Shown here: piece by piece, positions 1 through 64,000 of the stretch
Layout of the letters: each line of letters starts with the position of its first letter
Numbering within the stretch: the stretch's first letter is position 1
NCBI GenBank assembly: GCA_035873375.1
Contig: JAYWMQ010000013.1
Location: 1-64,000 of the forward strand
Reading direction: 5' to 3'
DNA length: 64,000 nt
Origin: Nitrospirota bacterium
GTDB lineage: Bacteria; Nitrospirota; Thermodesulfovibrionia; Thermodesulfovibrionales; JdFR-85
Notes under the pieces: generated by a model
What the model was told of the DNA's origin: nothing
The model's input: only the letters and a program-made list of their open reading frames with translations
The model's database searches: none
Translations under genes and position numbers: made by a program

Positions 1-191
1 TTATCAGGAAGCATCCTGTCTCGTTTGTTGTACTTCACGACTCAGACATAAAGGTATCGCGTAAATACAATGTCTTTTCAATTCCCACAACATTTCTGAT
101 TGACAAAAAGGGCAAGATAGTCGAGAAATTCCTTGGCGGACATGACTGGACATCCCCTGAGATCAGAAAAAAAATTGATGGGCTTTTATAA
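1..191 (+). CDS. Thioredoxin-like (TlpA/ResA-type) protein, C-terminal end only
   Basis: The window opens inside a gene whose last 62 codons are readable from base 3 to a TAA at 189-191. The translation holds the end of a thioredoxin fold: a strand followed by SIPTTFLID with the cis-proline, then KKGKIVEKFLGG and a short amphipathic tail. This order (cis-Pro strand, D-K/x-G turn, hydrophobic strand, C-terminal helix) is typical of TlpA/ResA/AhpC-TSA redox proteins, often periplasmic. The CXXC region and any signal peptide lie outside the window, so activity and location cannot be judged. It ends 56 nt before uvrA on the same strand. Confidence 0.72.
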   Translation, partial: IRKHPVSFVVLHDSDIKVSRKYNVFSIPTTFLIDKKGKIVEKFLGGHDWTSPEIRKKIDGLL

Positions 192-247
192 CAAAACAGA
201 ACAGAGTACCAGAACTGCAGAGCAAGAAAACAACAGACAATAAATAC

Positions 248-3070
248 ATGCGTTACCTGATAATAGAAGGGGCCCGGCAGAATAATCTCAGGAATATTTC
301 CCTCCGTCTCCCTCATAACAGCATAATAGCAGTAACAGGCCTTTCAGGTTCGGGAAAGTCCTCGCTTGCATTTGATACCATATTTGCCGAGGGTCAGTGG
401 AGGTTTATTGAATCACTCTCCACCTATGCAAGGCTTTTCCTTGAAAAGCTCGACCGCCCGGACGTTGATTCCATCCGGAACATAAGGCCTGCAATCGCCC
501 TTGAGCAGAAAAACCCTGTCAAGGGGGCCCGTTCAACAGTGGGAACCCTTACCGAGATTTACGACCTCTTCCGTATTCTCTATGCAAGGATTGCAAGACC
601 CTATTGTCCAGAGTGCACTAAAGAAATAAGGCGGTGGAGCGTTGATGAGATCATCACGGAACTCCTGGGACATTACAACAATGAAAGGGTAATGATAACC
701 TTTGAGACATCCGCCCCCCCGGAAGAACTATTGAAAAAAGGTTTTTCACGCATATGGAACGGCCATGAGATAGTAGAGTTGGGAGTAAAAAAGTCTGATT
801 CCGATGTTCAAAAACCCGCAATCCGTGACTCGCAAACGCTAATCGACAAACCGGCAGTGGTTGTTGACAGGGTAGTAATCAAGAACAGCCCGAGATTAAC
901 AGACTCTCTTGAGCTTGCTTACAGGGAAGGTTGCGGCAGGGTTACACTCTACCTCTTCAGGCAGGGCAATGGCGCCCTTAACATCATGCCCCTGAGGTTT
1001 TCTGCAGAAACCGTCTGCGACTCCTGTGGTACAGAGGTGCCGGAGCCAACGCCGCTGTTATTCTCATTCAACCACCCGGTTGGTGCCTGCCCGGAATGCA
1101 AGGGATTCGGCAATATTCTGAAATATGATGAGACCCTTATAGTTCCTGACCCATCACTTTCAATTACAGAGGGGGCAATAGAGCCATGGGAGAAGCCTGC
1201 TGCCAGGTGGTGGAAGGAGCAGATACTCAGTGGGGCAAAAAAGGAAGGCATTGACCTCCACAAACCATTTTCAGACCTTACAGATGAAGAAAAGGAAAAA
1301 ATATTCAGGGGCAGCAGACATTTTTACGGGATAGACGATTTTTTTGAGGACCTTGAAACCAAACGCTATAAACTACACGTCAGGGTTTTTCTAAGCCGTT
1401 ACCGCTCTCCGGAGACCTGTCCTTCCTGCAAGGGCAAACGACTCAGAAAGGAATCACTCGTCTACAGGATTGCAGGACAGGATATTGCCGGGCTTGGTGA
1501 GATGCCGATCGGGAATCTCCTGTCTTTTTTCAGCAGCATCGGGCTCACCTCACATGAACTGGACATCTCCAGAGAGGTTCTGAGACAGGTGCGGATGAAG
1601 CTTGAGTTCCTGAAGAGAGTGGGGCTCTATTATCTTACCCTGAACAGGCTTGGCAAAACACTCTCCGGAGGAGAATACCAGCGGGTAAACCTTGCAAACC
1701 AGATAGCCTCATACCTTACAGGCACCCTCTACGTCCTTGATGAACCCACAGTCGGACTCCATGCAAGGGACACGGACAGGATTATAACCATTATCAGGGA
1801 GATAACCTCTCTGGGCAACACGGTAATAGTAGTGGAGCATGACAGAAAGGTCATCAACTCTTCAGACTGGGTGGTTGAACTTGGTCCCGGTGGAGGACGG
1901 AAGGGTGGAGAGATCGTCTATTCAGGGCCAAGGGATGCTTTTTTAAATACCGATACCGTAACTGCACGATACCTGAAAGGGCTTGACAGGGAGAGACTCC
2001 AGACCCTCTGGAAGAGGGGGATTAAATCACTCAGGGTCAAAAAACGCTTTACCCTGAAAGGGGCCCGGGGAAATAATCTCAAGGGCATAGACCTTAAAAT
2101 TCCTCTGGACAGTTTCACCGTAGTAACCGGGGTTTCCGGTTCAGGAAAGAGCTCACTCATTGTGGAGACCCTTTACCGGGCACTGGCACGCCATTTCAGA
2201 CACTCCCGCGAGCATCCCCTCCCCCTTGATTCCATCAAGGGAGCTGAACACCTGAAGGGGGTGCGCCTTATTGACCAGGCGCCTATCGGAAAGACCCCGC
2301 GCTCAAACCCTGCAACCTACCTCAAGGTTTTTGACTATATAAGAAAACTGTTTGCAGCACAACCATACTCAAGGGCCCATGGATATACGCCGGGATTTTT
2401 CTCCTTCAATGTCTCCGGTGGTAGATGCGAAAGGTGTAAGGGGGAGGGGTTTGAAAGGCTTGAGATGTATTTTTTTGAAGACCTGTTTGTCAAGTGTGAA
2501 GAGTGCGACGGCAGACGTTACGGGCCTGAGGCATTAAAGATAACCTACCGGGGGAAAAACATCCATGATGTCCTTGAGATGACGGTAGATGAGGCAGTGC
2601 AGTTTTTCTTCACAGAGGAGTTTATACGCTCAAAACTTGCAATCATGCAGGAGATTGCCCTTGGCTATCTCAGACTTGGACAGTCAGCCACAACCCTGTC
2701 GGGCGGTGAAGCCCAGCGGCTCAAGATATGCGCTGAACTTGGCAGTACAAAAAAGAAAACAGGTCTCCTGTACATACTCGATGAGCCAACTGTAGGGCTG
2801 CACTACAGGGACGTCCTTGCACTCTTAAAGGTACTGAGGCGTCTTGTTGATGAGGGCAATACCGTGGTTGTAATTGAGCACAACCTGGATGTAGTCAGTG
2901 TGGCGGACTGGGTGATAGACCTTGGCCCTGAGGGGGGACCGGAGGGTGGCAACATCGTGTTTGAAGGCCCCCCGGAAAAACTCATATTCTGCAGCGACTC
3001 CCATACAGGGAGATACCTCAAGGAGGAGGGATACAAGATAGAGACTTTATCTCAAATCGTGTATAATTAA
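248..3070 (+). CDS. uvrA: Excinuclease ABC subunit A (UvrA), slightly divergent
   Basis: Damage-recognition ATPase of nucleotide excision repair; it loads UvrB at lesions. At 940 aa it has the usual UvrA length and tandem-ABC layout. Walker A 1 is GLSGSGKSS near residue 31; the [11 protein letters not shown] segment opens the UvrB-binding region. A zinc module has two CxxC pairs (CDSCG ... CPEC) near residues 258-281. Signature 1 is LSGGEYQR with DEPTVGLH. Walker A 2 is GVSGSGKSS, a second zinc module follows (CERC ... CEEC), and signature 2 is LSGGEAQR with DEPTVGLH. The first signature has Y where Ala is usual and both Walker B tails read TVGLH rather than SIGLH/TTGLH, so it could be a UvrA paralogue. 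The partner uvrB lies in the same window at 49.7 kb. FxsA begins 3 nt after the stop. Confidence 0.86.
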
Positions 3071-3073
3071 ATA

Positions 3074-3454
3074 ATGTTCTTTAAATTATTGGTGATATTT
3101 ATTGTTGTCCCTGTTGTTGAGCTTTCCCTTTTAATAAAGGTTGGTTCTATTATCGGCACCTTAAACACAATAATCATAGTATTGCTGACTGCCGCCATAG
3201 GCGCCTACATGGTCAAACTGGAGGGGCTGGGCGTTATGTACCGCATACAGAAAAACCTGATGGAAGGCATCTTCCCTGCTGAAGAGTTGATAGACGGCGT
3301 GATGATCCTGATAGCAGGCGTACTCCTCCTTACCCCTGGATTCATTACTGATATAATCGGGTTCCTTATGGTCTTTCCGGGCTCAAGGAATGTAATTAAA
3401 AGGCTTGCAAGACGTTATTTTGATAGACGCATAACCTCTGTACATATCCGCTAA
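3074..3454 (+). CDS. fxsA: FxsA family membrane protein
   Basis: Small (126 aa) inner-membrane protein of the FxsA family; in E. coli overexpression relieves F-plasmid exclusion of phage T7, and its normal role is unknown. Four hydrophobic segments are visible: residues 3-22, 28-46 and two around 75-108. The family pattern is clear (VVPVVELSLLIKVGS near the N-terminus, LLLTPGFITDIIG in the last membrane stretch), followed by a basic tail. It starts 3 nt after the uvrA stop and no Shine-Dalgarno is obvious. A TATAAT at 3062-3067 sits 6 nt before the ATG, so it may be co-transcribed with uvrA or use its own short-leader start. Confidence 0.85.
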   Translation: MFFKLLVIFIVVPVVELSLLIKVGSIIGTLNTIIIVLLTAAIGAYMVKLEGLGVMYRIQKNLMEGIFPAEELIDGVMILIAGVLLLTPGFITDIIGFLMVFPGSRNVIKRLARRYFDRRITSVHIR

Positions 3455-3520
3455 TAATTCAAATCACTCCGCTCCATTTTTGATTTCGATCAGGATATCC
3501 GGTTCCATGGTTACAACTTT

Positions 3521-3550
3521 TTGTAGATGATGCGGGTATTTTGATATAAT
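3521..3550 (+). promoter_or_regulatory. Candidate sigma70-type promoter of hisG
   Basis: TTGTAG at 3521-3526 and TATAAT at 3545-3550 are 18 nt apart, and the -10 is preceded by TG (TGATATAAT, extended -10). Predicted transcription would start near 3557, giving a leader of about 70 nt before hisG. Inference from sequence pattern only. Confidence 0.45.
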
Positions 3551-3629
3551 AGATTCCCGCGTCAGCTACTAAACAAAGCCTTCGTGGCAAATACATAATC
3601 TGTATTAAAAACTCAGGAAGGAGACTCAG

Positions 3630-4511
3630 ATGCCGGCAAAGAATATACTGAAACTCGGACTTCCCAAGGGAAGCCTTCAGGAGGCAACACTGAAACTTTT
3701 CAGAAAGGCAGGCTATCATATCACCGTCTCACATCGCTCCTACTATCCTGCAATCGATGACCCGAAGATACAGCCAATGCTTATAAGGGCTCAGGAGATG
3801 GCAAGGTATGTGGACTACGGAATCCTCGATTGCGGCCTCACAGGATATGACTGGATACTTGAACAGAACGCTGATGTGAAAGAGATAGCCGAGCTTAAAT
3901 ATGCCAAGGAGGGCCTGAGACCCGTAAAATGGGTTATCGCCGTGCCTGCGGATTCAAAGATAAAGACAGTCGAAGACCTTAACGGCAAGAGGATAGCCAC
4001 TGAACTGGTTGCCTTCACCAAGCGCTACCTCAAATCCAGGAATATAAAGGCAACCGTGGATTTCTCCTGGGGCGCAACAGAGGTCAAACCCCCGCATCTT
4101 GCAGACGCCATAGTCGAGCTAACAGAAACAGGAACCTCCCTCAGGGCCAATAATCTCAGGGTGATAGAGACCATTCTGGTATCAAGCACGCGTTTTATCT
4201 CCAACAAAAAGGCATGGAAAGAGCCCTGGAAGAAGCAGAAGATGGAGAACCTGATTATGCTCCTTAGAGGGGCCCTCGAGGCCGCAGAGCGGGTAGGGCT
4301 GAAGATGAATCTCCCTGAAAAGTCCCTCAAAAAGATACTCTCTCTCCTGCCGGCCATGCACTCTCCCACTATCTCGGTACTTACTGCCAAAGACTGGTAT
4401 GATATTGACGTGGTGATAGAGGAAAGGCTTTTAAGGGACCTTATCCCCAAACTCAAAAGTGAGGGGGCCACAGGAATTGTGGAATATCAATTAAACAAGG
4501 TTATCCCCTGA
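3630..4511 (+). CDS. hisG: ATP phosphoribosyltransferase, long form (HisG)
   Basis: Catalyses the first step of histidine synthesis, joining ATP and PRPP to give phosphoribosyl-ATP; cytoplasmic hexamer. At 293 aa it is the long form. The N-terminal two-lobe catalytic part (about residues 1-215) has [15 protein letters not shown] and [14 protein letters not shown]. The PRPP-binding stretch is [16 protein letters not shown]-terminal domain of about 75 residues corresponds to the ACT-like histidine-feedback domain, so HisZ should not be needed. Start ATG is supported by AGGAAGGAG just upstream. No other his gene is in the window, so hisG stands alone here. Confidence 0.93.
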
Positions 4512-4535
4512 GCAGAGATCAGACAGTCAGCAGGG

Positions 4536-4722
4536 GATGTGAATTTTACCTTTACTTCCCTTTCAGAGTATGTAACAATGTAGTTAGACCAAAGTATCTG
4601 ATATTTTAGGAAGGTACCGAAGTCTATACACATTGGTTTAACCGGGGGTGCCATTTGGGGAGGGGTCTGGTTAGGTAGCACAATATCAATGCTATGACTG
4701 GTTGTTTGTAGTAAACGGGGGC
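4536..4722. repeat. 187-bp diverged direct repeat, copy 1
   Basis: Opens with GATGTGAATTTTACC and closes near GGTTGTTTGTAGT. Copy 2 starts 322 bp downstream in the same orientation. Both ends and a central block (GGTTTAACCGGGG) are strongly conserved while the middle has diverged with almost no length change. A minus-strand reading frame is open in both copies and shares the string REVKVKFTS. Origin unknown. Confidence 0.7.
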
Positions 4723-4857
4723 TTGCTACAAGCGGTTGAAGCTGTTTTCTTCTGTCATGTTGCTGAAAAACTCCTCAATATGTCACCCCCTAAAATAAAC
4801 CCGGGGGAGCCAGCCTTAACAGACTGATTTCAGAGGTAATTAATCAAAAACCACCAT

Positions 4858-5044
4858 GATGTGAATTTTACCTTTACTTCCCTTCCGGATAATGTAACAA
4901 TGTAGTCAGACGAAAACAAGGGGTGTTTTTCAAAAAACACCGAAGTCTCTCCAAGTGGTTTAACCGGGGTTGCCATTGGAGGAAGGGTCTGGTAGGTACA
5001 TATTACAAGCAAAGCCCTGCCTGGTTGTTTGCAGTCAAGGGGCT
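4858..5044. repeat. 187-bp diverged direct repeat, copy 2
   Basis: Second copy of the element at 4536-4722, same orientation and virtually the same length. It contains a local inverted pair (GGTGTTTTT / AAAAACACC, 4922-4944) absent from copy 1. Its minus-strand frame continues longer (4830-5135) but resembles no family I know. Confidence 0.7.
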
Positions 5045-5187
5045 CAATACAAAATGACAAAAATGTCTTCTTCCATATCTTACCAAAGAATACCAAGTCC
5101 CTGCAGTATTGCTTTATTATTGGTTGTGCTGTCAATTTTTCTTTGAGGGGTGAGCACTCTCAAACTACTCAAATATAAGTAAGCATA

Positions 5188-5329
5188 GTATAACTATCAT
5201 TGAATAATTGGTCTATTTCTGTATATCATTACAAATATCATGATATACAGTTAGTTATTTATAAATAACCAGCAAAAAACTTGTCAAATATCATTTTAAT
5301 CGGGTAAACTTTGAAGATATACAGAAATT
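5188..5329 (+). repeat. 142-bp leader element, copy 1 (promoter and iterons)
   Basis: Same length and about nine in ten bases identical to 7177-7318; each copy lies directly upstream of a cassette gene (35 and 15 nt away). Contents: an 11-bp perfect inverted pair (CTGTATATCAT 5219-5229 with ATGATATACAG 5240-5250), a 16-bp perfect palindrome (GTTATTTATAAATAAC 5254-5269), a promoter-like TTGTCA (5281-5286) 18 nt from TAAACT (5305-5310), and a further GATATACAG at 5316-5324. The three TATACAG-type sites bracketing the promoter look like operator iterons. Could be a mobile promoter, a MITE or a relic of an attI region. Confidence 0.7.
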
Positions 5330-5364
5330 CTATACTAACTGGTTATAAATCTAAGGATGGATAA

Positions 5365-5826
5365 ATGGCTAAATGGTGCACAATAGCTCCAATTCTTTAT
5401 TCAGATATAGAGAAAAAAATAGACATCCCTTTTGAACTTGGAAATGGTGTACGTTTAATATCATTACCAGAATGGCTCAAAGAAGATACAATGACTAAGT
5501 ATCTTGATTATAGCAAACGGGATCGATTAATTAATTATGCCAACTACGCTATAGAAGTAACATATGATGCTGATTCCTATGGGACACCTGATCCTGATTG
5601 GAAAGGGAAATACCCAAGGTCACTGCAGGAGCGGGCATTTGAATTTATCAATCTATGCAATATTGCTATCTGGATAGCAAACCCTTGTGATTTCCGATAT
5701 GAACTTATTTATGATGTTTACGAACATAATGAGAAATGGAATTTTAAGTCATACAATGAATATATTGGATTGAAACCCCATAAAAAATATATGGATTATA
5801 AATTGAATATGATAGATCTTCTTTAA
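5365..5826 (+). CDS. Cassette protein of unknown function (153 aa)
   Basis: I do not recognise a named family. The protein is soluble-looking, aromatic-rich and acidic. It begins MAKWCTIAPILY, has an LPEWLKED segment, then DPDWKGKYPRSLQERAFEFI and a hydrophobic LCNIAIWIANP stretch. The composition suggests the N-terminal part of a larger protein; 153 aa may be a shortened version fixed by cassette formation. AAGGATGG lies about 6 nt before the ATG. The stop codon overlaps the 5' core of attC A, as is usual for cassette genes. The 142-bp leader upstream supplies a possible promoter. AT-rich codon use is unlike hisG. Confidence 0.65.
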   Translation: MAKWCTIAPILYSDIEKKIDIPFELGNGVRLISLPEWLKEDTMTKYLDYSKRDRLINYANYAIEVTYDADSYGTPDPDWKGKYPRSLQERAFEFINLCNIAIWIANPCDFRYELIYDVYEHNEKWNFKSYNEYIGLKPHKKYMDYKLNMIDLL

Positions 5827-5953
5827 CAAAAAACATGCTCTTGAATGCTCAACCGCAGGACCCTTTTTGATTTTGTTTAGTTTGAGAAATGCAAATCATA
5901 TTGATTGCTTGCAACGCTATAAAGATTGAGCATCAGAGATATTCATGTTAAGT
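5821..5953 (+). repeat. Integron attC site A
   Basis: 5' core CTTTAAC (5821-5827) and 3' core GTTAAGT (5947-5953, exact GTTRRRY). The arms pair as ATGCTCAA with TTGAGCAT, then TTG-like/CA-GAG with single extra bases on the 5' side. The 3' arm runs through 5927-5953, so the following gene must start after it. Confidence 0.68.
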
Positions 5954-5955
5954 TT

Positions 5956-6411
5956 ATGAAAAACTTTAAAACACCAGAAATACTATATTACGAAACGGAC
6001 AACTCATGTGCATTATGTAGCACTAAAGGCACTAATTTGTTAACTGTTCACCATATTGATGAAAATAGAGTTAACAACACATACGACAATCTGATCGTTC
6101 TTTGTCATAATTGCCACTCGCCTTATCATGATCCAAATCACTCAGAACCAACAAAAGAAGAAATAGAGAATAGAAAGAGAAACTTAATCCATAAAACCAT
6201 TACAACTTTTGGCTTAAACGCAATGAAAATTGCGCATCGTAACAATTTTGGTGTTGTCGCATTTCCCTATATGCTCTACCATCTTTGTGAACTCGATTAC
6301 ATGAAAAAGGAAGAAGCACAAATGGGGTACGGCAAAATTGAAGATGCAACAGCAAGATTTTCTATCACTCCACATGGTAGTAATGTTTTAGAAAAATGGT
6401 TCGACGAATAA
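5956..6411 (+). CDS. HNH endonuclease (cassette gene)
   Basis: Predicted DNA nuclease of the HNH/McrA type, 151 aa from the ATG at 5956. A CALC pair near residue 20 is followed by VHHIDENRVNN (first His and Asn region) and LIVLCHNCH (second Cys pair and final His), giving CxxC...HH...N...CxxC-H as in the zinc-bound beta-beta-alpha-metal fold. The remaining C-terminal half (about 90 aa) is an alpha-helical region I cannot assign. A TTG at 5926 would extend the frame, but it lies inside the attC A arm, so 5956 is preferred. Restriction, homing or phage-defence roles are all possible. Confidence 0.8.
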   Translation: MKNFKTPEILYYETDNSCALCSTKGTNLLTVHHIDENRVNNTYDNLIVLCHNCHSPYHDPNHSEPTKEEIENRKRNLIHKTITTFGLNAMKIAHRNNFGVVAFPYMLYHLCELDYMKKEEAQMGYGKIEDATARFSITPHGSNVLEKWFDE

Positions 6412-6414
6412 ACA

Positions 6415-6517
6415 ACTTAACAAAGTGCTAAAGCCGACCCGGTAACCCCCGGCGGTTTTTCCTGAACTTGTGGTTTATTATAATCTGTGCCCGGGCCAGC
6501 TTATCACCACGTTGAGG
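6415..6517 (+). repeat. Integron attC site B
   Basis: The 5' arm ACTTAACAAAGTGCTAAAGC at 6415 pairs imperfectly with the 3' arm GCTTATCACCACGTTGAG ending 6516. Paired blocks are AAC/GTT, GTG/CAC, TAA/TTA, GC/GC and CCCGG/CCGGG. The last bases of the 3' core (GTTGAGG) deviate from GTTRRRY, possibly because an insertion sequence end begins there. Confidence 0.72.
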
Positions 6518-6597
6518 CTGTAGAAAAAGTCTTAAAAGGGCTATAATATCGCCATATTCATAGCAATAGAAACAAAGACACCGCTTAGGAGGAAGGG

Positions 6598-7104
6598 ATG
6601 GCGAGATACAAAGAGTATGACTATTCGCAGGGGAAATTCATACCGATATATTTTGACAAGCAGATCATGCCTGGGACATTTGAGTATACCCTTCATTATT
6701 TAATCGACAACGAAATAGACCTTTCAGTTTTTGACCTGCGCTATCGGAACGATGAACCCGGAGCACCAGCATACGATCCTGCAATACTGTTGAAGATAAT
6801 ACTGTATGCATATTCACGCGGGATAACGTCAAGCAGGAAGATAGCGCAGTGCTGCCGGGAGAACGTCATATTCATGGCATTGTCAGCGGATACACAGCCA
6901 CATTTTACGACAATAGCGGACTTTATCTCGACACTGGATGAGGAGATCATCCGTCTTTTTCTGGAAGTGTTAATGGTCTGCGATGAGATGGAGTTGATAG
7001 GGGGGAAGATGTTTGCGGTAGACGGGTGCAAGATGCCCATCGGTCAGGTAGGTAACGTTATTGACTACGTTGACTTACTGCTTTTCCCTTGTGGGAATCG
7101 TTGA
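6598..7104 (+). pseudogene. Truncated IS1182-type transposase
   Basis: The first 150 or so residues match the N-terminal region of IS1182/IS5-group transposases (DUF772-like): SQGKFIPIYFDKQIMPGTFEYTLHYL, YDPAILLKIILYAYSRGI, SSRKIAQCCREN, then FAVDGCKMPI carrying the first catalytic Asp. Full-length relatives are about 400-500 aa; here the frame loses similarity after that Asp and stops at 168 aa, so the second Asp and Glu are missing. AGGAGGAAGGG precedes the ATG and TATAAT lies at 6542-6547. The likely left end (GAGGCTGTAGAAAAAGTC, about 6514-6531) abuts attC B. No right end was recognised. Non-functional remnant. Confidence 0.82.
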
Positions 7105-7176
7105 GGAAGGCGTTGTTGTGAGGGGACTTTGAGGATTAAAAATAAAGGATGAAAAAAGGTAGCAGTAATCCTGGAT

Positions 7177-7318
7177 GTATAATTATCATTGAACAATTGG
7201 TCTGTTTCAGTATATCATTACAAATATCATGCTATACAGTTAGTTCATTATAAATAACCAGTAAAAAACTTGTCAAATATCATTTTAATCGGGTAAACTC
7301 AGGTGGTATACAGAAATT
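7177..7318 (+). repeat. 142-bp leader element, copy 2
   Basis: Second copy of the 5188-5329 element, identical in length. The promoter pair is kept exactly (TTGTCA 7270-7275, 18 nt, TAAACT 7294-7299). The three TATACAG-type sites are kept with one or two changes each, while the 16-bp palindrome is broken. It lies 15 nt before the HEPN gene. Confidence 0.7.
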
Positions 7319-7333
7319 GCACAATCATTTGTT

Positions 7334-7843
7334 ATGTGTAGATTATTTAAAAAGATGAGAGTCTTTAAAACGAGTGACGGATTTAAGCCAGATGATTTAT
7401 TAAAGTTTGCAATAGATCACCTGAGGTCAGCAAATTTGTTGTTTAACCGGAGTCCTATATGTTTTGATTCAGGAGGATATTTATCACACTTGGGACTGGA
7501 GTTGATTTTGAAATCGATTCTTCTCAGCAAAACAGGTGAGTTCCCGGCAATACATGATTTAAAAAGGTTATACAAAATAGCAAAAAAATCAGGATATAAG
7601 TTAGAAAAGGATGAAGAAGATATATTAAAGAAAATTAATCAGTTTTATTATCTGCGTTATGCAAATCCCCTGAGGCCTGTTGAAATAGGTGATGAGGATT
7701 GGCAGTTAATTGAAAATGCTGCAAATACGTTACTATCGTTCTTTCCAGAGAAAACACTAAAAGAATTATATGCGAGTGATTATAATGAAAAAGGTGGCAG
7801 AATACTGATGAAGAAGGAAAAGGAAATCGACAAAAACACATAA
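7334..7843 (+). CDS. HEPN domain protein (cassette gene)
   Basis: 169-aa all-helical protein resembling HEPN proteins: an N-terminal helix DDLLKFAIDHLRSANLLF, then GGYLSHLGLELILKSILL, then a PAIHDLKRLYK turn. HEPN proteins include RNases of toxin-antitoxin and abortive-infection systems. The catalytic R-x4-6-H motif is not clearly present (YLRYANP is the nearest), so it may be a non-catalytic or substrate-binding member. No nucleotidyltransferase partner is adjacent. ATG 7334 is chosen; ATG 7355 is an alternative, and neither has a strong ribosome site. The stop overlaps the 5' end of attC C. The upstream 142-bp leader is the likely promoter. Confidence 0.68.
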   Translation: MCRLFKKMRVFKTSDGFKPDDLLKFAIDHLRSANLLFNRSPICFDSGGYLSHLGLELILKSILLSKTGEFPAIHDLKRLYKIAKKSGYKLEKDEEDILKKINQFYYLRYANPLRPVEIGDEDWQLIENAANTLLSFFPEKTLKELYASDYNEKGGRILMKKEKEIDKNT

Positions 7844-7966
7844 CAACGACATGCACCTAATGCAGACCAGCGTTACTTTTTTTGTTGCAATAGTTTATGT
7901 TTTTCAAATTGTCTTTCACCTTGTTCATATTCTTCATGGTCTGCATAGGTGATGTAGGCGTTATAT
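7838..7966 (+). repeat. Integron attC site C
   Basis: Very clear attC. The 5' arm (7838-7872) and 3' arm (7933-7966) pair through ATAAC/GTTAT, ACAT/ATGT, ACCTA/TAGGT and TGCAGACCA/TGGTCTGCA, with single unpaired bases on the 5' arm. 3' core GTTATAT at 7960-7966; 129 bp in all. Confidence 0.85.
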
Positions 7967-8009
7967 TGCTCAAAATAGTACAACTTATCATCAAATGGTT
8001 TAAACCAAT

Positions 8010-11000
8010 ATGGAATTATCAAACTTAACAAAAAAAAGACGCGAGCATATTCGTTCGTGTCGTGATAATAACGATAATTCCCATGAAATAATTGCTGGCC
8101 TATATTCAGACCAATCCCATTTTATCTATGAGCTTTTACAAAATGCGGATGATGCAGGGGCATCAGAAGTCATCTTTAACTTAACTTCTGAGTCCCTTGA
8201 AGTAACTCACAATGGTACTAAATTATTCGATTCTAAAGATGTTGATTCGATAACAACCGTAGGATCATCACCGAAAAAAGACGATGTTAATTCAATTGGT
8301 ACTTTCGGAGTTGGATTTAAATCTGTTTTTGCAATAACTAAAACGCCAAGTATTCATTCTGGAAATTATCATTTTAGAATTGTAGATTTTATCGTTCCAG
8401 AAACAATAAAATCTTTAGACATTAAAGAACAATATACAGTCATATACCTCCCATTTGACCATCTTATTACATCACCCGAAGATGCTTACAAACAAATATC
8501 CAAACGATTACAAGCGTTAGAGTCTGAATCATTATTGTTTTTGAGGAACATTCAAGAGGTTCAGTGGAGTACGGAATCAGATAAGGGCCATTATTTGGCT
8601 GAAATCAAGGAAGATAAGGATAGCCTGATCTCTCAGGTTAATGAACAAGACAGCCTGAGAGATTATCTGATATTTAAAAAAATCATAGAAATAGACGGTG
8701 CCAAACTAAATATAGTAGTTGCTTATCCGTTAAATATTGATGATGGTGACACCGTCGTTCCAGTACATAATTCCAAATTATTTGTGTTTTTTCCTACAAA
8801 TGAAAGAACAGGGTTAAAGTTCTTAGTTCACGCGCCTTATAAAACCACTCCTAGCAGAGAGTCAATTCCTTTCGATGACAGTCAAAATCAGATTATTACA
8901 AATGAATTATCAATGCTGATAGCTGAGAGCATACAATCAATTAAAAATAACGGATTATTGGATGTTGGTTTCTTGACTTTGCTACCTATCGATTCAGAAA
9001 ATGAACATTCATTGTATAGTTCAGCATTCCAGAAAGTTAAAGACGCATTAACAACCAATCTACTATTACCAACTTCGGATAATGGGTATGCAAATGCAGG
9101 AAACACTTTATTAGCAAGAGAAAAAGAACTAACGACCCTATTGGGTAGTTCGGATTGTTCTGAATTATTTGAAAGAAAAACCTGGCTTAGTACGGCTATC
9201 ACGTATGACAAAACAAGAGAATTAAGGGATTATTTGACGGGGATATTGAATATTCCTGAAATTACTATGCAAAAATTCTGTACAGAAATAACTGAGGAGT
9301 TTATAAAAACAAAGCGGGACGAATGGGTTATAAACTTCTATTCAAATATAACAAAAAACAAAGCCTTATATAGAGTCGGAGGCAGCTATCAGAAAAAGGG
9401 GGTTCTACGAAAACGCCCAATTATTCGCTTGGAAGATGATTCTCATATCTGTCCAGAAGATGATTTTGGTGATTTGCAAGTATATCTACCGTCCAAGGGA
9501 ACGTCAAAGTTCAAAACTGTTAAGAGAGCTATTGTAGAGAGTGAAGAATCCATTGAGTTCTTGAAAAGTCTTGGACTCAAAGAGCCAAATAATATAGCTG
9601 AGATTAAAGAGTTCATTATCCCGAAATACCAAAGTAGCTATATTGGAAAGGATGAATATATAGATGACTTCGAGCGAGTACTAACAATTTGGATGCAGTC
9701 TGATGAGTACCGAAAAAAAGAGGTTGCGGATTTACTAAAGCAATCGCAATTTGTACGGTGCATAAATCAAAGCAAGTCAATCTTTTATCAAAAAGCCGAT
9801 GATGTGTATTTTTGCACGGATAAGTTATTAGCTTGGTATGAGGGTAATCTAGATGACAATATTTATTTCCTCGAGGTGGGGATTCAGTTAACAGAAAATA
9901 GCAGGAAGTTTATAGAAAGCCTAGGTGTTCGATATGATATAAAAATGTCTGGTATCAACGACATTAGGGTTAGTAATTATGGTTGGTACGAAAGAAGTGT
10001 TAATGGGTTTAATCCAGGCTTTGGTATACATGGGTTAGAATTTACCCTGAAAAGCATAACTGCTGAAAAGTCTCTATTCTTGTGGTCGGTATTGCTTAAA
10101 AATACCAATAAGCTGAAGGGTTATATAGAAACAACATCCAACCAAAATCACCCATATAATAAGGGTGAAGAGAAGACATCAAAGGCTATGGATGCGTTAA
10201 TTAAAAGTCCGTGGCTATATGACAAGGAAGGCAAATTAATATTTTTACCTATTGATCAAGTAGCGTTTGATGATCTGAGCGATGATTATCAAAAAGAAGA
10301 TAATAATATCGAAAGGCTCGTTAAAGCACTCGGATTTAAGCTGGATGAAATTGTAGAATTCGAAGAAAAAACTGGTAAAAAAGTTGTATCCATAGAAGAT
10401 TTTGAACTTCTTCGAAAAATCAAGAAAGATCCTAATGATGCTGAAGAAGAGAAGGATGAGGACGATAACTGGATACCAGAAACAGATCCTGATGATGCAA
10501 ACATCATTGAAGACGAATCCGATTTTAAAAGGCACATACAAGAAGATTTATCTGGCCAAGATGCAAAAGTAAATGCTGGTATTGATGATACAGATAATGA
10601 TAATGGTGAGAAAGAAAGGGCAAATGGTAGCAATTCTGACAAACCAAAAGATAGTAAAGCAATAGGTGCTTGGGGAGAATCTATCGCCAATAGATACTTA
10701 GTAAAAAAGTATTCAAAGAACGAAGTGGTTTGGCTAAATGAAAGCGGGAATGTCGGAAAGGGCTACGATTTTGTAATAAGAGAGAATGGTGAAGATATTG
10801 CCTACTATGAAGTCAAAAGCAAAACTGACAAGGCACCACAACTATTTCTAATATCTGGTACACAGTGGGGTTGGGCGAAAAACTTACATAACGCAAATAA
10901 GGGAGGCATGTATAAAATTTTGTTAATTTCCAATGCAGGAAAAAAAGAACCAAAAATCAGAGAAATAATAAACCCTGTTGAACTTTGGAATGCTGGGAAA

Positions 11001-11033
11001 TTATACGCAGACCCCGTTAATATTGAACTATAG
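8010..11033 (+). CDS. GHKL ATPase (sacsin-like) with C-terminal DUF3883/PD-(D/E)XK-like domain
   Basis: 1007-aa cassette protein. The N-terminus is a GHKL/histidine-kinase-like ATPase of the sacsin/NOV type: N-box ELLQNADDA at residues 41-49 (Glu41 and Asn45 as Mg-ATP ligands) and lid GTFGVGFKS at about 97-105. The middle 600 residues are unassigned. A strongly acidic linker lies near 810-860. The C-terminal 125 residues match the DUF3883/NO VEIN C-terminal type, with GESIANRYL, Asp920 in GYDFV and Glu934-x-Lys936 in YYEVKSK, the D...ExK spacing of PD-(D/E)XK nucleases. Relatives are frequent in phage-defence islands. It occupies a cassette of its own between attC C and D and is unusually large for a cassette. 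Nuclease activity and defence role are inferences. Confidence 0.82.
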   Translation: MELSNLTKKRREHIRSCRDNNDNSHEIIAGLYSDQSHFIYELLQNADDAGASEVIFNLTSESLEVTHNGTKLFDSKDVDSITTVGSSPKKDDVNSIGTFGVGFKSVFAITKTPSIHSGNYHFRIVDFIVPETIKSLDIKEQYTVIYLPFDHLITSPEDAYKQISKRLQALESESLLFLRNIQEVQWSTESDKGHYLAEIKEDKDSLISQVNEQDSLRDYLIFKKIIEIDGAKLNIVVAYPLNIDDGDTVVPVHNSKLFVFFPTNERTGLKFLVHAPYKTTPSRESIPFDDSQNQIITNELSMLIAESIQSIKNNGLLDVGFLTLLPIDSENEHSLYSSAFQKVKDALTTNLLLPTSDNGYANAGNTLLAREKELTTLLGSSDCSELFERKTWLSTAITYDKTRELRDYLTGILNIPEITMQKFCTEITEEFIKTKRDEWVINFYSNITKNKALYRVGGSYQKKGVLRKRPIIRLEDDSHICPEDDFGDLQVYLPSKGTSKFKTVKRAIVESEESIEFLKSLGLKEPNNIAEIKEFIIPKYQSSYIGKDEYIDDFERVLTIWMQSDEYRKKEVADLLKQSQFVRCINQSKSIFYQKADDVYFCTDKLLAWYEGNLDDNIYFLEVGIQLTENSRKFIESLGVRYDIKMSGINDIRVSNYGWYERSVNGFNPGFGIHGLEFTLKSITAEKSLFLWSVLLKNTNKLKGYIETTSNQNHPYNKGEEKTSKAMDALIKSPWLYDKEGKLIFLPIDQVAFDDLSDDYQKEDNNIERLVKALGFKLDEIVEFEEKTGKKVVSIEDFELLRKIKKDPNDAEEEKDEDDNWIPETDPDDANIIEDESDFKRHIQEDLSGQDAKVNAGIDDTDNDNGEKERANGSNSDKPKDSKAIGAWGESIANRYLVKKYSKNEVVWLNESGNVGKGYDFVIRENGEDIAYYEVKSKTDKAPQLFLISGTQWGWAKNLHNANKGGMYKILLISNAGKKEPKIREIINPVELWNAGKLYADPVNIEL

Positions 11034-11047
11034 CAGTTGAAAACGCA

Positions 11048-11159
11048 ATATAACAAGGTGCTACACTCGGAGTATCCACTGTTTGCTCTGCGCTCCGCGC
11101 CTTACAACCAGCGGATGGAACAGATGCCCTTTGGGCACTCCTCATCAGCGGCGTTAGAA
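11048..11159 (+). repeat. Integron attC site D
   Basis: 5' core ATATAAC (11048-11054), 3' core GTTAGAA (11153-11159). Arms pair in blocks TAAC/GTTA, GCT/AGC, GGAGT/ACTCC and CCA/TGG with unpaired bases. Pairing is weaker than in sites B, C and E. Confidence 0.6.
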
Positions 11160-11189
11160 GGCTGAACAAGAATAGAAAAGGAGGTGTAT

Positions 11190-11561
11190 ATGGGATTTCT
11201 CAGCAATTTATTTGGCGATGAAAATTTCGCAGGCCAGATTTCTGATAGGGGAGTTAAGTATTTATTAGCAAATTTAGATTCCGTCGATACTGAAGTCCTT
11301 AACTTTCTTGAACCCACTCATCATATTTGGCCAGAGCAACAGATGTTTATTCCTAACCTTATGGGTGAATTCAGAGACTCGAAAGTTGGGATTGTACACG
11401 GTCAAGGGGGAGGCCATGCATTCATACGCATGAATGCGCTCAAATCGATAGCTCAAGAGCATATCGGTGAAATTTCAAATTACTGTGAGTTAGTCAAGTT
11501 ATTTCGTGCTTCTGGTCTGGAGGTAAAACGAATTAAGTATTTCCGAGTTGAGGAACATTAA
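11190..11561 (+). CDS. Small cassette protein of unknown function (123 aa)
   Basis: Not recognised. The ATG at 11190 is preceded at 5 nt by AAAGGAGG, a strong ribosome site; a GTG 6 nt upstream overlaps that site and is rejected. The protein begins MGFLSNLFGDENFAG, has a conserved-looking VDTEVLNFLEPTHHIWPEQQ segment and a short glycine-rich GQGGGHAFIRM stretch. It carries no signal peptide, membrane segment or cysteine pair. It is single and complete between attC D and attC E, so it is probably a stand-alone function. Confidence 0.7.
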   Translation: MGFLSNLFGDENFAGQISDRGVKYLLANLDSVDTEVLNFLEPTHHIWPEQQMFIPNLMGEFRDSKVGIVHGQGGGHAFIRMNALKSIAQEHIGEISNYCELVKLFRASGLEVKRIKYFRVEEH

Positions 11562-11594
11562 CGGTCACCCACTTTTAAAGTTGCGAACGACGCC

Positions 11595-11699
11595 TTCTAA
11601 CAAAGCAAATCAACATGGATGGACAAAAGCGTCGCAATTTTTGCAAAAAGACGCAAAAATTCCGCCACTTTCGTCCACCAGTTATTTGCAACGTTATGC
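11595..11699 (+). repeat. Integron attC site E
   Basis: Textbook attC of 105 bp. The 5' arm (TTCTAAC from 11595) pairs with the 3' arm ending GTTATGC (11693-11699) through TAAC/GTTA, GCAAAT/ATTTGC, AAC/GTT, TGG/CCA, TGGAC/GTCCA and AAAG/CTTT. Three single bases are left unpaired on one side. Confidence 0.88.
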
Positions 11700-11719
11700 T
11701 TTATCAATAAGGAGGAAAC

Positions 11720-12220
11720 ATGATTAAATTTCTACAAGCCTTAGTTGTAATTGGTTTTTCTTTTTTTATCTTCGCTTGTGGTGGTGGTGATGATGGCGGT
11801 GGCGGTGGTGGTACAACATTTAATAAAGTCTCTTTCCCTCTCACCGTCAAAGCGCAAATTGATGGTCGAAGCCAACTTATGTTAAGTGGAAGTTTGATTT
11901 GGTGGCACCACATTGACTGGGAACCTCCTGGCCTTTGGGGAGAAGAGCAACCAACTTTTTTAAACGAAGAAAAATGGTATCCAGTATGGCCTGAAGGAAT
12001 TCTTACTGATTGCGATTGTGATTCATCCAAGATAGACGCATTAGCAACACCATTGCGCGCTGATGCAACGATGATATCTCTTAATGTTATTGCAGGGAGG
12101 GGGGAAGTTACGATTGTTGAGCAACCTAATCAAAATAATGATTACACAGCCACAATTGAGTTCGACGATAATAATTCAGTGGGCCCAGACTGGTACGAAA
12201 TAATAATTTCTTATAACTAA
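11720..12220 (+). CDS. Cassette-encoded lipoprotein with glycine-rich linker
   Basis: 166-aa predicted lipoprotein of unknown function. A basic start (MIKF) and hydrophobic segment lead to a lipobox-like FIFAC with Cys20, followed by a GGGDDGGGGGG linker. The mature part is rich in Trp and acidic residues and looks like a beta-sandwich exposed outside the membrane; no family is recognised. AAGGAGGAAAC precedes the ATG at normal spacing. The GGTGGT-type repeat coding the linker (about 11778-11812) may be prone to slippage. It is the last cassette gene; a perfect 5' attC core (ACTTAAC, 12222-12228) follows, but I could not find a matching 3' core. Confidence 0.78.
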   Translation: MIKFLQALVVIGFSFFIFACGGGDDGGGGGGTTFNKVSFPLTVKAQIDGRSQLMLSGSLIWWHHIDWEPPGLWGEEQPTFLNEEKWYPVWPEGILTDCDCDSSKIDALATPLRADATMISLNVIAGRGEVTIVEQPNQNNDYTATIEFDDNNSVGPDWYEIIISYN

Positions 12221-12385
12221 TACTTAACTGCATAATTTGATGTTTCATGTTTTGCTAATAAAATATAACGGAGAGCTACCTGAGGGACATACTATGCATA
12301 ACTATTGAAGGGCAAAAAAATAATGTTGATAAAATTGCAGGATTTATAACTCCTCAATTTTCATTACTATCTTGAGTTTTGAACT

Positions 12386-13153
12386 TCAGACAGACAAGAC
12401 CTCTGTTGCCATGTATCGACTGGCAGTATAGAGGGTGAGGTTCGGGTCTACAATCCTGCGGTGTGTCTGAAGTGCCAGGTCAGGGACATTGTTATTCTCC
12501 GAAAGATGCACCAGACAGGCCCATTTCAGACGCTCTGTATACGAGTTACAAAGCAGTTCAGCGGCCTCAATATTTGAGAGGTGGCCGCCCGGCCCCTTTA
12601 TTCGCGTCTTCAGGAATGCAGGATAGGGGCCGCTTGCAAGCATGGCAGGGTCATAATTGCTTTCAATAAAGACCGCATCAAGGGATGCAACAACACGGTC
12701 AAGCCCTTCAAAGAGGTGTCCGAGATCGGCAAGGATACCGAGACGCTTATTGTTCGAGATGACGACAAATGCAGCACCATCCACACCATCATGCGGCGTA
12801 GGAATCGCCTGGACAGACACGTTTCCAAACTGAAGCATCCCGTCTGACTGAAAGTAACGGATATCCTTTAGCCTGCCAAGCCCGCGCTTTTCAGTTGCAG
12901 CTTTCAGGGTCTTTGGCGTGACATAAAGGGGCAGACCATACTTCCGCTGGTACACACCGGCATGGCAGATATGATCACTGTGGTCATGGGATATTATCAC
13001 GGCATCGACCTGCCGGATATCGCGTCCGTGTGCGGCGAGTCTCTGTTCTGCCTGTATGCCGCTGATTCCTGCATCAAAAAGAAGCTTTATCCCGCAGGTC
13101 TCAACATAAAAACAGTTACCCTTGCTGCCCGATTGAAGTGAGATTGTATTCAT
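12386..13153 (-). CDS. MBL-fold metallo-hydrolase (YycJ/WalJ-like)
   Basis: 255-aa metallo-beta-lactamase-fold hydrolase. The zinc motif HDHSDH lies near residues 56-61 and further metal ligands in PTPHDG, ADLGH and GPGGHLSN. N-terminal SLQSGSKGNCFYVE is typical of the YycJ/WalJ subfamily, whose members are thought to act on DNA or nucleotides; the B. subtilis gene affects cell division and mutation rate. The exact substrate is unknown. It is transcribed away from the CARDB lipoprotein side, and its 3' end marks the right boundary of the foreign block. Codon use is back to the chromosomal type. Confidence 0.85.
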   Translation of the reverse strand: MNTISLQSGSKGNCFYVETCGIKLLFDAGISGIQAEQRLAAHGRDIRQVDAVIISHDHSDHICHAGVYQRKYGLPLYVTPKTLKAATEKRGLGRLKDIRYFQSDGMLQFGNVSVQAIPTPHDGVDGAAFVVISNNKRLGILADLGHLFEGLDRVVASLDAVFIESNYDPAMLASGPYPAFLKTRIKGPGGHLSNIEAAELLCNSYTERLKWACLVHLSENNNVPDLALQTHRRIVDPNLTLYTASRYMATEVLSV

Positions 13154-13187
13154 GGTTCAGTATTATTATTCCCCGACCTTTTTGTTT

Positions 13188-13225
13188 CCCCTAAAACCCC
13201 CTTTTGGTAACAGGGGTTTTAGGGG
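13188..13225. repeat. 13-bp perfect inverted repeat between two minus-strand genes
   Basis: CCCCTAAAACCCC (13188-13200) and its exact complement (13213-13225) flank a 12-nt loop. There is no T-run on either side, so it is not a standard intrinsic terminator. It lies between the CARDB lipoprotein and the metallo-hydrolase gene and may be a small dispersed palindrome. Confidence 0.6.
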
Positions 13226-13298
13226 AATTCTGTACAACTTCATGGTGCTGCTGATCAATATTTTTAATTACTTGATCTAAACAGATGCCTCTTCGGAA

Positions 13299-14216
13299 CT
13301 ACTCTTTGGCGCAGACATTATCGATCCAGAATTCCTGGCCGCCGATCCGGAGTTTCTGGACAGCGCCTGTGAGAACAAGGGTTCCTGTCTTCCCGCCAGG
13401 CACAGGGGTTGATGTCACAGAAACGTTGACCCCGGCGATTGGCGATGGTGCTGCTGAAAGCTCGCCGGCATAGATCGGTACGGGCTGCCCGTTAACTCCA
13501 AGATTCTCAAAGCCGCCCAGATCAAGGTATTGAAGCTCTACCCTTGAAACAGGAAATCCTACACCGCTGAAATCAAACTCAAGGTTAATGTTGTTGGTGT
13601 TGATCGTCTGTCCTGTGCCGAAGGGTACAGGAGGCATCTCGATGCGTGCTAAATTGAATGTACCGCCTCCCCCCATCCAACGGAAATCATAGACAAACAT
13701 CTCTATACCGTTAGGTGCCACCATCACAACATCACCCGGCACATTGCCTGCCGGACTGCCGTATAGGGTGCCGGCAGGTGGCGGTGGACCGAAGTTGATA
13801 CACGCTATCCTGGGGAGCAGAACTTCCTTGACATTATTATTTTCATTTGACTCCTTCACCATCCCCTTTGGGTCAACCAGTACCGTGATCTTGTAAACAT
13901 TCCTCAGGTAGTCATTATCGGGATGTGCAAGTGGAGCGAAGTCTGCATCCAGCGTTATAGCAGCCCCTTTTGCAAGACCTGGAATGTTATACCTTACCTG
14001 TGGTCTATAGTTTGGGGATACAGGATCCTCATCACCGTTAAAATAGACCATAAAGGTTCCAGCGTCCTTGTTACCGATATTGGCAATCTCCGCACTTGCT
14101 TTTTTATCTACTGCATTCCAGGTTACATCCAGATTTTTTACCACCAGATCAGGTGCGCACCCGACCAAGGCAGCCGACAGTATAAATATAAACGCAAAAA
14201 ATTTTACTCTCTTCAT
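13299..14216 (-). CDS. Lipoprotein with CARDB-like domain
   Basis: 305-aa predicted outer or periplasmic lipoprotein. The signal peptide MKRVKFFAFIFILSAALVGC ends in a clear lipobox with Cys20. Residues about 22-135 match a CARDB (cell-adhesion-related Ig-like) module: APDLVVKNLDVTW, EIANIGNKDAGTFMVYF, and VKESNENNNVKEV at the end of the module. The C-terminal 170 residues are beta-rich and unassigned. It is monocistronic or read with the downstream hydrolase. A surface-binding role is inferred only from the domain type. Confidence 0.75.
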   Translation of the reverse strand: MKRVKFFAFIFILSAALVGCAPDLVVKNLDVTWNAVDKKASAEIANIGNKDAGTFMVYFNGDEDPVSPNYRPQVRYNIPGLAKGAAITLDADFAPLAHPDNDYLRNVYKITVLVDPKGMVKESNENNNVKEVLLPRIACINFGPPPPAGTLYGSPAGNVPGDVVMVAPNGIEMFVYDFRWMGGGGTFNLARIEMPPVPFGTGQTINTNNINLEFDFSGVGFPVSRVELQYLDLGGFENLGVNGQPVPIYAGELSAAPSPIAGVNVSVTSTPVPGGKTGTLVLTGAVQKLRIGGQEFWIDNVCAKE

Positions 14217-14362
14217 GTCCCCTCCCCAAATGATTAAAGGTTAAAAATAAAAGCATGCTAAACACCCCATTTACAAGACTGTCCACCGCTCACACTGTCA
14301 CACTTATCACCCCCTTTTAACCTCAGAATAATCAGCGTCATTTGAAGAAATCCGTGCAAATA

Positions 14363-18475
<4,113 letters not shown>

Positions 18476-18505
18476 TTGCCGGCAACGCGTTTAGCACGTC
18501 TGCAC

Positions 18506-18844
18506 TCAGCATGTCAGATGAAGCGCTGCAGCCACACGACTCCCCTTGCAATCATTGAAAATCGTTACTGCGCGGTTGGTCCTTTCAGCGATTACTTTTA
18601 TTCCCATACTTCCAAGTTCATCTATCAGCCCCTGCGGGACCTTCATCAGACCGGAAAAGCCCTTCCCAACAATCAAGACCTCCGGCCTCTCCCTGAGCAC
18701 CTCGGTAAGGTCTTCCATCTGCAGGAGATGACCTTGACTGCGCCACCATGGCGAGACAACCCTTTCAGGAAAAACGAGCACATCAGATGTGTAGCTCTTT
18801 CCATCGATCACGATTCTGCCAAAAGTGTAAGAGTCGATATGCAT
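18506..18844 (-). CDS. Mth938-like (DUF498) protein
   Basis: 112-aa protein of the Mth938/DUF498 family, the fold shared with the mitochondrial complex I assembly factor NDUFAF3; its bacterial role is unknown. Diagnostic segments: YTFGRIVIDGKSYTSDVLV at the start, VVSPWWRSQGH, PEVLIVGKGFSG, and the terminal RVAAALHLTC. It faces dinG, with 30 nt between the two stops. No signal or membrane segment. Confidence 0.85.
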   Translation of the reverse strand: MHIDSYTFGRIVIDGKSYTSDVLVFPERVVSPWWRSQGHLLQMEDLTEVLRERPEVLIVGKGFSGLMKVPQGLIDELGSMGIKVIAERTNRAVTIFNDCKGSRVAAALHLTC

Positions 18845-19046
18845 ATATCAATTTTACCACTTTCTCTTTTTCTGTCAAGGGGGTATTTAGGAGTTTTTGC
18901 TGTTTTGGTGCTGAAAATGTTAAAGTTTTATGATAAAGTCTGATATCAGGGATGTATATTGTGATGTGTATGTTATCAACCGAAAATATGCTGCGCTTTG
19001 TGCAGCGCTCAACCCGGATGCCTGGCCTGGTTAAAAGATTCCTGTC

Positions 19047-20474
19047 TTGAAAGTGCCTGCTATAAATAAATACATACATGATATCAAGGAAGAGTGCGGG
19101 GTTTTTGGTGTATACGGCCATCCCGAGGCGTCCAACCTTGCATATCTCGGCCTCTATGCCCTTCAGCACAGGGGACAGGAAGGCGCAGGTATATGTTCCT
19201 CTGACGGAAAACATCTCCATATCGAAAAATCCATGGGGCTTATTGCAGACATCTTTACTGAAAAGCGGTTAAAAAGGCTTCCCGGATATATCGCTATCGG
19301 CCATAACCGCTACTCAACATCTGGAAGCAGTTCTATAAAGAATGTTCAGCCCCTGGTTGCCAACTTCTCTCTCGGTACCATAGCAATCGCTCACAATGGA
19401 AACCTTGTCAATGCCGCTCAACTCAGAGGGAGGCTTGAAGAAGAGGGGGCAATATTTCAGTCTTCCTCAGACAGTGAGGTAGTTGTTCACCTGACTGCCC
19501 ACAGCCGTGGGGACTCTTTTAAGCAGCGGCTCATCCAGGCCCTTCAGCATGTCTCCGGCGCCTTCAGCCTGCTCGTAATGAGAGAAAACGAGCTGATAGC
19601 CATACGGGACCCTTACGGGGTGAGGCCCTTGTCCCTCGGAAAATTCGATGGCGCCTATGTCGTTGCATCGGAAACATGCGCCCTTGATCTCATCGGCGCT
19701 GAATACATAAGGGATATAGAGCCCGGTGAGATGCTCGTTATCAATGAACACGGCCTTAACTCAATAAAGGCGCTTCACTCTTCCCGCAAGGCTCATTGTG
19801 TCTTTGAATTCATATATTTTGCAAGACCGGACAGCTGCATCTTTGATGGCGTAAATGTAAATGCCATAAGAAAAAAACTTGGCAGGCAACTGGCCATTGA
19901 AGCTCATATAGATGCCGACCTTGTAATTCCTGTTCCGGACAGCGGCATGCCCGCTGCCATCGGGTATGCCGAGGAATCGGGAATACCGTTTGACCTCGGG
20001 CTTATCCGTAACCACTATATAGGACGGACCTTTATTGAGCCGAAAAAGACCATAAGACACTTCGGGGTGAAGATCAAGCTGAACCCCGTGAGGGAGATAC
20101 TGAAAGGCAAGAGGGTGATAGTGGTGGATGATTCCATTGTCAGGGGCACAACGAGTAAAAAAATCGTCAAGATGCTGAGAGAGGTGGGAGGGGCCAGGGA
20201 GGTGCATATGAGGATAAGCTCTCCGGCCACTGTAGGGCCCTGCTTCTACGGTATCGACACCCCCACAAGGAATGAATTGATTGCAGCCACTCATATGGTT
20301 GAAGAGATAAAAAAGTATATAACCTCCGACACCCTGTCCTATCTTTCGATTGAGGGACTCAGAAGCGTGATACCCAGCCCTGATGATTTCTGCTATGCCT
20401 GCTTTACCAACGAGTACCCGATCAGCTTTCCCGGAGAACACCTCCAGCAGCTCGACCTCTTTGTAGGGGTATAA
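19047..20474 (+). CDS. purF: Amidophosphoribosyltransferase (PurF)
   Basis: First committed step of purine synthesis: PRPP plus glutamine gives phosphoribosylamine. 475 aa. The N-terminal Ntn glutaminase domain begins at Cys17 in [10 protein letters not shown] after a short propeptide that must be removed. HRGQEGAG and a GHNRYSTSG segment follow. The C-terminal phosphoribosyltransferase domain has the PRPP loop [14 protein letters not shown]. Cysteines near 393-450 could hold the Fe-S cluster of the Bacillus-type enzyme. No ATG fits: the start is TTG 19047 or GTG 19053, both without a clear ribosome site, so the exact start is uncertain. Confidence 0.93.
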
Positions 20475-20495
20475 ATTTGACCTGACACTGAACCC

Positions 20496-20518
20496 CCCTA
20501 TTGAGGCAATCAATAGGG
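20496..20518 (+). terminator. Stem-loop after purF
   Basis: CCCTATTGA and TCAATAGGG form a 9-bp perfect stem with a 5-nt loop, 22 nt after the purF stop. The downstream side is A-rich rather than T-rich, so it may aid 3'-end stability rather than act as a strong intrinsic terminator. Confidence 0.35.
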
Positions 20519-20545
20519 CTATTAAAAAAATAAAACGCCGGGATC

Positions 20546-20574
20546 TTGACATTTTCCTGCAAGATTAGTAATAT
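20546..20574 (+). promoter_or_regulatory. Sigma70-type promoter of atpBE
   Basis: Consensus -35 TTGACA (20546-20551), 17-nt spacer, -10 TAATAT (20569-20574). Predicted start near 20581, giving a leader of about 60 nt before the GTG of atpB, which has AGGAGG at 20632-20637. Confidence 0.72.
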
Positions 20575-20642
20575 AACACCACTTTTCAACACTGAAAGAA
20601 AACAGGCAGACTATTGAAACGTGGTCTCAAAAGGAGGCAAAG

Positions 20643-21317
20643 GTGGAAGGTGGCGGTTATCTGATAAACATTCCGGGGGTCCCCCCATATGTAACATATT
20701 CCTGGCTTGCAATGGGCATACTCATCCTGATGGCAATCCTCGTCAGGGCCTCTATAAAGCTTGTACCGTCCGGGTTTCAGAACTTTATTGAAATGGTAAT
20801 TGATGCCATCTACAACCTTTGTGAGGAGACCATCGGGGAGCACTGGACAGCAACCTTCTTTCCCTTGATCGGGACACTCGGCATATACATACTGGTCTGT
20901 AATTACATGGGCCTGATCCCTGGATTCGACTCCCCGACAGCCAATATAAACACTACGGCTTCATGTGCCATTCCGGTTTTTCTTGCCACACATTACTATG
21001 GGGTGAAGGTTCACGGGTTTAAATATATCAAACACTTTCTCGGACCGATGCGTTCCATCTTTGCACTGCCCCTGATGATAATGATGTTCTTTATTGAAGT
21101 CATCGGACACTTGGTCAGGCCCGTAACCCTGTCTGTCAGGCTCTTCGGTAATATGATGGCAAAACATATCCTGCTTGCAGTTCTTGCCGTATTAACTCCC
21201 ATTGGAATACCTGTACTCGTTCTCGGACTGGGCGTGATTGTCGGACTTGTTCAGGCCTTTGTCTTTGTGTTACTAAGTATCATGTATCTTGCCGGTGCCG
21301 TAGAAGAGGCACATTAA
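20643..21317 (+). CDS. atpB: F-type ATP synthase subunit a (AtpB)
   Basis: Membrane subunit that forms the two ion half-channels beside the c-ring. 224 aa with about five hydrophobic helices. The essential arginine lies in RPVTLSVRLFGNMMAKH, and the C-terminal helix has the family's conserved Gln in GLVQAFVFVLLS. Start is GTG, decided by AGGAGG five bases upstream; an ATG alternative is not available near by. Paired with atpE 30 nt downstream. The other subunits (b, delta, alpha, gamma, beta, epsilon) are not here, so the ATP synthase genes are split into at least two loci, as in several Desulfobacterota and Nitrospirota. Confidence 0.92.
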   Translation: MEGGGYLINIPGVPPYVTYSWLAMGILILMAILVRASIKLVPSGFQNFIEMVIDAIYNLCEETIGEHWTATFFPLIGTLGIYILVCNYMGLIPGFDSPTANINTTASCAIPVFLATHYYGVKVHGFKYIKHFLGPMRSIFALPLMIMMFFIEVIGHLVRPVTLSVRLFGNMMAKHILLAVLAVLTPIGIPVLVLGLGVIVGLVQAFVFVLLSIMYLAGAVEEAH

Positions 21318-21332
21318 TATTAGTCTTTATGA

Positions 21333-21692
<360 letters not shown>

Positions 21693-21743
21693 ATCTTTAC
21701 AGGCTCTTTCTTTACAAAGACTTACAATTATTCAGATCCACGG

Positions 21744-21778
21744 AAAGGCGGGATAACTTATCCTGCCTTTCTTTTTTT
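21744..21778 (+). terminator. Intrinsic terminator of atpBE
   Basis: AAAGGCGGGATA and TATCCTGCCTTT form a stem of about 12 bp (one G-T pair), followed by CTTTTTTT. Located 52 nt after the atpE stop. Confidence 0.82.
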
Positions 21779-21878
21779 AGCAGTCACCTCCGGGTACTGC
21801 TAAACACAGACAACCTCTTTTGTAAATATCGGTTTCGGATAAAATACCACATACTCACAAGACAGGAGTGATATAACG

Positions 21879-22508
21879 ATGGGTTTGGAGATAAAAACCA
21901 TAGTAGTCGGACAGCTTGAGGTAAACTGTTATATTGTTTATGATGCTGAAAACAGGGAGGCAATTGTTGTAGACCCGGGAGATGAACCTGACAGGATTCT
22001 GGATTTAATAACAGCTGATAACCTGAAGGTAAGGCACATTGTCTGTACGCACACACACTTTGATCACGTAGGCGCCATACCTGAACTCAGGGAAAATACC
22101 GGAGCACAGATAGTTATTCACAAAAAAGAGTCTGAAATTTACGAGGCAGCACGGGATATGGCCGCCCTTTGGGGCTATGACGTAGACCCCCTGCCTCCCC
22201 CGGACATTTTTATTTCAGAAGGTGACGAGATCAAGACAGGGAATCTTGTCTTCAGGGTAATACATACACCCGGGCACAGCCCCGGAGGGATATGCCTCTA
22301 TGGCAATGGAATCGTGATAACCGGGGATACACTCTTTGCGGGTTCCGTAGGGAGAACGGATTTCCCCGGCGGAGACATTAACCTGCTGAAAGAGTCTTTT
22401 AAACGTCTCATGTCCCTGCCCGAGGATACTGTAGTTCTGCCTGGTCACGGTCCCCAGTCAACAATAGGCAGGGAAAAGAGAGAGAACTTTTTTATTAACG
22501 AAGTCTAA
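21879..22508 (+). CDS. MBL-fold hydrolase (glyoxalase II-like)
   Basis: 209-aa metallo-beta-lactamase-fold enzyme of the YcbL/GloB-like thioesterase group. Motifs: THTHFDHVG (zinc ligands), HTPGHSPGG, ITGDTLFAGSVGRTD, and the terminal LPGHGPQSTIG with the last His. Substrates in this group are glutathione or other thioesters. It is shorter than true glyoxalase II, lacking the C-terminal substrate-binding domain. AGGAGTGATATAACG gives a ribosome site. Its stop overlaps the convergent LysM gene by 4 nt. Confidence 0.86.
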   Translation: MGLEIKTIVVGQLEVNCYIVYDAENREAIVVDPGDEPDRILDLITADNLKVRHIVCTHTHFDHVGAIPELRENTGAQIVIHKKESEIYEAARDMAALWGYDVDPLPPPDIFISEGDEIKTGNLVFRVIHTPGHSPGGICLYGNGIVITGDTLFAGSVGRTDFPGGDINLLKESFKRLMSLPEDTVVLPGHGPQSTIGREKRENFFINEV

Positions 22509-23485
22509 AAATAATCCCCTCTCGTAATAGCAGTTTTGCTCTTTGTAACAATGGCAGTAGCGCTTTTCTGTCTCGTACTTATCACCTGAATCTTGCCTAT
22601 CGGCCTGTTTGGCTTTTCAGCCGAGACAAGGGTGAAAGTACTTCCCGGGACAACCCCATCAACTGAACCACGGTCAATATACACAATATCGTAGTTACCA
22701 CTGATAAGCCTCAGGTCCCTGGCAGCAACAACTGTTCCGCTCACAGCCGGAGACTTTCCTTTAACAAGCGGAAAGGATTCGATGGGATAGTAATTATCGA
22801 TAGGGTCTCCTTTCTGGATTTCTATAAAGGACTTTATCACCTTCGCCTTGGTGAATCCCGCTTCCCGACCTGTCACCTCAATAACCCCGGTTAATTCAAT
22901 CAGGTTGCCGAGTACTTCACCGGTTGATGGATGCCTTATCACTCCCAGTGAACGTTCGGCATAAAACTTCTTTCCATTCTCCGGCACGGCATTATTATAT
23001 AGTTTTATATATACAAGATCATCCTTTCCGATAAGTGTCCGTTCATCCGGAGTTGCAACAATTTTCCCCACCCCTGGAATTACCTTGTCAATATAGCCGC
23101 TTGCAGCGATCATGTCCGCATCAACCACAAAGGGTTGCCGTGGTGCAATCGTAATGGCCTTCTCCTCAATCTTTTCCACAGGCACAGGTTGTTCCTTTCT
23201 GACCTCTTTTTCTTCAGGAAGCCTGATGTTGATCTGTTTCTGCAACATGTAACGCGGAAGCCTCAGATGCTGTCCGGGGAAGATAAGGTCGGGGTTTTTC
23301 ACCGTTGGGTTCTCCTTCCAGACATTCGGCCACAGGAATGGGTCTTCGAACTTGCCTCCTGTAATGTCCCAGAGGGTATCACCCTTTTTAACAGTGTACT
23401 CCACATACTCACTCTCTCCGGCCATAATGCGTAAAGGCATGAGCAGTGAAAGTGATATAATCAGGAAAATAAAAGTTGCTTTCAT
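22505..23485 (-). CDS. Secreted LysM-domain protein
   Basis: 326-aa exported protein. A signal peptide covers residues 1-22 (hydrophobic core, MAG-E cleavage region). A LysM domain follows at about 29-78 (YTVKKGDTLWDITG, FLWPNVWKENP, NPDLIFPGQHLRLP), expected to bind peptidoglycan. The remaining 230 residues are beta-rich with repeated short strands, of the kind found in periplasmic LysM proteins of delta-type bacteria; no enzyme motif is seen. AGGAGAATTGAT precedes the ATG. Transcribed convergently with the upstream hydrolase. Confidence 0.83.
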   Translation of the reverse strand: MKATFIFLIISLSLLMPLRIMAGESEYVEYTVKKGDTLWDITGGKFEDPFLWPNVWKENPTVKNPDLIFPGQHLRLPRYMLQKQINIRLPEEKEVRKEQPVPVEKIEEKAITIAPRQPFVVDADMIAASGYIDKVIPGVGKIVATPDERTLIGKDDLVYIKLYNNAVPENGKKFYAERSLGVIRHPSTGEVLGNLIELTGVIEVTGREAGFTKAKVIKSFIEIQKGDPIDNYYPIESFPLVKGKSPAVSGTVVAARDLRLISGNYDIVYIDRGSVDGVVPGSTFTLVSAEKPNRPIGKIQVISTRQKSATAIVTKSKTAITRGDYF

Positions 23486-23747
23486 ATCAATTCTCCTTTC
23501 ACAAATATTAGTTCTTATATAACAATAACCAACTTTATCAAAAGTGTCAACAGTTTTTTATGTCAGGCATGCTTAAGAGCTTCTGTTGTCGGTATTGCCC
23601 GGTGGCTGATATAAACCCTATTATACATGCCTGTTATAATAAAATGCCACTTGGCTGATTGGTCAACTTCCTGTTGTTTATATATTTATTATGGTAAAAT
23701 ACGTTTAATTAATGTGAAAAAGCATTTATTGAAAAGAGGGGCTGGCA

Positions 23748-24458
23748 ATGTCTAACAACAAACGTGTAATTATAGTTGACGATGAACCGGATATCATTGA
23801 CCTTGTAGTATATAATCTCAGGAAAGAGGGGTTCGTCACAGACAGCGCCCGTAGTGGAACAGAGGCGTTAAAGAAGATCCGGGAGGGGAAATTTGACATT
23901 GTCATCCTTGACCTGATGCTTCCGGAGATGGACGGTCTGGAGTTGTGCAGGATTCTGAAGAAAGACCCCGCACTGTCGGATATGCCTATCATAATGTTGA
24001 CTGCAAAGGGAGAAGAGATTGACAGGATATTGGGGCTTGAGCTTGGGGCCGATGACTATATTACAAAACCCTTCAGTCCGAGAGAGATGGTGGCACGGGT
24101 AAACGCAGTCCTCAGACGTTCCGGATTAAAAAGAGATGGCGGAGACGGCAAGGGTGTGCTGAAAATCGGCAACCTGGAGATTGACAGAGAGAAATACACT
24201 GTGAAAAAAAATGGCCTGCCCCTCTCCCTCAGCATCAGGGAATTCAAGCTGCTTCTCTATCTTGCCGAGAGGCCCGGGAGGGTTTTTAGCCGGGATTCAC
24301 TGCTTGATGCGGTCTGGGGCGACGATGCCTATGTAGAGCCAAGGACTGTTGATGTTCATATAAGGAGGCTGCGGGAACGAGTGGAGGACAACCCGTCAAC
24401 TCCGGCATATATCCTTACGAGAAGAGGAGTTGGTTACTATTTTGCTGAAGAGGTGTAG
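23748..24458 (+). CDS. PhoB/OmpR-family response regulator
   Basis: 236-aa DNA-binding response regulator. The receiver domain at 5-118 has acidic pair DDEP, phosphoacceptor Asp55 in VILDLMLPEMDG and the conserved Lys in YITKPFSP. A winged-helix domain follows at about 135-235 with RPGRVFSRDSLLDAVWG and VDVHIRRLRERVEDNP. The sequence is closest in style to PhoB. Start ATG is preceded by AGAGGGGCTGGCA. The histidine kinase gene follows after 14 nt, so the pair should work together, probably on phosphate or envelope genes; the stimulus is inferred, not seen. Confidence 0.88.
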   Translation: MSNNKRVIIVDDEPDIIDLVVYNLRKEGFVTDSARSGTEALKKIREGKFDIVILDLMLPEMDGLELCRILKKDPALSDMPIIMLTAKGEEIDRILGLELGADDYITKPFSPREMVARVNAVLRRSGLKRDGGDGKGVLKIGNLEIDREKYTVKKNGLPLSLSIREFKLLLYLAERPGRVFSRDSLLDAVWGDDAYVEPRTVDVHIRRLRERVEDNPSTPAYILTRRGVGYYFAEEV

Positions 24459-24472
24459 CCATATATAACATA

Positions 24473-25792
24473 TTGCATGAAATCATTCTTCCCCTGGCAC
24501 TGTTACTTATCCTCTATCTCCTGATAAGAGACATATACTTAAACAGAAAGATTAAGGAAATCACCGGTTTCATTCAGGAGCTATCGGAAGGAAATCTCAA
24601 AAAACGCCTCTTTCTTAAAAAGGGAGAAAAGTTTTCCGGGATTGTATCAGGTCTGAACAGGATAGCAGAGAGTTTTGAAGAAAAGATACACGAAGCAAAT
24701 GAACAGAGCCACAGGTTGGAATCCACGCTGAAGAATCTTCCCGATGGCATTGTCCTTCTTGATAACAACGATGTGGTCAGGTTTGTTAATCCTGCCTTTG
24801 AAGCCCTTTTTAATGTTAAGTCGTCAAACCTCAGGGGCAGGGGCCTGAACGAGGTAATAAGGGTGCCTGAGCTTACCGAGTTAATCGGGATAATCAGGAC
24901 GGACAGGTCTTTGAAAAAAGAGGCCTTCATCGAACCCATTGATAAATATCTCCTGATAAAGGCCATCCCCTTTTTTGGCAACAGTATCACTGAAAACAAG
25001 TCACATTCTTCGGCAAGCAGGGAGTATACAGGGGCAATGATCGTGTTCAGGGATATTACAGAAGGTAAAAGAACGGACGAGACAAGAAGGGATTTTGTTG
25101 CAAATGTCTCGCATGAACTCAAGACCCCAATAACCGCCATAAGGGGATTTACAGAAACCCTGCTTGACGGTGCAATAGAAGACAGGAATGATGCACTAAG
25201 GTTTCTTAATACCATAAAATCCCATACTGAAAGAATGGACCGTTTAATAGGAGACCTTATAAAACTCTCACGGATTGAATTTGGTGCAATGCCTCTTGAA
25301 AAAAGGTCACTCCCGCTTGAGCCCCTGGTTGACGATGTCTTTAAAGGTTTTGAAACACTTTGCCGTGGAAAGGGGATATCCCTTGAAAAGGATATGCAGA
25401 AGGGGTGCACAGAGATTGAGGCCGACCCCCACCGGCTGACACAGATACTTACAAACCTCATAGACAATGCCGTAAAGTTTACAGAGGCAGGCCGTGTGGC
25501 TGTAAAGGCCAGGAGGCAGGCCACGGGATACATAATCTCGGTTGAGGATACAGGCATGGGGATTCCAAAGAGGCATCTGTCAAGGCTTGGTGAAAGATTT
25601 TTCAGGGTTGACCCTTCACGTTCAAGAGAGCTTGGGGGGACAGGGCTTGGCCTTGCAATTGTAAAACACCTTGTAAGGGCTCATGGCTGGGAGATGAAGA
25701 TAGAGAGCGAGGAGGGTAAGGGAACGGCTGTCAGGATACTGCTGCCTGAACCGGAACCTGCAGGGAAAAAGCTGAGCAACTGCTCAGCATGA
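24473..25792 (+). CDS. PhoR-like sensor histidine kinase
   Basis: 439-aa membrane histidine kinase. One N-terminal membrane segment (about 4-18) is followed by a short linker, then a PAS domain at about 85-195 (LPDGIVLLDNNDVVRFVNPAFE). The dimerisation helix carries His214 in NVSHELKTP. The ATPase domain has N-box TNLIDNAVKF and G-boxes EDTGMGIP and GGTGLGLAIVK. The single membrane helix and PAS layout resemble PhoR. The only fitting start is TTG 24473, 14 nt after the upstream regulator's stop. It ends 10 nt before the convergent FmdB gene. Confidence 0.87.
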   Translation: MHEIILPLALLLILYLLIRDIYLNRKIKEITGFIQELSEGNLKKRLFLKKGEKFSGIVSGLNRIAESFEEKIHEANEQSHRLESTLKNLPDGIVLLDNNDVVRFVNPAFEALFNVKSSNLRGRGLNEVIRVPELTELIGIIRTDRSLKKEAFIEPIDKYLLIKAIPFFGNSITENKSHSSASREYTGAMIVFRDITEGKRTDETRRDFVANVSHELKTPITAIRGFTETLLDGAIEDRNDALRFLNTIKSHTERMDRLIGDLIKLSRIEFGAMPLEKRSLPLEPLVDDVFKGFETLCRGKGISLEKDMQKGCTEIEADPHRLTQILTNLIDNAVKFTEAGRVAVKARRQATGYIISVEDTGMGIPKRHLSRLGERFFRVDPSRSRELGGTGLGLAIVKHLVRAHGWEMKIESEEGKGTAVRILLPEPEPAGKKLSNCSA

Positions 25793-25801
25793 AGAAGGGC
25801 C

Positions 25802-25999
25802 TCAGGTCCCGCCTGAAAAGCCTGAGCTCAGCCCCGGCAAGCCATCTCCGGAGGCAGAACAGGAAAAAGATGTGACAAGTTTTTTTATTTCACTTGAACC
25901 GCAACGGGGGCATATGGTATCCTTTTCTGTAGTTCCGATCCTCTGTAAGAGAGTAAAAGTCTCTTTGCATTTTATACATGTATATTCATATACCGGCAT
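25802..25999 (-). CDS. FmdB-type zinc ribbon protein
   Basis: 65-aa regulatory-type zinc ribbon: MPVYEYTCIKC, then CPRCG about 20 residues on, giving two CxxC knuckles. The C-terminal third is a Ser/Gly-rich tail. Named after FmdB of Methylophilus; the function in bacteria of this kind is not known. Monocistronic on the minus strand, divergent from the receiver-Fis gene. Confidence 0.85.
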   Translation of the reverse strand: MPVYEYTCIKCKETFTLLQRIGTTEKDTICPRCGSSEIKKLVTSFSCSASGDGLPGLSSGFSGGT

Positions 26000-26063
26000 T
26001 TGAAAAAAACCTCCTTAGTCTATAAGTTTAGATACTTTTTATCTTATAAAAATAGAGGACCCT

Positions 26064-27825
<1,762 letters not shown>

Positions 27826-27870
27826 CTATTATAAACTAAATGCAACGGTTTTCAGCCGGGAACATCTCTC

Positions 27871-29127
27871 TCACTCCAGCAAGGCATCCGCCCGGATCAA
27901 GAGTTCGCGCTTGAGGTAGAAGAGCCTTGAGAGCCTGAACCGGGCCTCTGCATAGGCAAGGTTGAGCTCACCGAGTCGGGTGAGCGTTATTGTTCCTGCA
28001 CGGTATTGCCCCCTGGCATCTTCATAGTTTTCTCCTGACAGGGCCACTGACTCCCGCTGCAGTTCTATCCTTCTGTCAACTGATGCAACGCTGACCTTCA
28101 AGTCCCTGACAAGACCGGCCAGCTCTTTTCTGGTCTTCTTTAGTTTATTGTCTGCAACACGCATCTCTGCCATAGTGGCGGCCTTGTTGCTGCTGACAAG
28201 ACCGCCGTCAAGGACATTCCAAGTGAGCTGTATCCCTATATTCCATTCCTGATCCATCTGACCTATATATTCGTTGCTCGACCTGGCAGCAGTCACAAGC
28301 TGAAGTTCCGGCAGGTGCCCCCTCCTTGCAATCTCGTACCGGAGCCGGGAAGTTAAAAGATCGGCCCTAGCGAGTCTTATATCAAGCAGGTGATCCTGCT
28401 TGAAGGCATCCTCGAGTCTCTTCAGGCGTGTTTCAACCCCCCTTATGCTGTCAAGCCTGCCGCGGGGAACGAGGAGTTCTTCCCAGCCCGACCTGCCGAT
28501 TGAGATATTAAAGTCAATAAGTGCCCTGTTGTAAGATTCTTCTCCGGTCTGCAGCTCTTCCATGGCATTATTGAGATTCAGCTTTGCCTGGCGCACATCA
28601 AGAGAAGTCACCATGCCGGCATTCCTGAGGTCTTCTGCATCCCTGAGCTCCTCTTCTCTCTGTGCTGTCCTGTCTTCCAGAATATCAAGAAGGGCTTTCT
28701 GAAAGAGGACGCTGTGAAAGGCTATCCTGACCTGTCTCCGGATCTCTCTCTTCCCGGACTTTTCACTGAATTCCGATAGCCTGTAGAGGTTTTCCTTAAG
28801 ATCCAGACTCCTCAATACCCTGCCGCCTGTCCAGAGCACCTGACTTGCCTCTATTGAGGCGGACTTAAGCCAGTGGGGTGTCTCAAAGCCGGGGAACCAT
28901 TCGACGGTACTGTAATTCCGTAAATACCTTGCCCCGATTCTTGCCTGAGGTTTGACAAAGGCAACCCCTCTCCTGGCATCAGCCCTTAAGGCCTCCGATG
29001 ACTGGACAGTAATCCTGACGGCCTCTGAATCTTCAAGGGCAAGTTTCAGGGCCTCTTCAAGTGTTATAGTGCGGGCAACAGAGGGAAGAAGGAGTATCAG
29101 CAGTAATACAAGAAATTTAATCTTCAA
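27871..29127 (-). CDS. TolC-family outer membrane efflux protein
   Basis: 418-aa outer-membrane channel component of a tripartite pump. The N-terminal signal is LKIKFLVLLLILLLPSVART, then TLEEALKLALEDSEAVR, the usual first helix of TolC-type proteins. Two long coiled-coil repeats follow (about 100-215 and 300-400). Start is TTG inside the sequence TTGA, which overlaps the stop of the RND gene; AGGAGG lies about 7 nt upstream, so translation is coupled. Third gene of a three-gene pump operon (adaptor, RND pump, TolC channel). Confidence 0.87.
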   Translation of the reverse strand: MKIKFLVLLLILLLPSVARTITLEEALKLALEDSEAVRITVQSSEALRADARRGVAFVKPQARIGARYLRNYSTVEWFPGFETPHWLKSASIEASQVLWTGGRVLRSLDLKENLYRLSEFSEKSGKREIRRQVRIAFHSVLFQKALLDILEDRTAQREEELRDAEDLRNAGMVTSLDVRQAKLNLNNAMEELQTGEESYNRALIDFNISIGRSGWEELLVPRGRLDSIRGVETRLKRLEDAFKQDHLLDIRLARADLLTSRLRYEIARRGHLPELQLVTAARSSNEYIGQMDQEWNIGIQLTWNVLDGGLVSSNKAATMAEMRVADNKLKKTRKELAGLVRDLKVSVASVDRRIELQRESVALSGENYEDARGQYRAGTITLTRLGELNLAYAEARFRLSRLFYLKRELLIRADALLE

Positions 29128-32100
29128 GTCTGCACCTCCTTGTCATGCCTCCCGGAGACCCTCCGCAGAAAGAGCCTGAGGGTCTCGGAAAGTTCATACT
29201 CAACCGGGACAATAAGCAGTGTAAGCAGTGTAGCGCTCGATAGCCCCGTTACGAATGCAGTGGCCATGGGCGCCCACGCAACAGACTTGCTCGGAATGCC
29301 TATCGCCATCGGCAGGAGCCCCAGCATGGTGGTGACTGTAGTGATCAGCACAGGACGCATCCTTACACTGCACGCCTCTATTACGGCCTCCCGCAGCGGA
29401 GTACCGGCCCTCCGCCTCCTGTTCATAAAATCTATGAGTATGAGGGAGTCGTTAACTGCAACACCTGCCAGGCCGACAACGGCAAGAAAGCTCCCGATCG
29501 TGAAGGTCGACCTGGTAATGAACATCCCGAACACAACGCCTATAAGGGCAAAGGCAACGGCAGAGATGATGATCATTGGCTGGAAATAATCCTTGAACTG
29601 GGAGGAGAGCACCATGTAGATACAGAGCAGGGCGATGAAAAAAGCAAAGACCAGTGAGGTGTATGCCCGCTTTGTGGACTCAAATTCACCGCCGAAACTT
29701 ATGGTGACCCCCGGATGCTCTCCGGCAATGTTTTCGAAGAATCTCTTGACAAGCACCTGCACCCTGCTTGTGGAGAGGTTTGCCCCTGACTTGATATCCG
29801 AAGAGATGGTGATGGTCGGTTTTCCGTTGTATCTGGTCCTTATAGTGGGTTCGTTCAGGTACTTCATCTCAACGAGGTCTCTGAGAAGCACAGGTGAGGA
29901 GCTGTTCTCAATTACAGGCACGGCCAATATGTCGGCTGGCTCGGAGATGCCGGTCCCCCTGCTGTTGCCAGGGTCATCCGCCCTTGCAAGCCGCACCAGG
30001 AGGTCCACCTCCTCGCCCCTGCTCCTGAACTCGCCTGCGTATCTGCCGTTTAACGCGCCTGCCACAAGAGAAGTTGCAGCCCGGGGAGTGAGGCCGTATT
30101 CAAAGACGGCCTCCTGTCTGGGAATGTATTTGACAACCCTCTGGTTCGTTGCCCTGTTGTCCTCAAGGCCCTGCAGGCCTGAAAACTCCTCACCCGATCC
30201 AAGGTATTGTTTCAAGGCGTCTGCAGCCCTTATCACTTCGCCCATGGTATTACCGGAGATCCTGATGTTAACGGCCTTTCCGGTTGGCGGACCCGTGTTT
30301 TCAGGGAAGACCTTCAGGTATGGTTTCAGTCCGGGATCGCCGTATTTCCGGTCAATAAAATCGTTCACCTTTTCCCGGATAAAATCAAGATGGAGCATCA
30401 GGTCGTTACCGGGATTTTCGGGAAAATCCCTCTCTTTCTCCTCCGGCAGGGTCACTACCACCTGCCCGTAGCGATGGCCTGAATGGAGTGAATAGTCCTC
30501 ATCCTCGTAGAACCCGGCAGCCCCTGATGTTGCAAGGGCCTGTTTACTGCCCATTGACACGATAAACCGCGACAGATCCCTCACTACGGCATCCGTCCTC
30601 TCTATGGACGTGCCCGCGGGCATGATGACGGCAAGGTGGTACCTGAAGTAACTGCCGGGGAAAAACTTCACATTGATGAGGGGTACAATACCTGTGACGG
30701 AAAGGCCGAGGATCAGGAGTGCAAGCAGAAAAATCCCCGAAACAGTCACCATGGTTGCAGCCTTGTGCTCAAGGAGTATATCGAGAATCCTCCGGTAGAG
30801 CCCCCAGAGGGGGGTAAATATAGCTGAGGTGAGGTGATGGGAATTGCCTTTATTATCTGCTGCAGGGCGCACTATTCTTTTCGGGCCCCAGTCGAGTATA
30901 TGTATGGGCAGGATAAAAAGCGCCTCAAAGAGTGAGGCGGCAAGGGCGTAGGATACGGCCTTTGGTATTACGCTGAAGAAATCCCCTGTACTGCCGGTCA
31001 TGATCAGCATGGGGACAAAGGCGAGTATGGTTGTGAGTGACGAACTGATGACCGGCAGCATCACCTCCGAGACACCGTCTATCACAGCCTCTTTCTGGGG
31101 TTTGCCCATCTGCATATGGCGGTAGACATTCTCCAGAATGATTACTGCATCGTCAACGATAATACCGGAGACGAGGACGAAAGAGAAAAGGCTTATCGTG
31201 TTGATGGATTGACCGGTTACTTTAATAAGTATGATTGCGCAGAGAAAGGAGAAGGGAATGCCGATTGCAGTCAGCATGGCATTTCTGAACCCCAGGGTAA
31301 TCCAGAGCACTATGGTTACAAGGACCATGCCAAACAGCATGTTGCCGCTGAGGGTCCTGACCGAGTCCTTTATCTCGATGGTGGAGTCATTTGTAAACTC
31401 AATGGTGACATCGTCCCTGGCATGGGTCTTTTCAAAACGCCGGGAGAGGTCCTTGACCGCCTCGGCGATCCTGATCGAGTTGCCGCTGTCCTCCTTTTTG
31501 ACGAGGAGCCTCAAGGTATTGAGGCCGTTGGTAGAGGAAATCACATCCGGATCCCTGTAGCTTATCGCAGCACTTGTTACAAGGTCTCCCACGCGGAGGA
31601 AGTTTGCATCTCCGTCACGTCGCACAACTACATCCAGTACCTCCTGCTGGGAGGAAAGCCTGCTGCCCGCCTCAAGCATAAACTCGGTGCTGCCTTCCCT
31701 GAACCTCCCTGTTGGAATCTTTGTGTTGGCCGACCCGACTGCATCTGCAACCTGGTCAAATGTAATGCCGGACCTGCGCAGTTTTTCAGGGTCCAGGGAG
31801 ACATGGAACTCCTTTTCGTATTCCCCTGAAAGTGTAACCTCCCGCACACCCGGAATACCGAGGATGCCTGCCTTGAGCTCCCCTGCCAGGAGTTTCAGGC
31901 TCCTGTTCGGGATATCCCCCACTATGTTTACGGCAACAACCGGCATCCACATCTGGGTGTCGGCATACAGGAAGAGGGGTTCATCAACCTCAGGGGGCAA
32001 CTCGTTCCTGATGTTCAATACCCTGAACCTCAATTCATCATAGAGGGCCCTGTAATCAGTGTCGTCAATGAACTTTACCTCTACGGTGGAATAGTTCCGC

Positions 32101-32357
32101 AGTGACCTCGACTGGATATACTCAACGTTTTTAATCCCGTCCAGGGCGTCTTCTATCCTGCTGGTGACCAGGCTTTCCACGTCATCAGCCGAGGCACCGT
32201 AATAGACCGTGGTTATAAAAACCCTCCCCATATCAACGGGGGGCATATTCTCCACAGGTGTGGTAAAAAGGCTGAAGATTCCCGCCACAATAAAGAGAAC
32301 AAATACGATATTGAGGAAGACAGCCTGTCTAATTGTATAGCGGACTACCCTCTTCAT
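29124..32357 (-). CDS. RND efflux transporter (AcrB/MexB-like inner-membrane pump)
   Basis: 1077-aa inner-membrane antiporter of the RND superfamily. The layout is standard: TM1, a large periplasmic loop, TM2-6, TM7, a second loop, TM8-12. The proton-relay pair is in SGIIVDDAVIILENV (two adjacent Asp of TM4), and FRNAMLTAIGIPFSFL precedes it. The C-terminal repeat has VGLAGVAVNDSLILIDFMNRRR, without the Asp pair, as expected. Probably an organic-compound exporter; substrate not inferable. The start ATG overlaps the adaptor stop by 4 nt (ATGA). Confidence 0.92.
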   Translation of the reverse strand: MKRVVRYTIRQAVFLNIVFVLFIVAGIFSLFTTPVENMPPVDMGRVFITTVYYGASADDVESLVTSRIEDALDGIKNVEYIQSRSLRNYSTVEVKFIDDTDYRALYDELRFRVLNIRNELPPEVDEPLFLYADTQMWMPVVAVNIVGDIPNRSLKLLAGELKAGILGIPGVREVTLSGEYEKEFHVSLDPEKLRRSGITFDQVADAVGSANTKIPTGRFREGSTEFMLEAGSRLSSQQEVLDVVVRRDGDANFLRVGDLVTSAAISYRDPDVISSTNGLNTLRLLVKKEDSGNSIRIAEAVKDLSRRFEKTHARDDVTIEFTNDSTIEIKDSVRTLSGNMLFGMVLVTIVLWITLGFRNAMLTAIGIPFSFLCAIILIKVTGQSINTISLFSFVLVSGIIVDDAVIILENVYRHMQMGKPQKEAVIDGVSEVMLPVISSSLTTILAFVPMLIMTGSTGDFFSVIPKAVSYALAASLFEALFILPIHILDWGPKRIVRPAADNKGNSHHLTSAIFTPLWGLYRRILDILLEHKAATMVTVSGIFLLALLILGLSVTGIVPLINVKFFPGSYFRYHLAVIMPAGTSIERTDAVVRDLSRFIVSMGSKQALATSGAAGFYEDEDYSLHSGHRYGQVVVTLPEEKERDFPENPGNDLMLHLDFIREKVNDFIDRKYGDPGLKPYLKVFPENTGPPTGKAVNIRISGNTMGEVIRAADALKQYLGSGEEFSGLQGLEDNRATNQRVVKYIPRQEAVFEYGLTPRAATSLVAGALNGRYAGEFRSRGEEVDLLVRLARADDPGNSRGTGISEPADILAVPVIENSSSPVLLRDLVEMKYLNEPTIRTRYNGKPTITISSDIKSGANLSTSRVQVLVKRFFENIAGEHPGVTISFGGEFESTKRAYTSLVFAFFIALLCIYMVLSSQFKDYFQPMIIISAVAFALIGVVFGMFITRSTFTIGSFLAVVGLAGVAVNDSLILIDFMNRRRRAGTPLREAVIEACSVRMRPVLITTVTTMLGLLPMAIGIPSKSVAWAPMATAFVTGLSSATLLTLLIVPVEYELSETLRLFLRRVSGRHDKEVQT

Positions 32358-33400
32358 CTCTGCCCTGCAGCAAAGAGTTCAGTGCCCGGGACAAGGCGTT
32401 CGTCTGCCGCCACTCTCAGGTAATCACCAAATTCGCCAAGGGGCGTGAGCTTTACGACCTCACCCGTCTCCTTTACAGTCACTGTGGGGTTTTCGTAACG
32501 GCTGGTAACAGCGGGTTTGGGGATAAAAAGGCCTTCTGAGCGAATCTGGAGTGGCAGAACAAACATGAGCCCGCCCCTTCCCTGACCACGGAAATCCCGG
32601 ATTACCAACTCTACATTCAGCTTCCTTGTCTTTTCATCAAACTCTGGGTTGATCCACTTGAGAGACGCCTTAACCGGCACCCCTTCAAGTTCAGCATCAA
32701 ACTCTTCAGTAAGGGACTCGATGGCTGAAAGCTCCTCACTTGATAAGGAGAATGGCACAACAAGCCCGCTGTAGTCGGAGACCTCAGCAAGAGGAGTCCC
32801 CGGCTGAATAACTTCTCCAGGCTCGACCATCCGTTTCGTGACAATCCATCCCCCGGGTGCATAGATGTTGTGACGGAGCTTCCGCTCCGACAGCTCTCTT
32901 AATACAGTTTTCTGGACTGCCCTCTCCTGAACCGTTGAATCAAGTTCAAGCCTTGCCTGTTCAAGCTCCTGGGCAGCAGCGTCCCTCTTGACCCCTGTAG
33001 CCCTCTCCCTCCTGTAAAGGGTATCAACCCTGAGGAATTCCTTTTCAAGATAGGCAACCCTCACCTGCATCCTTTTCAGGGCTATATCCAGCTTTTTTAT
33101 AAACTGCTCTGTTTTTTCTATCTCAAGATCAATAAAGGTTGGCTCTATCTCTATAAAGGGTTTCTTGCCGACTGCTTGCCCCACATCATAATTGACACTG
33201 AAAACCCTTCCCGGGACCTCTGAGGATACGGTCATGGATCGTTCCTTCCTGGTATAACCGATCAGCCTGATATCTTTGCTTGCCCTCCTGACGAGCAGCC
33301 TGTTTTCAGCAGGCACTGAAATATCCTTACTGTCCACCCCGGCAACGGTGACAGCGGGACAGAACAAGACAAACATCAGAAAGAAAGCAATATAACGCAT
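32354..33400 (-). CDS. RND pump periplasmic adaptor (membrane fusion protein)
   Basis: 348-aa HlyD/AcrA-type adaptor. A signal peptide covers about 1-20 (YIAFFLMFVLFCPAVTVAG). The first half of a lipoyl domain (SEVPGRVFSVNYDVGQAVGK) is followed by a coiled-coil hairpin at about 90-165, the second lipoyl half (IYAPGGWIVTKRMVEPGEVI), then beta-barrel and membrane-proximal domains. There is no lipobox, so it is likely a periplasmic protein rather than a lipoprotein. First gene of the pump operon; it bridges the RND pump and the TolC-like channel. Confidence 0.88.
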   Translation of the reverse strand: MRYIAFFLMFVLFCPAVTVAGVDSKDISVPAENRLLVRRASKDIRLIGYTRKERSMTVSSEVPGRVFSVNYDVGQAVGKKPFIEIEPTFIDLEIEKTEQFIKKLDIALKRMQVRVAYLEKEFLRVDTLYRRERATGVKRDAAAQELEQARLELDSTVQERAVQKTVLRELSERKLRHNIYAPGGWIVTKRMVEPGEVIQPGTPLAEVSDYSGLVVPFSLSSEELSAIESLTEEFDAELEGVPVKASLKWINPEFDEKTRKLNVELVIRDFRGQGRGGLMFVLPLQIRSEGLFIPKPAVTSRYENPTVTVKETGEVVKLTPLGEFGDYLRVAADERLVPGTELFAAGQR

Positions 33401-33432
33401 CGTATCTCTCCTTAAAGATTGCCCTTTTCAGC

Positions 33433-34485
33433 TCACGCTTTAGTTATAAATAATGTCTGTGTCGGATATGCAAACTCGATTCCGCGTTTCTCAAACTCTT
33501 CCTTGATCTGAAAATTAATCTCCTGCTGGATATCCATATACTTGTTGTAGTCACTGCTGAGAACATTATAGACTACCTCGAAGTTGAGACTGAAGTCTCC
33601 AAAAGAAGAGAAGTGAGCACGGTCAAAGGCAGTAAGGTCGATATTCTTTATAATCCCGGAAATAACCTTGGGGATCTCCTTCACCTCCTGCAGGCCCGTT
33701 TGATAGGTGACTCCCAGACTGAAAACCACGCGGCGCTTGTTCATCCTCTTGTAGTTACGCACACGGGAATTGGTAAGGTCTGTATTGGAAAAGATTACCT
33801 GCTCTCCGCTGAGACTCCGGATCCGGGTAGTCTTGATTCCCACATGTTCGATGGTTCCCAGGTAATCTCCAACAATAATAAAGTCACCTATCTTGAACGG
33901 CCGGTCAAACAGTATGGCAAAGTAACTGAAGAGGTCGCCCAAAACCGTCTGAGCTGCCAGAGCAACCGCTACACCACCAATCCCCAGTCCTGCAATTACC
34001 GTGGAGATCTTAAATCCCAGGTTATCCAGGAGGAAAGTGATGGCAATTCCCCAGATGATTACGTTTATTACCGGGAGTAATCCCTTGACACTGTACTTCC
34101 TGGTTGTATCCTCTTCCTTTTTGAGCCATACGCTCTCTATCGCGTAATTTACTATTGCCACTATGAAACGGACGCTGAAGATGGTGAGAAGGACCGCTAT
34201 AACGATATCAAAGGCCTTGGTGAATGAGAGCCCCAGGGTCAGGGTGTGTATGGATAGATAAATCACACCGAAATAGAAGACCGGAACCAGTTTGCTATCG
34301 ACAATCCGTACAAAAAAATCATCCAGGGTGGTGGTGGTCTTGTCAGCCCAGACCTTGAGCCGCTTTATAATAATACGCTTCAAGACCATGACTACAAGAA
34401 CACCGACAACGAGAATCGCAAGACTGACGAGATAATCCGATATGGTGTTGCTGAAAAAAGTCCGCTGCATGATATCCTCGATCAT
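33433..34485 (-). CDS. Small-conductance mechanosensitive channel (MscS family)
   Basis: 350-aa membrane channel. There are three to four hydrophobic segments in the first 170 residues; the pore-lining stretch GLGIGGVAVALAAQTVLGDLF is typical of MscS TM3. The cytosolic beta domain follows (RPFKIGDFIIVGDYLGTIEHVG, EQVIFSNTDLTNSRVRNYKR). It opens under membrane tension to release solutes. The start ATG at 34485 has AGGAGGGG 5-6 nt upstream; an ATG 18 nt earlier would put that ribosome site inside the gene. It lies 32 nt upstream of the adaptor gene and may share its transcript. Confidence 0.9.
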   Translation of the reverse strand: MIEDIMQRTFFSNTISDYLVSLAILVVGVLVVMVLKRIIIKRLKVWADKTTTTLDDFFVRIVDSKLVPVFYFGVIYLSIHTLTLGLSFTKAFDIVIAVLLTIFSVRFIVAIVNYAIESVWLKKEEDTTRKYSVKGLLPVINVIIWGIAITFLLDNLGFKISTVIAGLGIGGVAVALAAQTVLGDLFSYFAILFDRPFKIGDFIIVGDYLGTIEHVGIKTTRIRSLSGEQVIFSNTDLTNSRVRNYKRMNKRRVVFSLGVTYQTGLQEVKEIPKVISGIIKNIDLTAFDRAHFSSFGDFSLNFEVVYNVLSSDYNKYMDIQQEINFQIKEEFEKRGIEFAYPTQTLFITKA

Positions 34486-34675
34486 ACTAACCCCTCCTGA
34501 CATTCAGACTGTAAGGTTTATAAAAGCCGGGGCATCCATCCAAAAAACCCCGCAATAATTATTTGAAGTAAATAATAACACTTAATCCCCCTTTTTAAGA
34601 AGTGTAGAGGCAGCCCTCCAGGAAGTTATTGATAACAGCCCATGTTGTATTATTACGACCAATGCCCTTAATGTA

Positions 34676-34684
34676 TGATATAAT
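34676..34684 (+). promoter_or_regulatory. Extended -10 element upstream of pgi
   Basis: TGATATAAT, the same extended -10 string seen before hisG and dinG. No convincing -35. Expected transcript start near 34691, leaving about 60 nt of leader to pgi. Confidence 0.4.
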
Positions 34685-34753
34685 GCTTAATAATATATTG
34701 CTCTGTCCCGGTCGGGCTTCGGGAGACACTATCATCTTTTTGGGGAGGAACTC

Positions 34754-36094
34754 ATGATCTCGCTTAATTTTGCAAATGTAATGGAAGAGGTTATAGGGGA
34801 AAAGGGTCTGTCTGAAAGAGAAATCGAGGCTCTAAGAAGCAAGGGGCAGGATGCCCTTGGGCAGCTGGTGCAGAGAAAGTGGCCGGAGCTTGCCTTTCTT
34901 GACCTACCTGACGGAGATACGGAAAAGATAAAGGAAATTGCACTCAGGATAAAGGACGACTCGGAGTTTTTTCTTTTACTCGGGATAGGCGGCTCAGCCC
35001 TGGGACCAAAGTCCATCCTTGAGGCCCTGAGTCCATTCCACAACCTCAGAAAAACCCCAAAGGTCTTTATCTACGACAATGTCGACCCCAGAACCCTTTC
35101 AGGCATCCTCTCCATAACAGACCTCAAAAAGACGACTGTAAACGTAATTACGAAATCCGGCAGCACTGCCGAGACCGTAGCCTCCTTTATGATACTCTGG
35201 GAAGAGATGGAAAAGGTCCTCGGCAAAAAGATATCCGGGAGGTTTGTGGCTACTACTGATCCTGAAAAGGGCAATCTTAGGGAAATAGTAAAACGTTACG
35301 GGCTGGAATCACTCCCCATCCCCCCTGGTGTTGGAGGCAGGTATTCGGTATTGAGCGCAGTGGGTCTCCTGCTCGCAGAGGTTATCGGGGTGGATTCAAG
35401 AGCGCTCCTTAAGGGAGCACGGGATATGAGGGAGAAGTGCCTGGAGGAGGACCTGTGGAAAAATCCAGCCCTCCTCATGTCGTTCATCCTTTACCTTTTG
35501 AAGACTGAAGCAGGAAGGAATATAGATGTTATCATCCCCTACGCCGATGGACTGAAGCCATTTTCAGAATGGTTCTGTCAGCTATGGGCAGAGAGTCTCG
35601 GCAAGCTTGGCATGGGACTGACTCCCTATCCCTCTGTTGGAACCACTGATCAGCACTCCCAGTTACAGCTCTGGGTGGAAGGCCCTGAAGACAAGGTGGT
35701 TATCTTCGTCAGGATAGAAGATTACGGTGTGGATATAAAGACACCGCACATATTTGAGGATATGGAGGGTCTTAATTACCTCTGTGGACACTCCCTCTCT
35801 GAACTCATAAAGGCTGAAGAGGAGTCTTCAGAGCTTGCACTGGCAAAGGCTGGAAGACCAAACCTTACCGTAAACATGCCTGCCATCGACGCCTATCACC
35901 TGGGACAGCTCTTTATCTACTTTGAGATTGTTACGTCCCTCACAGGATTTCTCCTCGGCGTTAATCCCTTTAATCAGCCGGGGGTTGAAGAGGGGAAAAA
36001 CCTCACCTACGGCATGATGGGCAAAAAAGGATTTGAGGAGAGGCGTAAAGAGGTTGAGTCCGCAAGGGAGAAAAAGCTCTGCTGGAGGGTCTGA
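34754..36094 (+). CDS. pgi: Glucose-6-phosphate isomerase
   Basis: Interconverts glucose 6-phosphate and fructose 6-phosphate. 446 aa, the short bacterial (Bacillus/Thermus) type. SIS-domain strings: LGIGGSALGPKSILEAL, TKSGSTAETVASFMIL (phosphate binding), GVGGRYSVLSAVG, and TTDQHSQLQLWVEG with the conserved His. The catalytic Lys is expected in the final helix region. GGGGAGGAACTC before the ATG is a good ribosome site. With the glucan water dikinase-like gene at the right end of the window it fits a cell that stores and uses alpha-glucan, though the two are far apart. Confidence 0.93.
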   Translation: MISLNFANVMEEVIGEKGLSEREIEALRSKGQDALGQLVQRKWPELAFLDLPDGDTEKIKEIALRIKDDSEFFLLLGIGGSALGPKSILEALSPFHNLRKTPKVFIYDNVDPRTLSGILSITDLKKTTVNVITKSGSTAETVASFMILWEEMEKVLGKKISGRFVATTDPEKGNLREIVKRYGLESLPIPPGVGGRYSVLSAVGLLLAEVIGVDSRALLKGARDMREKCLEEDLWKNPALLMSFILYLLKTEAGRNIDVIIPYADGLKPFSEWFCQLWAESLGKLGMGLTPYPSVGTTDQHSQLQLWVEGPEDKVVIFVRIEDYGVDIKTPHIFEDMEGLNYLCGHSLSELIKAEEESSELALAKAGRPNLTVNMPAIDAYHLGQLFIYFEIVTSLTGFLLGVNPFNQPGVEEGKNLTYGMMGKKGFEERRKEVESAREKKLCWRV

Positions 36095-36147
36095 GTAAAG
36101 AGTTTGGGTTATCCGTTGCTCAGGACGTGATGCAGAAGTTTTTAATT

Positions 36148-36175
36148 GTCACCCTGAATTTATTTCAGGGTCTCG
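36148..36175. repeat. Dispersed palindromic repeat (REP-like), copy 1
   Basis: GTCACCCTGAATTTATTTCAGGGTCTCG: an ACCCTGAA/TTCAGGGT stem with a short AT loop, flanked by GTC and GTCTC. Two more copies are in this window (37864-37890, opposite orientation, and 56946-56970). All lie between genes. Confidence 0.75.
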
Positions 36176-36197
36176 TAGTTTAGGGGCTCCTGGTATA

Positions 36198-37052
36198 ATG
36201 AGCAAGAGAAATACCGGATATTTACTGTTGACCCTGCTCGCCCTGTGGCTGATTACATTTTCATGGACAACCCCCTCAAATGCTGCCGGCTCAGGTTGCG
36301 AGTACGTTTACGTCAAAAAGGTTATTGACGGAGATACGTTTGTCATCGAAAACAATGAGCGGGTAAGGCTTATCGGAATTGACACCCCTGAGACAGTTGA
36401 CCCGCGGGTTGATGTAGCGTGGTTTGGCAAGGAGGCATCCGGAAAACTGAAGGCCCTTATCAAAGGGAAGAGGGTATGTCTTAAGAGGGACAGGGACCGC
36501 ACAATCAAACGGGGCAAATACAATCGCCTTCTCCGTTATGCCTGGGTGGATGACACCTTTATCAACAAGGAGCTCCTGTTGCAGGGCTATGCCTTTGCAT
36601 ATACAAGATACCCGTTTCAGTACCTGGAAGATTTCAGGAGATACCAGGAGATTGCGCGGCGCAAAGGGGTGGGACTCTGGAACAGGGAAAAACAGCTCAG
36701 GTGGGAAGAGACAAGGAGAAAAAGACTTGCCCTCTCAGAGACCTGTGGAAGAGACGGCCTGCTCTGTCCAGGTGATGCAGGAAATTTTATTGGACAGCAG
36801 AAGACCGTACGTTTCCTTGTCAGAAAGGCCCACGATATCGGTGACAGGGTATTTCTTAATAGTGAGAATGATTACAGACTCGATAAAAACTTCACTGTAA
36901 TGATAATGAAATCCCCGGACTACGCAGCCCTTGATCCTGTAAATCTCTTTCTCGGCAAGGTAGTTGATGTAAAAGGGACTATAAAGCTGTATAACGGAAG
37001 GGCTGAAATCATAGTTTACGACCTGTCCCGGATATCCATAGTGCAGCCCTGA
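36198..37052 (+). CDS. Secreted staphylococcal-nuclease-like protein
   Basis: 284-aa exported thermonuclease homologue. A signal peptide spans about residues 1-29. The SNase domain at about 34-155 has VKKVIDGDTFVIENNERVRL, IGIDTPET, KRDRDRTIKRGKYNRLLRYAW and the family's catalytic Arg/Asp/Glu positions (Arg in VRLIGIDTPE, Glu in TPET, Arg in YNRLLRY). An unusual C-terminal extension of about 110 residues (from TCGRDGLLCPGDAG, with two Cys) looks like an OB-type beta domain. Probably cleaves DNA/RNA outside the cell. Start: ATG 36198, spacing from the REP-like repeat about 20 nt. Confidence 0.86.
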   Translation: MSKRNTGYLLLTLLALWLITFSWTTPSNAAGSGCEYVYVKKVIDGDTFVIENNERVRLIGIDTPETVDPRVDVAWFGKEASGKLKALIKGKRVCLKRDRDRTIKRGKYNRLLRYAWVDDTFINKELLLQGYAFAYTRYPFQYLEDFRRYQEIARRKGVGLWNREKQLRWEETRRKRLALSETCGRDGLLCPGDAGNFIGQQKTVRFLVRKAHDIGDRVFLNSENDYRLDKNFTVMIMKSPDYAALDPVNLFLGKVVDVKGTIKLYNGRAEIIVYDLSRISIVQP

Positions 37053-37078
37053 TTCTGTGTATAAATCACGGTCATTTG

Positions 37079-37783
37079 TCATTCCCGCAAGAGGAGCGGG
37101 TCTTTGAGCCCTGCCTCTGAAAATCCCTTCTCCCTGAATTTGCAGCTGTCACATCTCAGGCACGGTCTGCCGTCAGGTGCAGGGTCATAGCAGCTCCAGG
37201 TGAGGGCATAATCAAACCCGAGCTCCGTACCCCGCCTGATTATCTCCCCTTTGGTCAGATACAACAGCGGGGCCAGGATACGGAATTTAATTTTACCCTC
37301 AACAGAGGCCTTGGTTGCAAGGTTTGCCATCGCCTCAAAGGCATGGAGATATTCGGGTCTGCAGTCAGGATAGCCGCTGTAGTCCACGGCATTGGCGCCA
37401 ATAAAAATATCCCCTGCCTCAAGCACCTCCGCCCAGCCAAGGGCAAAGGAGAGGAATATGGTATTTCGGGCAGGGACATAGGTGATGGGGATTGACGATT
37501 GGTTGAACTCTAACTTCCGACCTGCGGCCTCGGCCTTGTGCTTTGGCACCTCGATCTCACTGGTCAGGGCCGAGCCCCCTATCTCCCGGAGGTCAAAACG
37601 GGTTACAAGGTGCTTTTTTACATCAAGGGCTTCTGCCACCTTTTTGGCAGACTCGATCTCCCTGCGGTGTCTCTGGCTGTAATCGAAAGTGAGGGTATAA
37701 CACTCATATCCCTCAGACCTTGCAATCGCAAGGGTTGTGGAGGAGTCTATCCCGCCGCTTAGAAGTATGACTGCCTTTTTCAT
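37079..37783 (-). CDS. queC: 7-cyano-7-deazaguanine synthase (QueC)
   Basis: Converts 7-carboxy-7-deazaguanine to preQ0 with ATP and ammonia, in queuosine synthesis. 234 aa. PP-loop motif [15 protein letters not shown] at the start. The zinc site has four Cys in [17 protein letters not shown] near the C-terminus. [15 protein letters not shown] is a further family block. It is convergent with the nuclease gene (27 nt between stops). tgt, the tRNA-inserting enzyme, is in the same window. Confidence 0.94.
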
Positions 37784-37797
37784 GTTTAAGATTTTTT

Positions 37798-37961
37798 ATC
37801 CGCAGATTACGCAGATTTCTCAGATTTAAAATAAGATCAATATTGTTTCAGAATTCTAAAAAAGAGACCCTGAAATAAATTCAGGGTGACATCTTTCAAT
37901 GTTTTTATTTTAGTTTCGAGTATTTCAAGTTTAATCTGAGAAATCTGCGTAATCTGCGGAT
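37798..37961. repeat. 29-bp perfect inverted repeat enclosing a REP-like palindrome
   Basis: Arms at 37798-37826 and 37933-37961 are exact complements (ATCCGCAGATTACGCAGATT... on the left). The arm itself is built from CGCAGATT-type units in tandem. The 106-nt interior carries the second REP-like copy, giving nested hairpins between queC and the DUF4388 gene. Confidence 0.85.
37864..37890. repeat. Dispersed palindromic repeat (REP-like), copy 2
   Basis: GAGACCC TGAAATAAATTC AGGGTGAC, the exact reverse complement of copy 1 over its core, sitting inside the larger inverted repeat. Confidence 0.75.
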
Positions 37962-37985
37962 GACTAAGTTTTGTCCTGCTTCATC

Positions 37986-39032
37986 TCAAAATATATCATC
38001 ACCTGTATCCGGTTTTCCGTCCGGACCTGCACTGAAGAGTTTGTATCCATTGCCCGTAAGCAGATAGACATACGGGTTTCCCCATGGATCCGTTGCATTG
38101 TCAACCGGGATATTCTCGGGATAGTATCCTGTTTTTATCCTGTATGATTCAACTGACAACCGGATGAACTCTAATTTATTGGAGGCCTCAAGCCTGTCAA
38201 CCAATGGAAGGTTCCTGACTGTAGCGGGTGCAAATGAGACGGCAAAGCCAAGGATTATAAGCAACGGAATAAGGTAAGTCATCACAGCCGACAGGTTTCT
38301 CTTTTTTGCAGGTTCTACTGCAACCTCCTTCGCCTCTTCAATGGGGGAAATCAGACCTTTTTCCAGCAATGAAACAAGGGTCTTGGAGATACTGAAATCA
38401 TCCTTTCCCGAAAGTTCAATTATGGTGCTTACATCGTTCTCTCCATCTACGAGATTCAGGGCCTCCTCTTCTTCTTCCGAGAGTTCTGCTTCCACTGCCT
38501 TGTCCACCTTCTCAAAAACAGTGTCAAGAGTGAGTGTGCCCTCGATGATTGACCACTCATCTACAATCCTCAACCCCTCCATGAGCAGGTGCTGCGTATC
38601 AAGGGAAATGCCAAGGTTCTTATCTATCGGCACCCCCTGGGGAGTGAACTCATAAGTCCCTTTCTTCCATGTAAACATCTGTACGATCTGATCTGTAATC
38701 TGGTGGGTGATTATATCTACAAGAATTTCTTTTGGTACAAGATTCTCCTGAATGAGGAGACTTCCGAGTCTTGTTCCACTCTGAGCCTGTCTCTGGAGTA
38801 AATCCTTCAACTTTTCTTCCTTGAGGATGCCCTTTTTTATCAGTATATTACCGATACGATTCTCCTCGGGTCTCTTGGCTGACCTTGCGGCAACAATATT
38901 GCCTTCGTGGAAGTATATCTTTATGGTATCCACCGGACCTTCAATCTCAAGGATTCCTGTTTTTTTCTGGAAATAGATTAGCTGCAGGATATCCGCAAGA
39001 CCGAACTCCTTTATTGAGCCTGTTAAAGCCAT
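37986..39032 (-). CDS. DUF4388 protein with membrane anchor and GspG-like tail
   Basis: 348-aa protein joining two parts. Residues 1-100 or so are a DUF4388 (PATAN-like) module: MALTGSIKEFGLADILQLIY, FQKKTGILEIEG, YFHEGNIVAARS. The next region (about 100-230) is helical and acidic. One membrane helix lies at about 250-270. The last 70 residues resemble the C-terminus of type II secretion pseudopilins (GspG): TDPWGNPYVYLL and AGPDGKPDTGDDIF, a likely calcium-binding end. DUF4388 proteins occur in signalling and gliding gene sets. The start overlaps the upstream TPR gene by 10 nt, so the two are co-expressed. Confidence 0.8.
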   Translation of the reverse strand: MALTGSIKEFGLADILQLIYFQKKTGILEIEGPVDTIKIYFHEGNIVAARSAKRPEENRIGNILIKKGILKEEKLKDLLQRQAQSGTRLGSLLIQENLVPKEILVDIITHQITDQIVQMFTWKKGTYEFTPQGVPIDKNLGISLDTQHLLMEGLRIVDEWSIIEGTLTLDTVFEKVDKAVEAELSEEEEEALNLVDGENDVSTIIELSGKDDFSISKTLVSLLEKGLISPIEEAKEVAVEPAKKRNLSAVMTYLIPLLIILGFAVSFAPATVRNLPLVDRLEASNKLEFIRLSVESYRIKTGYYPENIPVDNATDPWGNPYVYLLTGNGYKLFSAGPDGKPDTGDDIF

Positions 39033-40693
39033 CCTTTTTTCAGCCTCCTGATTGTATAAAGGTTACATGACAGATAAGATAATATCAGAATCAGGGAAAA
39101 GGCAAAAGTAAGCCAGCTATGACTGTATGGATATATATTAAACCTGAAGAATTCAGAGAAGATCAGCGCTGAAGCAGAGAAGAGAAAGATAAAGGAAAAA
39201 AAGATGCCGCTGAAGACCCTGCCAACGTAAAGCAGCGTTATCCCCGGAATTGTAAAGGCGAGGATATTAAGTATCCTGCGTCTCTTTTTAAGATAATTAT
39301 GAGTCTTTACAATGGTATCAACCCTTTCAGCCGGGTTTGATTCAAAGGATATCATCGACCGGAAACATTCAGTACACATCCCCACCCTTGGCATACGTCT
39401 TTCACAGGCAGCACAGTAGAGTTTTCCGCACTTTTGACACCTCGTTGCCATTGCAGTTGAATCCCCGGACAGGAAGAGGATAGCTATTAATAAAAGTGAA
39501 AAGGCCATCAATACCAAAGGCCCATTCAGAGAAAAGATATTCACGTCTTTCAATCCCTGCCCCAATGCAAACGAAAGCAGTTCATTTGTAGATAGTCCCT
39601 CTCCCATAAGGGCAAGCGTTTTAGTGTCGTTACGTAATTCCCTGAATTGTGCAATCCTGTCAAAGTCCATATTCGAGGCCTGCTGGAAGTATCTGTCTCC
39701 GGCAGCGAAATCCAGCTTTTCCCTTGCCAGCATGCTCAGATTGTAATAGGCCGAGGGGAAAGGTTTAATGCTTATGGAAGTCTTATACATATCCACAGCC
39801 TTGTCCAGCCGCTTCATTACCGCATAGCAATTCCCGAGATTAATGTAAAACCTGGGGTCCTTTTTTAAGGAGATAAGCTGTCTGTATTCCTCGGCAGCAG
39901 CCCTGATCCTTCCCTCTCTCTGGAGCGCAAGGGCATAAGAAAATTTCAGAGGCACCTCTTCCTTATCCTTGAGTGTCTCAATTGCATAGATGTTACTCCT
40001 GCCTTCGTTAACTGCAACAGCAGCCTTTATCTCCGGAGAAGAACTTGCAGAAAGGTAAATATTCAGATAGGCAGTTGGCAGGGGCGCTAACATGAGCACA
40101 AGAAGCAGGAGATACCCCGCATATCTCGGTCTTCCCTTCAGGTGCAGGAAGGATAGAAAACATAGAGAGGCAAGAAAATAGTATGGCCCGAGCAGAGAAG
40201 GAATCAGCACAAGGAGATAAGCAGATGTCCTGGTATTTTCCTGTATTTCATGTGCCATGAGCGGTACATCAAGCGGCAACCTCGTTAAGGCAATAATGAT
40301 GGGGACAAGTATAATGGCAGTCAGGAGCGCTCCTGATAATATGCCCGTAAGGTTGAAAAACCACCAGAAACTCCTGGGGTAAGCGGCTATGCCCTTAAAG
40401 AGATGGTTCAGGGAATGAAAGAACTTCTGCGGATGCAAGGAAAGGGTTTTATCGAAAAGCTCAAAATATGCGGCAGGGTCATTCGGAGACACCCTGATCG
40501 CCTCTTCAATCAGTTTAATGGATTCAGCCCCGGACTTCTTTCCGGCTTTCTCCAATAGAAGATACGAGTAAGTCTCAGGTGTTACCAGAGCTTCCTTTGT
40601 TGGAAGTTCCGCCCCAACTATCCGAGTAAAAAAGAGCTGGGTTAAAAAAAGTAAAAGGCTCAGAAAAAGAATAGCCGTTTTCTTCAAGCACAT
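39023..40693 (-). CDS. Multi-pass membrane protein with TPR repeats
   Basis: 556-aa protein of unknown function. A signal/anchor segment (about 8-27) is followed by a short helical part, two or more membrane helices (about 115-225), and a soluble TPR-like stretch at about 245-345 (KFSYALALQREGRIRAAAEEYRQL, YINLGNCYAVMKRLDKAVDMY). A further membrane helix leads to a small Cys cluster (CQKCGKLYCAACERRMPRVG then CTEC) like a B-box/zinc ribbon, and C-terminal membrane helices. Translationally linked to the DUF4388 gene, so probably one membrane assembly. Confidence 0.72.
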   Translation of the reverse strand: MCLKKTAILFLSLLLFLTQLFFTRIVGAELPTKEALVTPETYSYLLLEKAGKKSGAESIKLIEEAIRVSPNDPAAYFELFDKTLSLHPQKFFHSLNHLFKGIAAYPRSFWWFFNLTGILSGALLTAIILVPIIIALTRLPLDVPLMAHEIQENTRTSAYLLVLIPSLLGPYYFLASLCFLSFLHLKGRPRYAGYLLLLVLMLAPLPTAYLNIYLSASSSPEIKAAVAVNEGRSNIYAIETLKDKEEVPLKFSYALALQREGRIRAAAEEYRQLISLKKDPRFYINLGNCYAVMKRLDKAVDMYKTSISIKPFPSAYYNLSMLAREKLDFAAGDRYFQQASNMDFDRIAQFRELRNDTKTLALMGEGLSTNELLSFALGQGLKDVNIFSLNGPLVLMAFSLLLIAILFLSGDSTAMATRCQKCGKLYCAACERRMPRVGMCTECFRSMISFESNPAERVDTIVKTHNYLKKRRRILNILAFTIPGITLLYVGRVFSGIFFSFIFLFSASALIFSEFFRFNIYPYSHSWLTFAFSLILILSYLSCNLYTIRRLKKGWL

Positions 40694-40765
40694 ACCCCCG
40701 GGTAGATTTTGACTTACCGTAAGCCAGAAAACCTTACATTATTTCATAATAATATCATTATATCA

Positions 40766-41356
40766 TTAATTATTTTTTTTTTGTCCAACCCTGGGCTCTT
40801 TGCCTTGCATAAGCCTCCTGATATTCTCCCGATGTTTTATGTAAATGAGCATGACAAAGAGAACTGAAAGGAACAAACCGGTCACTCCCTTTTTAAAAAC
40901 AATCATGTTCAGGGGCAAAAGTGTAAAGGCAGTAAGTGCACCAAGGGAGGAGTAGCGGGATATAAATACCACGGCAAGCCATATCAATACAGTTAACAGC
41001 CCAACATACGGTGCGTATACGAGGAGCGCCCCTATCGAAGTTGCAACACCCTTTCCACCACGGAACCTGAAAAACAGCGGATAGTCATGCCCTATTACGG
41101 CAAATAACCCTGCAAGCCCGGTGTATGGGTCGCCGTATCCCGAGACCTTCATCAGGGCAACTGCAAAGGCCCCCTTCATTAGGTCCCCTGTCAGGGCAAA
41201 AACCGCCTCCTTTTTACCGACTGTCCTCAGGACATTGGTAGCCCCTGTATTGCCGCTGCCAACCCGTCTGATGTCAACACCCCGGGCTTTTGCAATGATA
41301 AGACCAAAGGGAATGGTTCCGGCAATATATGCGACTATCAGTAATACAACGATCAT
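40766..41356 (-). CDS. plsY: Glycerol-3-phosphate acyltransferase (PlsY)
   Basis: Transfers acyl groups from acyl-phosphate to glycerol 3-phosphate, first step of phospholipid synthesis. 196 aa with several membrane helices. Conserved blocks: GSGNTGATNVLR, GHDYPLFFRFRGGKGVATSIG, and the final KHRENIRRL. The start ATG at 41356 is chosen because GGAAGGCGG lies just upstream and ATGA overlaps the pgsA stop; a longer open frame upstream has no family similarity. Cotranscribed with pgsA. Confidence 0.93.
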   Translation of the reverse strand: MIVVLLIVAYIAGTIPFGLIIAKARGVDIRRVGSGNTGATNVLRTVGKKEAVFALTGDLMKGAFAVALMKVSGYGDPYTGLAGLFAVIGHDYPLFFRFRGGKGVATSIGALLVYAPYVGLLTVLIWLAVVFISRYSSLGALTAFTLLPLNMIVFKKGVTGLFLSVLFVMLIYIKHRENIRRLMQGKEPRVGQKKNN

Positions 41357-41889
41357 TTTACCGCCTTCCAGAAGGAAACAGTATATTGAAATCCTGAAAA
41401 GACTGCAAGCACAAGGGAAACCCAGATAAGGACAACGCCGGGAGCATAAAGGTTTATGCCGAACAGGCTGTCCTTCAACACCAGACACAGAATGGCAATA
41501 ATCTGGGCTGTTGTCTTCAGCTTTCCACCCATCTCAGCCGGTATGACGATATTTTTTGACAGGGCAACCACCCTGAGTCCGGTCACCAGGAACTCCCTGA
41601 CGATAATCACTATGGCCACAAAGGCCGAAAGGCTTCCAAGGTCAACAAGGAGTATCAGTGCCGAGATTACAAGGAACTTGTCTGCTATGGGGTCCATGAT
41701 AATACCGAATTTGGTAATCTGCCCGGTCTTCCTTGCAATGTAACCGTCGAGGAAATCCGTCAGGGACGCCAGACCGAAGATCAAGGCCCCCCAGACCGGA
41801 TAGTTGGGCGCAAGCACAAGAAAGAAAGGTATGGAGACTATGCGGCTGAATGTCAGTATGGTCGGGACGTTAAGTCTTAATGTAGTCAT
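41353..41889 (-). CDS. pgsA: CDP-diacylglycerol-glycerol-3-phosphate 3-phosphatidyltransferase (PgsA)
   Basis: Makes phosphatidylglycerol phosphate. 178-aa membrane enzyme. The CDP-alcohol phosphotransferase signature is complete: DFLDGYIARKTGQITKFG then MDPIADK (D-x2-D-G-x2-A-R ... G ... D-x3-D). N-terminal MTTLRLNVPTILTFSRI is typical. The start overlaps kdsC by 20 nt and the stop overlaps plsY by 4 nt, so kdsC-pgsA-plsY are one transcript. Confidence 0.93.
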   Translation of the reverse strand: MTTLRLNVPTILTFSRIVSIPFFLVLAPNYPVWGALIFGLASLTDFLDGYIARKTGQITKFGIIMDPIADKFLVISALILLVDLGSLSAFVAIVIIVREFLVTGLRVVALSKNIVIPAEMGGKLKTTAQIIAILCLVLKDSLFGINLYAPGVVLIWVSLVLAVFSGFQYTVSFWKAVK

Positions 41890-42451
41890 TGATTATCCCT
41901 TCCCAAAACCCTTTTGCCTTAAGAATAAGGTCGGTAATCTCTCTCACCGCCCCCCTGCCCCCACTGTTTCCGGTTACTATCATTGAAAAAGCCCTCACAT
42001 CCTCAGATGCATCAGCCACGGTTACAGGTAATCCCACCCTCCTGAGCAGGGGGATATCTACCACATCATCGCCGATATATGCGACCTCTTCGTCCTGCAG
42101 GGAGAATTTTTTCTTTATCTCTTCATAGGCGATTACCTTGTTAAAACACTTCTGGTATATCTCCCTGACACCCAGTTCATGGGCCCTGCGCTCAACCACC
42201 CTTGAACGACGGCCTGTAATAATCGCCACATCCACCCCCTTGCGTATAAGCAGCTTTATCCCGTGCCCGTCCCGGACATGAAAGGACTTGAGCTCATTAC
42301 CCTCGTTATCAAGGATTATCCCCCCGTCAGTAAGGACACCGTCCACATCAAGGATGAGGAGCTTTATCTTCCTTGCAGCCTCCAGGATAACGTCTGCTGC
42401 ATCAGGCTGAGCACCGGGATTATCCCTGGATGTTGAATCAATCGGCCCCAT
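41870..42451 (-). CDS. kdsC: 3-deoxy-D-manno-octulosonate 8-phosphate phosphatase (KdsC)
   Basis: HAD-family phosphatase releasing Kdo from Kdo 8-phosphate, third step of the Kdo branch. 193 aa. Motif I LILDVDGVLTDG (nucleophile Asp), motif II AIITGRRS, motif III/IV AYIGDDVVDIPLL. AAAGGAGACCG is a good ribosome site. Part of the minus-strand run pyrG-kdsA-kdsD-kdsC-pgsA-plsY. The extra 20 N-terminal residues before the HAD core are variable. Confidence 0.92.
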   Translation of the reverse strand: MGPIDSTSRDNPGAQPDAADVILEAARKIKLLILDVDGVLTDGGIILDNEGNELKSFHVRDGHGIKLLIRKGVDVAIITGRRSRVVERRAHELGVREIYQKCFNKVIAYEEIKKKFSLQDEEVAYIGDDVVDIPLLRRVGLPVTVADASEDVRAFSMIVTGNSGGRGAVREITDLILKAKGFWEGIINDYIKT

Positions 42452-42508
42452 CTGTTCGGTCTCCTTTTTTCATAAAAGTTTGTTTCAGCCTCTGCTGTAA
42501 ATTATCCC

Positions 42509-43467
42509 TCACACAATCCCCTTCTTCAGGATATCATGGAGGTGGATTACACCTGCCGGCCTGCTCTCCTCCTCCGGCACTATCAGGGCCGTTATGGAGT
42601 GCTGCTGCATCAGTGAGAGTGCCTTTGCAGCAAGCGTATCCCGGGAAATCATTCTCGGATTCCGGGTCATTACCTCAGCAGCCCTCATCCCGAAAAGCCC
42701 TGCCCCCCATCTATGCAGCCCGCGCCTGAGGTCACCGTCCGTTATTACACCTGCCACCCTTCCTTCCTCATTGCAGACAATGGTCATGCCAAGCCGTTTT
42801 GAGGACATCACAAGTGTGGTATCCGTCATGGGGGTATCCAGGCCAACCACAGGGACACCGTCTCCTGTATGCATAAGGTCTTCAACCTTTATAAGCAGTT
42901 TTTTGCCGAGTGAGCCGTTGGGATGAAACATGGCAAAGTCCTCTTCCCTGAAACCACGCCTCATTATAAGCGCCACTGCAAGGGCATCGCCCATTGCAAG
43001 CGCTGCAGTAGTTGATGCCGTGGGAACAATATCCATTGGGCAGGCCTCTTCCCTGACGGATGTATCGAGCACAAACTCGGACGCCCTGGCAAGGGTGGAG
43101 CCCGGCTTTGTCAGGGATATAAGGGTGACGCCAAAGCGTTTCAAATACGGAATGAGCCTTATTATCTCCTCGGTCTCGCCACTGTTTGAAAGGGCGATTA
43201 TAATATCCTCGTCAGTCACCATCCCGAGGTCTCCATGACATGCCTCGGCAGGATGGAGAAAGACGGCTGGGGTCCCGGTAGATGAGAGAGTTGCAGCTAT
43301 TTTCTTGCTGATTATGCCGGACTTGCCCATACCCGTCACAACAGTCCTTCCGCTGCTGCTGCAGATGGCCTCTACGGCCTCCTCAAAATTACTGTCCAGC
43401 CTCTCTATCATGGCAGAGATAGCCAGGGCCTCAATGCTTAATACCTTTTTTGCCTCTTCAAGGATGT

Positions 43468-43471
<4 letters not shown>
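42509..43471 (-). CDS. kdsD: Arabinose-5-phosphate isomerase (KdsD)
   Basis: Makes arabinose 5-phosphate from ribulose 5-phosphate, entry to Kdo synthesis. 320 aa. The SIS domain (about 25-175) has VVTGMGKSGIISKKIAATLSS and ALSNSGETEEIIRL, with LHPAEACHGDLGM carrying the active His. Two CBS domains fill the C-terminal third (DLMHTGDGVPVVG..., EVMTRNPRMISRDTL). The start overlaps the kdsA stop by 4 nt (ATGA). Confidence 0.94.
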
Positions 43472-45994
<2,523 letters not shown>

Positions 45995-46032
45995 TTATTA
46001 AAGTATTCAGTCACGAATTTGCCCTTCAATCT

Positions 46033-46827
46033 CTATTTCCCGCGCTCTCCCAACCATCTCTCAACCTTCTCTATATCCTCCCTTGTATCCACCCCGATGG
46101 TCTCGTGCGCGGTAATACCAACCTTTATCTTATACCCGTTCTCCAACGCCCTCAACTGCTCAAGTCTTTCAGCCTTCTCAAGTGCGGATTGTGAAAGCCC
46201 CGTCAAATTCAAGAGCACGTCCCTGCGGTAGCTGTAGATACCGATATGCTTATAGAACTCCAGGTTCAGGGTTCCGGGTTCAAGGTTCAAGGTTTCTTTT
46301 TCCTTAACCCGCAACCCGCAACCCGCAACCCGCAACTCTTCCCTGTAAAACGGAATCGGGGCCCTGGAGAAATAGAGGGCAAAACCCTGAGTGTCAAAAA
46401 CGGCCTTAACCACATTAGGGTCAAAAACCTCATCAGTATCCTCTATCCTCTTTACAAGCGTTCCCATATCTGCCCGGCTGTCCTCAAGGAGACTGATTAC
46501 ACTATCGATCATCTCTCCCCTTATAAGGGGTTCATCCCCCTGGACATTCACAATTATATCATAATCAGCCCCTCTTGCGGCCTCGGCTATCCTGTCCGTA
46601 CCTGACGGATGTTCAGAAGATGTCATGACAGCATCACCCCCAAAAGAGCGGACGGTCTGATAGATTTTATCACTGTCTGTTGCCACTATTACGCGATCCG
46701 CAAGCGTGGCAGTCATTGCCCGCTCACAGACATGCCGGATAACCGGCTTGCCTGACAGGGGCGATAAAAGCTTGCCCGGAAACCTTGTTGAACCGTATCT
46801 TGCCGGTATTATGACAACTGCAGACAT
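46033..46827 (-). CDS. kdsB: CMP-Kdo synthetase (KdsB) with repeat-derived insert
   Basis: Activates Kdo with CTP for lipid A-Kdo synthesis. 264 aa. Blocks: VIIPARYGSTRFPGK, RVIVATDSDKI, TSSEHPSGTDRIAEA, VNVQGDEPLI, YFSRAPIPF, FYKHIGIYSYRRD. Between the last two, residues 165-190 (LRVAGCGLRV ... EPGTLNLE) are coded by low-complexity repeats (46258-46336) and have no family counterpart; in E. coli this site is an unrelated surface loop. The frame is kept and all catalytic blocks are intact, so the enzyme should work. 59 nt upstream of pyrG on the same strand. Confidence 0.92.
   Translation of the reverse strand: MSAVVIIPARYGSTRFPGKLLSPLSGKPVIRHVCERAMTATLADRVIVATDSDKIYQTVRSFGGDAVMTSSEHPSGTDRIAEAARGADYDIIVNVQGDEPLIRGEMIDSVISLLEDSRADMGTLVKRIEDTDEVFDPNVVKAVFDTQGFALYFSRAPIPFYREELRVAGCGLRVKEKETLNLEPGTLNLEFYKHIGIYSYRRDVLLNLTGLSQSALEKAERLEQLRALENGYKIKVGITAHETIGVDTREDIEKVERWLGERGK
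46258..46336. repeat. Intragenic tandem repeats inside kdsB
   Basis: Four AACCCGC heptamers at 46306-46333 and a run of GGTTCA/GGGTTC-type units at 46262-46294. The whole 78-nt block is a multiple of three and expands KdsB by 26 residues. Such GAACC and AACCCGC strings are seen as dispersed intergenic repeats in other bacteria. Confidence 0.75.
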
Positions 46828-46860
46828 AGTTTTTAAACTTCCTCTTTCTTTTTGTCGTTA

Positions 46861-46904
46861 ATCGGTCGGATCCGTCAGATCAGACCAATCCGACTGATCT
46901 GATT
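46861..46904. repeat. GATC-type short repeats, left flank of the IVP element
   Basis: Cluster of GGTCGGATC, GTCAGATCAGAC and GACTGATCTGAT units between kdsB and the four-helix-bundle gene. Its first 12 bases (ATCGGTCGGATC) occur inverted in the right flank (47716-47753), so the two flanks form imperfect terminal inverted repeats. Confidence 0.7.
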
Positions 46905-46914
46905 CGAAATCTCC

Positions 46915-47637
46915 TCACAGGTTCTTCGCCCCTTTGCAGTCAGGGTAGCCGGAACATCCGAGAAACTGTTTTCCGGTGTTTTGGCCGCTCTTTGCCGTAC
47001 GCAGCACCATGGGCTTTCCGCACTGCGGACAAGGCGGAAAATCAGAGTGATCAGTCTGATTGCTCTGATCAGCCCGATGCTGTAATCGCTTGGCAGCCAG
47101 TTGTTCGCTATAGCCGCCTTCTTCAACAAACTGTTTCTCAAGTGCGGCTATCTGCTGGTCGAGCAGGTAGTTCGTCTGGTGAATCAGGCAGATCAGCGCA
47201 TTGGCGCGAACAGAGGGGTCTTCATCTTCAAGCCACCCGGCATACACCGCAGCCCGTTGATGATCAGTCATATCCGGCCAATTTGAGTGATGGTCTCCCG
47301 CCACTCGCCGAACCGCCCGTGCCTCGGGATCGTCCCTGTCCCATTGCAACTGCCGACGGTGTCTGAGGAAATCCTCGTAGTCGAGCAGCAATTCTTCAAG
47401 GCTGGCGCGGGCAACATTAACAAGACGCAGCTCCGTTTGACTGGAGGTCGCAGCAGCCCGGGAGCCTTCGGCAATGTTCTGGCGTCCACTGCGGGCGGCC
47501 TGCACCATCTGATCGACCGTGCGAGAACGCGGATTGAGATACTTCTCGCAAAACCAGTAGGTGGCATCATAAATGAGGGTGGCGGACTGAAAGGTACGCA
47601 GGTCCCGATAGCCGCCGCTCTTCCTGAGTCTGCTCAT
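46915..47637 (-). CDS. Four-helix-bundle (23S rRNA IVP family) protein with topoisomerase-type zinc finger
   Basis: 240-aa protein. Residues about 10-110 match the S23/IVP four-helix-bundle family (TIGR02436 type): RDLRTFQSATLIYDATYWFC, MVQAARSGRQNIAEGSRAAA, ELRLVNVARASLEELLLDYE. The middle is helical with the four-helix-suffix character. A linker DQSNQTDHSDF is coded by the same GATC-type repeat that flanks the gene. The C-terminus is a C4 topoisomerase-like zinc finger (CPQCGKP, then FLGCSGYPDC). IVP genes classically sit inside 23S rRNA; here it is free-standing between kdsB and selB. Function unknown; possibly a mobile unit. Confidence 0.8.
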   Translation of the reverse strand: MSRLRKSGGYRDLRTFQSATLIYDATYWFCEKYLNPRSRTVDQMVQAARSGRQNIAEGSRAAATSSQTELRLVNVARASLEELLLDYEDFLRHRRQLQWDRDDPEARAVRRVAGDHHSNWPDMTDHQRAAVYAGWLEDEDPSVRANALICLIHQTNYLLDQQIAALEKQFVEEGGYSEQLAAKRLQHRADQSNQTDHSDFPPCPQCGKPMVLRTAKSGQNTGKQFLGCSGYPDCKGAKNL

Positions 47638-47687
47638 GACAGGAGTCCCTTGATTACCAGGCAGGTCAGATTGTTGGTCTTGCTCAA
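47634..47687 (-). CDS. Possible 17-codon leader peptide coupled to the IVP gene
   Basis: GGAGGCGACA, a strong Shine-Dalgarno, is followed by TTG (47687) and 17 codons (MSKTNNLTCLVIKGLLS) whose TGA overlaps the ATG of the IVP gene in ATGA. The IVP ATG itself has no ribosome site, so coupled translation would explain the arrangement. Very short and unsupported by homology. Confidence 0.35.
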   Translation of the reverse strand: MSKTNNLTCLVIKGLLS

Positions 47688-47715
47688 TTGTCGCCTCCGG
47701 AAAACTTCGGTTTTT

Positions 47716-47753
47716 ATCGGTCAGATCCGACCGATCTGACTGATCCGACCGAT
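47716..47753. repeat. GATC-type short repeats, right flank of the IVP element
   Basis: ATCGGTCAGATCCGACCGAT followed by CTGACTGATCCGACCGAT; palindromic units of the GATC family, inverted with respect to the left flank at 46861-46904. The selB stop lies 5 nt beyond. Confidence 0.7.
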
Positions 47754-47757
47754 TTTG

Positions 47758-49647
47758 TTAACCCTTTTTAAAGGCAGGGTGAAGTTTCCTTACATCCCCG
47801 ACCCTCAGAGTAATCTTGTTTGAATCCAGATACTCCAGAAATGGAAGGGCATACTTTCTTGTAGTGCCAAGGAGGTCGCGAAACTCTCCGACACTCATTG
47901 TGTCCTTCCCTGAGTAATATTCTTTCAGGAGATGGAGCATCCTGTCATAATTTTCCCTCAGGAGATATATCGAGTCGGTTATCCTTGCGATGGAGCCCTC
48001 CTGTACCATAAGCTTCAGTATATCGTCCATCTCCTTACCCTTAAGCTCAAAATACTTTGACAGTTCCTCTTTGGTGAGTGGCTGAAAACCATCCCGTTTC
48101 AGGAGTTCGAGGACGTCCTTCTTTATCTCCATAAAACGGTCGGTGACCGCCACTGTAAAGTCCGCAAGCCTCACCGTATCCTTCTCAACAACTATCTCTT
48201 CTATTATGGAAAGTATCCCCTGAAAAGTCCTTTGTTCAAGGCCGAAGAGGGACCTGAGAACTTCCTTGGACATCCCCGGCTTCAGGGGATTGTTTTTATG
48301 GAACTTTTTTAGCGTATCTGTAATCCTCTCCCTGAGACCCTGAAAAATATCCCTGTGGATCAGTCTGTCTTCAAACTGGACGAGCACTCCCTCTTCTTTC
48401 AGTTTCTCTATCGCGTTATCGATATCTGCTGTGTCGGCATTTATCCACCCCTGCAGTAAATGACGGGTCATGCCCCTGACACCCGATCTCCTCACCTTTG
48501 TGGCGATCTTCTCTCCAATATTGCCGTCCCTGTATACCTTAAGGTCATCAAGTCCATCTTTCTTCCGTCTCTTTCTTGCCTGTGAATCAAGGATAACCCC
48601 TCCGCCTATTGTAACAACAGGTGAGAAGCGCCTGATTATAAACCTGTCACCCGAGACAGCAACCACCGGCTCTTCCAGCCTTATCTGGCAAAAGGAGGTC
48701 TCCCCGGGTTTCAGTTCGTTGCGGTCATAGAGTATAACCCTGCCAATGGCCTCTGAGGTGGAGAGGTGAAAATGCACCCTCGATTTATTCTTCAGGACAG
48801 GGGCATCTTTAAGAAGGATCAGTTCTGCATCTATTGCATTGGTGGATATGAACCTGTCCGGCTCCACAACCAGTGCCCCCCTCTTCAGTTCTTCCTTCTG
48901 GACCCCCTGCAGATTGATGGCAACCCTCTGACCTGCATAAGCCTTTTCAATTGACTCACCATGACTCTGAAGTCCCCTGACCTTGCTCTTTATACCGGCC
49001 GGCAGTATCTCCACCTGGGCATCTGAGGAGAGTGACCCTGAGAGTGCGGTTCCTGTAACCACGGTCCCAAACCCCTTGAGGGTAAATATCCTGTCTATGG
49101 GAAGCCGGAACAGGCCGCCGGTTGATTTGGGGCTCACCTGAAGGGCAATCCGGTGTATCTTCTCCTTGAGGATGTCTATGTTTTCGCCGGTTTTTGATGA
49201 TACCCCGAATATCTCGGCGCTCTCAAGAAAGGTGCCCTTAACAAAGTCCCTTACCTCCTCTTTGACAAGCTCAAGCCAGTCATCCTCTACAAGGTCGGTC
49301 TTGGTTATTACAATAATGCCTGACTTTATGTTGAGGAGGTTACATATCGCAAGGTGTTCCCTGCTCTGGGGCATAACACCCTCATCACCAGCAATCACTA
49401 AAAGTACGATATCAATACCGCCTGCACCGGCAAGCATATTCCTGACAAGCCGCTCATGTCCCGGCACATCCACTATGCCCACACAGAGGCCGTCGGGATA
49501 ATGTATGTCGGCAAAACCAAGTTCAATGGTTATACCGCGCTCTTTCTCCTCTTTCAGGCGGTCTGGATCAACACCTGTAAGGGCCTTCACAAGGGCGCTC
49601 TTGCCGTGGTCTATATGTCCGGCAGTACCAAGGATTATATATCGCAT
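47758..49647 (-). CDS. selB: Selenocysteine-specific elongation factor (SelB)
   Basis: GTPase that brings selenocysteyl-tRNA to UGA codons with a SECIS hairpin. 629 aa from ATG 49647 (a TTG four codons earlier is possible). The EF-Tu-like domain has [36 protein letters not shown] and ITKTDLV. Beta-barrel domains follow, and four winged-helix repeats occupy the last 230 residues, which bind SECIS RNA. No selA, selD, selC or selenoprotein gene was recognised in the window. Divergent from uvrB, with about 74 nt between the starts. Confidence 0.93.
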
Positions 49648-49687
49648 GTTATTTTTCAATCAGGATCCGGAATCTGTTGTGAGTTTT

Positions 49688-49715
49688 TTGGACTTAGGCT
49701 GATTTATATTATACT
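49688..49715 (+). promoter_or_regulatory. Candidate promoter abutting the uvrB start
   Basis: TTGGAC (49688-49693), 16-nt spacer, TATACT (49710-49715), then only AAAAAG before the uvrB ATG at 49722. No Shine-Dalgarno; leaderless initiation is suggested. Confidence 0.42.
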
Positions 49716-49721
49716 AAAAAG

Positions 49722-51707
49722 ATGGATAAGTTTTTACTGAAAACAGACTTCACCCCAAAAGGTGACCAGCCAACCGCGATAGAAGAGCTTACAGAGGGGG
49801 CTTTGAAGGGGTTTGAACACCAGGTCCTCCTTGGCGTCACAGGCTCCGGGAAAACGTTCACGATAGCAAATGTTGTTGCAAACCTTAACAGGCCCACACT
49901 GGTGGTTGTCCATAACAAGACACTTACTGCACAACTCTATGGCGAGTTCAGGGAGCTCTTCCCGGAAAATGCAGTTGAGTTCTTTGTCAGTTTTTATGAC
50001 TATTACCAGCCTGAGGCATATATCCCGCAGTCGGATACATACATAGAGAAGGACTCCATGATAAATGACGATATCGACAGGATGCGTCACTCTGCAACAA
50101 GGGCTGTGCTCGAGAGGAGGGATACGATAGTCGTTGCCTCTGTATCGTGCATTTACGGTATCGGGTCACCGGAGGATTATATGGCCATGCACCTGGTGGT
50201 TGAGGAGGGGATGAGGACGGAAAGGGATGCCGTAATCAGGAGGCTCGTGGAGATGCTCTACGAGAGGTCCGAGACGGAGTTCAAAAGGGGAAACATCAGG
50301 GTGAGGGGTGACATAGTGGAGGTCTATCCCTCTTTTTCGCAGTACAGGGGAATAAGGATCGAGTTCTTTGGTGATGAGATAGACGCCGTTTATGAATTCG
50401 ACACCCTTACAGGTGAGAGGATAAAGAGACTGACAAAGGTGACGCTCTATCCTAACAGCCACTGGATAACGCCGGGAGAGAGGCTTGAACCGGCCCTCAA
50501 GTCAATAGAAGAGGAACTTGAGGAGAGGATCGAATACTTTCTGAAACACGGAAAGAACATCGAGGCCCAGAGGATTGAGCAGCGCACACGGTTTGACCTC
50601 GAGCTGCTGAGGGAATTCGGCTACTGTCATGGTATCGAGAATTATTCCCGCCACCTCAGCGGCCGTGCCCCCGGAGAACCCCCATATACCCTGATAGATT
50701 ATTTCCCTGATGACTATCTGCTTGTAGTAGACGAGTCACATGTTACCATTCCCCAGATCGGGGGAATGCATGCGGGCGACCGTTCAAGAAAACAGACCCT
50801 TGTAGAGCACGGGTTCCGGTTGCCCTCCGCCCTTGACAACCGTCCACTTACATTTCAGGAGTTTGAGCAGAGGGTCAACCAGGCCATCTATGTATCCGCC
50901 ACTCCGGGGCCGTATGAACTTGAAAAATCAGGGGGAAGGGTGGTGGAGCAGATTATAAGGCCAACCGGTCTCATTGACCCCCGGATGACTGTCAGGCCTG
51001 TTGCAGGGCAGGTTGAAGACCTCCTGGACGAGATCAAAAAGAGGGCGGAAAAAGATGAGCGGGTACTTGTTACAACCCTTACAAAGAAGATGGCGGAGGA
51101 CCTTACCGATTATTATACAGAGCTTGGCGTGAGGGCAAGGTATCTCCACTCTGACATAGATACCCTTGAGAGGGTGAAGATTTTAAGGGATTTGAGGATG
51201 GGAAAGTTTGATGTTCTCATAGGTGTCAATCTGCTAAGGGAGGGGCTTGACCTTCCCGAGGTCTCCCTTGTGGCTGTCTTTGATGCAGACAAGGAGGGGT
51301 TTCTTCGCTCCGAGAGGTCTCTAATACAGATAGCAGGACGGGCTGCAAGGAATGTCAATGGTGAGGTTATTCTCTACGCCGACAGGATTACCAATTCCAT
51401 GAAAAAGGCCCTTGAGGAGACAGAGCGGCGGAGGAAGATACAGCTGGAGTATAACAGGCGGATGGGCATAACCCCTGAGACTGTAAAGAGCAACATAAAG
51501 GATGTCCTGAGTTCCATATACGAGGCGGATTACCGGGCAGTGCCCTCAGTGGAGGAACCGGTAGAGGAGTATGTCTCTGATGAGAAGACCATCAGGAGAC
51601 TTGAGGAAGAGATGAAAGAGGCTGCAAAGAGGCTCGATTTTGAAAAGGCAGCCATTCTCAGGGACAGGATAAAGAGATTGAAAGAGCGGATGTTAGAGCT
51701 TTGCTAA
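49722..51707 (+). CDS. uvrB: Excinuclease ABC subunit B (UvrB)
   Basis: Damage-verifying helicase of nucleotide excision repair. 661 aa, normal length. Walker [15 protein letters not shown], the beta-hairpin region with [33 protein letters not shown], helicase motifs [25 protein letters not shown] and QIAGRAARN. The C-terminal UVR motif ([18 protein letters not shown]) recruits UvrC. Its last 15 nt overlap the convergent ArsR-type gene. The partner uvrA is at 248-3070. Confidence 0.95.
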
Positions 51708-52010
51708 TATCCTGTTTCTCTCCCTGAGCTGTTCAGTGAGCACCTCTTTCATGAGTGTGCATGCCTTGACAACTTTCTCGTTGGCTATGCTGTAATAGAT
51801 ATTGACCCCTGCCCTCCTTGATTTGAGGATACCCTTATGTCTCATTACTGCAAGGTGCTGCGAAACATTTGCCTTGGGCACTCCGAGGATATCTACAAGC
51901 TCACCAACGCTCTTTTCCCCCTCTTTCAGGGCATTTATTATCTCAAGCCTTTTTGGACTTGCAAGTGTCTTACAGACCTCTGCCTGTAACTCATATAATG
52001 TCTTTTCCAT
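51693..52010 (-). CDS. ArsR-family transcriptional regulator
   Basis: 105-aa winged-helix repressor of the ArsR/SmtB type: [18 protein letters not shown], then [22 protein letters not shown] (recognition helix) and the wing [14 protein letters not shown] single Cys lies near the N-terminus and another near the C-terminus (VVKACTLM), with no classical CVC metal motif, so the signal is unknown. The start ATG at 52010 is preferred because a consensus promoter (52018-52046) occupies the upstream extension of the frame. Confidence 0.85.
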
Positions 52011-52017
52011 TGCACTT

Positions 52018-52046
52018 ATTGTATAAGAATACATAAATATTGTCAA
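52018..52046 (-). promoter_or_regulatory. Sigma70-type promoter of the ArsR-type gene
   Basis: On the minus strand: TTGACA (52046-52041), 17 nt, TACAAT (52023-52018), then 7 nt to the ATG at 52010. Transcript start would fall on or next to the start codon (leaderless). The region could also hold the autoregulatory operator. Confidence 0.68.
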
Positions 52047-52418
52047 TCAACGTTCTGATCCTGTCAGTTTTTGTCAGGAAATTTTTTTTCAGGTTGTTTT
52101 ATTTAAGCTGATATTGTCGATAATCCGTAACCCCGTTTCCCTGCTATGGGCCACTGTGACTTTGGCGAGAAATCCATCGGCGTGGCTATCCGGAGTTGCC
52201 TTGTCTTGACAGTCACAGGCACCGGAATCGCAGCATGGGAAATTCAGGGGATTGGAAGAAACTAAAATACTATAAAAAAAGAGAGCAAAGAAGGAAAGGA
52301 TCGGTTTTTGCTGTTGGTTGGGTTTAAAAAAGAAGAGAATTTATAGAAAGTCCCTTTGTTAACCTTTGTTGAAAAAATGTTAAACAGAGGGACTTTCTTT
52401 GGTCAATTACAGAGTCGA
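52047..52418. other. Gene-free stretch between the ArsR-type and csp genes
   Basis: No gene seen in about 370 nt. Holds a distant inverted pair (CTGTGACT 52154-52161 with AGTCACAG 52211-52218) in a structured-looking 100-nt GC-rich stretch, and the csp 3' hairpin at 52345-52398. A small RNA is possible but I cannot assign a known family. Confidence 0.4.
52345..52398 (-). terminator. Large hairpin downstream of csp
   Basis: AGAAAGTCCCT pairs perfectly with AGGGACTTTCT, and the stem continues imperfectly inward (TTGTTAAC/GTTAAACAG) for about 19 bp. On the minus strand it lies 21 nt after the csp stop. The following sequence is AT-rich without a long pure T run. Confidence 0.6.
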
Positions 52419-52619
52419 TTACTGTCTAACCACATTTACTGCTTTGGGACCCTTTGGACCCTCTTCGATATCGAAGCTGACCGACTCGCCCTCGGCAAGT
52501 GACTTAAACCCATCGTCCTGGATTGAGGAATAGTGGACGAACACATCGCTGCCGTCTTCACTTGTGATAAAACCAAAACCCTTGGACTCGTTGAACCATT
52601 TTACTGTTCCATTAGCCAT
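52419..52619 (-). CDS. Cold-shock protein (CspA family)
   Basis: 66-aa cold-shock-domain protein, the usual length. RNP1 is KGFGFIT and RNP2 is VFVHYSSI; starts [18 protein letters not shown]. It binds single-stranded RNA/DNA and melts RNA structure; several relatives act as transcription antiterminators. AAGGAGG lies about 12 nt before the ATG. The 5' leader (about 120 nt) carries a strong terminator-like hairpin at 52676-52714, suggesting attenuation control. Confidence 0.94.
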
Positions 52620-52675
52620 TTCTCTACGTACCTCCTTACTTAAAAACTAAAGTCTCAGAATTACTCCGCATCTAA

Positions 52676-52714
52676 ATAAAAAAAGACCACTAAGCTAAAA
52701 GTCTTTGTGGTCTT
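52676..52714 (-). terminator. Terminator-like hairpin in the csp leader
   Basis: On the minus strand AAGACCAC pairs with GTGGTCTT (8 bp perfect); an inner AAG/CTT pair shortens the loop, and TTTTTTATTT follows. It lies between the csp promoter (52748-52777) and the csp start, so it would stop most transcripts about 65 nt after initiation unless overcome. Confidence 0.72.
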
Positions 52715-52747
52715 ACGCGTTACAAAAACTTCAGAAACTCTATATAA

Positions 52748-52777
52748 AGAATAGCATACTTGAGAGTAAATAGTCAA
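52748..52777 (-). promoter_or_regulatory. Promoter of the cold-shock gene
   Basis: On the minus strand: TTGACT (52777-52772), 18-nt spacer ending in TGC, then TATTCT (52753-52748), i.e. an extended -10. Transcript start near 52741, giving a leader of about 120 nt. Confidence 0.6.
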
Positions 52778-52934
52778 TACGAAATATTGTGTCCGTCAGG
52801 CAATAAAAAAGCGTCCTCTTTTTACCGGATGAGACGTTTCCGTTTCCGGTTTCGCCACTGTAAAACTTTGACTTTAAGTGGCCCCCTGTGTTAAAAATAT
52901 AGGATTTAATATCAAGCGTATTTATGGGAGGAGT

Positions 52935-54194
52935 ATGTATTATTTCAGATATCTAAAAGGAGAGCTCTACGCCGAAGATGTTCCGGTCAGGAGCCTTATT
53001 GAAGAGTATGGCACCCCCCTTTATGTTTATAGCCATAAAACCCTGACCCGGCACCTGAAGGCATATAATGACGCCTTCAGGGAAATTCCACATATAATAT
53101 GCTTTGCAATGAAGGCCAATTCCAACAGTGCCATCCTCCGTCTGATTGCAAATCATGGTGGTGGCGCTGATATTGTCTCCGGAGGGGAGCTTTACAGGGC
53201 CTTACGGGTGGGGATACCCCCGGAGAAGATTGTTTATGCAGGGGTGGGAAAGACCGATGACGAGATTCGATATGCCCTCAGCAAGAGGATATTGATGTTT
53301 AATGTGGAATCCGAGCAGGAGCTTGAAAGGATTAACGATATAGCAGGCCGGATGAATGTCACTGCTCCGATAGCTCTGAGAATAAATCCTGATATTGACC
53401 CTGAAACACATCCATATATATCAACAGGGCTTAGAATGCACAAGTTTGGCATCCCGATAGAAAATGCCCTCGAGTACTACAGACTGGCAAAGGGACTTGA
53501 AAATATTGAGCTGATAGGGGTTCATAAGCATATCGGCTCACAGATAACAAAGGTAACCCCCTTTGTAGATGCACTCCAGAGGATACTGGTCCTCATTGAG
53601 AGCCTGAAGGCAGAGGGAATCAATTTGCGATATCTGGACATAGGTGGCGGGCTTGGCATACAATATAAGGACGAATCCCCACCCCACCCAAAGGAGCTTG
53701 CCCAAAAACTCCTGCCGCTTCTGAAGGGACTGGACATAACAATAGTTATGGAACCCGGACGTTCAATCGCAGGGAACGCAGGTATACTCCTCACAAGGGT
53801 GCTTTACCTGAAGAGGGGTGAGGACAGGGAGTTTGTGATAGTGGATGCAGGGATGAACGACCTTATGAGGCCCACCCTGTACGACGCATATCATCATATC
53901 GTCCCTGTCAGGAAGAACAGGCGCAAACTGATCACTGCAGATATTGTCGGCCCTGTATGCGAATCAGGGGATTTTCTTGCAAGGGAGAGGGAAATCAACA
54001 GGGTTGAGCACGGGGACTGTCTTGCTGTTATGAGTGCCGGGGCCTATGGGTTTTCGATGAGCTCCAATTACAACAGCCGTCCAAGACCGGCAGAGGTGCT
54101 TGTAAAGGACGGTGAACATCATATTATAAGAAAGAGGGAGACATACAGGGACCTTGTCCGTGGTGAGATGATACCTGATTTTCTGGACAAGTGA
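52935..54194 (+). CDS. lysA: Diaminopimelate decarboxylase (LysA)
   Basis: Last step of lysine synthesis: PLP-dependent decarboxylation of meso-diaminopimelate. 419 aa from the ATG at 52935, which has GGGAGGAGT immediately upstream; an earlier in-frame ATG (52878) is rejected because it lacks a ribosome site. Blocks: YGTPLYVYSHKTL, CFAMKANSN (PLP Lys), GGGADIVSGGEL, GVHKHIGSQ, DIGGGLGIQY, MEPGRSIAGNAG, GPVCESGDFLA (Cys-Glu-Ser), MSAGAYGFSMSSNYN. Followed by dapF after 39 nt; start of the lysA-dapF-(PilZ)-dapA cluster. Confidence 0.95.
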   Translation: MYYFRYLKGELYAEDVPVRSLIEEYGTPLYVYSHKTLTRHLKAYNDAFREIPHIICFAMKANSNSAILRLIANHGGGADIVSGGELYRALRVGIPPEKIVYAGVGKTDDEIRYALSKRILMFNVESEQELERINDIAGRMNVTAPIALRINPDIDPETHPYISTGLRMHKFGIPIENALEYYRLAKGLENIELIGVHKHIGSQITKVTPFVDALQRILVLIESLKAEGINLRYLDIGGGLGIQYKDESPPHPKELAQKLLPLLKGLDITIVMEPGRSIAGNAGILLTRVLYLKRGEDREFVIVDAGMNDLMRPTLYDAYHHIVPVRKNRRKLITADIVGPVCESGDFLAREREINRVEHGDCLAVMSAGAYGFSMSSNYNSRPRPAEVLVKDGEHHIIRKRETYRDLVRGEMIPDFLDK

Positions 54195-54233
54195 AAAATT
54201 AAAAATTAGGCATGTTTATAACTTTTTGATATT

Positions 54234-55112
54234 ATGAAAATCGAATTCACAAAGATGCACGGCCTTGGAAATGACTTTATTGTCGTTAACGCTATTAAAG
54301 AGTCGTCCCTGGCCAATCTCGGCACTGATGAACTCTCTATGCTGGCAGCACATCTGTGCAACAGAAGGTTTACCATCGGTGCAGACCAGCTTCTCCTGCT
54401 CTGTCCATCTCAGGAGGCCGATTTCAGGATGAGAATATTCAATGCCGACGGTTCGGAAGTTGAGATGTGCGGCAACGGCATCCGCTGTCTCGCCAAGTAC
54501 ATCTGGGACAGGGGTTTGAGTGAAAGAAAGGTGCTTGAGATAGAGACGCCGGCGGGCATTATCAAGCCGGAGATGTGCGATGGATTGGTCAGGGTTGATA
54601 TGGGAATGCCGGAGTTTTCGCCGGAAAAGATACCGATAGATATCCAGGAAACAGACAGTGCCGTCCTGCCGGAAAAAGCCGTCTTTATAAAATATCCCTT
54701 TGAGGTTGAGGGGCAGGTTTTTGATATCACATGCCTTTCCATGGGTAATCCCCATTGCGTTATAGTCGTTGATGATGTAGGAACCTTTCCTGTAAGCTAT
54801 TACGGCCCGATGATTGAAAACCATCAGATATTCCCCCGCAAGACAAACGTGGAGTTTGTAGAGATACTCAATGATAAAGAGATAAAGATGAGGGTTTGGG
54901 AAAGGGGTGCGGGTGAGACAATGGCCTGCGGAACCGGTGCCTCTGCTGCTGCTGTTGCAACATCATTAATCGGGATTACAGGAAGAGCCGTGACGGTTCA
55001 CCTCCTGGGTGGAGACCTTTTTATTGAATGGGCCGAGGATGGACATATCTACATGGCAGGTCCTGCCGTTACTGTATTTGATGGATCTATCAATATTGAA
55101 GTCGATGGGTGA
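54234..55112 (+). CDS. dapF: Diaminopimelate epimerase (DapF)
   Basis: Epimerises LL- to meso-diaminopimelate for lysine and peptidoglycan. 292 aa. Two catalytic cysteines: EMCGNGIRCLAKY (proton acceptor) and MACGTGASAAAV. N-terminal FTKMHGLGNDFIVV is diagnostic; GNPHCVIVVDD is the middle block. The stop overlaps the PilZ gene start in GTGA. Supplies substrate for LysA (upstream) and for the cell wall made by the Mre/Rod operon further right. Confidence 0.95.
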   Translation: MKIEFTKMHGLGNDFIVVNAIKESSLANLGTDELSMLAAHLCNRRFTIGADQLLLLCPSQEADFRMRIFNADGSEVEMCGNGIRCLAKYIWDRGLSERKVLEIETPAGIIKPEMCDGLVRVDMGMPEFSPEKIPIDIQETDSAVLPEKAVFIKYPFEVEGQVFDITCLSMGNPHCVIVVDDVGTFPVSYYGPMIENHQIFPRKTNVEFVEILNDKEIKMRVWERGAGETMACGTGASAAAVATSLIGITGRAVTVHLLGGDLFIEWAEDGHIYMAGPAVTVFDGSINIEVDG

Positions 55113-55414
55113 GAAAAATGATAACAGAAAAGAGAAGTGTTTCCAGACAACCAACGAGCCTTAATATCAAGTTTGCTGTAACAGAGGTGGGGGGAAGAGA
55201 TGCCACAAGGGTTGAGGCAAAGGGCTCAATTGTGGATATTTCAGAGCAGGGGTTTGGTATGATAACTACCTATCCCTTGCAGAAAGGTCATGCGATAACA
55301 ATAAGGGAGAGGGGAAACGAAAAGATGCCGGGCTATGGGCTTGTCAAGTGGATAGAAAAGGCGGGCTCTACTTACAGGGCCGGTCTCTGGCACATGTTTC
55401 CGGTAAATATATAG
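55109..55414 (+). CDS. PilZ-domain protein
   Basis: 101-aa single-domain PilZ protein. The c-di-GMP motif VDISEQGFGM (D-x-S-x2-G) is clear; the RxxxR part is approximate (KRSVSRQP). WIEKAGSTYRAGLWHMF ends the barrel. Start GTG at 55109 overlaps the dapF stop (GTGA), so it is translated from the lysine gene transcript. Binding of c-di-GMP is plausible but one Arg is not certain. Confidence 0.8.
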   Translation: MRKMITEKRSVSRQPTSLNIKFAVTEVGGRDATRVEAKGSIVDISEQGFGMITTYPLQKGHAITIRERGNEKMPGYGLVKWIEKAGSTYRAGLWHMFPVNI

Positions 55415-55481
55415 ACTCTTTTCAGATTGCCCTTTCCGGACAGACGGAAAGGGCGGGGATAAAGTTCTTAAGGAGGACGTC

Positions 55482-56354
55482 ATGCTTAAAGGTTCAATAG
55501 TAGCCCTGGTTACCCCTTTCAGTGATGGGGGTGTGGATGAAAAGGCCCTGTCAGAGCTGATCGAGTGGCATATATCAGAGGGCACAAACGGTATAGTGCC
55601 CTGCGGCACTACAGGAGAGTCGGCAACCCTGACCTATGAGGAACATTACAGGGTGATAAAGAGTACCATAGAGGCGGTAAACAAAAGGGTCCCGGTCATT
55701 GCAGGTACCGGTGCCAATTCCACTGATGAGACGATTACAATGACGCAGGAGGCCAGGAAACTCGGGGCGGATGCAGCCCTGCTTGTCGCACCCTACTACA
55801 ACAAGCCCACCCAGGAGGGGCTATACAGACATTACAGGGCAGTGGCAGAGGCTGTTGACCTTCCGCTTGTGCTTTATAATGTGCCTGGACGCACGGCTGT
55901 TAACATACTGCCTCAAACGGTTGCAAGGCTTGCCGAAATTAAAAACATTGTCGCCATAAAGGAAGCCTCCGGTGATATGAGGCAGGTGAGTGAGGTTATG
56001 AGGCGGTGTGGCGACAGGATTACCGTTCTTTCAGGAGATGACTTCACCACGTTTCCCCTTCTTGCCCTCGGCGGCAGGGGCGTGATTTCCGTCACTGCCA
56101 ACGTGATGCCCGGGATGGTTTCCCGGATGTGTGCAAGCTATGAAAAGGGGCTTTATGACGATGCCCGAAAGCTCCATTTCAAGCTCGAACCACTCAATGC
56201 TGCGATGTTCCTGGAAACCAACCCCATACCTGTTAAAACCGCCCTCTCAATGATGGGCAGGATAGGAGGGGATCTCCGCCTCCCGCTGTGCGAAATCTCA
56301 GAGGCAAACAAAAAAAGTTTGCGGGAGACTCTGCTCTCATATAACCTTATTTAA
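55482..56354 (+). CDS. dapA: 4-hydroxy-tetrahydrodipicolinate synthase (DapA)
   Basis: Condenses pyruvate with aspartate semialdehyde; first step of the DAP branch. 290 aa. Blocks: LVTPFSDGGVDEKAL, GTTGESATLTYEEH, VAPYYNKPTQEGLYRHY, LYNVPGRTAVNI (catalytic Tyr), AIKEASGDM (Schiff-base Lys), SGDDFTTFPLLALGGRGVIS. AAGGAGGACGTC is a strong ribosome site. Last gene of the lysine cluster; a strong hairpin follows. Confidence 0.95.
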   Translation: MLKGSIVALVTPFSDGGVDEKALSELIEWHISEGTNGIVPCGTTGESATLTYEEHYRVIKSTIEAVNKRVPVIAGTGANSTDETITMTQEARKLGADAALLVAPYYNKPTQEGLYRHYRAVAEAVDLPLVLYNVPGRTAVNILPQTVARLAEIKNIVAIKEASGDMRQVSEVMRRCGDRITVLSGDDFTTFPLLALGGRGVISVTANVMPGMVSRMCASYEKGLYDDARKLHFKLEPLNAAMFLETNPIPVKTALSMMGRIGGDLRLPLCEISEANKKSLRETLLSYNLI

Positions 56355-56359
56355 AAACA

Positions 56360-56390
56360 GGCCGCACCCTTTGAGAAAAAGGGTGCGGCC
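56360..56390 (+). terminator. GC-rich hairpin after dapA
   Basis: GGCCGCACCCTTT pairs perfectly with AAAGGGTGCGGCC across a 5-nt loop, 5 nt after the dapA stop. No T-run follows, so it may need Rho or act as a 3' stabiliser. Confidence 0.5.
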
Positions 56391-56438
56391 CGAAAGCATT
56401 GATATCACGCCGGAAAGCAGGCGAGGGCATCCCCTTCC

Positions 56439-56468
56439 TTGAAAATCTTAATACCTATCTGGTAGTAT
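56439..56468 (+). promoter_or_regulatory. Candidate promoter abutting the RDD gene
   Basis: TTGAAA (56439-56444), 18 nt, TAGTAT (56463-56468), then 5 nt to ATG 56474. No Shine-Dalgarno. Another case of a -10 right before a start codon. Confidence 0.45.
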
Positions 56469-56473
56469 TTTAA

Positions 56474-56902
56474 ATGGTAACCCCTGCAGGACTTCTCTCC
56501 CGTGTAGTTGCAAAGGTAATAGACCTTATAGTGGCAACTATAGCTGTTGAGATATTACAGAAGACCGGTTTTTTTGCAGGAATTGTATACATTCTGGTAG
56601 CCGATGGTTTCTTTAACGGCAGAAGTCCCGGCAAAATGCTCCTTGGGTTAAGTGTGGTCAGGGTGGACGGAGGGCCTTGTACTGTCAAGGAATCCATACT
56701 GAGAAACATGACTATCGCCTTCGGGTTTTTGTTATGGAGAATACCCTTGATAGGTTGGCTTCTCTTTCTCTGCGTGCTGGCCTTTGAATTTATCGTGCTT
56801 TTCGGAAGTGATACAAACAGACGTCTTGGCGACGAGATTGCGAAAACCAATGTTATAGAAGTATCAGCCAACAAGGAACATGTAGCAGACAGTGAAAAAT
56901 AG
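56474..56902 (+). CDS. RDD-family membrane protein
   Basis: 142-aa membrane protein. Typical RDD features: RVVAKVIDLIVATIAVEI (Arg and Asp of the name), FFNGRSPGKMLLGLSVVRVDG, and a final RRLGDEIAKTNVI after two further hydrophobic helices (about 80-110). Transport roles have been reported for some RDD proteins; none can be inferred here. It may be read alone from its own promoter; a REP-like repeat separates it from mreB. Confidence 0.85.
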   Translation: MVTPAGLLSRVVAKVIDLIVATIAVEILQKTGFFAGIVYILVADGFFNGRSPGKMLLGLSVVRVDGGPCTVKESILRNMTIAFGFLLWRIPLIGWLLFLCVLAFEFIVLFGSDTNRRLGDEIAKTNVIEVSANKEHVADSEK

Positions 56903-56945
56903 CTGCTTGCTGCAAGATGCTCACTAAAATTACTAAAAAGGTTGC

Positions 56946-56970
56946 GAGACCCTGAAATGAATTCAGGGGG
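56946..56970. repeat. Dispersed palindromic repeat (REP-like), copy 3
   Basis: GAGACCCTGAAATGAATTCAGGG, one loop base different from copy 2, between the RDD gene and mreB, 31 nt before the mreB start. Confidence 0.7.
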
Positions 56971-57000
56971 ATAATTAAAGCTTCCGCAACAGGAGGATAG

Positions 57001-58029
57001 ATGTTTATACAGAAAATACTTGGATTATTTTCAAACGACCTTGCCATAGATCTTGGGACAGCCAACACCCTGGTCTATGTAAAGAAAGGCGGAATTGTCT
57101 GTAACGAACCATCGGTGGTTGTAATAAGGAAAGACAATAAGAAGACGATTGCCGTTGGAATTGAGGCAAAGAGAATGCTTGGCAAAACCCCGGCAAACAT
57201 AACTACGATAAGGCCGATGAAAGACGGTGTGATTGCAGACTTTGATGCCACAGGGGAAATGCTCAAGTACTTTATAACAAAGGTGCATAACAGGAAGAGC
57301 TTTGTCTCCCCAAGGGTCATCATTGGAGTGCCCTCAGGGATAACACAGGTCGAACAGAGGGCAGTTAAAGATGCATCCCAGGCCTCCGGTGCAAGGGAGG
57401 TCTATCTCATATCAGAACCCATGGCTGCTGCAATTGGCGTAGGCCTGCCTGTGGGCGAGCCTACAGGCAACATGATTGTCGATCTTGGAGGCGGAACCAC
57501 TGATGTTGCCGTAATCTCCCTTGACGGAATTGTTTACAGCAAGGTGGTAAGGGTTGGTGGAGACAGGATGGATGAAACGATCCTGGCTTATATAAAAAGA
57601 AGATACAACCTTATGATCGGCGAAAGATCTTCCGAGCAGATCAAGATAGAGATCGGCTCTGCCTATCCGACTGATAATACCTCCAGGGAGCTTGAAATAA
57701 AAGGAAGGGACATGGTTTCAGGGATTCCCAAAACCATCACTATAAATGAAGAGGAGATCAGGGAGGCCCTTCAGGAACCCGTCACCATAATACTCGATAC
57801 AATCAGGGCAGCACTTGAAAATACCCCTCCGGAGCTTGCAGCGGATATTGTAGATACAGGCATAGTGCTGGCCGGAGGCGGTGCACTCCTGCGCGGTCTT
57901 GATCTGCTGATCAAGGAAGAGACCAGGCTCCCTGTAATAGTTGCCGATGACCCCCTCACAGCAGTTGTCAGAGGAGTGGGCAAAATGCTTGATGAAATCG
58001 AGTTGCTGCAACGTGTAGCCCTGAATTGA
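57001..58029 (+). CDS. mreB: Rod-shape protein MreB
   Basis: Bacterial actin that guides side-wall synthesis. 342 aa. Phosphate 1 motif [28 protein letters not shown], phosphate 2 [14 protein letters not shown], and adenosine motif [25 protein letters not shown] gives a good ribosome site. First gene of a complete five-gene elongasome operon (mreB-mreC-mreD-mrdA-rodA), indicating a rod-shaped cell. Confidence 0.96.
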
Positions 58030-58036
58030 TGATGAG

Positions 58037-58816
58037 ATGAGAAACAGACGGGTTGTCTTGCTTTTTCTGGTTGTTGTCGTTTCTGCCTCCCTTATGACCT
58101 TTCAGAGTACCAGGGGACCGTTTAGACCCCTAACTGCCCTGCAGACCCCTCTATACCAGCTGGAGAGGTGTTTCTCTGCTGTCACGAACGTCATCAAATC
58201 ACCCTTTCGTTACTACTTCAGACTGGAAAATGAAAACCGGATACTGAAAAACAAGATCGGCCAGTTTAAGATGAGAGAACAGGAATACACAGAACTCAAA
58301 CTCGAAAACCAGCGACTAAGCACCATACTCGGAATAAAAGAGACAGCCCCTCATTTTATTGCAGCCGCCAGGGTCATCTCTTCAGGGATAAGGCAGTGGC
58401 CGGAGCTGATTATAATTGACAAGGGGGCATCAAGCGGCATTAAAAAGGATATGGCCGTAAGGATACCGGAAGGACTCGTTGGAAAAACTTCAGAGGTTAT
58501 GCCCGGGTTCTCAAAGGTGCTGCTTGTCACAGACGTAAGTTTTTCCGTATCCGTACGGCTTCAGGACTCAAGGATTGAAGGTATACTGTCAGGCAGGGGG
58601 GATGGATCATGTACCTTAAAATACATTCCAAAGGACGAAAATATAAAGCCCGGAGCTTTATTAATAACTTCAGGGCTTGACGGGGTTTTCCCCGAAGGTA
58701 TTCCCGTGGGTTATATCACGGGGGTTGAGAAAGGGAGCGAGCTCTTCCTTGACATTGAGGCTAAACCAATAATAAAGACATCCATGATTGAAGAGGTCAT
58801 GGTCTTTAAAAAATAG
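58037..58816 (+). CDS. mreC: Rod-shape protein MreC
   Basis: Periplasmic scaffold linking MreB to PBP2. 259 aa: one membrane anchor (about 5-21), a coiled coil at about 60-95 (ENRILKNKIGQF ... LKLENQRLSTILG), then two beta-barrel subdomains (AARVISSG, IIDKGASSGIKKDMAVRIP, GLVGKTSEV, LLVTDVSFSVSVRLQDSR). 7 nt after the mreB stop, so tightly coupled. Confidence 0.93.
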   Translation: MRNRRVVLLFLVVVVSASLMTFQSTRGPFRPLTALQTPLYQLERCFSAVTNVIKSPFRYYFRLENENRILKNKIGQFKMREQEYTELKLENQRLSTILGIKETAPHFIAAARVISSGIRQWPELIIIDKGASSGIKKDMAVRIPEGLVGKTSEVMPGFSKVLLVTDVSFSVSVRLQDSRIEGILSGRGDGSCTLKYIPKDENIKPGALLITSGLDGVFPEGIPVGYITGVEKGSELFLDIEAKPIIKTSMIEEVMVFKK

Positions 58817-58827
58817 GACTTCAATTT

Positions 58828-59289
58828 ATGAACAGGACTGCCAAAAAAATCGCTTTCTGGACAATAATCATTGCTGGAGTTTTTCTCCTGCAATCTGTGA
58901 TATCAATAGACATAATAAGAGTGAATCTGACGCTGCTTCTTGTCTATTATTTCGGCCTCAGGAGAGGTGAACTCCAGGGCGCAGCAGTCGGGATATCCGT
59001 TGGGTTCCTCGAAGATACCCTTTCAGGACAGTTAATCGGTCCTGGAATGCTGGGAAAGGGATTGGTTGGTATACTTCCTGCGTATCTCTCGGATGGCTTT
59101 TTTATATGGACTCCCCTGCTGGGAATGCTTGCGGTCTTTGCCCTGACGGTTGTTGACGAAACAGTGGTATACACATCGCTTTCCCTCTTCTCGCAGAGTC
59201 CGGCACCTCTACAGGATTTTATAGCCCTGACCATTGTCAAGGCATTGATAAACGCACCCTTCGGGTGGCTGATAAGACCTGAAAAATGA
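58828..59289 (+). CDS. mreD: Rod-shape protein MreD
   Basis: 153-aa inner-membrane protein with about five hydrophobic segments, in the position expected for MreD. Helices: AFWTIIIAGVFLLQSV, VNLTLLLVYYFGLRRG, and a glycine-rich stretch GAAVGISVGFLEDTLSG typical of the family. The stop overlaps the next gene by 4 nt (ATGA). Assignment rests on context plus profile; sequence conservation in this family is low. Confidence 0.86.
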   Translation: MNRTAKKIAFWTIIIAGVFLLQSVISIDIIRVNLTLLLVYYFGLRRGELQGAAVGISVGFLEDTLSGQLIGPGMLGKGLVGILPAYLSDGFFIWTPLLGMLAVFALTVVDETVVYTSLSLFSQSPAPLQDFIALTIVKALINAPFGWLIRPEK

Positions 59290-61064
59290 TAGATAAAAAG
59301 AAGACCATAACGGTTCTGGCTTACATCTCCATGGCCGTTTTTGTAGTCTTTCTGCTAAGACTGTGGCAGTTGCAGATTCTGAAAGGCAGTTATTACAGAA
59401 AGCAGTCTGAGAAAAACAGGGTCAGGGTCTTCAAGATTCCTGCCCCAAGGGGTATAATCTTTGACAGAAACGGTATCCCCCTTGTGAAAAATGCCCCTTA
59501 TTTCATTGCCTCACTGATACCCGGCCTCTCGAAAAAGGGCCTCAACCTTTCCGGGCTGTCAAAACTCCTTGACACATCAGTTGAAGACCTGTCAGAAAAG
59601 ATAGCGAACAGGAAAAAACACGTCCTGGAGCCGATAAGGCTGAAAGAGGGTCTGAGCTTTGCCCAGGTCGCCAGGATAGAGGCAAGAAGGTCTGATTTCC
59701 CCGGCCTTGTAGTAGAGACAGAAATCACGAGGGCATATCCCTATGGCAGCACCGGCGCACACCTGATCGGGTATCTGAGTCTCCCCACAGAAGCCCAGTT
59801 GCGCAAGGGGCTCTTTGCCGGTACACCCAGGGGCACCTTTGTTGGACAATGGGGAGTGGAAGCGCTCTATGATAAACGGTTAAAAGGTGTTCCGGGAAAG
59901 AGGTTTATAGAGGTCGATGCACTCGGAAGGCAGCTGCGTACACTGAAGGTAGTGCCGCCCCAAAAGGGGGAGGAACTGACCCTGAGTGTTGACATCCGGA
60001 CACAGAAGACGGCAGAGGAGGCATTTAAGGGAAAGGCCGGGGCACTCATGGCCCTGGACCCTCAGAGTGGTGAAGTGCTTGCACTTGTAAGCCTTCCTTC
60101 TTTTGACCCCAATCTCTTTGTGCGGGGGATATCCCAAAAGCAATGGAACCGGCTTCAGAGACATCCAGGACATCCCTTTCTGAACAGGGTGTTTCAAAGT
60201 CAATACCCTCCGGGCTCCATATTCAAGATCGTTACTGCCATTGCCGCCCTGGAGGAGGGGGTTGTAGACGAGAATTTTTCAGTGGATTGCACGGGTGAGA
60301 TTCATGTGGGAATATGGAAATTCAGCTGCTGGAAGGGGCAGGGACATGGCAAAACAGCACTCAGAAAGGCCATTGTTGAATCCTGCGATATATATTTTTA
60401 TGAGATCGGCAGGCTCCTTGGGATGGACAGGATTGCGAAGTATGCAAATGCACTCGGACTCGGCATTGCGCCGGGGGTCAAGCTGAGTGCTGAAAGGAAA
60501 GGACTCATCCCGACTACATCCTGGAAATTAAGAAAAAAGGGGATTCCATGGTACCTTGGCGAGACCTTTAATGCTGCAATAGGGCAGGGATACGTCTCGA
60601 TTACCCCTGCCCAGGCAGCCCTGATGATAGCCGCCATAGCAAACGGGGGGAATGTCTACAGGCCTGAGCTTCTCAAGGACCAGCCGGGCCCGGAGCCGAT
60701 AGCAAAACTCAGCCTGAGCCCGAAGACACTCAGGATAATCAGGGACTCCCTGGTGGCGGTGGTTGAGGACAGAAAGGGCACGGGTGGGACGGCAAGGTCG
60801 GAAATCGTCAGGATTGCAGGCAAGACAGGGACTGCCCAGGTCATCAAGATACCCGAGGTAGTTAAGAAAAAACTCGCAAACAAGTACAGGGACCATGCAT
60901 GGTTCGTTGCATACGCACCGGTTAAAAATCCTTCAATAGCCGTCTCTGTCTTTGTTGAGCACGGCGGGCATGGTGGAGAAACAGCAGGCCCTATTGCAAA
61001 GGCAACTATTGAAGCATATATGAAATCATCAGGATACTATGTTGAGACACCGGCTAAAAATTAA
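59286..61064 (+). CDS. mrdA: Penicillin-binding protein 2 (MrdA/PBP2)
   Basis: Class B transpeptidase of side-wall peptidoglycan synthesis. 592 aa. Single N-terminal membrane helix (about 11-27); pedestal domain with NRVRVFKIPAPRGIIFDRNG. Transpeptidase motifs: S-x-x-K in PPGSIFK (Ser about 311), S-x-N position reads ESCDIY (SCD), and KTGTA near 513. SCD in place of SxN is also seen in E. coli PBP2-type enzymes. Works with RodA, whose gene overlaps its last 26 nt. Confidence 0.95.
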   Translation: MIDKKKTITVLAYISMAVFVVFLLRLWQLQILKGSYYRKQSEKNRVRVFKIPAPRGIIFDRNGIPLVKNAPYFIASLIPGLSKKGLNLSGLSKLLDTSVEDLSEKIANRKKHVLEPIRLKEGLSFAQVARIEARRSDFPGLVVETEITRAYPYGSTGAHLIGYLSLPTEAQLRKGLFAGTPRGTFVGQWGVEALYDKRLKGVPGKRFIEVDALGRQLRTLKVVPPQKGEELTLSVDIRTQKTAEEAFKGKAGALMALDPQSGEVLALVSLPSFDPNLFVRGISQKQWNRLQRHPGHPFLNRVFQSQYPPGSIFKIVTAIAALEEGVVDENFSVDCTGEIHVGIWKFSCWKGQGHGKTALRKAIVESCDIYFYEIGRLLGMDRIAKYANALGLGIAPGVKLSAERKGLIPTTSWKLRKKGIPWYLGETFNAAIGQGYVSITPAQAALMIAAIANGGNVYRPELLKDQPGPEPIAKLSLSPKTLRIIRDSLVAVVEDRKGTGGTARSEIVRIAGKTGTAQVIKIPEVVKKKLANKYRDHAWFVAYAPVKNPSIAVSVFVEHGGHGGETAGPIAKATIEAYMKSSGYYVETPAKN

Positions 61065-62169
61065 TTATCAGGGCATCCGGAACTTTGACTGGCTAATGTT
61101 CTCCATCCCCCTTGTTCTTACCCTCCTTGGGATAATGACGATATACAGTGCCACAAGGTCTGTCCTGGATACCCAGCCATCGTTTTATGTAAGGCAGTCG
61201 ATATGGCTGGTCCTCAGCATCATCGCCCTCTTTGTCTCTGCAAGTTTTGATTACAGGAAACTTATCAGCATTGCCTACCATTTGTACGGAATCGGGTTAA
61301 TCCTTTTGTTCCTGACTATACTGCTTGGTCATACGGGCATGGGAGCCCAGAGGTGGCTCAGGATAGGGCCGGTCAGTTTTCAGCCCTCGGAAATGTTCAG
61401 GATAGCCATTATTATCGTTGTGGCTAAATACCTGAGCATAAAACGTTCACCCCTTTCAGCCTCTCCCCTCGCAACACTCCTGTTCCTCTTTGTACTGATA
61501 CCCTTCTACCTTCTTTACAAGCAACCAGACCTTGGCACGGCAATAACATTGGTCGGGATAGTCGTCTTAATGGTACTGGTGAAGGGGGTGCAGAGACGTA
61601 TTCTCGTCAGTGTGCTGCTGGTGATTGTCATCTCGCTACCATTTGCAGGAAACATCCTGTGGGAAGGACTGAAGGAATACCAGCGCAACAGGCTGGTTGC
61701 ATTTATTGACCCAAAGGTCGATCCAAAGGGCATAGGATATCAGATTGAGCAGTCCAAAATCACAATAGGCTCCGGGAAGTTTTTCGGCAAGGGATATCTC
61801 AAGGGCACACAGGGACCGTTCCGGTTCCTGCCCGAAAAACATACGGATTTTATATTCTCGGTCTTTTCAGAGGAGTGGGGGGCCGTTGGCTCTGTTGTTG
61901 TAATCAGCCTTTATCTCCTGTTAATTATACGGGGATATGAAACCGCTTTTTATGCAAAGGATGAATTCGGCACACTCCTGTCCATCGGCATCAGCACCAT
62001 GTTTCTCTTCTATGTCTTTATCAATATCGGCATGACGATGGGGCTGATGCCGGTAGTAGGCATTCCCCTGCCTTTTTTCAGCTATGGAGGCACAGCCTTG
62101 CTTTCCAATTTCATATGTGTGGGCCTTCTGATAAATGTGCGGATGAGACGCTTTATCCTCTTTTATTAA
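61039..62169 (+). CDS. rodA: Rod-shape peptidoglycan polymerase RodA
   Basis: SEDS-family glycosyltransferase that polymerises lipid II, paired with PBP2. 376 aa, about ten membrane helices. Family blocks: GAQRWLRIGPVSFQPSEMFRI, KQPDLGTAITLV (the essential Asp region), YQIEQSKITIGSGKFFGKGYLKG, PEKHTDFIFSVFSEEWG, and GIPLPFFSYGGTALLSN. The start ATG lies 26 nt inside mrdA. End of the elongasome operon. Confidence 0.95.
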   Translation: MLRHRLKINYQGIRNFDWLMFSIPLVLTLLGIMTIYSATRSVLDTQPSFYVRQSIWLVLSIIALFVSASFDYRKLISIAYHLYGIGLILLFLTILLGHTGMGAQRWLRIGPVSFQPSEMFRIAIIIVVAKYLSIKRSPLSASPLATLLFLFVLIPFYLLYKQPDLGTAITLVGIVVLMVLVKGVQRRILVSVLLVIVISLPFAGNILWEGLKEYQRNRLVAFIDPKVDPKGIGYQIEQSKITIGSGKFFGKGYLKGTQGPFRFLPEKHTDFIFSVFSEEWGAVGSVVVISLYLLLIIRGYETAFYAKDEFGTLLSIGISTMFLFYVFINIGMTMGLMPVVGIPLPFFSYGGTALLSNFICVGLLINVRMRRFILFY

Positions 62170-62181
62170 GGCTGATTTTTT

Positions 62182-62190
62182 TGTTATAAT
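62182..62190 (+). promoter_or_regulatory. Extended -10 promoter of the tRNA gene
   Basis: TGTTATAAT at 62182-62190, in the gap after rodA. Transcript would begin near 62197, about 20 nt before the mature tRNA 5' end. Confidence 0.5.
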
Positions 62191-62217
62191 GACCATTACC
62201 TTTAAGTGCAAGATAAC

Positions 62218-62294
62218 GGCGGTGTAGCTCAGTTGGTAAGAGCATGCGGCTCATATCCGCAGGGTCGGGGGTTCAAATCCCTCCACCGCCACCA
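62218..62294 (+). tRNA. tRNA with CAU anticodon (probably tRNA-Met, elongator)
   Basis: 77-nt cloverleaf: acceptor GGCGGTG/CACCGCC, D arm GCTC...GAGC, anticodon stem TGCGG/CCGCA with loop CTCATAT (CAT at 62252-62254), T arm GGGGG-TTCAAAT-CCCTC, discriminator A and encoded CCA. CAU can also be tRNA-Ile2 read by TilS-modified lysidine; the stem sequences favour elongator Met but do not settle it. Not initiator Met, as the acceptor 1-72 pair is G-C. Confidence 0.92.
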
Positions 62295-62345
62295 GCTCTT
62301 CCTTGCAGTTTGCGCAATTGCTTATTGTCCCTTTCATCTCATACC

Positions 62346-64000
62346 TCACACCTGAGGACGTGTCTGTACTACATAATAACGGCCCTGGGAGCAGGCACCC
62401 TCGATATCCTGCGGAGAGCCAAGGACCTTTTCAACCATGACGCCGACGTTGGTGATTCCGGTCAGGAGTTCATTTCTGAAATTCTCATCCCACACCAATG
62501 GCTCCTCTGTATAATCTAGTAAAACCTTACGGGGCGGTTTCAGCATTACGCTGTCATAAAGGCCGGCCCCCGCGTAACCGCTCAGGTCCTCTCCATTGGA
62601 GTCCGAACGGAAGATGAGTCCTCCACCAAAGAGACCAACGCTTTTACTCGGATAGGAAAGGAGCTGTGGTTCAGACCCCCTTTTCCTGCAGGTAAAACCA
62701 AGGGCCCTGCCCGGATAGTTACCGACCAGGGTCTCCCCAAGGCCCAACACCACCTCTGCATAGAGTTCATCACTGTCGCCTGTAAAAGGATTGTCCGTAT
62801 GGATTACAAAGGAGTATTCCGCCTCCACGACCTGCTGGATGAGCACTGCCATGAAAAGGTCCTCATCAGGGATACCCCTTGCCTTACGGCTCAGATATGC
62901 CCTTTCATTCCACTTGGACGCCCAGACACGCTTGATACACATCCAGGTGTCATCCCAGTCTTTGGGCCACCCAAGCCCTGCATCCTCCATAACCCCGCGA
63001 AGTACGGATGGCAACTCCTCCGGGGCTTCAAGCCCCAGCAGGGTCTTGCGGATATCTTCAAGTATCTCTTCGGGGTTGCCGTCAAGCCCGGATACGAGTT
63101 CCCGGTAATGTTGTGCAATCTCGCTGTTACGATCCAGTGCAAGCACTTTTTCGAATACACCAAACGGCAGTGCCACTGAAGCGGGCAGATGGACCCAATC
63201 AGGCAATTTACCCTGCAGGCGGGTCAGGTTGAGGGACTTGCCGCCCACTACTCCTTCCCTGAAATCCCTTGCACCTATAGCGTATGCTGTAAACTCAGGC
63301 CGGGCTATTTTTATAAATCCCAACTTTACCCGTGGGGGTACATTAACCATTTCACCGGAAACCTCTTCAAATACCACGTCTCCTGATGTATCCACCGCAA
63401 AGTTAAGGTAACGGCCCTTGAGTGATTTAAGGCGCTCAAGGTGTTTTCTGTCGTAACAGATGGCAAAGAGGAGGTGAGCGTTTCTGGCACGGACCGCCAC
63501 ATGAGACACAAGATCAACTGCATCCGGAGTAATAACAGCGGTTACACCTTCAGGGGGCTCTTCGTCTCCCCTTACCTTGTCTGCAATGATAACTGTGGGA
63601 CTGTCAAACCTTTTGCCCTGAACGGCCCCTAATGCCTCCACTGTCTCGACCCGTCCAATCCCCTGGCCCTGGCTGATAACCTGCCAGTTGCCGAGCTTTG
63701 CTTTTTTTCGCAATACCGGGTCCAGATAACGCAAAAGCATGGACAGAACAAATGCAGGCCTGCCGCGCACAATCTCCTCAGAGAAGAGTGTAATGGCCCA
63801 TGAATCGGCTTGAAATGCCTTGCCGAGTAATTCTGCCTTGGGTTGCAGCAACTGGTAATAATGGTCGATAAAGGCGCCTATGGCACGCCCTATCCTGTCA
63901 AGAACGGCCTTGGCGTGGAGTGCTCGGTCAAGGGTAAGGGGAGAGACCGCCTTGAGCCTTTTCCACTCACGGAGACATGCTAAAAACTCTTCACTGTCAT
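62346..64000 (-). CDS. Alpha-glucan, water dikinase-like enzyme (C-terminal part; gene runs off the window)
   Basis: At least 551 codons, open to the window edge. The enzyme group transfers the beta phosphate of ATP to C6 (GWD) or C3 (PWD) of starch-type glucan, with phosphohistidine as intermediate. Visible in order: LDPVLRKKAKLGNWQVIS, the phosphohistidine motif VSHVAVRARN (His codon 63501-63503), then the C-terminal nucleotide-binding domain with GGKSLNLTRLQGKLPDWV, FRSDSNGEDLSGYAGAGLYDSV and the terminal YYVVQTRPQV. Phosphohistidine before ATP-binding domain is the GWD order, opposite to PEP synthase. The glucan-binding N-terminus is outside the window. Stop is at 62346-62348. Confidence 0.86.
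   Translation of the reverse strand, partial: DSEEFLACLREWKRLKAVSPLTLDRALHAKAVLDRIGRAIGAFIDHYYQLLQPKAELLGKAFQADSWAITLFSEEIVRGRPAFVLSMLLRYLDPVLRKKAKLGNWQVISQGQGIGRVETVEALGAVQGKRFDSPTVIIADKVRGDEEPPEGVTAVITPDAVDLVSHVAVRARNAHLLFAICYDRKHLERLKSLKGRYLNFAVDTSGDVVFEEVSGEMVNVPPRVKLGFIKIARPEFTAYAIGARDFREGVVGGKSLNLTRLQGKLPDWVHLPASVALPFGVFEKVLALDRNSEIAQHYRELVSGLDGNPEEILEDIRKTLLGLEAPEELPSVLRGVMEDAGLGWPKDWDDTWMCIKRVWASKWNERAYLSRKARGIPDEDLFMAVLIQQVVEAEYSFVIHTDNPFTGDSDELYAEVVLGLGETLVGNYPGRALGFTCRKRGSEPQLLSYPSKSVGLFGGGLIFRSDSNGEDLSGYAGAGLYDSVMLKPPRKVLLDYTEEPLVWDENFRNELLTGITNVGVMVEKVLGSPQDIEGACSQGRYYVVQTRPQV

Follow-up and report, generated by a model that had tools for sequence, protein, structure and literature searches.

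The locus next to hisG in the window (the whole 64,000-nt stretch analysed, belonging to contig C13 of the genome coded here G000) very probably represents two integrase-less integrons in tandem, in a genome that carries about 18 copies of the module heading them, and hence several integrons stripped of their integrase instead of a single cluster made up of attC sites. The genome is 2.67 Mb in 63 contigs with a completeness of 99.3%, and the HisG it encodes matches that of "Bacterium BMS3Bbin07" at 99% identity, the next matches coming from Nitrospirae/Thermodesulfovibrio genomes. Between hisG and a gene of the metallo-beta-lactamase fold (Table 1), the plus strand carries seven ORFs and the GC content drops from approximately 0.48 to 0.32-0.36 across much of the interval. 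In Rfam at gathering scores, the tRNA was the sole match. The first-pass annotation had described an orphan cassette array adjoining hisG, and five attC-type sites, same-strand genes, the AT shift and the lack of an intact intI in the 99%-complete genome agree with this description. Its single orphan array (CALIN) stands as regards attC sites without intI, while the single array gives way to two tandem arrays, each with a predicted attI, a forward promoter and an intI 5' stub. It had placed the array at 5188-12220; within this stretch, 6518-7160 does not consist of cassettes and is occupied by a transposase fragment of the IS1182 family and a piece of the gene end of another locus. Position 5188, from which that stretch was counted, is the beginning of an attI module and not of an attC.

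Table 1. Features of the two arrays and their flanks in the window. Shuffle counts (n = 400, arms shuffled and boxes fixed) are not search-corrected, the sites having been picked by scan and eye; R1 and R2 are the models described in the text.
Feature	Position	Strand	Evidence and remarks
hisG	3630-4511		left flank of the array stretch
attI module 1	5188-5346	+	repeat; R1 match 5278-5346; 96-97% identical to the C108 module of G152, which carries an IntI stub
Cassette 1 gene	5365-5826	+	153 aa, no family match
attC A	5821-5953	+	bottom-strand fold, arm test; 0/400 shuffles as stable
Cassette 2 gene, HNH endonuclease-type	5956-6411	+	151 aa; PF01844 E 2.2e-5; ZorE HNH region
attC B	6415-6517	+	bottom-strand fold, arm test; 0/400 shuffles as stable
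IS1182-family transposase fragment, not a cassette	6598-7104	+	NF033551 matched at 32-145 of 488; DUF772
Tail of a gene taken to be murQ-like	7093-7139	+	87% over 47 nt to the gene preceding the C50 and G046 modules
attI module 2	7161-7335	+	repeat (7177-7335); R1 match; DNA similarity to the G152 C108 module; promoters
Cassette 3 gene, HEPN domain	7355-7843	+	162 aa; PF05168 E 6e-9
attC C	7838-7966	+	bottom-strand fold, scan, arm test; 0/400 shuffles as stable
Cassette 4 gene, Tiamat (TmtA)-like	8010-11033	+	1007 aa; TmtA E 1.3e-94; PF25794, PF13020
attC D	11048-11159	+	weakest by arm stability; 12/400 shuffles as stable; R2 18.2 bits over 11102-11159
Cassette 5 gene	11190-11561	+	123 aa, no family match
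attC E	11595-11699	+	bottom-strand fold, scan, arm test; 0/400 shuffles as stable
Last cassette gene, lipoprotein-like (our reading)	11720-12220	+	166 aa; no complete attC after it
Metallo-beta-lactamase-fold gene	12386-13153		right flank of the array stretch

The pairing of R and L boxes on the bottom strand with extra-helical bases, by which an attC is recognized, was found for A-E, more weakly for D: the R boxes are paired, a gap and the paired L boxes follow, and extra-helical bases lie on the L'' side, the boxes being RYYYAAC-like and GTTRRRY-like. The R'' boxes overlap stop codons or stand shortly after them, a placement that resembles ordinary cassettes, and attC A ends 2 nt ahead of the HNH start codon. 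As a control, 44 real box pairs elsewhere in the window were used; none of them reached the stability of A, B, C or E, whereas 6 reached that of D, these counts again being uncorrected for search. The claim of five attC-type sites is thereby borne out for four strong sites (A, B, C and E) and one weaker site (D), all between same-strand genes, and A-E form a CALIN in the sense of at least two attC sites with no intI nearby. A scan for attC with a score of at least 40 gave five matches in the array, namely A, B, C, a stretch inside E and a false match within the TmtA gene, where about 0.1 match is expected per 7.3 kb of shuffled array sequence, and 4 matches in the other ~57 kb of the plus strand of the window. 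A covariance model (R2) was constructed from 19 attC sites outside the window, which lie either close to IntI genes in relatives or elsewhere in this genome, on other contigs, and it showed strong covariation (score 0.452, versus 0.142 after shuffling). In the window it found D only, at E 0.022 and using a different left box, and missed A, B, C and E; since it also missed two long-loop sites of its own training set, on contigs C50 and C43, R2 is blind to long loops and its misses say little about long-loop sites.

Each array begins with a copy of a repeat of about 160-175 nt, and these modules are composed of the intI 5' end, the promoter region, a forward promoter fitting Pc and a predicted attI site; as in a complete integron, attI is next to the position of intI. 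The left end of module 1 is an intI 5' stub on the minus strand, a forward Pc-like promoter TTGTCA-18-TAAACT is at 5281-5310, and the right end is an attI core ending ...CTATACTAACTG|GTTAT. In module 2, the minus-strand stub reads MIIIHPGLLL with its start codon near 7189, a perfect minus-strand promoter TTGACA-18-TATAAT (7276-7247) points at the stub, the Pc-like promoter TTGTCA-18-TAAACT is at 7270-7299, and the attI end is ...AATCATTTGTTAT. Since these promoters of module 2 are directed to the stub and to the cassettes, respectively, they give the divergent arrangement typical of integron heads; the Pc-like matches agree at 9 of 12 positions each, and matches of this kind are frequent in the region (40 observed vs. 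27.6 expected). The stubs in the window are short, about 4 and 10 codons, and are identified by their DNA similarity to a module on contig C108 of a relative, G152. Between that module and those of the window, DNA identity is 91-97% and extends through the start codon ATGATAATTATACATC; on the opposite strand, the C108 module is followed by an IntI N-terminus of 108 codons (E 1e-28). The 159-nt repeat had also been considered as an attC or a promoter cassette; this was dropped, as it has no R'' box and runs on into intI.

A model of the module promoter and right end (R1), built from eight copies in this genome, detected 16 copies at E ≤ 0.01, rising to 18 when the cut-off was E ≤ 0.05, on 14 contigs, and a same-strand ORF starts at most 200 nt away from 16 of the 18. 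The modules are followed by attC sites on six of the 14 contigs (C13, C19, C43, C44, C50 and C56); no trustworthy attC site was found on the other eight, which counts against every copy being an array head. Contig C21 holds a further array, whose attI-like end TTCGTGCATTAATTGTTGGGT is similar to the intI-linked end TTCGTATAGTAATTGTTARG of G019 and G108. Over 230 genomes of the class, R1 gave 109 matches at E ≤ 0.05 (rows summed), with several copies to a dozen in some relatives and a maximum of 12. Two matches are at most 0.7 kb from an intI match, both upstream and divergent (chance about 0.02 by a rough estimate), and both are weak (E 7e-4 and 0.003): in G006 the module adjoins the gene for a 456-aa IntI, and in G004 a broken intI, where cassettes and an attC follow. 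In 52 modules drawn from the 109 matches, an upstream and divergent IntI N-terminus was found at E<1e-8 for nine (G006, G004, five G152 copies, and one each of G186 and G193), while the downstream control gave 0 of 52 at this level and one at E 0.018. Within the genome itself, the modules on contigs C44, C9 and C42 begin with MIDISPDIRTRFNALLVKTEE, MLNIPSEISTRFYTLCVMG and MTSIPPELYAPFNVLPV, respectively, and among 6619 ATG translations 1, 2 and 5 score as high as these stubs, each count including the stub itself. The core CTAATAACTGGTTATAC is present upstream of the intact 470-aa IntI gene of G152. When the last 19 nt of the module were turned into a weight matrix and compared with the 500 nt upstream of the intI genes of relatives, no clear excess was seen; as several copies were out of register and the relatives are one base short, this says little either way. 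A search for attI patterns with at most 2 mismatches matched 13 of the 51 upstream regions (1.2 in shuffles, 4 on the opposite strand) and is given little weight, one pattern coming from these same loci.

G152 combines an intact IntI with 12 modules, and a decentralised integron may be considered, in which many dispersed attI-promoter platforms per genome are served by a single integrase in trans and defence cassettes are dealt across the chromosome. G152 could then be the served state, and G000 could be frozen after integrase loss or receive an occasional supply; we put this forward tentatively and regard it as rather unlikely.

The stub lengths bear on how the modules arose. The two stubs of the window have about 4 and 10 codons, those on C42, C9 and C44 have 17-20, the one at the end of C9 has at least 60, and G152 shows 61 and 108; such differing lengths suggest separate truncations or erosion of intI rather than a single fixed mobile unit. 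Many copies of similar length with partly paired arms would also suit a MITE-like transposable unit, which spread attI and promoter by a transposase and acquired cassettes later; however, the left ends stop at different intI codons, and in two copies the flanking gene tail also occurs at other loci, as expected of segment duplication, so that we consider such a unit improbable. The gene preceding the modules of C50 and G046, which we presume to be murQ-like, has its tail in front of module 2 of the window, and the attI end of module 2 (GCACAATCATTTGTTAT) is the same as that of G046. From this shared tail and identical end, the head of module 2 was probably copied from the C50/G046-type locus.

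As for the missing integrase, the array had been described as lacking intI, and the search was extended to the whole genome: the 2.67 Mb contain no intI above the cut-off of TIGR02249, i.e., not the intact gene of a complete integron, and a query with the cognate IntI found only two genes that we name Xer-like, which are without the 185-243 region of the model, and, where contig C9 ends, an IntI stub of 56 codons (E 7e-11). An intI may be located outside the 63-contig assembly. If ordinary integrons with intact intI existed and their contigs were lost or unbinned, the number of contigs and the closeness of several modules and the C9 stub to contig ends could be explained; yet the completeness is 99.3%, intact IntI is absent from all six genomes of the genus both by the family model and by the cognate query, and the modules are on 14 contigs in differing chromosomal contexts, for which one integron cannot account, and thus we give an assembly effect quite a small chance. 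An ordinary CALIN produced by off-target (attG-like) insertion through an integrase elsewhere, with the repeat as an unrelated dispersed promoter repeat holding a GTT site, is very unlikely: CALINs and attG insertion are described in the available parts of PMC8618304, PMC12444791 and PMC12901181 and the repeat is indeed dispersed in the genome, but it continues into intI codons and is found upstream of real intI genes in relatives.

We therefore return to tandem integrase-stripped integrons, and it is likely that an ancestral integron multiplied, lost its integrase and left arrays that may still be transcribed from Pc. As long as an integrase existed, IntI-catalysed attC x attI recombination would have brought the cassettes in; the modules would have multiplied by duplication and recombination, as the gene tail of another locus carried by module 2 suggests; and the integrase genes would have been deleted to differing points. 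The cassettes would be transcribed from Pc and may act against phage.

An observation named beforehand as speaking against a cassette array, an unchanged gene order in relatives that lack the repeats, was not made: the cassette proteins of the window had no match at 36 hisG loci and 6 genus loci. In G045, hisG is followed by a module with another sequence after attI and then by the contig end, which is in line with cassette turnover at a common site. G046-G049 keep ligA with one or both of its two neighbours, and neither the array nor hisG is there; the hisG neighbourhood is poorly conserved and so offers no usable empty-site comparison.

Array 1 carries an unlabelled 153-aa gene and the HNH gene, and array 2 carries genes for the HEPN protein, a Tiamat-like ATPase, a 123-aa protein and a lipoprotein-like protein. 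The 1007-aa protein has an N-terminus of the sacsin/HSP90-type ATPase and a NOV_C C-terminus, and its match to the PADLOC model PDLC03972 covers residues 5-701, which qualifies as a TmtA match. Tiamat (TmtA) is a single-gene anti-phage system; the likeness in sequence extends over most of the protein, with an HSP90-type ATPase domain in common, and the protein is shorter than the models, which have lengths of 1302-1782. Other module-led arrays of this genome contain Shedu SduA, a PDC-S02 candidate, two TIR proteins (one of the CAP12 type), a CoiA nuclease, a weak HEPN match, a PemK/MazF-like protein and a methyltransferase, and those of G046 contain HATPase, Mrr-like and DNA methylase genes. 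The proposal of nuclease- and HEPN-rich cassettes consistent with phage defence can be kept at the family level (HNH E 2e-5, HEPN E 6e-9 and TmtA E 1e-94). Among 20 proteins of other arrays, 11 had a meaningful Pfam match and 9 had none or a trivial one, and hence the notion of a defence library is drawn from part of the cargo. Several of the captured genes that this deep-branching bacterium keeps in its numerous small arrays resemble virus defences.

The locus is of direct relevance to the origin of arrays without an integrase. The intI-loss route to CALINs leaves a readable trace here, namely an intI 5' stub before attI and a multicopy head, and clusters regarded as "attC-only" can keep attI and promoter. 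The attI family provides a search model for such heads in further genomes, a trans-acting integrase becomes a testable idea in G152-like strains, and, for a phylum that has received little study, the cargo is a further tie between integrons and phage defence.

Three routes to CALINs, off-target insertion, loss of intI and rearrangement, are given in the part of PMC8618304 available to us, and that of PMC9024848 calls attI sites poorly known except in class 1 integrons. The locus resembles the CALINs of these two sources, as far as their available text goes, in having several attC sites and cassettes with accessory genes on a chromosome without intI, and differs in keeping attI, promoter and an intI 5' stub, with a head that belongs to a family of about 18 members in one genome. 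With a complete chromosomal integron (intI-attI-Pc-attC array) it has in common the layout and polarity of head and cassettes, and the divergent integrase promoter persists in module 2, whereas the integrase gene is lacking and one to a few cassettes are found at many loci instead of one long array. Xanthomonas CALINs at loci other than ilvD likewise show integrase loss and several cassette clusters per genome, but no attI or intI stub is described at the clusters in the accessible part of PMC12444791. Delta-attI-type cassettes of mobile integrons also have attI pieces away from the intI-proximal position; according to the excerpts of PMC12901181, these are short pieces replacing attC inside a mobile integron, unlike the attI-plus-promoter heads at separate chromosomal loci found here. 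Multicopy attI heads with intI stubs were not found in the available portions of the integron literature searched, including PMC9024848, PMC12901181, PMC12444791 and PMC8618304. Since CALINs, intI loss, trans mobilisation and integron-borne defence genes have all been described, within the same portions of these four sources, we regard the locus as a variant and not as a new kind of system.

The diverged second subtype of the module (intI 5' stub, promoter region and attI) has the promoter TTGTAA, and the end of its C56 copy is ACATACTAACTTGTTATAC. Of the 230 genomes in the class-wide set of Thermodesulfovibrionia, 74 have an integron integrase (IntI) that scores above the cut-off of the family model. 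Many of these proteins lie in frames of 400-500 aa, which exceed the model's 315 positions.

Three repeats were observed beside the window's modules and cassettes. The short repeat beginning GTTATTGACTACGTTGACT, which by eye looks like a REP-type element, is found again close to cassette arrays in three other stretches (L097, L098 and L170). The dispersed repeat beginning ACTATGCATAACTATTGAAGGGCAAAAAAATAATGTTGATA, located shortly 3' of the last cassette gene, may have replaced the attC of that cassette; it is also present in L170, with a partial copy in L098. A repeat search of the window gave a second direct repeat between hisG and the first module, whose copies reach 90% identity over the best stretch; elsewhere in this genome it has matches on contigs C47, C5, C43 and C3.

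Positions of the repeats and of the diverged modules
Feature	Stretch	Position	Contig
Direct repeat, copies	window	4536-4719, 4858-5042	C13
Short repeat	window	7049-7080	C13
Dispersed repeat	window	12284-12350	C13
Second, diverged module subtype	L097	9592-9757	C50
Second, diverged module subtype	L212	2892-2950	C56

Follow-up and report, generated by a model that had tools for sequence, protein, structure and literature searches.

The gene at positions 8010 to 11033 of the window (the whole stretch of 64,000 nucleotides that was analysed) probably encodes a compact TmtA-like single-protein anti-phage system, carried as one movable integron cassette, in which an ATPase would gate a DUF3883 nuclease; we put the probability of this reading at about 0.6. 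Tiamat (TmtA) is known, and so are defence genes in integron cassettes; new, as far as the literature was searched, is a compact TmtA-like protein that is complete as one cassette and common to distant bins.

The open reading frame is intact, with an ATG start and one stop, and is translated into 1007 aa. Compared with a 76%-identical relative, its dN/dS is about 0.17; the frame is real, conserved and under purifying selection. Its parts are as follows.

8010..11033, forward strand: 1007-aa TmtA-like protein; a sacsin-type GHKL ATPase is followed by a long middle rich in alpha helix, then by the acidic linker and last by the nuclease-like NOV_C/DUF3883 domain.
8100..8387, forward strand: core of the sacsin/Hsp90-like ATP-binding domain, residues 31-126 (Pfam SACS, PDB sacsin SR1).
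10470..10655, forward strand: acidic, fast-evolving linker, residues 821-882 (sequence; identity).
10656..11030, forward strand: NOV_C/DUF3883 PD-(D/E)XK-like domain, residues 883-1007 (Pfam, invariant residues, AF2 model).

The motifs named in the initial annotation were found in place: the N-box ELLQNADDA (residues 41-49), the lid GTFGVGFKS (residues 97-105), the acidic linker (about residues 821-882) and the C-terminal D...ExK core (D920, E934-V-K936). The sacsin-like GHKL ATPase that had been proposed on these grounds is borne out by Pfam SACS (residues 31-126, E=7e-21, above the curated cut-off), by the NCBIfam sacsin N-terminal domain (4e-26) and by its PDB relatives, the sacsin SR1 structures 5v44-5v47 (5e-10). 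Residues E41, Q44, N45 and D48 of the N-box and G100, G102, F103 and K104 of the glycine-rich lid are invariant in 22/22 rows, and R283 is invariant in 22 relatives. The canonical adenine-contacting Asp of GHKL motif II (D-x-G) is absent from these rows: His67 is present in 20 of the 22 and Asn in two, and sacsin has Asn at the corresponding stretch. Nucleotide binding by the predicted ATPase domain is likely; the term ATP-gated is to be held loosely, since His67 replaces the canonical Asp.

At the other end of the protein, NOV_C/DUF3883 (Pfam) is matched at residues 889-985 (E=5e-10, above the curated cut-off), and E890, G918, D920, E934, K936, Q952 and W953 are invariant in all eight aligned relatives from a single clade, whose identity ranges from 76 to 33%. 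Both AF2 models were made from shallow alignments (8-9 rows): that of the full-length protein is poor (pLDDT 62.5; best fold matches sacsin SR1, PMS2, MutL and MORC3), and that of the C-terminal 140 residues (nine sequences) has a mean pLDDT of 72. In this C-terminal model the elements follow one another as alpha-beta-beta-beta-alpha-beta-beta; the first helix contains E890, two neighbouring strands carry D920 and E934/K936, and the second helix begins with Q952. The tail of the protein thus combines a conserved D...(D/E)xK with the alpha-beta-beta-beta-alpha-beta order of PD-(D/E)XK enzymes. Constraint is tighter here (dN/dS 0.05-0.14) than in the preceding linker; identity is 40-56% in the linker vs 78% in the domain after it. 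As read from its sequence, the DUF3883 tail has a complete PD-(D/E)XK motif set and is nuclease-like; the PD-(D/E)XK-type tail of the initial annotation is supported by the Pfam match, the invariant residues and the AF2 core, and the structure prediction suggested there as a check does give a nuclease-type core at the C-terminus.

Fold matches of the C-terminal model are individually weak (E 0.003-0.1, none passing E=0.001) and mostly to nucleases (splicing endonucleases, SPARDA nuclease subunit, MspJI, Hjc resolvase, D212, HincII, Kpn2I), but unrelated folds are also among them. The closest single matches, tRNA splicing endonucleases, would suit a defence protein whose DUF3883 domain binds DNA or RNA, or cuts RNA, and which protects through such binding or through damage to translation or RNA; in eukaryotes, moreover, sacsin-type proteins have a connection to HEPN RNases (PMC3710099). 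We consider such an RNA-directed module unlikely: the D...ExK...Q motif is that of DNA-cutting PD-(D/E)XK enzymes, other fold neighbours are DNases, and DUF3883 has been described as a new type of restriction endonuclease domain that is associated with SNF2 helicases (PMC3710099).

In PADLOC, only TmtA (Tiamat) models match the 1007-aa protein. PDLC03972 is matched by residues 5-701 (profile 9-756, E=1.3e-94) and, with the last 147 residues scanned alone, by residues 861-1007 (profile 1170-1301 of 1302, E=7e-21); the TmtA profiles are broad and match all 22 family members scanned, HNH-type ones included. Full-length coverage was not reached, positions 757-1169 of PDLC03972 lying outside the matched stretches; because of this uncovered part and the shorter protein, the term TmtA-like is used here, and not TmtA orthologue. 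Since both ends match TmtA profiles, the protein is a compact TmtA-like protein with no new domain combination, and on sequence grounds very probably a compact relative of Tiamat. The combination had been called unusual; this has to be dropped, as both ends are found together in the PADLOC TmtA models too. The architecture of ATPase and DUF3883 is not rare, and relatives in plasmid records are annotated as DUF3883 domain-containing proteins, one of them spanning 99% of the query. Tiamat (PADLOC PDLC03964-03972) is likewise a single gene with a GHKL/sacsin-type N-terminus and a DUF3883-type C-terminus; the protein described here differs in its length, which falls short of the best-matching profile (1302) by about 300 aa, with some 300-400 profile positions missing mid-protein, and in being carried as an integron cassette. 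Millman et al. 2022 reportedly validated Tiamat as an anti-phage system. It is listed as a defence system, its mechanism as unknown, in PMC12926258.

The principle of single-gene defence by a GHKL ATPase and a PD-(D/E)xK nuclease has a precedent, by analogy, in VcSduA (Shedu type I-D, paraMORC3), one gene in which the two are joined; it is proven anti-phage, and its protection was lost upon designed disruptions (PMC12137116). VcSduA has a DUF4263 nuclease and a MORC-type ATPase, whereas in the 1007-aa protein the nuclease-like domain is DUF3883 and the ATPase is of sacsin type. Membership of Shedu (SduA) was rejected: Pfam finds no DUF4263 in the protein, and PADLOC finds no SduA.

Plant NO VEIN and animal sacsin have the sacsin-type ATPase in common with the protein, and NO VEIN also the NOV_C C-terminus; unlike it, they are eukaryotic developmental or chaperone proteins without cassette mobility, and sacsin is far larger. 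With its N-terminal domain of sacsin/Hsp90 type, the protein could in principle act in stress or protein quality control in the manner of a chaperone (bacterial sacsin/HtpG-like) and be a passenger without a defence role among the many unrelated functions that cassettes carry. The fusion of the ATPase to a strongly constrained domain of nuclease type, the TmtA match at both ends and the defence-island neighbours of relatives all make this improbable.

The extent of the cassette was set by the following sites.

7961..11153, forward strand: the complete cassette (3193 bp), which runs from the TT in the R' site upstream of it to the G in its own R' site.
7838..7966, forward strand: attC-like site belonging to the HEPN cassette upstream, with the TmtA-like cassette joined to it (R'' ACATAAC / R' GTTATAT; the stem is long and imperfect).
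11048..11159, forward strand: attC-like site of the TmtA-like cassette (R'' ATATAAC, R' GTTAGAA).
11595..11699, forward strand: attC-like site of the cassette that follows, which has ORF 11184-11561; the site is a near-perfect hairpin.

All three attC-like sites came out of scans for stems. As single-stranded DNA, 7838-7966 folds with z=-2.9 (1/200 shuffles as stable) and 11595-11699 with z=-7.6; 11048-11159 is weaker than these two neighbouring attC-like sites (z=-1.7). A stricter scan for stems on both strands recovered 7838-7966 at score 17-18 and missed 11048-11159; it gave zero attC candidates in the 46 kb of the window that served as control. The boundaries are further defined by relatives. 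At the 5' side, CG|TTATATTGCTCAA is identical in L007 and L008, two loci with genes 63% and 68% identical to that of the window; upstream of TTATATTGCTCAA the three are unrelated, with three different genes and three attC stems. On the 3' side, the window cassette, L007 and a third locus, L006, have the R'' arm GCAATATAACAA in common. A shared boundary next to unrelated upstream DNA points to joints of integrase-mediated recombination, with 7961-11153 as the cassette. A single ORF ending in attC, complementary R''/R' and recombination-type boundaries characterise a real cassette, mobile with conserved ends, as judged from these sites; the single integron cassette of the initial annotation holds, by the attC-like sites and the 5' boundary common to L007 and L008. 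The contigs of L007 (5.3 kb, binned Bacteroidales) and L008 (3.1 kb, binned Mariprofundaceae) are short, so that their taxonomic binning is insecure. L006, from Candidatus Hatepunaea meridiana (76% identity), is part of a 43-kb contig whose other genes are ordinary chromosomal ones; the gene and the R'' end are present there without a recognisable 5' attC boundary; its 5' site seems to have decayed.

Anti-phage integron cassettes are said to have been described by Kieffer et al. and Darracq et al.; defence genes are likewise carried there as cassettes, and the cassette described here is large (3.2 kb). No relevant link between Tiamat and integrons was found in the literature searched, outside which these two reports lie.

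The neighbours of relatives place the family in a defence context. A NOV_C relative on a Sulfuricurvum plasmid adjoins Qat and a NERD protein, the NOV_C relative of L049 adjoins DruA and NurA, and that of L007 adjoins a ThsB-like TIR with a TPR-S sensor. In PADLOC at 1e-10, the 95 proteins that surround NOV_C-type homologues matched 243 families, with methyltransferases, Cas4, Cas1 and GajB foremost, and 88 control proteins of the same or similar genomes matched 19; both counts are inflated because many redundant models match one protein, and the control is only roughly matched. The contrast is large despite the inflated counts and the approximate control. Relatives thus occur in defence islands and not only in housekeeping contexts, and a single-gene cassette with defence context, as first suggested, is supported by the cassette ends, the TmtA matches and these neighbours. 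Viral contigs gave zero relatives when searched with the single 1007-aa protein or with the C-terminal alignment, and 16 more distant relatives with the clade alignment.

The same ATPase is joined in relatives to different tails, namely NOV_C, an HNH-like zinc domain (called from weak Pfam HNH_2 matches below cut-off) and an SF1 helicase. In a tree of residues 1-700, with deep branches only moderately supported, the tail types need three changes and NOV_C stands on two separate branches. The HNH-type relatives usually have a gene for about 1000-1200 aa directly upstream. Seven loci (L052, L058, L059, L064, L065, L069, L070) appear to be two-gene systems, with a gene for about 1050-1220 aa directly upstream of the protein with sacsin ATPase and HNH-like tail; the one such gene scanned, that of L058, encodes an SNF2-type helicase with HEPN_Swt1 that scores as DrmD/BrxH. 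A helicase directly beside an HNH-type relative, and DUF3883 domains in restriction-type operons (PMC3710099), are what might be expected of a modification-dependent (Type IV-like) restriction enzyme that recognises and cuts modified phage DNA on its own. We hold this for the TmtA-like protein to be a minor possibility: the Pfam scan finds no recognisable modified-base-binding domain, and no conserved helicase partner is seen beside the NOV_C clade. None was seen beside the TmtA-like cassette either.

For the preferred reading, a gated DUF3883 nuclease, the following course is proposed. The N-terminal ATPase would dimerise or change shape upon nucleotide binding; the middle region would sense an infection cue (phage protein, phage DNA or its replication intermediates); sensing would set the DUF3883 nuclease free, which would then cut either the DNA of the phage itself or, as an abortive response, all DNA in the cell. 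From gating and sensing to the DNA target and the anti-phage protection itself, these steps are inferred. In relatives the same type of ATPase is coupled to C-terminal modules of several kinds, which is in keeping with a shared sensor/gate whose effectors can be exchanged. A wider and more tentative proposal, which we think possible but rather doubtful, is that of a cassette-borne self-sufficient immune family with a shared sacsin/NO VEIN-type ATPase as sensor/gate, swappable tails (DUF3883, HNH-like, SF1 helicase) and integron spread between phyla, in which the His of motif II would mark an unclassical nucleotide or activation mode.

A compact 1007-aa relative with a nuclease-type tail would be easier to handle biochemically than the TmtA proteins of 1300-1800 aa, and a TmtA-like cassette would show that integrons can move a large immune protein whole, in one unit. 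Should the tail be gated by the ATPase, the family would connect immunity in bacteria with the kind of ATPase found in sacsin (an ataxia protein) and with the whole architecture of plant NO VEIN.

The array in the window starts after hisG (3630-4511) and has an unknown ORF among its members. Further members and repeats are listed below.

5188..5346, forward strand: 159-nt attC-like repeat, copy 1 (87% identical to 7177-7335).
5926-6411: HNH protein ORF, array member.
6598-7104: IS1182-family transposase fragment, array member.
7177..7335, forward strand: 159-nt attC-like repeat, copy 2, immediately ahead of the HEPN cassette (repeat comparison).
7334..7843, forward strand: gene of the preceding cassette, HEPN-domain protein of 169 aa (Pfam HEPN 6e-9).
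11184-11561: unknown ORF, next cassette after the TmtA-like gene.
11720-12220: lipoprotein-like ORF, array member.

The HNH ORF weakly resembles the HNH regions of ZorE and IscB and is a possible small nuclease defence cassette. The HEPN cassette lies directly upstream of the TmtA-like cassette; an adjacent MNT nucleotidyltransferase is absent. Between hisG and the array, a tandem duplication of about 322 nt (4536-5042) has three repeat blocks with equal spacing and is partly present in congeners. Rfam gave zero matches over 4-14.5 kb of the window.

No integron integrase above cut-off was found in the genome, which is 99% complete (best tyrosine recombinase 74 bits vs 265), and the array is therefore regarded as integrase-less. 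None was found in five congeners; integrases above cut-off are present in two genomes of two other genera of the same family, and IntI is present in the genome of L008. The 1007-aa protein is absent from the five congeners, some of them incomplete, which is consistent with acquisition of the TmtA-like gene. A clean empty site is not seen in the congeners because in three of them (G001, G004, G005) hisG is on one contig and the metallo-hydrolase on another, and the contig of a fourth (G003; hisG 99% identical) ends in the 159-nt repeat. Further copies of this repeat lie on other contigs of the same genome as the window. That at G000:C42:3658-3813 adjoins a CAP12/Pycsar-type TIR effector (L108, ORF 3838-4872; Pfam 2e-25); that at G000:C44:1737-1869 adjoins a TIR protein and a MazE/MazF pair (L109, ORFs 1200-1556, 1955-2215, 2203-2532). 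The copies of the repeat seem to mark dispersed integrase-less cassette islands rich in defence genes.
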